39,022 nucleotides of DNA from a virus. The translations under genes and the position numbers were made by a program. The stretch lies in the IMG/VR virus record IMGVR_UViG_3300028595_000006, positions 1-39,022 of that record, one strand, 5' to 3'. The notes under the pieces were generated by a model that was given only the letters and a program-made list of their open reading frames with translations, made no database searches and was not told the origin of the DNA. Position 1 is the first letter of the stretch. Each line of letters begins with the position of its first letter. This document shows positions 1 through 39,022 of this stretch, in pieces.

Positions 1-382
1 TGCCGGGAACTTCAGCACGGCCACTGCCGGGAACTTCGGCACGGCCACTGCTGGAGACGACGGCACGGCCACTGTCGGTGACCGCGGCACGGCCACTGCT
101 GGGAACTACGGCACGGCCACTGCTGGGAACTACGGCACGGCCACTGCTGGGAACTACGGCAAAGCCACCGCTGGGGACTGCGGCACGGCCGCTGTCGGTG
201 ACCGCGGCACGGCTACTGCTGGGAACTACGGCACGGCCGCCGCTGGCGAGCGTGGTTCGATCGCCATCAGATGGCATGATGGCACCCGGCTCAGGACAGT
301 CGTCGGGTACGTAGGCGAAGACGGGATCAAGCCGGACACGATGTATGCGGTCTTTGTCGGCAAACTGATGGAGGCAAAATAA
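1..382 (+). CDS. C-terminal part of DUF7666/octapeptide-repeat protein (continues from the right end of the window)
   Basis: Frame open from the window edge; the first full codon is at position 2 and the stop is TAA at 380-382. It is in phase with the gene that runs off the right end (38435-39022) once the 109-base terminal overlap is removed, giving one protein of about 286 residues. This part holds about ten octapeptides of the type G-T-A-T-A-G-N-Y (24-bp DNA units), then a non-repetitive cap of about 45 residues containing VGYVGEDGIKPDTMY. That cap is shared with the small protein at 34220-34537. The regular TxT-containing octads suggest a beta-solenoid, by analogy with ice-nucleation-type repeats; function is unknown. 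The stop overlaps the next start (TAATG). Confidence 0.85.
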   Translation, partial: AGNFSTATAGNFGTATAGDDGTATVGDRGTATAGNYGTATAGNYGTATAGNYGKATAGDCGTAAVGDRGTATAGNYGTAAAGERGSIAIRWHDGTRLRTVVGYVGEDGIKPDTMYAVFVGKLMEAK

Positions 383-759
383 TGTTCTGCACTACTTGCG
401 TGCGCGAGAGAACCTCCTCGCCTTGCCGGATCTGCGGGATGGAGTGCGTCGAGGAGCCCGAGTTGCCCCGTCCCAACGGGCGGGCGGACGTGTCCGAGTG
501 CAGCGTTGGCCAGCTGGAGTACCTGTCTCGGCACTTCCCGGGGTTCGTGCTCTTGGAGGCCCACGACCGGCTCCACTGGGAACCACGCCAGGAGGCCGCC
601 AGGAAGGCCCCCTACGAGGCTTTGGCCTCCGGGGCCAGGCTCTCCCCCGAGGTGAAGAAGTTCTGCCTGGAAGCCGTCCTGACGGACAAGGACACCTGGG
701 ACGAGGTCGAGCCCCCTCGGAAGCCGTGGGTGGACTCATTGCTGTGGAACCCGAGATAG
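382..759 (+). CDS. Hypothetical protein with N-terminal zinc-ribbon-like cysteines
   Basis: 125 residues starting at the TAATG overlap with the preceding gene. The N-terminus has two Cys pairs (C3xxC6 and C15xxC18), with further Cys nearby, which looks like a small metal-binding knuckle. The remainder is acidic and contains a WNPR C-terminus. I do not recognise a family. It lies in the rightward early unit just upstream of the recombination genes, so a DNA-metabolism or host-takeover role is possible but only inferred. Two other frames are open here because of high GC; this one is chosen for its start overlap and amino-acid composition. Confidence 0.65.
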   Translation: MFCTTCVRERTSSPCRICGMECVEEPELPRPNGRADVSECSVGQLEYLSRHFPGFVLLEAHDRLHWEPRQEAARKAPYEALASGARLSPEVKKFCLEAVLTDKDTWDEVEPPRKPWVDSLLWNPR

Positions 760-770
760 GAGGACGAACG

Positions 771-1004
771 ATGATTCGAGTCGTCCACATGTTGCAAGAG
801 ACGTTCGAGAGGCAGGAAGCCATCGCGGAGATGTACCCGAATCTCCGGGGCGATGCTCTGGAGAACTGCCGTCAGTTGACCAAAGCGATCGATGTACTTG
901 AAGCGTTCGAGTCGCTTGAGCACAGGGGCGCAGCGCCAGTACTGCGTGCGCAGCCGTCCCGTCGCACCTATGGCATCATGCCATTGCCGGAGAGCCCGAG
1001 ATGA
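771..1004 (+). CDS. Small hypothetical protein
   Basis: 77 residues. ATG at 771 is preceded by AGGAGGACG, a strong ribosome binding site, which favours this start over the long open stretch upstream in the same frame. The sequence is helical and charged (for example ETFERQEAIAEMYPN) and ends in a basic, Pro-containing tail. No family recognised. It lies between the Cys-rich protein and the RecT-like gene and is presumably co-transcribed with them. Confidence 0.6.
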   Translation: MIRVVHMLQETFERQEAIAEMYPNLRGDALENCRQLTKAIDVLEAFESLEHRGAAPVLRAQPSRRTYGIMPLPESPR

Positions 1005-1017
1005 AGGAGAAGAACCG

Positions 1018-1905
1018 ATGAAGCTGGAAGAGTTGCGAGAGTATGCGTCAACGATTGTCGCGTCTGGTGTTTTGAACACCGCGAAGATGCGGCTGAACGA
1101 GGACCAAGTGCTGGCCCTGCTCATCTTCGGGGATGAGCTCGGGTTCCGGCCGATGGAGTCCTGCCGTGCGCTGAAGTGGATGAACGGCAGGCCCACTCTG
1201 ACCGCCGACGCCATCGCGGCGCTGGTCTTCCGCAAGTACCCGGACGCCGTCTTCGATGTGGTGGAGGACACCCCGGAGCGCGTGACGGTCGCGGCGGCCC
1301 GTCCTGGAAGAGAGCCGAAAAACTTCTCGTTCTCGATGGACGACGCCAAGCAGGCAGATTTGCTCACGAATCCACTCTACAAGAAGTACCCGAGAGACAT
1401 GCTCCGGGCGCGCTGCCGTTCCCGCAGCGGAAGGGCGGTCTTCCCGGACGTGTTCTTCGGCGTCTACAGCCCCGAGGAGGTCGCCACCTTCGAGGACAAG
1501 CCGGCGGAGGCACGGGAGGACGGCGTCGGCTCCTCGGAGGACCCGCGCGAAGACGACGTGGAGATCCAGCCGTGGCTCGACCGGGTCTACGGATGCGAGA
1601 CCCTGCCTGACCTCGGTGACGTGGTCATGGAGTCCGAGAAGCAGTCGTTGGCACAACGTGTGCCATACGAAGAGTTCTCGAAGTTCTCAAAGGCGCACAA
1701 GCTCCACGGCAAGATGCTCGAGTTCGCCGAGGAGCATTCCTTGGAGTCGGTCGACGACGCCTACCTGGTTCGTCAGCGTCTCCTGGACAGGGGCTACAAG
1801 CAGGTAACGAAGAAGCTCCTGGTCAGCGAGCTGGCCGCCTACCGCCAGGAGCTGATGGAGAAGCTCGAGCTTCCGCGCGAGCGTGAGCCGGGGGAGGAAG
1901 GGTGA
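1018..1905 (+). CDS. RecT-like single-strand annealing/recombination protein
   Basis: 295 residues. ATG at 1018 follows GAAGGAGAAGAACC. Residues about 20-160 follow the pattern of phage RecT-like annealing proteins: GFRPMESCRALKWMNGRPTL, then a stretch on unwanted substrates and an FSFSMDDAKQA segment. After these come KYPRDMLRARCRS and FPDVFFGVYSPEEVA, the signature of this group. Such proteins anneal complementary strands during phage recombination and genome-end repair. The C-terminal half is charged and less conserved. A PD-(D/E)XK nuclease (2843-3157) and a protein with an SSB-like tail (2310-2843) lie just downstream, which supports a recombination cassette. A perfect TGGCAC-N5-GTGCCA dyad lies inside the gene at 1649-1665. 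Family assignment is from memory of motifs, not from a search. Confidence 0.7.
   Translation: MKLEELREYASTIVASGVLNTAKMRLNEDQVLALLIFGDELGFRPMESCRALKWMNGRPTLTADAIAALVFRKYPDAVFDVVEDTPERVTVAAARPGREPKNFSFSMDDAKQADLLTNPLYKKYPRDMLRARCRSRSGRAVFPDVFFGVYSPEEVATFEDKPAEAREDGVGSSEDPREDDVEIQPWLDRVYGCETLPDLGDVVMESEKQSLAQRVPYEEFSKFSKAHKLHGKMLEFAEEHSLESVDDAYLVRQRLLDRGYKQVTKKLLVSELAAYRQELMEKLELPREREPGEEG
1649..1665. repeat. TGGCAC-N5-GTGCCA dyad inside the RecT-like gene
   Basis: Perfect 6-bp arms around AACGT. The same hexamer pair in the same geometry occurs at 30184-30200, and nearly so at 35728-35744 and 32674-32690. Operator-like, but it lies within coding sequence; function unknown. Confidence 0.4.
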
Positions 1906-2306
1906 AGCGCAAAGCCATCAAGCGGCACGACGCCTCGTCTCTGTCGCTGCCCGCCGGGCACATGCGCCCCTACCTCGCTGCCGCCGAGAAGTGGAGGCAG
2001 GCCCAGGCCGCAAACATTGCGCACCTCGTCGGCAACGGGGTGTGCGGGGCCGGCCCCTTGGCCCTCCTCGTGACGGCGGCGCAGGTCATGGCCCACATGC
2101 AGTTCTTGTGGGACCGGGCAGTGGAATGCTCCGACATGGACGACCCGGTGAAGATGCGACAGTCGATGGAGATGACGGGGGAGGCTCTCAAGCTCTCCCG
2201 GGAGTTCCGGGCGCTCCAGGAGCGAGCGTATGAGCAAGCAAGAATCGAAGCGAAGGACAGGAAGGCAGTCGGCGAGCCCGTCGAGCTGACCTTCGATGAG
2301 GAGTGA
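1902..2306 (+). CDS. Hypothetical helical protein
   Basis: 134 residues, starting with GTG at 1902 that overlaps the previous stop (GTGA). Basic N-terminus (MKRKAIKRHD), then mainly helical segments with an acidic C-terminal end (ELTFDEE). The C-terminal half (KLSREFRALQERAYEQARIEAKDRK) resembles the helical end seen in some small terminase subunits or DNA-binding phage proteins, but nothing specific supports that. It is translationally coupled to the RecT-like gene and followed by the SSB-tail protein. Confidence 0.65.
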   Translation: MKRKAIKRHDASSLSLPAGHMRPYLAAAEKWRQAQAANIAHLVGNGVCGAGPLALLVTAAQVMAHMQFLWDRAVECSDMDDPVKMRQSMEMTGEALKLSREFRALQERAYEQARIEAKDRKAVGEPVELTFDEE

Positions 2307-2309
2307 TAC

Positions 2310-2843
2310 ATGAAGCTAGAGCAATTTTTGGCACTTCCAGACGGCGCGCGATGGCGCGTTTTCACCAAGTTCGACCCGACCTTCGAGAACTGGCTGGAGG
2401 AGGAGAACGTCCCGCAGATCCCTCGGCCCCCGAAGTTCGACTCCATTCTCTCCCGGAAGGGGGAGAACGAGGAGCCCGGATTCATCTGGGCTTCGGAGTG
2501 CGACCTGAACACGTTGTTTTGGTACTTCAACGCCGCCCAAAGTCTCCTCGCGGACGACCCGACGCACAAGTGGGCGGCCGGCGCCGAGAAGCGGCTGCGC
2601 TACTGGGTGGATTGGAGGCAGAGCTTCCCGAACGCCGTCTGGCGCGGGGTGCGAGGCGACGAGGAAGTGGAGGCGTTCCCACCCTCCAATCGCCCCCAGT
2701 GGCACGCGAAGGAGTTTAAAGGCTCCGAGCGGCGCTACGTCTCCCGTGACGCGCTCGAGGAGGTCCGAACCTCCTACGACAAGAACTTCACCGCCGACGA
2801 AGGCGCCCAGGCCGGCGGCGAGGAAGACGACATGCCCTTCTGA
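2310..2843 (+). CDS. Recombination-cassette protein with SSB-like acidic C-terminal tip
   Basis: 177 residues. The body has many aromatic residues (WRVF, FENWLEEE, FIWASECDLNTLFWYF, YWVDWRQSF). The very C-terminus is an acidic run ending in D-D-M-P-F, nearly identical to the DDDIPF tip by which bacterial SSB recruits partner proteins. No OB-fold is obvious by eye. It sits directly between the RecT-like and nuclease genes, and its stop overlaps the next start (TGATG). It may be a divergent phage SSB or a partner that mimics the SSB tip; which of these is not decided by the sequence alone. Confidence 0.65.
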   Translation: MKLEQFLALPDGARWRVFTKFDPTFENWLEEENVPQIPRPPKFDSILSRKGENEEPGFIWASECDLNTLFWYFNAAQSLLADDPTHKWAAGAEKRLRYWVDWRQSFPNAVWRGVRGDEEVEAFPPSNRPQWHAKEFKGSERRYVSRDALEEVRTSYDKNFTADEGAQAGGEEDDMPF

Positions 2844-3157
2844 TGTCACGGAAGGAACGCGACAAGGGGGCCCGCTGGGAGCGCCAGCTGGCCAACGACC
2901 TGCATGCGACATGGAATGACGCAAGGCGGGGCATCGGTCAGGCCAGGTCGGGCGGGGACGTGCCTGACGTGGACGGGACCCCCTTCTGGATCGAGGCAAA
3001 GCATCGGAAGCGCCAGCCGGCACTGGCGGCGCTACAACAGGCAACGGACGCCACGGACGGACGACCCCCCGTGGCTATCATTAAAATTGACAGGGAACAG
3101 CCATTCGTGGCAATGTGGCTTAGCGACTGGCTGGAGATTGTGAGGAATCATGAGTAG
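2843..3157 (+). CDS. PD-(D/E)XK nuclease, Holliday-junction-resolvase-like
   Basis: 104 residues, starting at the TGATG overlap. The order of catalytic residues fits a small PD-(D/E)XK nuclease of the Hjc/phage resolvase type: E13 in KGARWERQL, D39/D42 in SGGDVPDVDG, then E51-A-K53 in WIEAKHRK. The basic stretch and length (about 100-120 residues) are also typical. Such enzymes cut branched DNA made by recombination or during packaging. The position next to a RecT-like annealing protein fits. Catalytic assignment is by motif reading only. Confidence 0.75.
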   Translation: MSRKERDKGARWERQLANDLHATWNDARRGIGQARSGGDVPDVDGTPFWIEAKHRKRQPALAALQQATDATDGRPPVAIIKIDREQPFVAMWLSDWLEIVRNHE

Positions 3158-3365
3158 TGAGCGAAGAGGTATCGATCTGTCTGAGGTTCGAAAGGCTTAC
3201 GATAAGGCGGTGAAGGAGGGCAACCACGAGTATCGTCTCGGTGTCCCCGGACGCCCGCCGTCCGGGAAGCGTTCGGCTGTCGTCGTCGCGTCGGAGCGAC
3301 TTGGCCTGAGCAGCACGCACGTCCGCCTGCTCCTGAAGCAGCTTTTCCAGGAGGAGCAGAAGTAA
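3150..3365 (+). CDS. Small HTH-like protein
   Basis: 71 residues, overlapping the nuclease gene end by 8 bases. The central part (GKRSAVVVASERLGLSSTHV) resembles a helix-turn-helix: helix, turn at LGLS, then a recognition-helix-like STHVRLLLKQL. It could be a small DNA-binding regulator. No family recognised. The stop (TAA) overlaps the ATG of the following micro-gene. Confidence 0.6.
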   Translation: MSSERRGIDLSEVRKAYDKAVKEGNHEYRLGVPGRPPSGKRSAVVVASERLGLSSTHVRLLLKQLFQEEQK

Positions 3366-3439
3366 TGTTCTGGTTCGTCTGCGGGATCTTCGCGGGCATC
3401 CTGTTCTCTTGGGCCGCGATGACGGAAGGCAAGTCATGA
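3365..3439 (+). CDS. 24-residue predicted membrane peptide
   Basis: ATG at 3365 overlaps the previous stop (TAATG) and the TGA at 3437-3439 overlaps the next ATG at 3436 (ATGA), so the frame is tightly nested between two genes. The peptide is one hydrophobic helix (FWFVCGIFAGILFSWAA) followed by a short charged tail. The double overlap is the main reason to consider it real. It could be a small membrane modulator. Confidence 0.5.
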   Translation: MFWFVCGIFAGILFSWAAMTEGKS

Positions 3440-3888
3440 CCGATGACATGTGGTTCGCTGTGTACGCGCTGACAGCTGTCGGCGCCGCGATAGTGCTCCC
3501 GATTGCGGGGGCGAAGCTGTTCGGGCTCCTCCTCACCCAGGGGTGGTTCTTGAACTTCTACACCTGGGCTCGAGGCTTCAAGGGCAGCGAAGAAGTGCTC
3601 CGGGAAGCCGAGGCCGTGATCGAGGAGGCTACCGACCTGCTCTACGCCGCGGCTCGAGATGGCCAGCTGACGAACGATGAGATCCGCGCATGGATTCGGA
3701 TTGTGAAAGCGAAGGCGTACACCCGGATGGGCCCCGCCCTGACGCGCGCGGTCGCCGCCAACCTGGGGGTCGCTGTCGAGTTCTGGGAGACCATCGTCGC
3801 CAAGGCTCGGATGCAACAGCGACTCAACGAGAGCACGGAGCAGACTCTTCGGAGTCCTGCCCTCCGGGAGATTCAGCAGAGTCTATGA
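3436..3888 (+). CDS. Hypothetical membrane-anchored protein
   Basis: 150 residues from the ATG at 3436 (ATGA overlap with the 24-residue gene). The N-terminus has one long or two short hydrophobic segments (FAVYALTAVGAAIVLPIAGA and LFGLLLTQGWFLNFY), followed by a soluble helical domain (EEVLREAEAVIEEATDLLYAAA). It may be a membrane-tethered phage protein acting on host envelope or DNA. No family recognised. Its stop overlaps the next start. Confidence 0.65.
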   Translation: MTDDMWFAVYALTAVGAAIVLPIAGAKLFGLLLTQGWFLNFYTWARGFKGSEEVLREAEAVIEEATDLLYAAARDGQLTNDEIRAWIRIVKAKAYTRMGPALTRAVAANLGVAVEFWETIVAKARMQQRLNESTEQTLRSPALREIQQSL

Positions 3889-4535
3889 ACTTCCCGAAGC
3901 CCAAGCTCGGATTCAGGAGCTGGGAGCAACTGGAGCGCGCTCTCCTTGACTGGTGGGCGCGCGTCCGGCTTCCTGGCGATGTCTGGGACGACCAGCTAGG
4001 GGACATCGCCGCCGGTGTCGGTGGGAGCGGTACGAGATTCGAGCAGATCGCGTCCGGTTCCGACCACAAGACGTGGTTCTTATCTGGCGGCTCCCCGGGC
4101 GCACTGGACGTTCTCTACTGGCGTTTCCAGTTCAGCCACAAGTGGGACCGGGACGAGGTCCGCCCGCACATTCACCTGATCCCGAGCGCCGAGGACTGGA
4201 CGGAGGAGAAGGCTGTCGTGCTCAAGGGGGAGGCCGACTGGCTGATCCCGGGCGGGAACAAGCTCGGCTCCATGAGCACCAGCTTCGACCGTGCGATCAC
4301 GCTGAAGCCGGAGTGGAACCAGACGCATATCATTGCCCCGCTGCTCCGGCTCCCGGCGCCGAAGAACGCCCCTGCCTCAACGTTCTTGCTCCTGAGAGTG
4401 GAGCGGGACGGCAGCGACGACCGGGACACCTTCGACGAGGACAAGGAGGTTGGCACCAACGCGCTCAACCTCGGGGTCCTCGGGGCTGACGTGCACCGAA
4501 GAGAAGACAGGTTCGGAACATTGGAGGAGTACTGA
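3885..4535 (+). CDS. Conserved-looking phage protein of unknown function
   Basis: 216 residues, ATG at 3885 overlapping TGA (ATGA). It contains a beta-rich region with RPHIHLIPSAEDWTEEK and a C-terminal motif of the type LLRVERDGSDDRDTFDEDKE-G-LGADVHRREDRFGT. I recall similar ends from uncharacterised phage proteins near structural or packaging genes. No catalytic motif is seen. It precedes the glycosyltransferase and terminase genes; the stop and next start nearly abut (TGATG). Confidence 0.65.
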   Translation: MNFPKPKLGFRSWEQLERALLDWWARVRLPGDVWDDQLGDIAAGVGGSGTRFEQIASGSDHKTWFLSGGSPGALDVLYWRFQFSHKWDRDEVRPHIHLIPSAEDWTEEKAVVLKGEADWLIPGGNKLGSMSTSFDRAITLKPEWNQTHIIAPLLRLPAPKNAPASTFLLLRVERDGSDDRDTFDEDKEVGTNALNLGVLGADVHRREDRFGTLEEY

Positions 4536-5365
4536 TGACACAAGAGAGCGACCTTCACGTCGTGGATGACCCCCTCAAGAAGCCGGTGATTATCTCGCCG
4601 GCCTATACGGTCAACCTCACGACGGAGCAATGCATCGCCGAGACATCGAAGGCTCTCGGCTGGAACGTGCACCGATCGCAGGGGGCTAGCGACGTGGCCC
4701 ACGCGCGGATCAACCTGGCGGCCCAGTTCCTGGACACGCCGCACCCCTACGCCATGTGGATCGATAGCGACATGGTGTTCACGCCGGCCGAATGCTACGC
4801 GCTCTGGATGAACGCGCTCGCCTACGACGCGGACATCATGTGCGCCAGCTACGTCACGAAGAACGCCGGAAACGGGCGCCTGCTCGTCCGGTTCGACGAG
4901 GACCCGATCGCCGGCACCCCGCTGTCCGATGAGGTCTGGCTAGGCAACCGTGGAAGGGTTCGCCCGGTCTCGATGGTACCCTTCGGGTTCACCATGACAT
5001 CACGCCGCGCCTTCGATCTGGCCGGCCAGGATCTTCCCGAAATTGAGTGCAAGGAGAACAAGAGTGGCAAAGCGAAGCCCTGGTTCCAGCAGTACATCCA
5101 AGAGAACCCCGACGGCACGCGAGTCGCCCTCGGAGAGGACTACTCCTTCTCCGTCCGACTCAAGAACGCAGGAGGAAGGATGTTCTGTGACACCCGACTC
5201 CGAGTCGGGCACCTCGGAACCTACGTCTACGAGTGGGAAGACATGTCCGGCACCGTCATCCGAAGCCCCAACGTCCGAGTCAACTTCGTCGACCCCGTGC
5301 CGGCTGTTCCTGACGGCGGACCTGGTCAGCCCCCCGGTGGGGGCCTCGAGGCTCCAGAGGGTTGA
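4535..5365 (+). CDS. Glycosyltransferase-A-fold protein
   Basis: 276 residues. Early beta-strand (PVIISPAYTVNLTTEQ), then a D77-S-D79 motif in MWIDSDMVF, the DXD metal and nucleotide-sugar binding motif. Around residues 200-205 there is GEDYSFSVRLKNAGGRMF with a likely catalytic acidic pair, followed by a conserved-looking GHLGTYVYEW. This is the layout of phage-borne GT-A enzymes that decorate DNA, virion proteins or host glycans. The acceptor is unknown. The Pro/Gly-rich C-terminus is probably disordered. Placement immediately upstream of terminase is notable. Confidence 0.75.
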   Translation: MTQESDLHVVDDPLKKPVIISPAYTVNLTTEQCIAETSKALGWNVHRSQGASDVAHARINLAAQFLDTPHPYAMWIDSDMVFTPAECYALWMNALAYDADIMCASYVTKNAGNGRLLVRFDEDPIAGTPLSDEVWLGNRGRVRPVSMVPFGFTMTSRRAFDLAGQDLPEIECKENKSGKAKPWFQQYIQENPDGTRVALGEDYSFSVRLKNAGGRMFCDTRLRVGHLGTYVYEWEDMSGTVIRSPNVRVNFVDPVPAVPDGGPGQPPGGGLEAPEG

Positions 5366-5462
5366 GTCATTCCGCACCGTCGCAGGGACAACGGTTGTGG
5401 AGTGCGGGAAGTTGCTCGTCCCCATGTCGAACATCCGGGCACTCATAATCGGGAGTGAGTAA
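5337..5462 (+). CDS. Possible small gene bridging glycosyltransferase and terminase
   Basis: A 41-residue frame beginning at GTG 5337, inside the end of the glycosyltransferase gene, and ending at TAA 5460-5462, which overlaps the terminase ATG (TAATG). The C-terminal half (TVVECGKLLVPMSNIRALIIG) looks protein-like. Support is the TAATG coupling pattern common in this genome; the start is weak and no ribosome binding site is convincing. It may be spurious. Confidence 0.3.
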   Translation: MGASRLQRVESFRTVAGTTVVECGKLLVPMSNIRALIIGSE

Positions 5463-6991
5463 TGGCGTCTCTGACCGAACAGATTCTGACAAACAAGGAT
5501 GGGTTCGGTCTAACGACGGCGACCCCCGTCCAGCGGGCCATCTGCCGTGCGCTGGACGGGGAAGGCCTGGGAGACCTCTGGACTGACCAGAGTGTCCAGG
5601 CAGCTTTCGGCGGCGTCCGACCCCCGGAGGTGAAGCCCCGGGAAGCGGTGGTCCTCGCTGCCATTCGCTCGGGGAAGACGCTGATTGCCTGCGCCAACGC
5701 CATCGCGAGCGCTATCCGGTGCGACATCAGCCATATGCTCGACGGCGAAGCGAGCCCCCGCGTGGGCCTCGTGTCGACCTCGAAGGACAACGCGTCGGTG
5801 CCGTTGGCCCACCTTCAGGGTGCTTTCAGAAAGAGCGCGAAGCTGCGGAAGATCGTGATGAGCGAGAACGCGGACGGGGTGACAATCCGCCACCAGACCG
5901 GGCTTCCCATTGACGTGAAGCTCGTGGCTGGCTCTCGCGCCGGGGCGAACCTGGTCAGCCGGTGGATGGCGGAGGTGATCTTCGACGAGGCTCCGCGCAT
6001 GGTCGGCTCCGACGAAGGCGTTGTGAACCTGGACCACGAGCGAGCTGCAGTCCTCGGCCGGATTCTGCCAGGCGGCCAGATTCTCTACATCGGGAGCCCC
6101 TTCGCTGCGATGGGGCCGGTTTACGACATGGCGCTCTCCAGCTTCGGGAAGCCCAGCGAGGACCTCCTGGTCATTCGGGCCACGGGGCCCATGCTGAACC
6201 CCTACTACTGGACGCCGGAACGCTGCGAGTACATGCGGCGCGCGGACTACGACACGTACCGCACGGACGTTCTCGGCGAGTTCCGGGACCCGGAGTACTC
6301 ACTGCTCTCGGACGAGGCGATAGCCCAGGCCATGACGGCAAAGACAGAGGGCTACATCAACGGCAAGGGTTACACCATTGCGATGGACCCCGCCTTCCGC
6401 ACGAACGCTTGGACCCTGGTCGTGCTCACCTGCGATGGCAAGAACGAGAACGGGGACCTGCGCTACCATGTGGAGCGCGCCTGCCAGTGGTTCTCGAAGC
6501 GAGACGGGATCTCGCCCTCCGACGTGATGGACCAGATTGCGGACATCTGCTCGGAGTACAGGCAGAACGTGGTCCTCACGGACCAGTACCAGTTTGAGGC
6601 GCTCCGTGAGCTTGGCATTCAGCGTGGGGTCTACCTGGTCGAGCAGCAGTTCACCGGGGAGAAGCGCACGGAGGCACTGTCAGCGGTGTGCCACGCGGTC
6701 GAGCAGCGCACGCTCGCGATCCCGCAGGACGAATCCCTGCGTCGGGACCTCCTGAACATCAAGAAACGGATCGCTGGGGACGCTGCGAAAATCTACTTGG
6801 CAAACACCCCAGACGGGAGGCATTGTGATTACGCCTCGGCGCTCGGGATTGCCCTCGCTGCGCCGCCTCCCCCGCCGATCGGAAAGTTCCGGGAGGACGG
6901 GGACACCGTGATGAAGCTGCACCTCCAGGGGCTAGGCTTTGGCAAGAGCCCTATGGAAGCAGCAGTAGAAAGATTGAGGTTCCAGCAATGA
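5462..6991 (+). CDS. terL: Terminase large subunit
   Basis: 509 residues. ATPase domain: Walker A-like A66-A-I-R-S-G-K72-T73 and Walker B V172-I-F-D175-E176-A, with an adapter region and the motif IGSPFAAMGP after it. Nuclease domain: three acidic residues in the expected order, D309 (IAMDPAF), D374 (LTDQYQFE) and D456 (HCDYASA), as in RNase H-like terminase nucleases. The protein cuts concatemeric DNA and drives it into the prohead through the portal. The gene is in the rightward unit, about 23 kb and in the opposite orientation from the portal gene. No small subunit could be identified with confidence. The stop overlaps the next start. Confidence 0.9.
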   Translation: MASLTEQILTNKDGFGLTTATPVQRAICRALDGEGLGDLWTDQSVQAAFGGVRPPEVKPREAVVLAAIRSGKTLIACANAIASAIRCDISHMLDGEASPRVGLVSTSKDNASVPLAHLQGAFRKSAKLRKIVMSENADGVTIRHQTGLPIDVKLVAGSRAGANLVSRWMAEVIFDEAPRMVGSDEGVVNLDHERAAVLGRILPGGQILYIGSPFAAMGPVYDMALSSFGKPSEDLLVIRATGPMLNPYYWTPERCEYMRRADYDTYRTDVLGEFRDPEYSLLSDEAIAQAMTAKTEGYINGKGYTIAMDPAFRTNAWTLVVLTCDGKNENGDLRYHVERACQWFSKRDGISPSDVMDQIADICSEYRQNVVLTDQYQFEALRELGIQRGVYLVEQQFTGEKRTEALSAVCHAVEQRTLAIPQDESLRRDLLNIKKRIAGDAAKIYLANTPDGRHCDYASALGIALAAPPPPPIGKFREDGDTVMKLHLQGLGFGKSPMEAAVERLRFQQ

Positions 6992-7278
6992 GCCTGCCGA
7001 GAATCATAGACATCGGCCACCTTCGGTTCGTCAGAGAGTCGAATAAGTCCTGGAGGTGTGTCCCGTACACTCTCCACAGGAAGAGGCTCGACGGCGATGA
7101 GTATTGGTGCGCGACCAAGAGCCAGGCGTTCCGGCAAGTCGAACCCCTCTGGCGCGCGACCCCGGAAGATGCGCTCTCAGAGCTGCTGTTCAGGCAGCGC
7201 CTGACGTTGGAGCTGTTCGACGAGCTGAAGAAGGCTGGGTTCATGCGGAGAGCCACAAAAGAGGAGCTGGAGCAATGA
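6988..7278 (+). CDS. Hypothetical protein
   Basis: 96 residues, overlapping the terminase stop (ATGA). Contains WRCVPYTLHRKRLDGDEYWC and a helical C-terminal half (ELLFRQRLTLELFDELKKAG). No family recognised. It is co-oriented and coupled with terminase and the following gene (ATGA). Confidence 0.6.
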   Translation: MSLPRIIDIGHLRFVRESNKSWRCVPYTLHRKRLDGDEYWCATKSQAFRQVEPLWRATPEDALSELLFRQRLTLELFDELKKAGFMRRATKEELEQ

Positions 7279-7592
7279 AGGTCTACGTCGCAAGCCCGTT
7301 CGGGGGCGAAGAAGAAAACCTGGAGTACGCGCGCCTGTGCCTGGCCGACAGCATCGACAGGGGCGAAGTACCGTTCGCACCACACCTGCTCTACCCGCAG
7401 GTCCTCGACGACTCGGACGAGGAGGATCGGGGGACCGGCATGGAGCTTGCCCGGGAGTGGATCGACAGCTGCGATCTGCTCGTGCTGTACGTGGACCGTG
7501 GGGTCTCCGACGGGATGGTCGCCGAGGCCGAGGAAGCAAACCTGCTAGGAATCCCCGTCGAGCATCGGAACCTGTGGGGCAGAACGCTATGA
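7275..7592 (+). CDS. DUF4406/DUF7768-like protein (nucleoside 2-deoxyribosyltransferase fold)
   Basis: 105 residues from ATG 7275 (ATGA overlap). Opens with MKVYVASPFGG, then EYARLCLADSIDRGEVPFAPHLLYPQ, GMELAREWIDSCDLLVLYVDRGVSDGM and AEEANLLGIPVEHRN. This is the standard order for the small phage and bacterial proteins with a 2-deoxyribosyltransferase-like Rossmann fold. Members are thought to act on nucleotides or related small molecules; the activity of phage versions is unproven. The next ATG overlaps its stop. Confidence 0.8.
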   Translation: MKVYVASPFGGEEENLEYARLCLADSIDRGEVPFAPHLLYPQVLDDSDEEDRGTGMELAREWIDSCDLLVLYVDRGVSDGMVAEAEEANLLGIPVEHRNLWGRTL

Positions 7593-7918
7593 TTCGGCAC
7601 TGGGAGAGGAAGTTCATGCACGAGAATGCTGAGAAAACGGTCGAGATCAATCGGGAGAACCTGTGGACGTTGATCCTGTGGGCCACCCGCTACTCCTGCG
7701 GACGCAACACCTACGCGCTCTCGCTGACCATCGACATCGTGCTCGAGCACCTGCGGGACCTGACGCCTGCTGAGCGTCACAAGCTCGTCCAGGAACTTGA
7801 GGTCGAGTCCAGGATCCGACCGAGCGCCCAGTGCGCCAAGGAAGCTGGGGAAGGCGCCAGGAAGATCCGCGATGCCTCAGAAAAGCTCGAAGCGGCGCAG
7901 CATTCAGCTACAGATTGA
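7589..7918 (+). CDS. Hypothetical protein
   Basis: 109 residues from the overlapping ATG at 7589; a start at 7616 is an alternative. The stretch VEINRENLWTLILWATRYSCGRNTYALSLTIDIVLEHL looks like a compact helical domain. The C-terminal third is charged and low in complexity, and it overlaps the next gene by 47 bases. No family recognised. Confidence 0.55.
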   Translation: MIRHWERKFMHENAEKTVEINRENLWTLILWATRYSCGRNTYALSLTIDIVLEHLRDLTPAERHKLVQELEVESRIRPSAQCAKEAGEGARKIRDASEKLEAAQHSATD

Positions 7919-8312
7919 GGCGTTCGACGACTCCTGTGGGCCGTGTCGGTTCCTCCGACGCCCCGGAAACCGCAAGCCGGAGTGCCAGCTCTTCCAGGGC
8001 TCGCTCGGGCACTCCGGGGAAGAGGTTCGCCGTTGCACGGCCTGCAAGGACGCTGAGAGCTGGGCCTGCTACTCCAGGAAGCCTGACAGGGAGGGGCTGG
8101 AGTTCCTCGCTTCTGAGGCGTCTTGGAGGCTGAGGATGAGCCATGCGGTGAGCGACAGGAAGAGGAAGGCGCGTCTCCACAAGGAGGCGGAGTGGCTCAC
8201 CTGGAAGGGGAAGCAGCTCAGTACTTCTGAAGCTCCCGCTGGAGATAATTCAAGGCCTTCTTCAGGTCCTTCTTCAGTGGGCCCTTCCGGCCGGCCCGTG
8301 AGATGTACTTGA
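7872..8312 (+). CDS. Cysteine-rich hypothetical protein, last gene of the rightward unit
   Basis: 146 residues from ATG 7872. Residues about 20-80 carry CGPCRF, CQLF, CTACKD and CY, a likely zinc-binding arrangement. Then a basic helical stretch follows (SDRKRKARLHKEAEWLTWKGKQ). The final about 30 residues (Ser/Pro/Gly-rich) are coded by DNA that is antisense to the end of the leftward DUF3310 gene, so the two convergent genes overlap by 95 bases. I see no intrinsic terminator between them. Confidence 0.6.
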   Translation: MPQKSSKRRSIQLQIEAFDDSCGPCRFLRRPGNRKPECQLFQGSLGHSGEEVRRCTACKDAESWACYSRKPDREGLEFLASEASWRLRMSHAVSDRKRKARLHKEAEWLTWKGKQLSTSEAPAGDNSRPSSGPSSVGPSGRPVRCT

Positions 8313-8583
8313 CAACGTTACCTAGGCAGTACGGGAGGTCCCAGTCTATAATCACCTCCCGCGGCTGATACTTTCTTCCCGCCACGTAGTGGTCTGGGTT
8401 CTCAAGGTCGTCGTCGAGGTCATCGCACTCCGAAGACGTGCCCGTCGACGAGGGCGCGGTAGTCTCTGGTGATGGGGACGAAGCGCCCCCACGTGCCCCC
8501 CTTCGGGTCTTGCTCGATGATCCCGAAGCCGTGCTGGTAGCTTCGGCGCGCTGCTGCTCTATTTCGGTAGAAGATTTGATCAT
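8218..8583 (-). CDS. DUF3310 protein (T7 gp1.7-like family)
   Basis: 121 residues if started at ATG 8583, which has GGAG three bases upstream. The C-terminal half is a clear DUF3310 domain: NPDHYV, IIDWDLPYCLGNVVKYISRAGRKG, then DLKKALNYLQREL. The family includes T7 gp1.7, a nucleotide kinase. The N-terminal about 55 residues are Ser/Thr-rich and lie, out of frame, inside the end of the metallophosphoesterase gene (164-base overlap). There is no in-frame ATG, GTG or TTG between that stretch and the NPDHY motif, so either the overlap is real or a start or frameshift is hidden here. Confidence 0.75.
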   Translation of the reverse strand: MIKSSTEIEQQRAEATSTASGSSSKTRRGARGGASSPSPETTAPSSTGTSSECDDLDDDLENPDHYVAGRKYQPREVIIDWDLPYCLGNVVKYISRAGRKGPLKKDLKKALNYLQRELQKY

Positions 8584-9190
8584 GGTCTCCGATCCATCCA
8601 ACGTTGACGGCTGAGACGAACCCGGCTGGGTGGTCGTCCCTCAAGACTGGTTGGCTCCACATGTTCCCGGCGTGGGTGTGTCCGAAAACGACGGTGGAGC
8701 CGACGAGGTTCAGCGACCTGGAGCCGGCGGTCAGGCCGGAGACCCCGAAGTCGTGCGAGAAGTAGCAGTCGCCGAAGGCGAAGTAGCTCCCGTATTCACA
8801 CCAATGGATGCCGCGCTTGTCCAGGTCGAGAGAGGACGCCCAGGACACCATACCTTCCAGCTGCGGCGCTTTCTCTTGGATGTAGGTCTCGAATCTGGAT
8901 TCATGGTTTCCTAACGCATAGTGAGTGATGCCAAGCTCATCGAGGCCCCAGCTGGCCGCCTCGATCTCCCGGTCCAAAGAGACCTGCTGCCTGCGGCTCT
9001 TCGCAAAGCGCGAGATGGACCAGCAGTCGGCAAGGTCCCCGATGGAGATGACGGCCTCGGGCTTGAGGTCCTCGATGATTCCCTTGAGGAGCTGAACGCA
9101 CTGCCTGTCGTGGAACGGGTAGTGCGCGTCTGGCACAACGAGCGCCAGACCTACCGAAGGGAAGTGGCGCTCGTTGCAGAGCATCTTCAT
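8420..9190 (-). CDS. Calcineurin-like metallophosphoesterase
   Basis: 256 residues from ATG 9190, which overlaps the upstream stop (ATGA). All signature motifs are present in order: D21-A-H23, G51-D52, G94-N-H-E97, H146 (YFSHDF) and G170-H-T-H173. These bind two metals and the phosphate. Phage members are often linked to nucleic-acid or nucleotide phosphate hydrolysis. The C-terminal segment (YQHGFGIIEQDPKGGTWGRFVPI) is typical of phage versions. It lies after the lysis genes at the end of the leftward unit. Confidence 0.85.
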   Translation of the reverse strand: MKMLCNERHFPSVGLALVVPDAHYPFHDRQCVQLLKGIIEDLKPEAVISIGDLADCWSISRFAKSRRQQVSLDREIEAASWGLDELGITHYALGNHESRFETYIQEKAPQLEGMVSWASSLDLDKRGIHWCEYGSYFAFGDCYFSHDFGVSGLTAGSRSLNLVGSTVVFGHTHAGNMWSQPVLRDDHPAGFVSAVNVGWIGDHDQIFYRNRAAARRSYQHGFGIIEQDPKGGTWGRFVPITRDYRALVDGHVFGVR

Positions 9191-9393
9191 CCCCCTCCGC
9201 AGCTCGCCACGAGGTAGCTCATGATGGAGACCACGAGGGACACGACGGCGCCCCACTTGACCCCTTCCGCTCCTCCGTGCTTCCTCGCGGCAACCAGCTG
9301 GCGCTCCTCGGCGTGAGTGAGGTGCTGCGCCAGCATGTCGTACAGAGAAACCAGCTTCCGCTCGATCTCGTCCAGCCTCTCGTCGGTTGTCAC
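9187..9393 (-). CDS. Holin-like small membrane protein
   Basis: 68 residues from GTG 9393, overlapping the lysin stop (GTGA). The N-terminal half is a charged coiled coil (DERLDEIERKLVSLYDMLAQ), and the C-terminal end is one membrane helix (WGAVVSLVVSIMSYLVASC). This arrangement resembles XhlA-type holins. Position directly after a lysin candidate and lipoprotein supports a role in lysis timing, but a single helix could also serve another envelope function. Confidence 0.6.
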   Translation of the reverse strand: MTTDERLDEIERKLVSLYDMLAQHLTHAEERQLVAARKHGGAEGVKWGAVVSLVVSIMSYLVASCGGG

Positions 9394-10091
9394 TGTCGGT
9401 CCCTCCAGTTGGGGTAGCACTCCTCTGGGATGAGGCACTCGTCCCTCAGCTCGAGCTGCTCCGCCATGCCCCAAAGCTCCCAGATGTCCAGGAAGCGCAG
9501 CATGGCCCGCTTCCGTCCGTTCTCGTCCTCGGTCCACCGGCCCCCGTGGGCGGCCTCGGCGTCCCTCACACGTAGGCGCCCGTCGACGCCCCCGGGGCCC
9601 TCGAAGGGCGAGCCCTGCCCGTAATCCCAGGTTTGGATCTCGTCGCCGAAGTCGAAGGCTACCACGCAGACATGAGCGTTGCCTCCGGGGCCCAAGATCA
9701 GGATGTCACCGAGAGCGAGCGTGTCGTCCTCGTCGACGTTCTCAGCGTACTCCGAGAAGGCCAGCCGGCTCACGGGGTTCGATGGCGCATCCTGGTGTCC
9801 CGAGCGCCCGACGAAGGGGAAGCGCAGTCCCATCATCTCGAGCATCCAGTGCCCAAGGTAGGCGCAGCTCGAGAAGCCCTTGCCCCATCTCTTCGCCCAA
9901 ACGAGCATGTCCTTTGTGACAAACTCGTGCCGCTTGCTACCGAAGGTTGGAACCCCGACCTCAGGGTTGGGGCCGGTTGCCCAGTCACAGAGGAGGCTTG
10001 CCACGAGGCGTACCTCCATCTGCGTCTGTGGCTCGACAGCCTTCAGCTTGATGCCCTTAGCTCTTGCCTGATCAATCAGCTCCTGACTCAT
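9390..10091 (-). CDS. Putative endolysin, NlpC/P60- or CHAP-like cysteine peptidase
   Basis: 233 residues from ATG 10091. A candidate catalytic Cys lies at C76 in FSSCAYLGHWMLEMMG at the start of a helix, and a candidate His at H140 in GGNAHVCVVAF, after GDILIL. This is the C...H order and spacing of papain-like NlpC/P60 or CHAP domains that cleave peptidoglycan stem peptides. The C-terminal part (about residues 165-233) is an extra domain of unknown role. The gene overlaps the upstream lipoprotein gene by 20 bases and the downstream holin-like gene by 4. Motif-level assignment only. Confidence 0.55.
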   Translation of the reverse strand: MSQELIDQARAKGIKLKAVEPQTQMEVRLVASLLCDWATGPNPEVGVPTFGSKRHEFVTKDMLVWAKRWGKGFSSCAYLGHWMLEMMGLRFPFVGRSGHQDAPSNPVSRLAFSEYAENVDEDDTLALGDILILGPGGNAHVCVVAFDFGDEIQTWDYGQGSPFEGPGGVDGRLRVRDAEAAHGGRWTEDENGRKRAMLRFLDIWELWGMAEQLELRDECLIPEECYPNWRDRQ

Positions 10092-10320
10092 TCGCGATCT
10101 CCTTCACACGGCAGTAGGCCGTGTGCCTATCATAGGCCTCCTGGGCCAGGGCCATGCAAAGAGAATCCTTGAAGTCGACGCATTCCAGCGCAGCGGTAGC
10201 AGCGAGGGCCATGCGGGTCGCCGCGAGCCCCTCCATCGAGCAGGGGTCCGGGGGCTTCTTGGGGAGAAGCGAGCAGCCCGTGAGGGCAAGAGCGGACGTG
10301 AGAACGAGAGCTTTCAGCAT
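10072..10320 (-). CDS. Small lipoprotein, possible outer-membrane spanin
   Basis: 82 residues. ATG at 10320 is preceded by AGGAGGAATC, an excellent ribosome binding site. The signal peptide has a lipobox: MLKALVLTSALALTGC, with lipidation expected on Cys16. The mature part begins with Pro-rich SLLPKKPPDPC, then a helix with several Cys. Pro-rich small lipoproteins next to lysin and holin genes are typical of outer-membrane spanins (Rz1-like), which act only in Gram-negative hosts. No inner-membrane spanin partner was identified, so the role remains inferred. Confidence 0.7.
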   Translation of the reverse strand: MLKALVLTSALALTGCSLLPKKPPDPCSMEGLAATRMALAATAALECVDFKDSLCMALAQEAYDRHTAYCRVKEIANESGAD

Positions 10321-10328
10321 GATTCCTC

Positions 10329-10673
10329 CTACTTCCGGAGTATGGGCGTAGCACCCTCCGGTGAGACGATCTCTTCCTTGGGGATTGGCTTCCCCTCCAC
10401 CACGACGCACTTGGCAAGCAGAGCTGTTGCCTCAGCGCGAAGCTTCAAGCTGAGCTTGGAGTAGTCGACTTCCTCCTTGTCGAGCGCGTAGCCGGTCTCT
10501 GTGGGGACCGGGTCCTTCTCTCGAAGAGTCCAGCCGATGGGGTCCTCTGACGGGTCGTCAGCGATTGGGTAGTGGCGCCCCGGAGTGACAGGGCGGGCTT
10601 TGCGAGGTCCGCCCTTGACGAGGATGTCCAACTCGGCGATGCGGACAAGATCAGTTTTGGCTCCAGTGATCAT
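10329..10673 (-). CDS. Hypothetical protein
   Basis: 114 residues; ATG at 10673 overlaps the upstream stop (ATGA). Contains HYPIADDPSEDPIGWTLREKDP and a helical EATALLAKC segment. No family recognised. Between the lectin-like protein and the lipoprotein in the leftward unit. Confidence 0.6.
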   Translation of the reverse strand: MITGAKTDLVRIAELDILVKGGPRKARPVTPGRHYPIADDPSEDPIGWTLREKDPVPTETGYALDKEEVDYSKLSLKLRAEATALLAKCVVVEGKPIPKEEIVSPEGATPILRK

Positions 10674-11377
10674 TGAGCGCCCATCCAGCTCTCCAGCGAG
10701 CTTCGCTCGCCTCCGCTGAGGGGAGAGTTGAAGAAGACGACGTGCTTCACCGTGCCGATCATGCCTGTGTTCGCCGTGTATGCCGGCAGGCGATTTCCGA
10801 GCACCGCCTCAGTCGTTGCGTTGGCGAACGTCCCGCTGTCGCCTATGGCAAAGTAATTCCCATTCGATCTAGCAAACGTTGTCCCGCCGGTGCGCCACAT
10901 CAGCGTCGTAACGTCCAGGCCGTCGGTCGCCGAATGGACCGCGATAGGGGACTGTGTCCCAGCGTCGTTGGTGGACCTCGCAATCAGGTCGTTCGTCAGC
11001 TGATAGATGCTCTCTCGTCTACCGCCGGAGTCCGGCCCCGCGTCGAACAGGTAGTCCCCGGCCCCGTAGGTCGTGACGCGCCAGCGGAACGCAATCAGGA
11101 ACTCGCCAGATTCAAGCACGTCGCGAGCGGCCGTGTCCGCCATTGACAGATACTGGTACCCGGTGGAGAATACCAGCCCATTGGCGCCCTGCTCGGGTTG
11201 CAGGGAGCCGACGGGCTGCGACATGGCGAAGCCTGATATCTGGTCAGTCCACACACTGACCCCAGTTTCGACCGCGATCCCGGCGGAGTGGTCCCACCAG
11301 GCAAGCGCGCCGAGGGATCTGGGATCAGGAGACGGAACCCCTGTGAACCTCCGGTTTCTGATTCCCCTGCGGATCAT
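10670..11377 (-). CDS. LamG/concanavalin A-like (lectin-fold) virion protein
   Basis: 235 residues, starting at TAATG. The pattern LGALAWWDHSAGIAVETG-SVWTDQISG, followed by beta-strand segments and ending with VKHVVFFNSPLSGGERSSLESWMG, is typical of phage jelly-roll lectin domains of the LamG/concanavalin type. These are often found on tail spikes or head decorations that bind host glycans. It lies downstream of the ejection proteins and could be the receptor-binding or adhesion protein. Assignment rests on pattern only. Confidence 0.6.
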   Translation of the reverse strand: MIRRGIRNRRFTGVPSPDPRSLGALAWWDHSAGIAVETGVSVWTDQISGFAMSQPVGSLQPEQGANGLVFSTGYQYLSMADTAARDVLESGEFLIAFRWRVTTYGAGDYLFDAGPDSGGRRESIYQLTNDLIARSTNDAGTQSPIAVHSATDGLDVTTLMWRTGGTTFARSNGNYFAIGDSGTFANATTEAVLGNRLPAYTANTGMIGTVKHVVFFNSPLSGGERSSLESWMGAQ

Positions 11378-11766
11378 TAGTCGCTCGACAGTCTCATGTA
11401 GACGACCGCAGTAGTGGAGTCCGCTTCTCGGTTGAAGTAGACCGAGGTGTCTCGCCCGGGCTTCGGGAGCCGGACGTGATCTGATTGCCCCTGGGCCAGG
11501 TAGTCCCCGAGAGCCGTCGAGGAAGCGCCGGCTGAGGAGGAGGCCACGGTGCGGTCTACCGCCACTGCACCGTCAGTGCTGAAGTGGTAGTGGACGTTGC
11601 CGTTGAGAGCCGTCAGCTTGACGTACTTCCCCAGGAAGGACGCCGGGACCACGTTGCTGTAGTGCCCCGTGCTGGCCGCGAAGAGGCGAACCGTGCTCAC
11701 CTCGGTCGTCGAGGCCATCGGAGGGGTGACGTTGTCTGCTTGGTATCCTGCTCCTGCCATTTTCAT
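11377..11766 (-). CDS. Small beta-rich structural protein (candidate)
   Basis: 129 residues, ATG 11766 overlapping the upstream stop (ATGA). Composition is rich in Thr, Ser and Val, with segments VRLFAASTGHYSNVVPASFLGKYV and TSVYFNREADSTTAVVYMRL, suggesting a beta-sandwich. Such proteins often sit on the virion surface as decoration or fibre-attachment units. It directly precedes the lectin-like gene in the transcript. No family recognised. Confidence 0.6.
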   Translation of the reverse strand: MKMAGAGYQADNVTPPMASTTEVSTVRLFAASTGHYSNVVPASFLGKYVKLTALNGNVHYHFSTDGAVAVDRTVASSSAGASSTALGDYLAQGQSDHVRLPKPGRDTSVYFNREADSTTAVVYMRLSSD

Positions 11767-14378
11767 ACTCCATCAAGGGTGGTCATCATCTGGTCCCCGA
11801 GCTTTCCGAGCGAAGTGCCGCCCCTGGGCTTCGGAGAAGGGGATTGGCCGCCGGGAGGTCCTCCGGGGCCTTGCTGCTGCGGCGGGGGAGACCGCCACAC
11901 GCTTTGCGACAGCTGAATGAAGTCCGGCGCCATCGTGGGGTCTCCCACGATATCGAACAGCATCGACAGCTGGACCTTTCGGTCGTAGGGCAGCGGGCGC
12001 GGGGTCGCTGCAATGTGGGTGAGCGCCATCATCTGGAAGCGATGCCACATTTGGGGGTAGATGGCCTTCACGGCCTCCACGGCGTCCTTGTCGATCTCCC
12101 CGGCTGCGATGCCCTCGTAGATGTCCATCGGGTTGTTGGCGGCATCGATGATGCGTAGGTACCTACGCATCTCGCCCACTGTGGGATACGGCTTGTTCTC
12201 CTCCGCCAGCGGCTGGAAGGAGTGCTGCTGCTTGCGCGTCAGGACCCGGGGCCGGCGGGAGTCCAGCTCCGTGATGATCCGGTCGAGCTGCTGGCCGAGG
12301 CGCACGGCGGTCATCGGGTCGTCATCGAAGTCGGACAGCTCCGTTGCTGCCTCGTGGGCCAGCTGGGGGTCGGCCTTGTACTTCGCAATGGCGTCGATGG
12401 CAGTGTCGTAGCGCTCCTCCAGTTCCTCCTTGTCGACCAGGTGGCGAGTCATCCTAGCCGTGGCCTTGGCGCGGCCCTGCTGGACGCCGGAGATGACGGC
12501 CCCGAGAGCCTTCGTCGGGGAGAAGCGGGCCTTGACCTCCGAGGCCGGCTCCGCGAGAGCCTTAGCGGCCTCCTCGAGCTTGCTGCTCTGGACGATCTTC
12601 TTGCCGCCCAGCCACAGGCGCGCGTCCTGGTAGGTGCGGATCATCTTGGCGGCGATGGGGTCAGCAGCGACACGCGCGGCGCCGCCAGCGACAGCCTGGA
12701 TCGGCTGCCCGGTGGCGATACCGGTCTGGGCCCATTGCCCGCCAGCTCGGAAGCCGGACACGCTCGGGCCGGACAGCTTCCCGAGGTCCTTGGACGTTCG
12801 CCGTATCATCGGCAGGTCGCCCAAGGAGCGGACGGCCTCGCCGCCAACGCCGGCCGCGGTCATATAATCGGAAAAGAGGTCCTGCAGGGCTTCCCCGGCG
12901 CCTCGGTCGAAGCCTTTCCCCTTGCTGGCCGACAGCTCGAACGCGGCCGCGAGCACCGTCTCGGCACTGACGGTTTGCCCTGGGTCCGCAAGGGCGATCT
13001 CACCCTTCGGCCTTACCTCGACGGCTCCGAAGTCCGTCTCGTCGAGAATACGCATCCCGACGAGGGTGTCGGGCTTCACGGGCTCGGGGGCGATCTGGAT
13101 CCCGAGCTTCCGCTCCACGAGGTCCTGGAGGCGCTTGGCGTTGCCCCCTTTGACAACACTGAGCGCCTGGACGACATCGGAGGCGCGGAACAGCCCCTCC
13201 GGGGCCTCCTTGGCGGCCTTCATGGCGCGGGCCTCGATCTGGTCGGCTACGAGGTCGACTGCCGCCGCCCGGAGCTGTGGGTCCTCCTGCTTGCGCAGGA
13301 AGGCCTCGAGGTTCCGCCCGCGTTTCTCAGCAGCAGCCTTCGCGATAACCTCCTGGCGCTGGGCAGCCTTCAAGGCGTCCGGGCCGACCCCGCTCCACTG
13401 ACGGGGGTCCGTGAGATCAATCTCGTGATCCCGAGCGATGCGCTCGAAGTCGTAGATGGCGTCGGTGAACGCCTCGGAGGTCCCGCCCCTGCGGATAGCC
13501 TCCTGCTCAGCTGAGGCAGCAAGCCCGCTTCGGTGGAGACGGATCTCCTTCTCTTGGAGGTCTGAGAGGCCGAGGAGCCCGCGGCGCGGCGCGGCGTCGA
13601 CAGCAGGCACGTCCGGGGTCTCCAGGGCTCCTCTGCCGCGTCGCACGGCGGCCCCGGCTAGGTCACCTAGCCCCTGGAGAGCACCGCCTGTAACGGCCCC
13701 GTAGAGGCCGGCGGTGAGGGCCACCGGAGCAACTGCGGCCCAGGTCTCCTCCGCTAGGAGGGTGTCGTACATGTTCTGCTCGGCGGCGGTCCGCTTGGAC
13801 AGCTCCTCGCCGACTGCAGTGCCAGCGGTCTCCAGCCCGCTCATCGCGGCGGCGCCGAGGCCACGAGACAGGGCTGTGCCGCCGACTGCCTCTCCGGCTG
13901 CGGTGCCCAGCAGGCTCTCGGTGAAGCCTGGAGCCGCGGCTCTTGCTGCTGCGCCTGCACCGGCTCGGGCTCCGCCGCCCAGGAGAGAAGCGCCGCCGGT
14001 GATGACAGCAGGGCCGATAGTGGCAGCCATCTCCCCAGCCATCTTGAGCTGGGGATTCTGCTGTCCGGCATACTCCTCCATGAGCTGAACTTCGCGAGCT
14101 GCCTCGTCCCCTATGATAGGGGCCGCGATAGCGCGCTTGATCATCGGAGCTGTGCCGAGAGTAGCCGCTGTCTCTACGCCGCCCAGGGCGGCCTGGCCCA
14201 TGGAGTAGGGCGGGTTGTCCCGGACAACTTTGAGCGCCTTGTGCTCGGCCTCATCGACCGGCCTATACCTGTCACGCAGTGTCGGGTCCAGCGACCCGAT
14301 GTAATCGTCAGCGATGTAGACGAGCTGCCTAGTGGTGCGGTCTAGGTATGGCCGGTAGGGGCTTTTCTCATCTGCCAT
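11763..14378 (-). CDS. Large internal virion/ejection protein
   Basis: 871 residues. ATG 14378 has GAGG nine bases upstream. The N-terminal third has Ala/Gly-rich hydrophobic stretches (AGEMAATIGPAVITGGASLLGGGARAG and AVAPVALTAGLYGAVTGGALQGL) that could insert in membranes. The middle is long, helical and charged, and the C-terminus is Pro/Gln/Gly-rich. Size, composition and position after the nozzle and another coiled-coil protein match podovirus ejection proteins (functionally like T7 gp15/gp16) that form a channel across the envelope for DNA delivery. No lysozyme motif is seen. Confidence 0.65.
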   Translation of the reverse strand: MADEKSPYRPYLDRTTRQLVYIADDYIGSLDPTLRDRYRPVDEAEHKALKVVRDNPPYSMGQAALGGVETAATLGTAPMIKRAIAAPIIGDEAAREVQLMEEYAGQQNPQLKMAGEMAATIGPAVITGGASLLGGGARAGAGAAARAAAPGFTESLLGTAAGEAVGGTALSRGLGAAAMSGLETAGTAVGEELSKRTAAEQNMYDTLLAEETWAAVAPVALTAGLYGAVTGGALQGLGDLAGAAVRRGRGALETPDVPAVDAAPRRGLLGLSDLQEKEIRLHRSGLAASAEQEAIRRGGTSEAFTDAIYDFERIARDHEIDLTDPRQWSGVGPDALKAAQRQEVIAKAAAEKRGRNLEAFLRKQEDPQLRAAAVDLVADQIEARAMKAAKEAPEGLFRASDVVQALSVVKGGNAKRLQDLVERKLGIQIAPEPVKPDTLVGMRILDETDFGAVEVRPKGEIALADPGQTVSAETVLAAAFELSASKGKGFDRGAGEALQDLFSDYMTAAGVGGEAVRSLGDLPMIRRTSKDLGKLSGPSVSGFRAGGQWAQTGIATGQPIQAVAGGAARVAADPIAAKMIRTYQDARLWLGGKKIVQSSKLEEAAKALAEPASEVKARFSPTKALGAVISGVQQGRAKATARMTRHLVDKEELEERYDTAIDAIAKYKADPQLAHEAATELSDFDDDPMTAVRLGQQLDRIITELDSRRPRVLTRKQQHSFQPLAEENKPYPTVGEMRRYLRIIDAANNPMDIYEGIAAGEIDKDAVEAVKAIYPQMWHRFQMMALTHIAATPRPLPYDRKVQLSMLFDIVGDPTMAPDFIQLSQSVWRSPPPQQQGPGGPPGGQSPSPKPRGGTSLGKLGDQMMTTLDGV

Positions 14379-16056
14379 GCGGCAAGACCTCTCGACCCTT
14401 CGGGGGCGAAGACACTGGAGCGCCGTCTGATTTCGGCCCGGCGACGTTCAACGATGGGGGCGCCTCTCCGGTATAGACGCCGGTCTTCAGGGTCCGGCTA
14501 TACGCGGCGTCAACGCGCTTCTTGACCTCATCAACCGCCTCTTGGGCGGCCCGCCGATCAGCTATGCTGGTAGCGTCGAACTTGCCGGCCAGCCACTCAA
14601 TGAACGTCATTTCCTTGTCGCCGTCGGTCTTCAGCCCCAAGACAGAAGCGTTAATATTAAGCTCTTGTTCGGTGGCCTGGGCCATCCTGTAGTACTCCTT
14701 GAGCTTGATTCTGGCGTCATCCTGTAGCCTGCGCAGCCTGTCTTTCCAGGCCGGAGAGTTCCAGTTAATGGCACCCGGCATCCTGTACTCGTCACCGGAC
14801 TTCAAGTGAGCCTGTAGTTCGCGCAATGTGTCGTCTAGCGATGGGTACGAGTCGACCAGGGCAATCTTCGATTTGGCGTCCCCGCCGAACTTCACGACCA
14901 CCCGTTCCCCGTTGGTGGTCGTCACAATGGTTGACCGCGGGTCGGTTGCAGCGGCTAGACGCCTCTCGTCGATGCCAGCCTCTACCTGGCCCTCCCTGAG
15001 CTCCCTCTCGTTTGCGAGCTTGGTCAGGTTCAGCTCCGCGTTGAGTGTGGTGGAGTAACGCTGGGCATCAACCCGCGCTGCGGCGATGTCCGTTTTCTGG
15101 TTGAACTCAGCCCCCCACTTCGCCACGTCGCTCTTGAGCGCTTCGGCCATCGCGAGATTCTCCTTGGCCATCCCTCGCGCTTTGGCCTGGTTGATGAGCC
15201 CCTCGACGCTTTTCATCTGCAGCTCGCGGGTGGCACTCTCGGCAACGTCCATGTCCTTCCAGATTGCCAGCTGGGTACGGAGAGCGTTGTTGGCTTCCTG
15301 ACCGCGCTTCCAGGCCTGCTCGATCTCCATCTTCTGGAGCTTGATGTCTCGGTCGATTGCTTCGTCGACGTACAGTCTCTGCTTCTGAATCGTGCCACGG
15401 GAGGCATGGTAGTCCTGGAGCCCGCGAGCCATTGCTGTCGAAACGATGGCAACCACCCGTGCCCAGTTGGGAAGCCCCGACCAGATACGGGTCGGATCGA
15501 TTTTCATCGAAGCGGCGTCCTCGTTCAGTTTGTCCGCCCGGGCGCGCATCTGGCGAAGCTCTTGCTCGCGCTTCTGCTGTATCTCTGCCACACGCTTCGC
15601 CTGGATGGCCGCGAGTGCTTGCTGGTGAGCGTATGCTTGCTCCATCTCCATCGCGCCCTCGGCGCGCGCCCTCGGGACTGCTCCAGCGGACTCTGCGATG
15701 GCCCCCAGCTGGTCAGGGGACATGCGTGTAATCCCTGGGCCTCCGGTGTCCCCGAAGATCCCGTTCTTGGTTATCCGCCCCGCTAGGCTAGCGGCTCCGG
15801 CCTTGGCGGCCTTGTCAACGGCCGTTGGAGGCTTCTGCTGCGGAGTCATGGCGACTTCCTCACTAGGAGGGGCAGCCACCATGACCGGCGAAGGAACCGG
15901 CTCAGGCTCACCTTCCCGGGGGCCTTCTGGCTTGCCGGTGTGCTCGGCGGCCAGCCTCTCCTGGCGCGCTGCCAGCTCAGCGCGTGCTGGCTCGCCGGTC
16001 AGCTCCTCGACGGTCTCATCGGCTTCAAGGTCTGCCCCGGCGACTCCGGCAGCCAT
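14368..16056 (-). CDS. Coiled-coil internal virion/ejection protein
   Basis: 562 residues from ATG 16056, preceded by CAGGAGGAC; a TTG at 16077 would add 7 residues. The N-terminus is acidic and Pro-rich. Residues about 120-370 are a long helical or coiled-coil region rich in Ala, Gln, Arg and Glu (for example QQALAAIQAKRVAEIQQKRE). A short hydrophobic segment (WARVVAIVSTAMARG) is present. It overlaps the next gene by 11 bases. Composition and context indicate a second ejection or internal core protein. Confidence 0.6.
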   Translation of the reverse strand: MAAGVAGADLEADETVEELTGEPARAELAARQERLAAEHTGKPEGPREGEPEPVPSPVMVAAPPSEEVAMTPQQKPPTAVDKAAKAGAASLAGRITKNGIFGDTGGPGITRMSPDQLGAIAESAGAVPRARAEGAMEMEQAYAHQQALAAIQAKRVAEIQQKREQELRQMRARADKLNEDAASMKIDPTRIWSGLPNWARVVAIVSTAMARGLQDYHASRGTIQKQRLYVDEAIDRDIKLQKMEIEQAWKRGQEANNALRTQLAIWKDMDVAESATRELQMKSVEGLINQAKARGMAKENLAMAEALKSDVAKWGAEFNQKTDIAAARVDAQRYSTTLNAELNLTKLANERELREGQVEAGIDERRLAAATDPRSTIVTTTNGERVVVKFGGDAKSKIALVDSYPSLDDTLRELQAHLKSGDEYRMPGAINWNSPAWKDRLRRLQDDARIKLKEYYRMAQATEQELNINASVLGLKTDGDKEMTFIEWLAGKFDATSIADRRAAQEAVDEVKKRVDAAYSRTLKTGVYTGEAPPSLNVAGPKSDGAPVSSPPKGREVLPHGR

Positions 16057-16089
16057 GTCCTCCTGGCGGGCTGCCAACTCTGCGAATTC

Positions 16090-16281
16090 TTACTCGCCAG
16101 CTTCCGTGTCGGCATAGGGGTCCTCCGGGAGCGGGTACTCCCTGGCCTCCTGGCGCCTCTTCTCGCGCGCTAGCTCCTTCGCCCGCTCCACCTCTTCCTC
16201 GGTGGGACGCCCGACGGATCTGGCGATCTCTTCCAGAAGTTCAGACTTACCGACCTTCCTTCGGGGGCCTTTCTCAGCCAT
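16090..16281 (-). CDS. Small charged protein
   Basis: 63 residues of alternating Lys/Arg/Glu (MAEKGPRRKVGKSELLEE, then RPTEEEVERAKELAREKRRQ), almost certainly helical. ATG 16281 overlaps the end of the upstream gene by 8 bases. It may assist assembly of the neighbouring ejection proteins; no family recognised. Confidence 0.6.
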   Translation of the reverse strand: MAEKGPRRKVGKSELLEEIARSVGRPTEEEVERAKELAREKRRQEAREYPLPEDPYADTEAGE

Positions 16282-17023
16282 TCTTGCCCCCCATCAGCCA
16301 CGAGTAGATGGAGAATGGGTCTTTCTTCTCCTTCTTCGGCGGAGTTTTTTTCGGGGCAGGCTTCGGCGACTCGCGGTACATCTCCTTGTTCGGCGGGGGG
16401 ACTATGATCCCGTCGTCCTTCTCTCGGACGAACTCCCGGGACTTGTCGTAGGTCGGGAGGTCTGGAGGGTAGACGGTGTCCCAGTTGGTCGCCTCCTTGA
16501 TATCCACGGAGTCCTTGGCTTTGCCGAGGTCCCTGTGTCGGCGCTCGATCTCCTTGGCAAGGCCGACTGGTATCCGGGATGCGTCGCCAGAGTCAGCGTT
16601 GAAGAACCGGAGGTCTTCCTCTTGGTCTGGGACGCCTTCCGGGAAGACCTCGTTCAAGTCCATTGCAGTCGCGAGGAACGACACAGGATCTTTCATGTCC
16701 TCTCGGCTTGCTACAACGGGCTCGTCAGTCCCGGCGTAGTTCGCATAGGAAACCTCGATCCGACGAGCCAGGTCGAGCGGGACGTAGACCTCCTCTTCGC
16801 TCTCGGAGTCGATGAACCGGACGTGGCCCTTGCCTCCGGCCGGGATCCCGTGCGGGAACGCCTCCTCAATGGCGGGGCCGAGCTGCAGGAAGATCTCCTC
16901 GTTCTCGAGGTCCTCCGGCTTGACAACGTGGACGGTCTCGCTCTCCTTGGGAATGGAGGACGAGCCGCGGGGCTTGCCGCCGCCGGCGAGCTTGAAGGTG
17001 TTCTGTCTTTCGGGACCGGGCAT
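16274..17023 (-). CDS. Virion-region protein with an internal duplication
   Basis: 249 residues. ATG 17023 overlaps the nozzle stop (TAATG), which fixes the start; the frame is open further upstream only as a shadow. Two related modules are visible. One is IEEAFPHGIPAGGKGHVRFIDSES...IPVxLA-like followed by RRIEVSYAN. The other is LNEVFPEGVPDQEEDLRFFNADSG...RIPVGLAKEIERRHRD. The C-terminus is Lys/Pro-rich (PKPAPKKTPPKKEKKD). Probably a minor structural or assembly protein; no named family. Confidence 0.6.
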   Translation of the reverse strand: MPGPERQNTFKLAGGGKPRGSSSIPKESETVHVVKPEDLENEEIFLQLGPAIEEAFPHGIPAGGKGHVRFIDSESEEEVYVPLDLARRIEVSYANYAGTDEPVVASREDMKDPVSFLATAMDLNEVFPEGVPDQEEDLRFFNADSGDASRIPVGLAKEIERRHRDLGKAKDSVDIKEATNWDTVYPPDLPTYDKSREFVREKDDGIIVPPPNKEMYRESPKPAPKKTPPKKEKKDPFSIYSWLMGGKNG

Positions 17024-20000
17024 TATGGGCTTCTCCTCTGTGGCTCGACCGGGCGCATCTTCCCGTGGGTCCCCACGTCCAGCGCAATCCCGTTCAGTGC
17101 AAAGTTGCTCTCCGGCTCGGAAGAAGAATACCCCGAGTCGGCTGCAGTGGTCAACGTGATGGTCACGTGCGGAACCTCTTGCTTGGTCGGCTGGTACAGC
17201 CAATAGACCTCTTCCCCGGGGTTCGCCACCTCGGACACGTCGAAGCTCGCCGAGGCGCTGCTGAAGCCCCAGTCGTATTCGATGGTCACATTGGTGCCGT
17301 TGTTGGCGTCCTCAGTGGTGAGACGCTCGCCAAGGACCCCGACCCCCCATACCCTGCCGTACCCGAAGTAGCCCCAGGGAGCGATGCGGCCGGTTTTCAG
17401 AGACATGCCGATGTAGGAGTTCGTGTGCTCCGAGACGGTAGAGTCGGGGTCCCACGTGCTGTCGTAGACGAAGGCGGAGTCCTGGAGATAGAGCCCCGGG
17501 CTGTCGCCGACGTTCGCGGCCAGGACAGGGCGGTCTCCCCATTTCCCCAGAGAGTCGATGCGGCTGGTGCCCCAGCCGGCCCCAGTCTCGGTGTACCACA
17601 GGTCGACCTCGTAGTTGTAGACCAGCACGACAGAGCGAGCGTTGTCCTCGTCCTTGCGGGACCGTGAGATGAACGGCGGGGTCTGGCAGGCGATCTTGAT
17701 GACACCTTCGTGGTCGATGGTCACGGCCCCGGTCACCACGGGGTAGTCCTTGATGAGGTCTGTGATCGGGCCGTCGAACTGCTTGACCTCTAGCCCAGTG
17801 GTGAGCAGCTCTAGGCCGCGCTGAGACTGGAAGATGCACCCCCCACGGAAGACCACGATGCTCCGTGGCTCGATGCATCCCGCGTCGGTCGGCAGCTTGT
17901 TGAAGCTGAAGCCTCCGTTCTGCATCGTGTCGTCGGGGCCGTCGCCCGTGATGACGTAGATGCTGCGCCTCGTGAACACGACCAGGTTCGTGCCCATGCT
18001 CGCCAGTCCGGTCACCACGTTCTCGAATTCCTGGAAGGCGTTGAAGGTGCTGTCCGTGACGAAGAAGGCGGGAGCCGCGTCGGCGATGTAGAGCTTCGAG
18101 TAGTACACCCGGCGGTCGCTGGCGGCCCAGAGACGGCTGCCGTGGTTTACGAGGAACGAGGCGCCGTCCGGGACCTCGTCGCCGGGTTCCTCCGAGAAAG
18201 GCAGGAAGCCCTCGTCGGAGAGGCCGCCGTAGATGGAGTAGATCATCTCGCTGGTGTCGATCTCCGGGTCCGTGGCTGAATCAGTGAACGTGACGTAGCC
18301 GTTCTCGAGACCCGTGTTGGCGTCCGTGGATGCCACGCGATGGAACCTGCTCGGGTCGTTAACCAGCGAACGGTACAGCACCACCCGGACATCGGAGCTC
18401 CACCCGAGAACCGGAACCGGGACAGTGACCTTGGCGCGGGAGTAGTCCGTGTTGCGAACGGTCAGCGTCAGAGTAGGACCAGGGAACGACCTGTGTCGTT
18501 GTCCAGCCTTGTCCACGCGCTCCCAGGTCGCTTTGTAGTAGTAGGTACCGGTGGAGAGGTACCCGGTTCCGATGGCCACACAGCCAGCGATGGTCTCCGG
18601 GTACTGCAGGAACCCAAGCTCCGACACCGAGCCGGCGCAGCAGGAGATGTGCCCTCCGCCGATGTAGTGCGCGCCGAGATCTGCCGAAATGTGCTTCGCC
18701 AACGGGTTCGCCGTGTTGTCGACGTGGGAGTACTGGGCAACGTCAAAGCCCTCGATGCCATCGTCTGACTTGTCCTTCAGACTGCCCCACAGGACCCTTG
18801 CTGGGACCTGGTACGAGATGGAAAGCGAGTCGGTGGTCTCCACAGGGGTCGCGACGCGCGGGAGGGCCTCGGTTGACAGGGTCGGGTTTGCGAAGCGGTG
18901 CCCCCACCTGGCATGGGGTTGGTAGTTGTGCTGAGACGCGCTGGAGTATGACACACCGTAGGTGGCGTGCTCATTTGGTGGATCAACATCAGCCCCGACT
19001 GTCAGCTTGGTGAGGTACAGTGCTGAATATTTTTCTCGCTTCAGCGCGTACTCTAGCGTGCCACTCCCGGTCCCAGGAGCAGCAGTGCTGGTCTCTACTG
19101 TAGACTCCGTCGGGGTTTCAAGCCACATGTAGACACCGTCTCCGACTGCATAGGGTCTGGTAGCTGGCGCCACGTTTTCTCGTGTCCCTCTCGCGAGGTA
19201 GTTCGCCCCGCCCCAGACCAAGATGTTCTGCGAAAACACGCCACCTCGGTCGGCGGAGAAGGTGGTGCACCAGTCCCATTCGTCGCTATGGTCCCAGCAT
19301 TCGACCCCTACGGCGCTGAACGCCGGCGATCCTGGGACACTGCCAAGCGCGATGGAGTTGAGGTCCGGGCCATCGATGGTGTCGCGCTCGACTGGTTGGC
19401 TCTTGGCATAGAAGTTGTTGTATTCGGTGCCAAATCCAGCGTCGGAGTGGACCGCGCTGAAGACGTAGATCCCATTGTAGGTCGTGTCAGTTCTGGAGAC
19501 GAGGTCTATGTCAGAGTCGATCGTGTTTCTGCCCCACACGACATGCACGCGGTAAGAGTCTGTCCCTGCCGAAGCCGCAACAGTGAGGCAACGAACGAGA
19601 GCAGTGTCATAGTCGTTGTAGGCGGTGTAGGAGTACGTCTCTCCGGCGGTGCCGGAAACGTAGGCGATGACGCTCTTGACCCCTTTGTACTGGAACGATG
19701 TAGAGTGGACTACGCTGGCGCTGCCATCCAGCGCGTACAGCTTGATGTAGCCGGGGTCCGTCGAGGCGTTCGCAGAGCTATCCCACACGGCAGCGTAGAC
19801 GTAGGAGCCGTCGGCAGAGATGTCCCACTGCCTGTCGAGGTAGCCTCCGTCATTTGCATTGAGGGTCACGAGCTGAACGGAGCTGCCCAGTGAGAACCGC
19901 ACCGAGCTGGAGCAGTCCAGGTAGACGAATCTGAGATACCCGCCGTTGACGTACCCTCCGACTGCCTTGGAGTCCCCAACGCGGGCAATCCGGCAGATTT

Positions 20001-20553
20001 CGCCGTCCCCAGTCGTGCAGTTGTAGCTGGCACAGGTAACGACTACGTCAGTCTCGGAGTCCACTGCGAGGAAGTGCGCATAGCTCCCGCTCTGAAAGCA
20101 GCGAACGTAGTACCCACGCTGCTCCCCCGGGATCCTGACGAACTCGTTGTCGATTCTGTCGACGCCCGTGTCGATTCGGGAGACAACCTTGCGCTCAGGG
20201 CAGGAGATGGCTGAAACCCGCCCCTGGGAGGTGATGGCGCCGCCTCGTTCCGGGGTGAACGCCCCGGTGTTGTCGCCGATCTTGGCGTAAACGTCGCCTT
20301 TCTGGGCAACTGCGAGGTTCTGGTCCCTCCAGGCGGAGATATGGTAGAAGCTGCTCGCAACCGCCCCGAGTTCTGTCCCCGGCTGCCAGGTTTCGACCTG
20401 CTGGTAGCCGTACCGGGTCAGGAGCTTCCCGGACTTGTCCACCCGGACGTTGTTCAGCTCCTGGAACTTGCCGTCCGGCAGGATCTTTGGGTCAGTCCCT
20501 TCATCCAGTCCCCCAGTGAAGGGGATATTGACGATCTGGCGGTCCTCGATCAC
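17023..20553 (-). CDS. Large tail nozzle-like protein
   Basis: 1176 residues from GTG 20553. The N-terminus follows a pattern common in podovirus nozzle or tail-tube-B-like proteins: IPFTGGLDEGTDPKILPDGKFQELNNVRVDKSGKLLTRYGY. The rest is beta-rich with many aromatic and Gly turns, consistent with a beta-propeller. Near residue 830-960 the recognisable ordering SFLVNHGSRLWAASDRRVYYSKL, LVVFTRRSIYVITGDGP and QRGLELLTTG appears. Counterpart in role to T7 gp12. It is larger than usual, so it may carry extra domains. Position after the adaptor gene and before ejection proteins fits. Confidence 0.7.
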   Translation of the reverse strand: MIEDRQIVNIPFTGGLDEGTDPKILPDGKFQELNNVRVDKSGKLLTRYGYQQVETWQPGTELGAVASSFYHISAWRDQNLAVAQKGDVYAKIGDNTGAFTPERGGAITSQGRVSAISCPERKVVSRIDTGVDRIDNEFVRIPGEQRGYYVRCFQSGSYAHFLAVDSETDVVVTCASYNCTTGDGEICRIARVGDSKAVGGYVNGGYLRFVYLDCSSSVRFSLGSSVQLVTLNANDGGYLDRQWDISADGSYVYAAVWDSSANASTDPGYIKLYALDGSASVVHSTSFQYKGVKSVIAYVSGTAGETYSYTAYNDYDTALVRCLTVAASAGTDSYRVHVVWGRNTIDSDIDLVSRTDTTYNGIYVFSAVHSDAGFGTEYNNFYAKSQPVERDTIDGPDLNSIALGSVPGSPAFSAVGVECWDHSDEWDWCTTFSADRGGVFSQNILVWGGANYLARGTRENVAPATRPYAVGDGVYMWLETPTESTVETSTAAPGTGSGTLEYALKREKYSALYLTKLTVGADVDPPNEHATYGVSYSSASQHNYQPHARWGHRFANPTLSTEALPRVATPVETTDSLSISYQVPARVLWGSLKDKSDDGIEGFDVAQYSHVDNTANPLAKHISADLGAHYIGGGHISCCAGSVSELGFLQYPETIAGCVAIGTGYLSTGTYYYKATWERVDKAGQRHRSFPGPTLTLTVRNTDYSRAKVTVPVPVLGWSSDVRVVLYRSLVNDPSRFHRVASTDANTGLENGYVTFTDSATDPEIDTSEMIYSIYGGLSDEGFLPFSEEPGDEVPDGASFLVNHGSRLWAASDRRVYYSKLYIADAAPAFFVTDSTFNAFQEFENVVTGLASMGTNLVVFTRRSIYVITGDGPDDTMQNGGFSFNKLPTDAGCIEPRSIVVFRGGCIFQSQRGLELLTTGLEVKQFDGPITDLIKDYPVVTGAVTIDHEGVIKIACQTPPFISRSRKDEDNARSVVLVYNYEVDLWYTETGAGWGTSRIDSLGKWGDRPVLAANVGDSPGLYLQDSAFVYDSTWDPDSTVSEHTNSYIGMSLKTGRIAPWGYFGYGRVWGVGVLGERLTTEDANNGTNVTIEYDWGFSSASASFDVSEVANPGEEVYWLYQPTKQEVPHVTITLTTAADSGYSSSEPESNFALNGIALDVGTHGKMRPVEPQRRSP

Positions 20554-20556
20554 TGG

Positions 20557-20949
20557 TTACACTCCCCAGCCCTTCAGGATTTCGTCGTCGTTTTGAGCCC
20601 ACCGCTCCTCATAGGTAGGGACGGGCGCCTCGGCCTTCGGAGGAGGCCGCACTGGAGGAGGGGCCGGCGGCGGACGGGGTTGGTTTTGCTGGCGAGCAGC
20701 CTCCAGCGACCTCTCGTACTGGTCCATGCTGCGCGTGAAGTCGTGCTCCTCGCTGTTCTCGATGGACTGGTAGGGGTCGATGACGGGGGCTTGGTACAGC
20801 GGCTCATCTTCGTCCTCTTCCTCCTCCGTGTAGGGGTCCGACAGTTCGACTTGCCCGGCCTGCGCAACCGCGGCCTGCCTGGAAGCCTCGGCCTCCTTCT
20901 TCCCGCCCATTACTCCGCCGGCAATAGCCGCGATGAGAGGCCAAACCAT
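20557..20949 (-). CDS. Small virion-region protein with membrane/glycine-rich N-terminus
   Basis: 130 residues; ATG 20949 overlaps the upstream stop (TAATG). A short hydrophobic Gly-rich start (MVWPLIAAIAGGVMGG) is followed by an acidic run, a helix and a Pro-rich segment (PPPAPPPVRPPPKAEAP). The C-terminus contains YEERWAQNDDEILKGWGV. It may be a tail-completion or ejection accessory protein. No family recognised. Confidence 0.6.
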   Translation of the reverse strand: MVWPLIAAIAGGVMGGKKEAEASRQAAVAQAGQVELSDPYTEEEEDEDEPLYQAPVIDPYQSIENSEEHDFTRSMDQYERSLEAARQQNQPRPPPAPPPVRPPPKAEAPVPTYEERWAQNDDEILKGWGV

Positions 20950-23030
20950 TACCAGCCACCTTGGCCTTTCTTCCGGAAAGCTCCCAGTTCCGCCTGCCCC
21001 ATCGCGTCCATGCCGCCGGGCTGAACCGCCGGTTGCATGTTCGGGGTGCGGATCCCTGCGGCATGGTTGGCGCGGCGCGTGGGGTCGCCCAAGGTGTCGG
21101 GCAGCCTAAAGTCCGTCCCGACTGCGGCGTACCCTTGGGGCTGGCGGGGGGCAGCTCCGCCTGCGCCACCAGGAGCTTGGGGCGTGGCTGTCTGCGTGAC
21201 GCCGGGGTTCTGCCTAGCGCCCGGAGGGACGTAGCTTTGCCCTCCAGTCGGCTGCTGCTGGTTCCAGGTTGGAGCTGGGGAGCTCTGCGGAGTCATGGCG
21301 CCGACCGGGCCGTTCGTCCCGCCGCCGGTGTACCCCTGGGTCTGGCCGGGGACCGATATGCCTCCGGGTTGCTGGGGCTGGGCGCCTCCGTAGGAGCTTC
21401 GCCCGCTCTTGCGCTGCGGAGGTTGGCCTGGCTGCTGCTGGGGTTGGGGCTGGGGCTGAGCCTGCATCGGCTGCTGGGTGCTCGAGGTGGTCCCACCGCC
21501 GCCTCCGCCCTCGCCCCCGCCGCTATCGTTGCCGCCCCCCCACGAGTTCTTGGCCTCTCCTATTGCTGCGGCTGAACCGGCCACTCCTGAGAATGAGCCA
21601 AGGAGGCCGGTGTCGGGCGGGGTGCCGGCAGCCACGGCGGCGTTGTAAGAGGCAGCCATTTCGCCCTGGTTGCGGGCCCAGCCGGACATTCCCTCCTGGC
21701 TCTTGTCGAGAGGGTGGAACGAAAGGTCGATGAAGTCCCTCCCCTGGCCGGTCAGATTCGTCATGAGGTTGTCGTTCATTTCGGTCTGACGCTGCTTGTG
21801 GGTGGCATCGAACTCGGCTTCGTTCGACTGCTGCTTCAGACCAGTCAGGTCGGTGTTGCCCTGGACGTTGTAGGCTCCGCCAATGGCTGTCTCTCCGGCT
21901 CCAACGGCTCCGTGTCCGCTGGCGATGTTGGTCATCCCGCCGGCCGCGTTGCCATAGTTGGCTCCAATATCCGCAGTGGTCCCGGCTAGGTCGTTATACC
22001 CGCCCGCGATGTTCTGCTCGATGCCGCTGGCGGTTCCGTACCCGCCGGCAATGTTGCTCTGGACGCCGGAGATGTTCCCTTTCGTCCCCCCAATGTTGCC
22101 ACGGCCGGCAGCTATGCCGGACAGCGCATCTGTGGCCCCGAGAGCGTTCTTCGTCAGCCCGAGGGCCTGGTTGCCGTAGGCGTCACGAGCCTGGGCCATC
22201 TCCCCGGCACGGAGCTGGGCCATCTGCTGGTTGGCGCGGTTCGCCTGTGCCTCTGAAGCCCTCGCGGCGCCGGCGGCTGCCCCGGAGCGGAACCCGCGAC
22301 CGGAAGAGGCCGCCGCCTGGCGGGCCCTGGCGAAGTCCCCAACCCCTTGGTTTAGTAGCTCCTCGGCGACGCTGGGGGCCTCTCCAAGGGCAGCGGACCG
22401 AGTCAGTCCGAGCGCAGCGTTCTGCTCGTCGAGCCCGCCCCGTACCGCGCCCATCGAGTCCTCGGCGGTGTCGAATCCGCCCATCGCCCGGTCAAGGTCA
22501 CTGACGGCGCTCTCGGTGGTCCCCATCGCGGTGCCGAGGCCACGCTTCATCTCCTCAACGGTGTTCTGGGACCTCTCAAGGACCTCTTCGCCTTTCGGTA
22601 GGTAGTCGAGAGCGCGGTCGGTTGTGGACTCTTGCTTACCAATGAGCCCCGCAGCGTCACCCAGGGCATTCCTGGCGTCCTCGTAAGAGCCGGCCCCGCG
22701 TTCCAGCGCGTCGCTGCCTGCTGCCCGTGAACCCCAGAATGCTTGCTCGTAGGGGTCGGCGGCGCTCCTGTCGACCTCAGGAGCCTCTCTGCCAGGTGCG
22801 GCCATCCCCAGGCGGAGCATCTCCTGGCCGATCGTCCCTACGGCATCGGAGGTTTCGGCAGCGAACTCTGGGCCCCCGCCCCAGTTGTAGGCTTCCGGCG
22901 GGAGCGTGTAGTCCTCCCTGGACGGGATGTAGCCCTCGCCGGTGCCCAAGATCACGTCGCTGGCCCCCTTAACGAGGGGGCCGACGAGCGGGATGTCTTT
23001 GATGATCGGGATGTCGCCGAAGCCAGCCAT
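20949..23030 (-). CDS. Ala/Gly-rich internal virion protein with heptad Gly repeats
   Basis: 693 residues from ATG 23030 (TGATG overlap). Three zones are visible. First, an N-terminal hydrophobic patch (PIIKDIPLVGPLVKGASDVI) leads into long helices. Second, residues about 310-400 are a seven-residue repeat of the type G-x-x-x-I-A-G (for example GNISGVQSNIAGGYGTASG). Third, the C-terminal 200 residues are Gln/Pro/Gly-rich and probably disordered. The helical zone carries Ala-rich coiled-coil features of podovirus ejection proteins. Located between the adaptor-region genes and the nozzle gene. Confidence 0.6.
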   Translation of the reverse strand: MAGFGDIPIIKDIPLVGPLVKGASDVILGTGEGYIPSREDYTLPPEAYNWGGGPEFAAETSDAVGTIGQEMLRLGMAAPGREAPEVDRSAADPYEQAFWGSRAAGSDALERGAGSYEDARNALGDAAGLIGKQESTTDRALDYLPKGEEVLERSQNTVEEMKRGLGTAMGTTESAVSDLDRAMGGFDTAEDSMGAVRGGLDEQNAALGLTRSAALGEAPSVAEELLNQGVGDFARARQAAASSGRGFRSGAAAGAARASEAQANRANQQMAQLRAGEMAQARDAYGNQALGLTKNALGATDALSGIAAGRGNIGGTKGNISGVQSNIAGGYGTASGIEQNIAGGYNDLAGTTADIGANYGNAAGGMTNIASGHGAVGAGETAIGGAYNVQGNTDLTGLKQQSNEAEFDATHKQRQTEMNDNLMTNLTGQGRDFIDLSFHPLDKSQEGMSGWARNQGEMAASYNAAVAAGTPPDTGLLGSFSGVAGSAAAIGEAKNSWGGGNDSGGGEGGGGGGTTSSTQQPMQAQPQPQPQQQPGQPPQRKSGRSSYGGAQPQQPGGISVPGQTQGYTGGGTNGPVGAMTPQSSPAPTWNQQQPTGGQSYVPPGARQNPGVTQTATPQAPGGAGGAAPRQPQGYAAVGTDFRLPDTLGDPTRRANHAAGIRTPNMQPAVQPGGMDAMGQAELGAFRKKGQGGW

Positions 23031-23728
23031 CACTTACCCCTTCGCGGTATACGCAGTCCTCGCGATGCGCCGAGACCGCGCGTCTCGGGCTCCTCTTCGT
23101 CCTCCCATGGATCGCTGAGCCCCTCGTTCTCTGGAGGAGCAGTCACCGGGGCCGTGGGGAGGCCGTGCGTCTCGACGCTGTCGAGCAGCTTCTGCGTCTC
23201 TGGACTGATCCGCAGGCCGCCAGACCCAACAGTGGAGCTCGCCTCTTCTTCCTCTTCTCCGCCTTCATCGGAGCTGCCTGGCACCCACATTCGGCCGCTC
23301 GCCCTCGGCAGGTACCCGCCCTCGAAGATGGTAGCCCTGGGGTCGTTCGTCACCCTGCTACTGGCCCCCGCCATCCAGTCGTTCGTGTGGGCTGGCTTGA
23401 GCCGAGGCGGTGGGTCGTATGGTTGCGTGTACTCCTTGGTCTTGAAGGACTCGCCGTTCCAGACCTCGCCCTCCTTGTCTCTGAGGGGCCGGGTGAGCCC
23501 GCCAGGCTTACCCATCGGGACGTCGAGGCCGCCTCCGCCCTTGTCTCCTCCGCCCTTCCTGATCTTGCCGCCCGTTGCCGACCACTTGTTCCTCTCTGCG
23601 TTGCCGCCCGGGGTACGAGGGACATCGCGCATGATCGGAGCCTTCGGGTGCTCAGGTACCGCAATCCCGCTCCCTGGTACGGGGAGCATGGGCCCGTAGG
23701 GGGTATCGTATGGCTTCTTCGCAGGCAT
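23030..23728 (-). CDS. Hypothetical virion-region protein, low complexity
   Basis: 232 residues from ATG 23728, which has GGGAGGGCAG just upstream; longer in-frame extension upstream overlaps the adaptor gene and is judged spurious. The protein is rich in Gly, Lys, Pro and Glu (KKPYDTPYGPMLPVPG, GGGDKGGGGLDVP, EEEEEAS), likely disordered. Possible scaffold-like or assembly role inferred only from position between adaptor and internal proteins. Confidence 0.55.
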   Translation of the reverse strand: MPAKKPYDTPYGPMLPVPGSGIAVPEHPKAPIMRDVPRTPGGNAERNKWSATGGKIRKGGGDKGGGGLDVPMGKPGGLTRPLRDKEGEVWNGESFKTKEYTQPYDPPPRLKPAHTNDWMAGASSRVTNDPRATIFEGGYLPRASGRMWVPGSSDEGGEEEEEASSTVGSGGLRISPETQKLLDSVETHGLPTAPVTAPPENEGLSDPWEDEEEPETRGLGASRGLRIPRRGK

Positions 23729-23739
23729 CTGCCCTCCCG

Positions 23740-24447
23740 TCAGACTGAGGGCCACCCGTGACGCTGTCCGCGCCCGCCCTCGGGGTAAACGTCCACCACG
23801 TGCGGGGGATCGTACTGGGTTCGGTTTCCTGCAGCGGTTTCGATGCGCTGCCAGTCGCGCTGGAAGAGCGCTTCGAGGTCTGAGTACGGCTTCTCTCGGA
23901 TGACGCGCATTTGGATGGCCACGTCGAGCGCCACGACGCGCTCCCAGCCGTTCACGCCGTTGAACGTGTCCGTCGTCATCGTCATGTCGGTGAACGCCGG
24001 CGTGTAGACGTGGACGATGCTCGTGGAGGCCGTCGGGGTGGGATAGACCTCGAGACTCCCCCCGCCGGTGATCCGGTAGCCCTTCGGCGTGTCGCGCCCC
24101 CAGGAGCCGTAGTTGTTGAATCTGCCCTTCTCGAGCATCCCGATGGACCGCAGGTCCTCGTGGTCGTTCGAGTCCCACTGCAGGTACAACCGAAGGGTCC
24201 TGTAGTGGTCGGTAGGCATGAGCGGGGAACCGTAGGTGGCCGAGTTGGCCGTCAGGTTCCCGGAATAGGTCTGCACGTAGTACTCATGACCTCCAGCCAT
24301 GAGGAGCTTGTCGTACAGCGAGGCCACGCTCAGGTTGATGAGGCGGTCCAGCTCAGTGTCATCGATGAATGCCGCAGCTCCGCCCGGGCGCTCGTCCGCA
24401 TAGAGACGCGCGTCAGAACGAAGCTGCGACAGGGTCACCGTTCTCAT
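23740..24447 (-). CDS. Head-tail adaptor-like protein
   Basis: 235 residues, ATG overlapping the upstream stop (TGATG). The N-terminus (LRSDARLYADERPGGAAAF, IDDTELDRLINLSVASLYDKLL, EYYV) matches the helical start of podovirus adaptor (gatekeeper) proteins that sit below the portal. Role like T7 gp11. The middle is beta-rich (YRITGGGSLEVYPTPTAS) and the end helical (VALDVAIQMRVIREKPYSDLEALFQRDW), also typical. Position between capsid-side genes and the nozzle gene agrees. Confidence 0.7.
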   Translation of the reverse strand: MRTVTLSQLRSDARLYADERPGGAAAFIDDTELDRLINLSVASLYDKLLMAGGHEYYVQTYSGNLTANSATYGSPLMPTDHYRTLRLYLQWDSNDHEDLRSIGMLEKGRFNNYGSWGRDTPKGYRITGGGSLEVYPTPTASTSIVHVYTPAFTDMTMTTDTFNGVNGWERVVALDVAIQMRVIREKPYSDLEALFQRDWQRIETAAGNRTQYDPPHVVDVYPEGGRGQRHGWPSV

Positions 24448-24629
24448 CAGAAGTCGTCCTGGTCACCACAGAGGTCGTAGAGCGTCGAGAACGCCTTCAC
24501 GACCTTCTTGGGGTTCTTGGTCTGGACGGCCTTGATGAGGTTGCGAGCGGCTCGCTCCTTCATCTCGGAGTCGGATTCGAGGTCGTCCCCCTCCTCCATT
24601 TCGTCCATCTCATCGTAATCGTCACGCAT
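24447..24629 (-). CDS. Small acidic protein
   Basis: 60 residues from ATG 24629, overlapping the upstream gene end by 8 bases. The first half is strongly acidic (RDDYDEMDEMEEGDDLESD), the second half helical (LIKAVQTKNPKKVVKAFSTLYDL). Could be a head-assembly chaperone or DNA-mimic type protein; no evidence beyond charge and position. Confidence 0.55.
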   Translation of the reverse strand: MRDDYDEMDEMEEGDDLESDSEMKERAARNLIKAVQTKNPKKVVKAFSTLYDLCGDQDDF

Positions 24630-25038
24630 TCTGAGCCCCCGGATGCGAGCTGGAGAGGTCCGCGAACAGGACGACCGTGACCGAGGAATCGTCATCCGCG
24701 GCCGGGTCGGTGGCAGACGCCCCGTCGAAGATTTCAACCTGCACCGTGAGAGGGTCGGTGCTGTCCTCGTTGGCGATATCGCGGACGGCGGCGAAGCGGT
24801 CTGCCGAAGCTGCGTTCTGGATGGTTGCGCTCACCCCAAGAACGTTCTTGTAGGCGTTCTGGTAGGTGATCGTGAAGAGACCGGCGGTGGCCGTCCGTAC
24901 CACCGACGCAACACCCATCCCGATGAACTTCAGCGGGTCAGTGCTGTTCCCGTTCGGCCAGAAGCGACAGGTGATCATCGTAGGCTGAACACCCATCGCA
25001 CGCTGGAAGTTCGTGATTCGAGAAGGCTGAGCGCTCAT
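24622..25038 (-). CDS. Small beta-rich head protein (candidate decoration protein)
   Basis: 138 residues, TAATG start. Segments ITCRFWPNGNSTDPLKFIG, VASVVRTATAGLFTITYQNAY and LTVQVEIFDGASATDP resemble small phage surface proteins encoded just after the major capsid gene. I recall similar sequences in other phages annotated as structural without detail. Next to 25038-25499, another candidate head protein. Confidence 0.6.
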   Translation of the reverse strand: MSAQPSRITNFQRAMGVQPTMITCRFWPNGNSTDPLKFIGMGVASVVRTATAGLFTITYQNAYKNVLGVSATIQNAASADRFAAVRDIANEDSTDPLTVQVEIFDGASATDPAADDDSSVTVVLFADLSSSHPGAQNA

Positions 25039-25499
25039 TAGTCATCCACCCGTCGGAGGACCGCCGTGATGACGCCGGTGTCGGCGACGATGGCTCCGGT
25101 CCCTGCTCCAGTGACCAGGATCTCCAGGGCCCCGCCTTCGACGACGGTGGTATCGCCGTCGAGTGTGAAGGCAGCCGTAGTCTTTGCCGCAACCGCCGTG
25201 GCGGAGGTCGACAGAGTCGCAAGCTGCGTGTTGCTCGAGGCGCCAGCCGCAGTCGTGGACTTGACCACGAAGTCGACGTAGTTCTCGGTGTGCTCGGCGA
25301 GTGAGGACAGAGTAGAGACGCCACAGGCCACGACCTTCCAGGAGCCAGCAGGCACCCCGATGACCGTGTTCATGGTGTCCGAACTGGTCACCGTGGTGAT
25401 CGGCACGTGGACCACGGTTTCCTGGAGGATACCAACGGAGTCCTCGTCGGTGTTATAGACCCCTTGCTGCCGCAGCAGCATTTCACGCGGTGATACCAT
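25038..25499 (-). CDS. Small head-region structural protein
   Basis: 153 residues from ATG 25499, with AAGGAG upstream. Thr/Ser/Val/Ala-rich and beta-like (TVVHVPITTVTSSDTMNTVI, SWKVVACGVSTLSSL). It follows the major capsid gene immediately, where capsid decoration or stabilising proteins are often encoded. No family recognised. Confidence 0.6.
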   Translation of the reverse strand: MVSPREMLLRQQGVYNTDEDSVGILQETVVHVPITTVTSSDTMNTVIGVPAGSWKVVACGVSTLSSLAEHTENYVDFVVKSTTAAGASSNTQLATLSTSATAVAAKTTAAFTLDGDTTVVEGGALEILVTGAGTGAIVADTGVITAVLRRVDD

Positions 25500-25509
25500 T
25501 TGTTTCTCC

Positions 25510-26739
25510 TTACCAGGTGATGGCCATGTTCTGGCCAGGATCCTGGCACTCCAGCTCTCCGTAGGTTCCCATGCGGAGAGTGTAGGCGTCCTGGTTGTTG
25601 CTTCGGATGAGACGACCCACGTCGTCCTCGTTCAGGATCATCGGGGCCTGACCCGCAGTGCGGAGGCGCCAGACATCCTTCTTGAGTGCCCATGCGTAGC
25701 CCTCGGGGACGAACTGCTCGCTGACGAGCACGATGTCGCCGACGGGGGACTCGAAGCCGATGCCTCGGTGACCCAGCTTCGGCTTGTCCGTTGCCACCGG
25801 GACCCACACCTTCGCCTCGATCTCCTTGGAGAGCTTGCCGAAGTCGAGCGGGTTCAGGTAGACGCGGTCGGGAGAAGCGCCGTGGAGACCGGCGAGCGCC
25901 ATCGCGTCGATGAGGGTCTCGGTCATCAGGCCGCCGCTGCCGGAGTAGCGCAGGCCCGCGAGACGGTTCGGGTTGTAGGTTCGGTCAACGCCCTTGAAGG
26001 AGTCGCCGGTCGTAGGAGCCGTGGAGGGGACCCACGCTCGGACGCCGTTGAAGGCCTTCGTGTAGGCGCCAGCTCGGAAGATGTAGTCCCCATCGGTAGC
26101 GCCGACATCGTCCAGAGCACCGCTGAGGTCCACGCGACCCGTCTCCACGTTCACCTTGGTGACGCGGAGCTTCGTGGCGCTGCGCAGGCCAACCGGCGAC
26201 GAGGAGGTCCCGTCATCGTCCGCGAAGTGCAGGTAGTCACCGATCTCGAAGCGAGTGACATCCGAGACAGGACTGCAGATGAAGTACTCCTGGGAGGTAT
26301 CGGACGAGCTGAGGATCGTCAGAGCCCCTCCGCCGATGCTCCACAGCTGCTGCCCAAGCGCCCGGTTCCACTTGTCGGTCAGCTTCGTGATGTTGTGGTC
26401 GAGCAGCTTTGCGATCGCGTGCTTCCCAGCCGAACGGCTGCGAGCAATGGCGTCGCCGTCGATGCTCATGATGCCGTACAGCTTCTTGAAGCCCAGGGCA
26501 AAACGGCGCTCGACAGTGGCGTCCTGGTTGGCCAGGGCTTCCTCGAAGTCGGCGGAGATGCCGCTTCCAGCTGCCACGGTCACGTTGACGGTCGCGTTCT
26601 CGTCGCCACCGTACTCCGTGTCCTTCTTTACCTCAGAAAGGAGCTTGCTCTTCTCATAGCCCGTCCAAGCCGGCGGACGATCCTGGAAGATCGTCTTGAG
26701 CAGGAGGGCATTGTTGGTCGTGCTGACATTCGCAGCCAT
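25510..26739 (-). CDS. Major capsid protein
   Basis: 409 residues with AGGTGA before ATG 26739. Features seen in phage major capsid proteins: an early helix and loop (LLKTIFQDRPPAWTGYEKSK), RRFALGFKKLYGIMSIDGDAIARSRS as the backbone-helix region, and HGASPDRVYLNPLDFGKLSKE with GDIVLVSEQFVPEGYAW in the A-domain part. It lies directly after a scaffold-like gene and the portal gene, the standard head order. HK97-type fold is inferred from family knowledge. Confidence 0.85.
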   Translation of the reverse strand: MAANVSTTNNALLLKTIFQDRPPAWTGYEKSKLLSEVKKDTEYGGDENATVNVTVAAGSGISADFEEALANQDATVERRFALGFKKLYGIMSIDGDAIARSRSAGKHAIAKLLDHNITKLTDKWNRALGQQLWSIGGGALTILSSSDTSQEYFICSPVSDVTRFEIGDYLHFADDDGTSSSPVGLRSATKLRVTKVNVETGRVDLSGALDDVGATDGDYIFRAGAYTKAFNGVRAWVPSTAPTTGDSFKGVDRTYNPNRLAGLRYSGSGGLMTETLIDAMALAGLHGASPDRVYLNPLDFGKLSKEIEAKVWVPVATDKPKLGHRGIGFESPVGDIVLVSEQFVPEGYAWALKKDVWRLRTAGQAPMILNEDDVGRLIRSNNQDAYTLRMGTYGELECQDPGQNMAITW

Positions 26740-26747
26740 GGTTCACC

Positions 26748-27719
26748 TCACCCTATGAATGGTAGTTCCGCGATCGCACGAATCCTCGCTCTCTCAGGAT
26801 CGACAGAGCGCGCACGACCCGGGGCCCCCGATGCGGTGGGGTCCAGTGTCCGGCCAGCCTTCCGCTGACGTGCAGGCGGATTAGCGCTCGCCTGTGGCGC
26901 CTCGGCTTGCGCCGGCTTGGTCTTTGCCTGGTACAGCTCCAGCTCTGACAGGGTCGCCGCGAGGTCGAGGCGTCTCCCGGAGTGGAACTGCGAATGCCAG
27001 TACTGGAATGCCTGGTCTCTCACCAGGTCAGGGTTCTGCTTCGCCGCCTCCGCGATGAGCGGCCAGCGGTTCTCGTCGAGCACGGCCTTCCCGAACTTCC
27101 GGTGAATGCTCTGAAGTGCCTGCTGCTGCTCCTGCTGGGCCTGCTGGCGCTTCTGCTGCTCCTCGGCCTGCCGCTTCTGCTCCTCGAGCTGCCGGCGAAG
27201 CTCCTGCACATCTCGCGCTGGATCTGCTTGCCCGTCACGAGCGATTGCACTATTGATCTCCTCGAGAACCTGGAGCCCCGGAAGACCGGTCAGTGCAGAG
27301 AGAGAGTTCAGGATTGACGCAGCGTTTCCAGAACGGAGACCGTTCCACGCATCGTGGAGCTGACCGGCTCGCTTCTGAAGCTCGGACCAGCGCTGCTCGA
27401 GGACATGGTTGCGCTGCTGGAAGTCCTCTTCGCGCTTCTGTAGAGCCTTCTCCTTGCGCTTCAGGCGGCCGTAGAAGGAAGAGACCTTCTCCTCCTCCGA
27501 CTCCTCCTCTTCCTCGCCGTCCTTCTTCTCCTGCTGAGCCTCTGCTTCGGCCTCCCCCGGAGCCTTGGTGGCGGAAGCTTCCTGACCATCCGAATCAGCT
27601 TCCTCTTCCTGGAGTGAGGTGACAGCCTCGTCGGGGATCAGGTCGGCAACCGCATTGATGCGCGGGGCGTCATCAAGAGAGTCGGTTTCTACTGCTGCGG
27701 CTTCTACGGAGTCACTCAT
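26748..27719 (-). CDS. Capsid scaffolding protein
   Basis: 323 residues. Very acidic N-terminus with EEEEESEEEK-type runs, then a long coiled coil rich in Lys, Glu and Gln (RLKRKEKALQKREEDFQQRN, and QLEEQKRQAEEQQKRQQAQQ). The C-terminus is basic and Pro/Ala-rich, suited to binding the capsid lattice. Position between portal and major capsid genes is the classical scaffold location. It is not expected in mature virions. Confidence 0.8.
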   Translation of the reverse strand: MSDSVEAAAVETDSLDDAPRINAVADLIPDEAVTSLQEEEADSDGQEASATKAPGEAEAEAQQEKKDGEEEEESEEEKVSSFYGRLKRKEKALQKREEDFQQRNHVLEQRWSELQKRAGQLHDAWNGLRSGNAASILNSLSALTGLPGLQVLEEINSAIARDGQADPARDVQELRRQLEEQKRQAEEQQKRQQAQQEQQQALQSIHRKFGKAVLDENRWPLIAEAAKQNPDLVRDQAFQYWHSQFHSGRRLDLAATLSELELYQAKTKPAQAEAPQASANPPARQRKAGRTLDPTASGAPGRARSVDPERARIRAIAELPFIG

Positions 27720-27726
27720 GAGTCAT

Positions 27727-29694
27727 TCATCCCATCGGTGAACCCGGGGGCATCCCGGGAGGCGGGCCAGGGGGCCCTGGAGGCATTCCTGGCGGTCCTG
27801 GAGAGGCTGCTGGGCCCGGGGCGGGCATGGGGCCACCTGGGCCAGGCGGGGGGCCCGGAGGCGGTCCTGCGGGGGCTCCTGGGGGCACAGCGCCGGAGTC
27901 TTGGGGCTGGAGAAGCTCCTGGCAGTACTCAATGAAGTACCGGACGGATGCCAGCGTCTCCTCGTCGGCCCCGTCGGCCTCGAGGCGGTTGTAACGCATG
28001 TTCGCAAGCTTCAACGCCAAGTCGAGGTTCATCAGCGGGTTCGGCACGGCGGCTGCCATGTCGCCATCCTCCGCCGCCTCCAAGCGCCGCTGAATGTTGT
28101 CCTCGGCGGCCGTCTGGTCCCCCATCACTGCCTCGATGTCTGGGAAGTCCAGGAGCTTCCAGACGAGGTCCATTGGGAGACCCAGCCCCATGAGCTGAGA
28201 GACGCGGTTCAGTTTTGCTGCCGGCGTCTTCGGCAGGAGGTTTGTCGGGGAGACGTTTATGCGGAATTTGTTGTCCGGAAGGTCGACGGAGCCCCAGTCT
28301 ATTTCCTCGAGGGCTTTCTCCCCAGAGAAGGTGACGGTGAGCTTTCCAAATTCGCCCTGGAGCTGGCGGAAGGACTCCACAACGAGCTTTGCCGCGTCGA
28401 CGGCCATGTACTCGACCTCACGGTGCACCTGAGTATGACGAATGGACTCGCTGTCCGTTATCATCTGCATGGCTGGCGCATGCTCTATTCCTGCCGGACG
28501 CTGCGCCTGCGCTGAAAGCTCCGAGATCCCCGAGACCTTGTAGGCGGTCTGGACGAGCTTGTCGAAGTAGGAGAACAGTTCCCCGGGCACCGCGGTCGGG
28601 GTGTAGTAGTGGAAGCTTTGCCCCGGAGGGGTGTTGCCGATGATGATGCGGGACCAGTCGTTCTGAGCAATGTGGTCGACGTTCACGCCGGCCTGACGCC
28701 AGATGTAGAGGATCGGCTTGCTGTGCAGGTTGACGATGCCCTGGATCCGCTTCGCCAGCTTGTTCAGCTCCCACTGAATCCCGAAAAGCTGCTCCGGGAG
28801 GCCCCGTCCGCGCCAGCCGATGCGCTTGCGGTTCGGCCGGAAGAAGGCGAAGGGCGGGTGGTCGAATGGGTAGGGCTCCGAGAGGAGCGTCGCGTTCTCC
28901 AGGAGGATCATGTGCCGGCCGTCGTGCTCGGCGGCCTCGACATCGAAGGCGTCCTCGTTGGTCGTGTCGACACGCCCCGAGGGCAGGTGCCACAGCTCAG
29001 CGACAACCAGCTCGTCCGGGATGGTATCCTCCATCCAAGCAACGTTCTCCTCGACCTGGTTAGCCGGCGCCGCGTCCTCGATGGCCTTCAGCGCCTCCTC
29101 GTCGTCCGCGAACATGTCCTTGAGGACTCCACGGTCGACTCTCCGGCGGTGCATGTAGGTACGGGGCTTCCCGCTACGGGCCTCCGTGGCGCTCGCCGTC
29201 ACCTCCCAGGGCAGGACCCGCTCCATGCGGACCGACTTGCTCGTGAAGTCGGGCCAGACCTTGACGACGCCCTTTCCGAAGACCAGCCCATCGAGGACCA
29301 CCTGGCTGCCGATGGTCGAGTAGAAGCCCTGGTCGTGGAAAACGCCCTCCACGGCCTTCTGCATGCCCTTCACGCGGCGCTGCATGCTCCGGTCGGCGCC
29401 AATTGTCAGGAAATAAGGAAGAATGCGGTTGTGGAGGAGGAGGCCAGCGAGAGAATCAACGCAAGATTGGACTACGTTGAACACAGGTGAGTCGTCGTGC
29501 CACTCTGCGCCATATCCGTAGACGCCAAGGGACTCTGAGCCAGAGACTGTGCCATTGTAGAGAAACAGAAAGTCGCTGCAAAGCCGGCGGTATCGCTCTC
29601 CGTCGTTCGAGTGAAGCTCCTGGACCGCAGCCCAGGCCGCCTCGTGCTCGTCAGGAGAGCCCGGGCCCAGCCGATACCACCGAAGCTCCTGCAT
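27727..29694 (-). CDS. Portal protein
   Basis: 655 residues; ATG 29694 overlaps the upstream stop (ATGA). The layout matches podovirus portals: ERYRRLCSDFLFLYNGTVSGS near the start, NVVQSCVDSLAGLL, YSTIGSQVVLDGLVFGKGVVKVWPDF, then the clip/crown helices and VPGELFSYFDKLVQTAYKVSGISELSAQAQRP. The last 60 residues are almost entirely Pro, Gly and Ala and probably disordered. The dodecamer docks terminase and forms the DNA channel. Start of the morphogenesis order in the leftward unit. Confidence 0.85.
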   Translation of the reverse strand: MQELRWYRLGPGSPDEHEAAWAAVQELHSNDGERYRRLCSDFLFLYNGTVSGSESLGVYGYGAEWHDDSPVFNVVQSCVDSLAGLLLHNRILPYFLTIGADRSMQRRVKGMQKAVEGVFHDQGFYSTIGSQVVLDGLVFGKGVVKVWPDFTSKSVRMERVLPWEVTASATEARSGKPRTYMHRRRVDRGVLKDMFADDEEALKAIEDAAPANQVEENVAWMEDTIPDELVVAELWHLPSGRVDTTNEDAFDVEAAEHDGRHMILLENATLLSEPYPFDHPPFAFFRPNRKRIGWRGRGLPEQLFGIQWELNKLAKRIQGIVNLHSKPILYIWRQAGVNVDHIAQNDWSRIIIGNTPPGQSFHYYTPTAVPGELFSYFDKLVQTAYKVSGISELSAQAQRPAGIEHAPAMQMITDSESIRHTQVHREVEYMAVDAAKLVVESFRQLQGEFGKLTVTFSGEKALEEIDWGSVDLPDNKFRINVSPTNLLPKTPAAKLNRVSQLMGLGLPMDLVWKLLDFPDIEAVMGDQTAAEDNIQRRLEAAEDGDMAAAVPNPLMNLDLALKLANMRYNRLEADGADEETLASVRYFIEYCQELLQPQDSGAVPPGAPAGPPPGPPPGPGGPMPAPGPAASPGPPGMPPGPPGPPPGMPPGSPMG

Positions 29695-29993
29695 CAGGAG
29701 GCGCCCTCACGCATCCGCTTCGCGATCTCCTCGAAGCGACGGTTCGCGGCGATTACCTCGGGCTCAAAGGGAATGAGGTTCGAGGGCTCCGTGTCGGAAA
29801 CCCGAGGCTCCGGGAGGCCCTTGAACAGCTCCGGGGTCTCGTCCTCGACCTCGTCCTCCTCGCCGGGCTCGAAGTCCGCACAGGAGGTCAGCTCCGCCTT
29901 GAAGTAGCCCTCGGAGGTCTTCACCTCGAAGGAGGCGACGCCCCATTCGTAAGCGACCGAAACGAGACGCTCGAAGGTCTCGTCGGTGCTCAA
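29694..29993 (-). CDS. Small acidic protein upstream of the portal
   Basis: 99 residues if started at TTG 29993, which overlaps the upstream stop (TTGA); longer in-frame extension would run through the upstream gene. Contains TFERLVSVAYEWGVASFEVK and an acidic stretch (FEPGEEDEVEDETPEL), then FEEIAKRMREG. Resembles short phage proteins that accompany portal genes, but no function is known. Confidence 0.55.
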   Translation of the reverse strand: MSTDETFERLVSVAYEWGVASFEVKTSEGYFKAELTSCADFEPGEEDEVEDETPELFKGLPEPRVSDTEPSNLIPFEPEVIAANRRFEEIAKRMREGAS

Positions 29994-30172
29994 TTGATCA
30001 CCTTCTCTTCCTCGTCGTCGTCGAGGAGGTCGATATCTTGGCTCACCAGGACGTAGGGGCTCACCTCGACGAGGAGGTCCTTGTAGGAGACCCGGAGCAC
30101 GCAAGGCGGGTCCGAGCTGGTCGCGATAGCAACCAGGCTATCGACTACGTCAGTGAGTTCGTCGTTCGTCAT
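29990..30172 (-). CDS. Small acidic protein
   Basis: 60 residues. ATG 30172 has AGGAG nine bases upstream, and that ribosome site is inside one arm of a perfect 10-bp inverted repeat (30180-30204). Sequence DELTDVVDSLVAIATSSDPP, then VRVSYKDLLVEVSPYVL-like beta segments and an acidic end (IDLLDDDEEEK). It resembles in form the next gene (both have a beta-type middle and acidic end). No family recognised. Confidence 0.55.
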   Translation of the reverse strand: MTNDELTDVVDSLVAIATSSDPPCVLRVSYKDLLVEVSPYVLVSQDIDLLDDDEEEKVIN

Positions 30173-30179
30173 AGCACAT

Positions 30180-30204
30180 CTCCTGGCACGGATTGTGCCA
30201 GGAG
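30180..30204. promoter_or_regulatory. Perfect inverted repeat covering a ribosome binding site
   Basis: Arms CTCCTGGCAC and GTGCCAGGAG around loop GGATT. On the minus strand the second arm contains the AGGAG of the gene at 29990-30172, so the mRNA hairpin could hide it. The core TGGCAC-N5-GTGCCA (30184-30200) also matches dyads elsewhere, so it may be a protein operator. Confidence 0.55.
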
Positions 30205-30248
30205 TGAGCCATTGAGTCAACGAGAACTACGGATGCTCGGTTCGATAG

Positions 30249-30491
30249 CTACAGGTGCGCGTCTTTGCTGCTAAGAGCGAAGGCCTCGAGCGCGTCGGCA
30301 CGATGCATGAGGTCTTTGGCGTGCTTCCTGAGTGCCTCAACTCTGGCTTCTATCTTAGGAAACCGGAGTTCAACAGGCCAGGAAAGCTCATCTAGCGTAG
30401 CTGGCCCTTTCGGAACACGGACAACCAGCTCAGCTTCCTCGAAGTCGTGCAGATACTTCGAGCTGATGATTCTCCCTTTAAGTGGTTCCAT
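30249..30491 (-). CDS. Hypothetical protein
   Basis: 80 residues; ATG preceded by GGAGGAGTGA, a strong site. The N-terminal half looks beta-rich (RIISSKYLHDFEEAELVVRV), the C-terminal half a charged helix (KIEARVEALRKHAKDLMHRADALEA). No family recognised. It is a mid-unit gene between the start of the leftward unit and the portal. Confidence 0.6.
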   Translation of the reverse strand: MEPLKGRIISSKYLHDFEEAELVVRVPKGPATLDELSWPVELRFPKIEARVEALRKHAKDLMHRADALEAFALSSKDAHL

Positions 30492-30755
30492 TCACTCCTC
30501 CATTTCAATCAGGTTTTCTGTGGACTTGTCGGGGTCGACGCCTACGAGGTCACAGGCAATCCGGTAGAGCCGCGGCGTGAGGACCGCGAGCTTCTTGTTG
30601 TGCTGGCAAGCGCACTTCGTGCGCCCCCACTTGGGCGCTGAGGCGTTGTAGAGGCAAGCCCCGGACTTGCACCCGGCAACGGCCCAAACCTCCTTGCATG
30701 CGTCTCTGAGGACCCGCAGGCACTCGAACAGCTCGGCTTCTTCAGCGGGGGTCAT
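30492..30755 (-). CDS. Cysteine-containing hypothetical protein
   Basis: 87 residues, start overlapping the upstream gene by 14 bases. Helical N-terminus (EEAELFECLRVLRDACKEVW) and several Cys and basic residues (GCKSGACLYN, GRTKCACQHNKKLAVL). The Cys pairs could bind metal. The C-terminus is acidic (STENLIEMEE). No family recognised. Confidence 0.6.
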   Translation of the reverse strand: MTPAEEAELFECLRVLRDACKEVWAVAGCKSGACLYNASAPKWGRTKCACQHNKKLAVLTPRLYRIACDLVGVDPDKSTENLIEMEE

Positions 30756-31008
30756 CGGAGGCCTCCGTTCTGAGGTTGTCGACGGCCTTCTTCAGTTTCT
30801 TGGCTGCAAATGCGGTCTTGATCGCGGCGCGCTGAAGCTCGAGAAGCGAGCAGCTCAGCAAGAGCAGCTGCTCTGGTTTGGGCTCGTCCCTGTCCCAAAC
30901 GCCGGAGCCCTCGGCTAGTAGCCCGCCCTTCTCTGCGTGGTCGGCCAGTTCGTTGAGGACCTCGTTCAGTGAGAGCGCCAGCTTGGCGGTTTCCTTCTCT
31001 GGGCTCAC
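30742..31008 (-). CDS. Hypothetical helical protein
   Basis: 88 residues from GTG 31008 (GTGA overlap with the preceding micro-gene). Mostly helical: LALSLNEVLNELADHAEKGG and QLLLLSCSLLELQRAAIKTA, ending in charged residues. Might be a small regulator; no family. Confidence 0.6.
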   Translation of the reverse strand: MSPEKETAKLALSLNEVLNELADHAEKGGLLAEGSGVWDRDEPKPEQLLLLSCSLLELQRAAIKTAFAAKKLKKAVDNLRTEASDDPR

Positions 31009-31106
31009 AGCTCCTCCTTACGTCCAGACGCCTTTGCCAGTTCTCTTTCCAGTACGGCGCGCTGAGAGGCGTACAAGCGCTCAATGCTGAGTTGGTTCTT
31101 TCTCAT
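31005..31106 (-). CDS. 33-residue leading peptide gene of the leftward unit
   Basis: ATG 31106 has GGAGAAGC immediately upstream, and the TGA overlaps the next GTG (GTGA). The peptide is basic and helical (RKNQLSIERLYASQRAVLER). It is the first gene after the strong leftward promoter at 31142-31170. The good ribosome site and stop-start overlap support translation; function unknown. Confidence 0.55.
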   Translation of the reverse strand: MRKNQLSIERLYASQRAVLERELAKASGRKEEL

Positions 31107-31141
31107 CGCTTCTCCATTCCGATGCATCAGCATCTAAAAGG

Positions 31142-31170
31142 AAGATACCTATCCCCCAGACCCTCGTCAA
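31142..31170 (-). promoter_or_regulatory. Sigma-70-type promoter for the leftward unit
   Basis: On the minus strand TTGACG (31170-31165) and TATCTT (31147-31142) are separated by exactly 17 bases. The expected start is about 30 bases before ATG 31106, leaving room for its ribosome site. It is the best housekeeping-type promoter I see in the window. Confidence 0.7.
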
Positions 31171-31173
31171 GCC

Positions 31174-31207
31174 TTTTGCACACCTACACTCACTGAAGTT
31201 ATCCACA
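31174..31207 (+). other. Pair of DnaA-box-like sites
   Basis: TTATCCACA at 31199-31207 matches the DnaA-box consensus exactly; TTTTGCACA at 31174-31182 has one mismatch. They lie 25 bp apart, just upstream of the leftward promoter, in the most AT-rich stretch of the control region. Suggests a DnaA-type origin or DnaA-regulated promoter. Confidence 0.6.
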
Positions 31208-31252
31208 GAATATCTCATCTCAGTTTACTACGGTTTTCGAGACTGCTAGATA

Positions 31253-31314
31253 GCTCTGAGACGGGGCTCTTCTTCTAAGAGCTACTGTACTGCTCTAGGA
31301 GCCCGTCTCAGAGC
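31253..31314. repeat. Long imperfect hairpin in the control region
   Basis: Arms at 31253-31269 and 31299-31314 pair over 16 bp with one bulged G (GCTCTGAGACGGG-GCTC), and an inner AGAGC/GCTCT pairing lies in the loop. No T-run follows on either strand, so it does not look like an intrinsic terminator. It sits about 50 bp from the DnaA boxes, as in some origins. Confidence 0.55.
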
Positions 31315-31490
31315 GGCTCGCGCAGCAAGCGTCCGCTGACGCGAACGCGCGCTCGCTCCTCGGTCGCCTGGGGTCGGCGCCTCGGACGCCTCGGAAAGAC
31401 CTTCAGGGGCTGGGCCTTGAAGGAGTTATCATTCGGAAATTTCAGGTTCCTGGCGCGCGGTGGGTCCCTCGCTGCGCTCGGGCATGCCCC

Positions 31491-31702
31491 GTGCCAAAGG
31501 GGGAATGCAAGATCCGTGCCAACCCGTTGGCATGCTTCTTGCATTAGCACACATCGTGCCACACGTTGGCACACTCCTTGCATTGCAAGATCCGTGCCAC
31601 TGGTAGGCACGACGATTGCATTAGCAAGACCCGTGCCAAGATGGTGGCATGACGCTTGCATTAGCACACACCGTGCCACCTGTTGGCATGACGCTTGCAT
31701 GG
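31491..31702. repeat. Array of about 39-bp units made of divergent sigma-54-like promoter elements
   Basis: Five units begin with GTGCCA at 31516, 31556, 31594, 31633 and 31673 (spacings 40, 38, 39, 40), after a degenerate one at 31491. In each unit the plus strand has T(T)GGCAY-N-TTGCAT, with GG and GC exactly 10 bases apart: GG/GC at 31529/31541, 31568/31580, 31606/31618, 31646/31658 and 31685/31697. The minus strand has the mirror element TGGCACG-N4-(T/G)TGC, for example GC 31507-31508 with CC 31519-31520. The bases between the two blocks vary. This is the -24/-12 promoter pattern of RpoN. It could instead be an iteron array. No coding potential. Confidence 0.7.
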
Positions 31703-31960
31703 GAGGAGGTATGACACGGATGCCATACCCACTATGACAGGTATGTCATACCCACTGTGTCTAGTAGACACTAAGCTTAGTGTGTGAGGGACACTAAGGA
31801 TGGTGTTGGCAGGACACGAAGGTTAGTGTGGATGGTACACGAAGTGCGAACAATCCTTCGCGCCCACTGCGAACAATCCTTCGCACCACGACATTGCCGT
31901 CATGCCCCCCTGACAAGCCCGTCATGCCTCGCAAGCGTTGCGTGGTTGCTCGGCTTTCCG
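31703..31960. repeat. Series of different tandem dyads at 22-23 bp spacing
   Basis: Four families in a row. (a) ATGACA-ATG-CATACCCACT, 23-base copies at 31711 and 31734. (b) GTGTCTA-G-TAGACAC (31757-31771), the 16-bp palindrome ACACTAAGCTTAGTGT (31768-31783), and repeats starting GACAC at 31767, 31790 and 31813, then a weaker one near 31835. (c) TGCGAACAATCCTTCGC at 31845 and 31868, a GCGAA/TTCGC dyad. (d) GTCATGCC at 31899 and 31921. The constant spacing of about two helical turns suggests proteins binding one face of the DNA. Confidence 0.65.
31711..31787 (+). other. Two tiny overlapping open frames after a perfect ribosome site
   Basis: GGGAGGAGGT (31701-31710) directly precedes ATG 31711 (8 codons, stop 31735-31737), which overlaps ATG 31734 (17 codons, stop 31785-31787). 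Both begin with the same pattern (M-T-x-M-x-Y-P-L) because of the 23-base repeat. The ribosome site is too close to the first ATG to be ideal. Possible leader peptides or a by-product of the repeat. Confidence 0.3.
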
Positions 31961-31974
31961 CCCTGCATAGAACG

Positions 31975-32017
31975 TGCCAGCACAGAGGTTAAACAGGATT
32001 GAACGTTCGTGCTGGCA
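31975..32017. repeat. Inverted repeat TGCCAGCAC / GTGCTGGCA
   Basis: Perfect 9-bp arms (31975-31983 and 32009-32017) with a 25-base spacer that ends in the palindrome GAACGTTC (32001-32008). The arms contain the GTGCCA/TGGCA hexamers of the neighbouring arrays. Non-coding. Confidence 0.5.
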
Positions 32018-32029
32018 TGCCTTTTGAGA

Positions 32030-32047
32030 ACGCAAGATCCGTGCCAA
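32030..32047 (-). promoter_or_regulatory. Isolated sigma-54-like element, leftward
   Basis: On the minus strand TTGGCACGGATCTTGCG: GG at 32045-32044 and GC at 32033-32032 with 10 bases between, a full match to the -24/-12 pattern. It lies just downstream of the terminator of the small leftward gene pair and points toward the leftward operon. Confidence 0.5.
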
Positions 32048-32057
32048 TGGCAGACGC

Positions 32058-32096
32058 AGAAAAGCCCCGAGAGCTTGGTGGGCTCATCGGGGCTCG
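32058..32096 (-). terminator. Intrinsic terminator for the small leftward gene pair
   Basis: On the minus strand AGCCCCGA (32094-32087) pairs with TCGGGGCT (32070-32063) and is followed by TTTTC. It begins 8 bases after the stop codon of the 58-residue gene (stop 32104-32102). The 17-base segment 32085-32101 is repeated at 32160-32176 inside that gene. Confidence 0.65.
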
Positions 32097-32101
32097 TGTG
32101 G

Positions 32102-32278
32102 CTAGAGCTGCTTCACCCACATGCCGTCGGGCCACGGCGGGTACTTGCTGCCCTGCCGCCATCGGGGCTCGTGTGGGCCCATTCCGGCCTCATAGGGCGG
32201 GCGCAGGCCAGCGAGCACCAGGTCCTCGGCCGACTCGACGAAGATCCTCTCCCACTGCGCCGGGGTTGGGTCGCTCAT
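32102..32278 (-). CDS. Hypothetical 58-residue protein
   Basis: ATG 32278 overlaps the stop of the upstream membrane peptide gene (ATGA). Sequence starts MSDPTPAQWERIFVESAEDL and is rich in Trp, Pro and Arg toward the end (EPRWRQGSKYPPWPDGMW). It is isolated in the control region, transcribed leftward, with its own terminator. This could be a regulatory or immunity-type gene, but nothing in the sequence shows which. Confidence 0.6.
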   Translation of the reverse strand: MSDPTPAQWERIFVESAEDLVLAGLRPPYEAGMGPHEPRWRQGSKYPPWPDGMWVKQL

Positions 32279-32346
32279 CGGATGACCCCCCACGCGCTCA
32301 TCGAGACCAGAACCAGAGAAACCGTCGGGATTAGCAGTGCGATCAT
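32275..32346 (-). CDS. 23-residue predicted membrane peptide
   Basis: ATG 32346 to TGA 32277-32275, overlapping the next ATG. The peptide is a single hydrophobic helix (MIALLIPTVSLVLVSMSAWG) with a basic end. No clear ribosome site; a sigma-54-like element 14-27 bases upstream would give a nearly leaderless mRNA. The stop-start overlap supports it. Confidence 0.45.
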   Translation of the reverse strand: MIALLIPTVSLVLVSMSAWGVIR

Positions 32347-32701
32347 GCCTAGGGGATATGCGATTACCGTGCCACGCTCCCAGCGCCCCTCTGGCCTGCT
32401 CGAGGTCTAGCCCCCAGCTCAGCCCGTCCTAGCCTCGAGCCTCGCTCCTGCAGCCTCCTAGGCGCTCCTGCGTGGCTGCTGCGGCTGCCCCTCGAGCTGG
32501 CTCCGTTGCTCGAGTAGGCCTCGAGAGGCTATGCAAAGCTTGCGGTCCCATGATCTGCACGCCATAGCAGGGAACCAGGCTTTTCTCGCTAGATCGGGCT
32601 CCGAGTCCCGCCAGCCATGACACGCATGTCGCGATCGGCCGTTTCGAGGGGCCTCGAAACCAGTGTATGCGGCTGGCACGCGGCGTGCACCTACCCTCGC
32701 C
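32347..32701. other. Non-coding interval with CTCGAG cluster and short palindromes
   Basis: No convincing gene on either strand. Five copies of CTCGAG occur within 126 bp (32399, 32434, 32490, 32508, 32519). A perfect inverted repeat GTTTCGAGG-GG-CCTCGAAAC lies at 32641-32660. A dyad of the TGGCAC-N5-GTGC type lies at 32674-32690. A weak sigma-70-like match may exist near 32505-32535 but I do not rely on it. Confidence 0.5.
32358..32375 (-). promoter_or_regulatory. Sigma-54-like element upstream of the small leftward gene pair
   Basis: Minus strand TGGCACGGTAATCGCAT: GG 32373-32372 and GC 32361-32360, 10 bases apart, with one mismatch in the -12 block (TCGC for TTGC). The predicted start would be about two bases before ATG 32346. 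Confidence 0.4.
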
Positions 32702-32911
32702 GTGACCCGACCGCTCCCCCCAGGTATCGCGCTGGTCGTCGACGGCCCCTTCGGGCCGATCGAATTCCCAGCGCTGCCGCAGGCGGCGCTAGAGGTCCTC
32801 TCGGCCCGCCAGGGCCGCGGTGCCGCGACGAACGCGGCGTCTCCTGCCGGAATCCGGCACGAGTCTGCCCGCCAGAGTGCGGCCAGCTCGCGTCGGCCGG
32901 CACAGTTTTGA
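32702..32911 (+). CDS. Possible first gene of the rightward unit
   Basis: 69 residues from GTG 32702; GTG 32663 further upstream is an alternative. The sequence has a plausible folded core (IALVVDGPFGPIEFPALPQAALEVLSAR) and an Arg/Ser-rich end. The stop is 8 bases before the next ATG, inside its GAGGTG ribosome site. No ribosome site of its own is clear. Uncertain. Confidence 0.35.
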   Translation: MTRPLPPGIALVVDGPFGPIEFPALPQAALEVLSARQGRGAATNAASPAGIRHESARQSAASSRRPAQF

Positions 32912-32919
32912 GGTGACTC

Positions 32920-33123
32920 ATGTACGTAGTGAATGTTTGGTTCGGTGCCCGCCCAACGGCGGGCGTGAGCGAGAAGTTCGAGAGCGCCCAAGAGGCGCTA
33001 GAATTCGGCGAGGCATACGATGATTGCGATGCCATCGTCGCAGTCTTTGGGCCAGGCCTAGGCGAGACGATGGTCCGACGGCCTGTGCCGGGGGGCGACG
33101 ACCTCTTTTGGTCATGGTCCTAG
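32920..33123 (+). CDS. Hypothetical protein
   Basis: 67 residues with GAGGTGACTC before ATG 32920. Opens with a beta-like segment (MYVVNVWFGARPTAGVSEKF) and ends in GGDDLFWSWS. Small early-region phage protein, no family recognised. Followed by the second sigma-54-like array. Confidence 0.6.
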   Translation: MYVVNVWFGARPTAGVSEKFESAQEALEFGEAYDDCDAIVAVFGPGLGETMVRRPVPGGDDLFWSWS

Positions 33124-33138
33124 CCCCCCCCCTCCACT

Positions 33139-33214
33139 CCGGCACGGATCTTGCCATTGCAGGATCCGTGCCAACCCGTTGGCACACTCCTTGCCCATGC
33201 AGGATCCGTGCCAA
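33139..33214. repeat. Second array of sigma-54-like elements on both strands
   Basis: Four elements with GG and GC 10 bases apart: plus GG 33141/GC 33153 (GGCACGGATCTTGC); minus CC 33171-33172 with GC 33159-33160; plus GG 33181/GC 33193 (TTGGCACACTCCTTGC); minus CC 33211-33212 with GC 33199-33200. The period is 40. The rightward elements would serve the gene at 33315. Confidence 0.65.
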
Positions 33215-33215
33215 C

Positions 33216-33261
33216 CAGCTGGCGGTCCGGCCGCCTGCCCGGTTCGACTCCGGGCCAGCGG
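33216..33261 (+). other. tRNA-like minihelix A (acceptor stem plus T arm)
   Basis: A perfect T arm: CCCGG, loop TTCGACT, CCGGG (33238-33254). It is flanked by CAGCTGG (33216-33222) and CCAGCGG (33255-33261), which pair at 6 of 7 positions as an acceptor stem. The 15 bases between (33223-33237) can form only a small CGG/CCG hairpin in place of D and anticodon arms. No CCA and no anticodon. Same design as 35680-35726. Confidence 0.5.
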
Positions 33262-33265
33262 ACTA

Positions 33266-33308
33266 TTGGAAGGGAAGCCCTTTGGAAGGAAGCCCTTTGG
33301 AAGGAAGG
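33266..33308 (+). repeat. Three tandem Shine-Dalgarno-like repeats
   Basis: TTGGAAGG(G)AAGCCC at 33266-33280, TTTGGAAGGAAGCCC at 33281-33295 and TTTGGAAGGAAGG at 33296-33308, period 15. The last copy is at the right distance from ATG 33315. Confidence 0.6.
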
Positions 33309-33314
33309 ATGATC

Positions 33315-33731
33315 ATGTCAACTACGGATGAGATTCTCGTGAAACCCGCCCGGGCCGCCGCGCGCGACGCGCTGGCCAATATCTTCAAACCGGTGCGTCC
33401 GACGGGCGATGAGCTCGAACGAGCACTCGCGATAATAGACCAAGATTACCAGGCGGACGTTCGCGCCGTCGTAATCGACGCCCTGGAAGCAGTCGAACGT
33501 GGAGAGATAACGGGCCGTGAGGGTCTCGATGAGTGGCTCTCCCGGGAGATCGAAGATCACGGCCGCATAATCTGTATGCGGCAAGCGAAGCTCGGCCTGT
33601 TTTGCTCGAGCAACGAGGATGCGGCAGACGACGTCGGGGGCGTTTCCGACGTCTCGGAACGCATGTTTTGGGCATTCCGAGCCGACATAGAAGAGCGCCT
33701 GGAGCACTTCAACCTTTTCGGAGACGAGTGA
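33315..33731 (+). CDS. Acidic helical hypothetical protein
   Basis: 138 residues. ATG 33315 is six bases after GGAAGG; the in-frame ATG at 33309 would touch it. Helical sequence (ELERALAIIDQDYQADVRAVVI, ISREIEDHGR-like) with acidic stretches (NEDAADDVGGVSDVSERM) and an acidic C-terminus. Acidic early phage proteins sometimes bind host enzymes, but no such function can be read here. The long structured leader (tRNA-like minihelix, sigma-54-like elements, triplicated ribosome site) suggests tight control. Confidence 0.65.
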   Translation: MSTTDEILVKPARAAARDALANIFKPVRPTGDELERALAIIDQDYQADVRAVVIDALEAVERGEITGREGLDEWLSREIEDHGRIICMRQAKLGLFCSSNEDAADDVGGVSDVSERMFWAFRADIEERLEHFNLFGDE

Positions 33732-33732
33732 G

Positions 33733-34215
33733 ATGCTGCAGACCTATTCGCAATTCCGCCCTACCTCGCTCGATGCCCGAGGACTCGGGCTTGAAGATCA
33801 GCAAGACTGGCTGGTCGCGCCAGTCGTCAGGACACCGAACCTCGACGAGGACCCCCTCACGGTCGCCAACTGGCGAGCAATCCTGGAAGCGATAGAGGAG
33901 CTGGAAGGGGACCACGACGTTCACTACTTCGGCCATTGGGCCACGCCGTTCGAGGTCATCCTCGTCGAGCCAAACACGCCGGCCGCCGAATGGCTGGAAA
34001 AGTGCGCCGACGCGCTCGAGGACTACCCTGTAGTCTGCGAGCACACGCTCTGCGTCGTGGAAGATGAGATGGCCGAAAGAGCGTGGAGACAGCTCGACAA
34101 CGAGGAACGGCGAGCGCTTCTCCGCGAAGCGGGCCTATCGCAGGCCAAGTACCGGTGCGTATTCCCGCCGTCGGACGATCAAGGTCGCATTCAGCAGCGG
34201 CTGCTCGGAAGGTAA
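33733..34215 (+). CDS. Conserved-looking phage protein
   Basis: 160 residues. Motif HYFGHWATPFEVILVEPNTP followed by ALEDYPVVCEHTLCVVEDEM and a charged helix ERAWRQLDNEERRALLREAG. I recall similar small phage proteins with an HW-type motif and a YPV segment, always without a known function. It starts one base after the previous stop. Confidence 0.65.
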   Translation: MLQTYSQFRPTSLDARGLGLEDQQDWLVAPVVRTPNLDEDPLTVANWRAILEAIEELEGDHDVHYFGHWATPFEVILVEPNTPAAEWLEKCADALEDYPVVCEHTLCVVEDEMAERAWRQLDNEERRALLREAGLSQAKYRCVFPPSDDQGRIQQRLLGR

Positions 34216-34219
34216 TCAT

Positions 34220-34537
34220 ATGGTCTACAGCGAAAACGAAGCGATCGTCGGTTCACGAGACACAGCAATGGCCGGAGATGACGGCCGGGCCGAAGCGGGC
34301 CACTTCGGCACAGCCTTTGCCGGGAGGCTAGGCCAAGCTGTCGCAAAGGACTACGGCCTAGCGTTCGCGGGGCCACACGGGAGCGCGATGGCTGGCGACG
34401 ATGGGGTCGTTGCAATCGAGTGGTTCGACGGCTCCCGCCGACGGCTGGCCGTCGGGTACGTGGGCGAAGACGGAATCCAACCGGACACGATGTATGTGGT
34501 TAGGGACGGCAAGCTTGTTAGGAGCAGCGGAACATGA
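34220..34537 (+). CDS. Short octapeptide-repeat protein related to the C-terminal part of the map-end gene
   Basis: 105 residues from ATG 34220, preceded by GGAAGGTAATC. About seven degenerate octads (SRDTAMAGDDGRAEAGHFGT, KDYGLAFAGPHG) are followed by the same cap as in the gene that crosses the map ends: VAIEWFDGSRRRLAVGYVGE and PDTMYVVRDGKLV. It lacks the N-terminal DUF7666-like domain. It looks like a duplicated and diverged repeat-plus-cap unit. Its stop overlaps the next start. Confidence 0.75.
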   Translation: MVYSENEAIVGSRDTAMAGDDGRAEAGHFGTAFAGRLGQAVAKDYGLAFAGPHGSAMAGDDGVVAIEWFDGSRRRLAVGYVGEDGIQPDTMYVVRDGKLVRSSGT

Positions 34538-35061
34538 ACGACGTAGCTGAGACAATCGAGAGCTTCCTTTCAACCTGGGATCGAACTGGGTGGATGCACG
34601 AACACGGTTCGTGGGCGTCCGAGGAGTGGGGCGACGCTCGCGACGAGTACAACGCCCGGGCCGACGCTCTGGACAGGGCGATCAAGTCGCTCAACGCAAG
34701 GTATATCCCTTGCAGTTACAATCCAGACGTTTCGCGCATTGCCAGTCTCGTGCAAGACGTGACCGATGCGATGGCAGAGCTTCAGGAGGCGGCCGAAGCC
34801 TTGCACGGCCAAGTTACGGAAGAAAACGACTACGTCACAGAGGGGACGATTGACCCCGACTGCGTTGCAGACATGGCCGTCCCGATCCCGGCAATGTGCC
34901 GCTGGAACGGCTGGGATTGCATAGAAGGCTGGGCGGCCTACCGCGTAGGGACCGCACTTTACTGCCGCTGGTCCCGCGTTGCCGTCGGCCACCGACGAGA
35001 CCGAGACCTATGGGTGCTCGTTGACGGCCGATTCTTTGCCGAGGAAGGAGGCGAGTCATGA
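34534..35061 (+). CDS. Hypothetical protein
   Basis: 175 residues (ATGA overlap). Helical N-terminal half (IESFLSTWDRTGWMHEHG, DEYNARADALDRAIKSLN), then a C-terminal beta-like part (WAAYRVGTALYCRWSRVAVG, DLWVLVDGRFF). No family recognised. Coupled to the genes on both sides. Confidence 0.6.
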   Translation: MNDVAETIESFLSTWDRTGWMHEHGSWASEEWGDARDEYNARADALDRAIKSLNARYIPCSYNPDVSRIASLVQDVTDAMAELQEAAEALHGQVTEENDYVTEGTIDPDCVADMAVPIPAMCRWNGWDCIEGWAAYRVGTALYCRWSRVAVGHRRDRDLWVLVDGRFFAEEGGES

Positions 35062-35390
35062 TTGATGTGGCCGAGATCACCGAGCTTCTCTCCGAGCTTC
35101 AACGGTCGGAGAACTTCCAGCCCGCATACCTAGGCAATGACCTGGGCGATGAGCACAGCCTAGAAGTCACGGTCGCAACGACCGACGGAGAGTCCTGGGT
35201 TTACCAGACTGGGGACAATTCGTTCTTCGGGCCCTGCTACTTCCACCCGTTCTGGGCAGTTGTATGGCTTCACTCCGACAGCGACCCTGCCGAGCTTGCG
35301 GCAGATCTCGTGCAAGAGCTTGACGATCTGGTTGAGGAAGATCGCTATCTGAATGGGGAGTCCTCCGCCGAGGAAGGGGACGAATCATGA
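35058..35390 (+). CDS. Hypothetical acidic protein
   Basis: 110 residues (ATGA overlap). Contains LEVTVATTDGESWVYQTGDN, SFFGPCYFHPFWAVVWLHSD and an acidic C-terminal tail (ELDDLVEEDRYLNGESSAEE). No family recognised. Part of a run of closely coupled small genes (34220-35674). Confidence 0.6.
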   Translation: MIDVAEITELLSELQRSENFQPAYLGNDLGDEHSLEVTVATTDGESWVYQTGDNSFFGPCYFHPFWAVVWLHSDSDPAELAADLVQELDDLVEEDRYLNGESSAEEGDES

Positions 35391-35674
35391 ATGACACAAC
35401 CCGTGGCCACTTGGCCGACCTAGCGGAGAAGGAGAAGCATCTTCGCACGGTCGGCCGCTTCGACGAAGCTGCGTTGATGAACGGCGCCGCGGAAGAGTAC
35501 GCCCGAACGGAAGCCCCACTCTGGGAGTGCCAGGCTTTCGGGCAAGGCATGCCTCGCCATAGGTGCGAGTGCGGTGCAGAGATCGAACCGCTCGCGCCGT
35601 CACTCTGCAACCGTTGCTGGTACTTCAAACGCCAGGAAGCGCTTCGGTTGTACGGCAAAGCGTGTGGCAGGTGA
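35387..35674 (+). CDS. Zinc-ribbon-like hypothetical protein
   Basis: 95 residues (ATGA overlap). The C-terminal half has CECGAEIEPLAPSLCNRCWYF, a C-x-C...C-x-x-C pattern suggesting a single zinc ribbon or knuckle. The N-terminus is a charged helix (RGHLADLAEKEKHLRTVG). The stop is six bases before tRNA-like minihelix B. Confidence 0.6.
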   Translation: MNDTTRGHLADLAEKEKHLRTVGRFDEAALMNGAAEEYARTEAPLWECQAFGQGMPRHRCECGAEIEPLAPSLCNRCWYFKRQEALRLYGKACGR

Positions 35675-35679
35675 CCGCT

Positions 35680-35726
35680 TCCCTCGGCCGGTCGGCGGCC
35701 CACTGGGTTCGACTCCCAGCGAGGGA
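35680..35726 (+). other. tRNA-like minihelix B (acceptor stem plus T arm)
   Basis: TCCCTCG (35680-35686) and CGAGGGA (35720-35726) pair perfectly as a 7-bp acceptor stem. The T arm CTGGG, TTCGACT, CCCAG (35703-35719) is perfect. The 16 bases between (35687-35702, GCCGGTCGGCGGCCCA) can form a GCCG/CGGC mini-hairpin where D and anticodon arms would be. No CCA follows. It occupies the leader of the gene at 35759. Confidence 0.6.
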
Positions 35727-35727
35727 C

Positions 35728-35744
35728 TGGCACAATCTGTGCCT
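35728..35744. promoter_or_regulatory. TGGCAC-N5-GTGCC dyad in the leader of 35759
   Basis: TGGCAC-AATCT-GTGCCT, directly after minihelix B and before the GGAAGGAAG ribosome site. GG and GC are 10 bases apart, so it also fits the -24/-12 spacing with GTGC for TTGC. Confidence 0.45.
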
Positions 35745-35758
35745 TGGAAGGAAGATCA

Positions 35759-36232
35759 ATGAACTACAGCAAGCTACAAGCTGCACTCGCCCATGCCGCC
35801 GATCGTCGCGACCGCGCAACTCTGCACCAGAATGCCGCGCGAAACGCGGAGGCGGACGCGCTAGATGCGCTTCTGGAGCTACTCGCGCCGCGGCTCTCGA
35901 CGGTCGCGAAGCCAATCCTAAGCGCAAAGTCGGGCCAGTACAAAGGGATTCCCCTGCGTTTGAATAGGCTATTCGTTGCCATTGCCGAGCATCACAACTC
36001 CAGGCTTCCGATATTCTTGGAGGTCACCTATTCCGGTGCTGCGCTTATCCGGTCCTCCCGAGAGGTAGTGGAAGACTGGCCTGCCGCCAGAAACGTGGAA
36101 GGCGTCGCCAAAACGATTCTAGAATTCCTGGTGAAGGAGGGCGACGAAGCCGCGGGAGAGTACGAGGAAGCCATGAGGGAGATTGCGCGCGCCGAGTCGG
36201 CGCTTAGGGCAATTCGCGAGGCGAAGGAGTGA
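35759..36232 (+). CDS. Hypothetical helical protein
   Basis: 157 residues. ATG 35759 has TTGGAAGGAAG six bases upstream, as in the leader of 33315. Ala-rich helices at the N-terminus (LQAALAHAADRRDRATLHQN) and a central beta-like segment (LPIFLEVTYSGAALIRSS). The C-terminus is charged and helical (EAMREIARAESALRAIREAK). No family recognised. Confidence 0.65.
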   Translation: MNYSKLQAALAHAADRRDRATLHQNAARNAEADALDALLELLAPRLSTVAKPILSAKSGQYKGIPLRLNRLFVAIAEHHNSRLPIFLEVTYSGAALIRSSREVVEDWPAARNVEGVAKTILEFLVKEGDEAAGEYEEAMREIARAESALRAIREAKE

Positions 36233-36522
36233 CCGCGATGACCGACTGGCCGGAGAAGGACGAGATCATCGTCACAACCTGCAATATCCGCGCGGTGTTC
36301 GACCGTCGCGGGCAGCTTCAGGCGCTCGAGCGTCGCTGGATTGACATGAAGGCGAATGAGGGGGCCAACGCTGGCCTCGCGTTGGAGGACCTCCTCATGC
36401 CTGACCTGGCCGAGAACCTCAAGGACGTTGAGGGCCGGCTAAGCGATGGCAGCTTTGATCACAACGACCTGGAAGTCGATGAATACGACTACCGGGAAAG
36501 CTTGGGAGCGAGAGTATGGTGA
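36229..36522 (+). CDS. Hypothetical protein
   Basis: 97 residues from GTG 36229 (GTGA overlap); ATG 36238 is an alternative. Contains IIVTTCNIRAVFDRRGQLQA and an acidic C-terminal part (DGSFDHNDLEVDEYDYRE). No family recognised. Confidence 0.55.
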   Translation: MTAMTDWPEKDEIIVTTCNIRAVFDRRGQLQALERRWIDMKANEGANAGLALEDLLMPDLAENLKDVEGRLSDGSFDHNDLEVDEYDYRESLGARVW

Positions 36523-36848
36523 ACGACTTCCCTGTGCCAGACTGGGCCATGGCACATACCGCGCGCGGGGCACTCCTTCGCACTGCGTCCCCGTTCCTCG
36601 AGCACCGAGGGCAGCGCGTCGATGTTCGGAGTGCCGTGCGTCGGTTCGCTGCCTTCGTTGGAAGGCCGTGCGCCTCCCGGTTCCGTAAGCCTCTCGGGCA
36701 CCGAGCTGCCCGTGGGGCTTGGGAGCTGCAAATGCTGGCTGGTGATCTAGCCGACCCGCAGGGCGACTGCCTAGCAGCTCGCCTGGAAGGGGAGCGCTTG
36801 GAAGTGGCCCGTCAAGATCGGGCCTTTGAAAGGATGATCGGAAGATGA
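36516..36848 (+). CDS. Hypothetical basic protein
   Basis: 110 residues; the start overlaps the preceding gene by 7 bases and the stop overlaps the next ATG. Arg-rich (RGQRVDVRSAVRRFAAFVGR), with a helical C-terminus (LEGERLEVARQDRAFERMIG). Amino-acid use is less typical than that of its neighbours, so it is a weaker call. Confidence 0.5.
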   Translation: MVNDFPVPDWAMAHTARGALLRTASPFLEHRGQRVDVRSAVRRFAAFVGRPCASRFRKPLGHRAARGAWELQMLAGDLADPQGDCLAARLEGERLEVARQDRAFERMIGR

Positions 36849-37234
36849 GTCTCACGAATGAAAGCGAAGTGGAGGTCTATCCTGTCCTCGGGAGGACTCT
36901 AACCAAGGTTACTGGAGCAGAGAAGTATTCGGAAGTCGTTTCCTTTGAGTTCTCCGACGGCTCTCGTTGGAAGATGTACCACCGCCAGGACTGCTGTGAG
37001 CGAGTGAGCCTCGAAAGCGTGGACGGCGACGTGGAGGACCTACTCAATGTACCACTGCTAATCGCCGAACGGGTTTGGAAAAGCGAGCCTATCGTCGACC
37101 ACCACTTTGACGACAGTAGCACGTGGACGTTCATCAAGTTCGCGACCCGGAAGGGACACGTGACCTTCCGGTGGTACGGCGTTTCTAACGGGTGTTACTG
37201 CGAAACGGCAGACTTCGAGGAAGCCGATGGATGA
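36845..37234 (+). CDS. DUF7448-like phage protein
   Basis: 129 residues (ATGA overlap). Shows the ordered blocks I associate with the DUF7448 family: FSDGSRWKMYHRQDCCERVSLESVDGDVEDL (two parts), IAERV, then SSTWTFIKFATRKGHVTFRWYGVSNGCYCETADF. The name is from memory. Biochemical role unknown; the family is common in phage accessory genes. Overlaps the replication-initiator gene by 8 bases. Confidence 0.7.
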   Translation: MSLTNESEVEVYPVLGRTLTKVTGAEKYSEVVSFEFSDGSRWKMYHRQDCCERVSLESVDGDVEDLLNVPLLIAERVWKSEPIVDHHFDDSSTWTFIKFATRKGHVTFRWYGVSNGCYCETADFEEADG

Positions 37235-38348
37235 TCTGGCACGGCTCCGTACGCGCGTCTGCGAGGCAGCTGGCATCACCGAGGCTGCCTTCCGCGGGCG
37301 TGGCAAAACGCACCGTCTCACGACAGCGCGCAGTGTTTTCATCTACGAGGCGCGAAAGCGCAAATATTCCATCAAGGAGATAGGTGATGCACTAGGGCGT
37401 GACAGCACAACCGTTGCACACTTCCTGAACAGGAGGGCAATGAAGGGTGAAGAACTCGATCTTCTGAAGCAGCTCGGTGATACGCCGGAGCCCGAAGAAG
37501 ACGGGAAGATCGTCCACTCTCATATGCTTGTGCTGTCTAGGGAGGACAGAGCACTTCTATCAGACCTCGTCCAAGCCTTTTCTGCCTTGGCCAGCGTGTT
37601 GATGCAGGGTAGTCACCCCCTTGCACAACCTCAACAGTCTCAAGATGAGAGCAGTGAGCCCCTTGTCACCGGGGTATCAGGTCAAGAAGAAAAGAATGAC
37701 CCCCCTGCAAGGGACATGTCAGAGGGTTCTACAGCCCCTACTAATAGCTCTATAAGAGGGGGGGAGGATTTTTTAAGTTCTTCTGATCTAAAGCTTATAC
37801 CGCGCGCGTGCGCGGAGATAGGTGCACGCGAGGAAGCGCTGGAAGCCAACCCCGGGGCGCGCCACTTCGAGGACCATTGGGACCCGCTGAAGCCTCGGCC
37901 GTACCGCGACGGCGCCATCAACCTCGAGCACTTCGCGGGGCAGGCCACGCGTCTCGGCCTGGACCTCGAAGAGGAGCTTCGAGCTTTCGAGCTGTGGGCC
38001 AAGGCCAACGGGAAGCGAATGGCAGACTGGTCGGCGCGCTTCGCGGCATGGCTCGACAAGGCCGGAAAGATGCTCGCGGACAGGAAGGCCGCTGAGCGCC
38101 TCACAGACGGCGTTTCGCGACGCCCCGAGTGTCAGGTCGTGGACCAGAAGAAAGCGGCTCTGGAGGCCCGTCAGGAGGCCGCAAAGATGGTTCTGGAGGC
38201 GGAGGCTGGAGACCTGGGCCCCGAGGCGAAGGAGCTGGTCGAGCGGCAACGTCGTCTCGGACGGACCGACGAGGAGCTGGTCACTCCACTTCGAGCGTTT
38301 CTGGCGAAACGCGCAAAAGAAAAGCTTGCTGAGCTACTGAAAGGATGA
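37227..38348 (+). CDS. Replication initiator-like protein with DnaA domain IV-like N-terminus
   Basis: 373 residues. Residues about 1-70 look like the DnaA C-terminal DNA-binding domain (domain IV): VCEAAGITEAAFRGRGK, LTTARSVFIYEARKRKYSIK, EIGDALGRDSTTVAHFLN, where GRDSTTV corresponds to the RDHTTV signature. A long Ser/Gln-rich linker follows (about 95-190). The C-terminal region (HFEDHWDPLKPRPY, LEEELRAFELWAKANGKRMA, DWSARFAAWLDKAG) resembles the DnaT-like/phage O-type DNA-binding domain that loads host helicase. With DnaA-box-like sites at 31174-31207, the protein is the best candidate to start phage replication with host machinery. Domain calls are by motif only. Confidence 0.65.
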   Translation: MDDLARLRTRVCEAAGITEAAFRGRGKTHRLTTARSVFIYEARKRKYSIKEIGDALGRDSTTVAHFLNRRAMKGEELDLLKQLGDTPEPEEDGKIVHSHMLVLSREDRALLSDLVQAFSALASVLMQGSHPLAQPQQSQDESSEPLVTGVSGQEEKNDPPARDMSEGSTAPTNSSIRGGEDFLSSSDLKLIPRACAEIGAREEALEANPGARHFEDHWDPLKPRPYRDGAINLEHFAGQATRLGLDLEEELRAFELWAKANGKRMADWSARFAAWLDKAGKMLADRKAAERLTDGVSRRPECQVVDQKKAALEARQEAAKMVLEAEAGDLGPEAKELVERQRRLGRTDEELVTPLRAFLAKRAKEKLAELLKG

Positions 38349-38354
38349 TATCAA

Positions 38355-38435
38355 ATGGAGAGGTTGTTTGTTGCGATTGTGACGTTCCTGACGATGATCT
38401 GGTTCCTGGTCGTCGGCTACGAGGAGATCGAGTGA
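38355..38435 (+). CDS. 26-residue predicted membrane peptide
   Basis: ATG 38355 to TGA 38433-38435, whose last base starts the next ATG (TGATG). It is a single hydrophobic helix (RLFVAIVTFLTMIWFLVVGY) with an acidic end. GGATGATATC precedes the start, a weak ribosome site. Overlap and composition support it. Confidence 0.5.
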   Translation: MERLFVAIVTFLTMIWFLVVGYEEIE

Positions 38436-39022
38436 TGCTAGTCCTCAGAACTTGCAAATCAGACATGACCTCCTGGGAGGGCTTCAAGTGGCCAGAGTCT
38501 GGCCCTGTCGAATGCCCGGACTGGGATTCGGAGCCTATCTGCGGGTTCGGTCTGCACGGCTTCGCCTGGGGTCAGGGCAAAGGCAACCTTGCAGACTGGG
38601 ACAGCGACGCCAAGTGGCTCGTGGTAGACGTTCCCGACGAGTCCGTCGTAGACCTGGGCGGTAAGGTGAAATTTCCACGAGGAGAGGTCATCTACTGTGG
38701 CGACCGGAAAGGGGCTACGAGCTACCTGACCAGCCGAGGATGCTCTGGAGTTATCGGGGCGGAGACCACAGTCGGGCACTACGGCGTAGCCGCTGCTGGA
38801 TACCGCGGCACGGCCACTGCCGGGAACTTCAGCACGGCCACTGCCGGGAACTTCGGCACGGCCACTGCTGGAGACGACGGCACGGCCACTGTCGGTGACC
38901 GCGGCACGGCCACTGCCGGGAACTTCAGCACGGCCACTGCCGGGAACTTCGGCACGGCCACTGCTGGAGACGACGGCACGGCCACTGTCGGTGACCGCGG
39001 CACGGCCACTGCTGGGAACTAC
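38435..39022 (+). CDS. DUF7666-like domain plus octapeptide repeats (N-terminal part; continues at position 1)
   Basis: 196 codons to the window edge. The first about 110 residues match what I remember of the DUF7666 family: LRTCKSDMTSWEGFKWPESG, PVECPDW, CGFGLHGFAWGQGKG, AKWLVVDVPDESVVDLGGKV, KFPRGEVIYCGDR. From about residue 117 octads G-T-A-T-A-G-N-F take over, coded by 24-bp units. Two identical 96-bp super-units lie at 38809-38904 and 38905-39000. After the 109-base overlap the frame continues at position 2 and ends at 382. No catalytic residue is known for the family. Repeat number may be wrong if reads were short. Confidence 0.8.
   Translation, partial: MLVLRTCKSDMTSWEGFKWPESGPVECPDWDSEPICGFGLHGFAWGQGKGNLADWDSDAKWLVVDVPDESVVDLGGKVKFPRGEVIYCGDRKGATSYLTSRGCSGVIGAETTVGHYGVAAAGYRGTATAGNFSTATAGNFGTATAGDDGTATVGDRGTATAGNFSTATAGNFGTATAGDDGTATVGDRGTATAGNY
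38782..39022 (+). repeat. 24-bp tandem repeats (right-hand part; continue at 1-246)
   Basis: Units like CACGGCCACTGCCGGGAACT plus four more bases, coding for one octapeptide each. Four units form a 96-bp higher-order unit that is present twice without a mismatch (38809-38904, 38905-39000). The array continues from position 1 to about 246 with diverged units. Confidence 0.85.
38914..39022 (+). repeat. Terminal direct repeat, identical to 1-109
   Basis: All 109 bases match positions 1-109. Because it lies inside tandem repeats within a gene, it is more likely an overlap from linearising a circular assembly than a true packaged terminal repeat. Confidence 0.85.

Follow-up and report, generated by a model that had tools for sequence, protein, structure and literature searches.

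The viral DNA analyzed here, a 39,022-nt stretch from IMG/VR record IMGVR_UViG_3300028595_000006 to which we refer as the window, contains two tRNA-like elements devoid of an anticodon arm, both on the plus strand and both located in the leader of an early gene. Copy 1 lies at positions 35680 to 35727 and copy 2 at positions 33215 to 33262. As judged from their sequences, the element is real and its structure is under constraint. Since the two copies carry matching compensating changes, we consider the tRNA-like element to be probably functional, as a working control or processing site.

Structure and setting of copy 1

Copy 1 was delineated from its sequence, its MFE fold and its consensus with copy 2. 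Positions 35680-35726 are composed of TCCCTCG, GCCGGTCGGCGGCCCA, the T arm CTGGG-TTCGACT-CCCAG and CGAGGGA, with 7 of 7 acceptor pairs and 5 of 5 T-stem pairs, all of them Watson-Crick, and with 16 bases separating the acceptor from the T arm. An initial annotation of this DNA had described the segment as a bare minihelix, in which a perfect acceptor stem and T arm were stacked without D or anticodon arm. Both the sequence and the predicted fold of copy 1 agree with a tRNA-like acceptor/T stack, and the anticodon arm is indeed absent, but an arm is present at the D-arm position (GGCCG-GTCGG-CGGCC). This short arm (GGCCG-GUCGG-CGGCC in the RNA; 35686-35700, plus strand) was obtained by folding, has a matching arm in copy 2 and consists of five pairs built from the middle 16 bases plus G35686. 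The outer stem joins 35680-35685 to 35721-35726, with G35686-C35720 as an optional seventh pair, and the T arm (CUGGG-UUCGACU-CCCAG, 35703-35719) is supported by its sequence and by shuffle statistics. Because the middle bases pair into a D-position arm, copy 1 is, according to the MFE model (-25.4 kcal/mol) and the consensus with copy 2, a three-way junction corresponding to a tRNA minus its anticodon arm, and not a bare minihelix.

Among the features of a canonical tRNA, copy 1 possesses the acceptor and the T arm, the acceptor of copy 2 being weak; an anticodon arm and a recognizable gene model are absent, and the linker measures 16 or 15 nt. ARAGORN called no tRNA in the whole window, and Rfam at its cut-offs returned nothing in the window and no tRNA family match for the element. 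A tmRNA identity was discarded, as ARAGORN found none and the element is too short for a tag-encoding loop. The Rfam model closest to copy 1 was mascRNA-menRNA (RF01684), with 25.0 bits and an E value of 0.042, below its cut-off of 42.5. These RNAs, from the 3' ends of MALAT1 and NEAT1, share with copy 1 an acceptor stem, a T arm with its T loop and a short arm that replaces the D and anticodon arms, and the match spans the full length of copy 1. The mascRNA is a product of RNase P, and it differs from the present element in belonging to a vertebrate nuclear lncRNA. As common descent is implausible, we regard the likeness as a resemblance in shape only.

From position 34064 on, the early genes of the plus strand follow each other with overlapping stop and start codons, and the sole gap (35675-35758) is occupied by copy 1, by a predicted hairpin directly 3' of it (GGCACA-AUC-UGUGCC, 35729-35743) and by the ribosome-binding stretch TTGGAAGGAAG (35744-35754), before the ATG at 35759. 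The upstream gene (35387-35674, plus strand, 95 aa), supported by codon-position G+C, ends 5 nt before the element, and the downstream gene (35759-36232, plus strand) encodes a 157-aa protein without family match. The ribosome-binding stretch is common to the leader of copy 2: within the window, exact TTGGAAGGAAG occurs only at 33282, 33297 and 35744, in all cases after one of the two copies. In the leader of copy 1, it is unsequestered in the predicted fold. Codon-position G+C marked the genes flanking the copies as coding and both leaders as non-coding, in agreement with the initially annotated position in the leader of an early gene. The same measure ruled out an antisense ORF at 35167-35733 as a gene and an open frame through copy 2 as coding.

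The chance frequency of the pattern was evaluated by shuffling the window 600 times. Per strand, the shuffles gave on average 0.075 T arms whose five pairs were all Watson-Crick, whereas three were observed, all on the plus strand, and two or more T arms never occurred within one shuffle (0/600). A T arm combined with both a 7/7 acceptor and a 6- to 25-nt linker was likewise found in 0/600 shuffles, and a 7/7 acceptor arose in 0.6% of the shuffles of the upstream bases when the T arm of copy 1 was given. The folding energy of this GC-rich leader is unexceptional for its composition (z = -0.28 for 101 nt and -1.67 for the 47 nt). What speaks for the element is therefore its tRNA-specific pattern together with the second copy, and not its folding stability. 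Chance pairing in a GC-rich leader would be in line with energy z-scores near 0 to -1.7 and with the 6/7 acceptor matches (G-U allowed) that are frequent by chance around real T arms, but the pattern statistics, the second copy and its compensatory changes make this explanation highly improbable.

Copy 2 and the compensatory changes

Copy 2, which the initial annotation had missed, was identified as direct repeat D5, by an ungapped alignment and by a consensus structure. Positions 33221-33258 match copy 1 without gaps at 27 of 38 positions (71%), the best result of the repeat search in the window, and this identity was reached in 1 of 400 shuffles. Over 48 columns, the two copies align without gaps and are identical at 29. 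On the plus strand, copy 2 comprises an outer stem CC(A)GC/GCGG, an arm at 33221-33235 and a T arm at 33238-33254. The consensus structure contains 14 pairs, of which 5 are changed on both sides, 1 is changed on one side, 8 are unchanged and none is broken. In the two inner arms, the short arm and the T arm, none of the ten pairs is lost, and three have changes on both sides; the six changed positions are thus all compensated, and random changes would keep the ten pairs with P = 0.0011. This covariation, which is between two copies inside one genome, indicates a structure under constraint.

The loops are also alike. An 11-nt T-loop core, GGUUCGACUCC, is identical between the copies, and both T loops fit UUCRANN. 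The loops of the short arms, GUCGG in copy 1 and UCCGG in copy 2, both end in CGG. In tRNA, the GG of the D loop touches the T loop, and an analogous elbow contact between the GG of the short loop and the T loop is possible in both copies as modeled. Copy 2 has a weaker outer stem, with 4 pairs and a bulged A, which was equalled in 3% of flank shuffles; in the tRNA register, a stem of 6/7 pairs was reached in 15% of shuffles, which is not significant. Alternative folds also compete with the element fold in copy 2. Both copies thus give good support to the T arm and the short arm, and the outer stem is firm in copy 1 only, given the weak stem and competing folds of copy 2.

Downstream of copy 2 lies the first early gene (33315-33731, plus strand, 138 aa, without family match), which is supported by codon-position G+C and has an alternative start at the ATG at 33309. 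Three tandem ribosome-binding stretches of the form TTGGAAGG(G)AAG (33266-33307, plus strand) separate it from the element. Such a threefold array of CCCTTTGGAAGGAAG-like stretches before one gene is a feature in its own right, and the stretches could pair with each other. Upstream of copy 2, a predicted sigma-54-type promoter, TTGGCACACTCCTTGCC (33179-33195, plus strand), has its predicted start at about 33206, and copy 2 begins about 9 to 10 nt after this start.

The location of copy 2 where a transcript is predicted to begin, and that of copy 1 in an intercistronic gap, would suit a GC-rich structural insulator or a stabilizer of mRNA 5' ends whose likeness to tRNA is incidental. Both structures are stable, though not beyond what their composition gives. 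Such a role would need neither an identical 11-nt T-loop core nor a UUCRANN sequence in both loops, and two T arms were never drawn together in the shuffles, so we find it unlikely.

Promoters, phage affiliation and relatives

Sigma-54-type sites scoring at least 16 of 17 number 12 in the window, against 0.15 expected. An array of such -24/-12 sites in both orientations occupies 31489-31700 and 33139-33214, with back-to-back pairs ~40 nt apart. The early region thus appears to be run by sigma-54, which is unusual for a phage; no gene for a sigma-54 activator was recognized in the window. A sigma-54-like match at 35727 was rejected as weak, since it scores 14/17 and shuffles give 11.6 matches per window at that score.

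The protein families recognizable in the phage are TerL, portal, RecT and the major head protein. The head protein belongs to PHROG family phrog_9953, as does that of a very divergent 26-kb contig (L050, IMGVR_UViG_3300032278_002452), which carries a back-to-back sigma-54 pair at 2369-2428; in both genomes the structural genes are on the other strand. Since the nearest named relatives of the phrog_9953 head protein are those of Myxococcus phages Mx8 and Mx9, a host in the Myxococcota is no more than a fair guess. At position 4989, a gene of L050 is preceded by a single T arm, which we treat as a lead and not as a homologue because its outer stem is partial and a matching short arm is missing. 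Both ends of the window (1-250 and 38780-39022) carry the same tandem repeat (GGCACGGCCACTGC...), and this identity suggests that a circular or permuted genome was opened within a gene rich in repeats. The protein encoded at 34064-34537 (phrog_18079) contains a similar repeat.

No near relative of this phage was found in the collections searched. Protein searches gave no relatives of TerL, portal or the product of the gene after copy 1 in viral_contigs, none of RecT in genome_contigs, and none of TerL, portal or the 26748-27719 protein in INPHARED. Nor did these collections yield a convincing homologue of the element outside this genome, so that covariation is seen between its two copies only. 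A covariance model (R1) built from copies 1 and 2, with self-scores of 67.5 and 65.2 bits, found nothing further above 18 bits in the window and nothing convincing over 16 other loci and 178 genomes; its genome matches were weak (33.4 bits at best), most of them without a proper T loop or proper pairs.

Some lookalikes were discarded. Searches for module patterns (a T loop with TTGGAAGG, or a sigma-54 site with a T loop) picked up genuine tRNAs or else matches that had no acceptor with a short linker, and the lookalikes in loci L011, L032 and L042 were about as numerous as expected by chance for that pattern. The similarity of the copy 1 T arm and part of the 3' side to tRNA-Leu in two huge-phage contigs was read as ordinary T-arm similarity. 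As a separate observation, three loci of viral_contigs (L054, L060 and L068) have TGTTGCACACCGTGGGCAACTAAGTGTGT in common, after which come a T arm and CCCCAGAGCCAA; their T-arm stems differ by compensation (CCTGG/CCAGG, GAAGG/CCTTC), and ARAGORN found no tRNA in ~230 bp around the T arm, which perhaps belongs to an unusual tRNA gene. Myxococcus phage Mx1 (L078 560-625; 45208) has a T arm, TCTGGGTTCGACTCCCAGCAGGGCC, nearly identical to that of copy 1. It sits in a tRNA array, and neither the record nor ARAGORN places a tRNA there.

Fragments of tRNA commonly surround phage integration (PMC9897764), and the element might be a relic, either a deletion derivative of a tRNA gene or an attachment-site core copied from the 3' end of a host tRNA. 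It resembles the attachment sites found in tRNA genes in that a T arm and the 3' side of the acceptor lie in a phage genome; Mx8, for example, has such a T arm at 6464 on the minus strand, within its integrase gene (int). Attachment cores, however, consist of the T arm and the 3' acceptor side without a perfect 5' side, whereas here the full 5' acceptor strand is present, CCA is missing and two copies lie in leaders; the Mx8 segment ends in GCCA and copy 1 in CUGG. No integrase appeared among the window proteins scanned, which represent part of the ORFs and mostly match no family. The T arm and 3' side of copy 1 occurred in 0/189 genomes of a phylum sampled as a stand-in for the Myxococcota, the host phylum itself being guessed. 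Decay should moreover break pairs, and neither copy has lost an inner pair. Since the 5' strand is intact, CCA is missing, both copies show compensation and, as far as the guessed host phylum applies, the 189 genomes lack the sequence, we disfavor a relic or attachment site as quite unlikely.

Possible functions of the element

Our leading, tentative interpretation is that this tRNA-mimicking leader element is a processing site for RNase P or RNase Z. The enzymes of tRNA maturation read the acceptor/T stack and a 3' end devoid of CCA suits RNase Z, which is why these two enzymes are favored; that the T loop is identical although its stems vary suggests that the loop is what is recognized. Of the two ~48-nt RNAs, which imitate the upper half of a tRNA, copy 2 opens the early operon at its 5' end and copy 1 occupies the single gap between genes of that operon. 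A tRNA-like elbow would form between the short loop, with its GG, and the identical T loop, and this elbow would recruit a host tRNA-maturation enzyme. RNase P would cut 5' of the outer stem and RNase Z would perhaps cut next, on the 3' side of that stem. Cleavage would split the upstream from the downstream message and provide the downstream mRNA with a new 5' end. After copy 1 is cut out, the downstream mRNA would start with the hairpin at 35729-35743, its ribosome-binding stretch being open.

Acceptor/T-arm hairpins are established model substrates of RNase P (PMC11143913, PMC10465520), and in pATSer substrates the T loop contacts the T-loop binding site of the RNase P RNA (PMC10465520). 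Copy 1 resembles pAT1 and pATSer in its continuous acceptor/T stack, its natural T loop and a U at -1, favorable for RNase P, and differs from them in its extra short arm, in lacking an RCCA end and G1-C72, and in that its cleavage is only predicted. Bacterial RNase P has mRNA substrates too, and phage M3 RNA, C4 RNA and T4 gene 32 mRNA are reported substrates (PMC11143913). These are non-tRNA phage transcripts as well; C4 differs in being an antisense RNA, and cleavage is only predicted for the element described here. A 3' RCCA by the acceptor is absent in both copies: in copy 1 the end pair is U1-A72 and CUGG stands in place of RCCA; in copy 2 the base at -1 is A, the end pair is C1-G72 and the sequence is ACUA, with only the AC of RCCA. 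As copy 1 lacks both RCCA and G1-C72, the identity of the enzyme is a guess. Other points against processing are the weak outer stem of copy 2, the competing folds, the unremarkable z-scores and the failure of the searches to turn up a homologue in other genomes.

Nearly as likely, though again doubtful, is that a protein of the host or the phage that reads the T arm or the acceptor/T stack, such as TruB, TrmA, EF-Tu or a CCA-adding enzyme, acts on the leader by binding or modification, without cleavage, and in this way controls translation or stability for both downstream genes. An invariant GGUUCGACUCC core on stems that change by compensation is what a recognized loop would give, 17-nt T arms are enough for TruB and TrmA, and binding would tolerate the weak outer stem of copy 2. 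A ribosome-binding stretch is near both copies, but the fold of copy 1 leaves these stretches unsequestered, and no known binding protein was recognized in the window.

The initial annotation had also envisaged a tRNA decoy. The anticodon arm is the usual target of tRNA-cleaving defenses, and its absence makes a decoy for anticodon nucleases unlikely. Another comparison is with the start-associated sequences of cluster K mycobacteriophages, reportedly a leader module that recurs before selected genes, contains a conserved ribosome-binding motif and, in some cases, includes an inverted repeat. To our knowledge, they have no T loop or tRNA likeness and no sequence relation to the two copies. They were described in cluster K phages (PMC3203893) and serve here as a comparison system.

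It is unusual to find two tRNA-like leader elements that covary with each other and that are, as far as sequence can tell, known from one genome only. It is conceivable, although we would not yet bet on it, that a class of anticodon-less tRNA mimics built into the leaders of sigma-54-driven phage operons directs the host machinery of tRNA processing or tRNA binding to selected early messages. If the element is a binding site, it would represent a cis-element recognized by tRNA-binding proteins. If it is a processing site, the phage would use inside its own mRNA a minimal RNase P substrate that has so far been mainly a laboratory construct; few of the natural mRNA substrates of RNase P in bacteria possess a real tRNA elbow.
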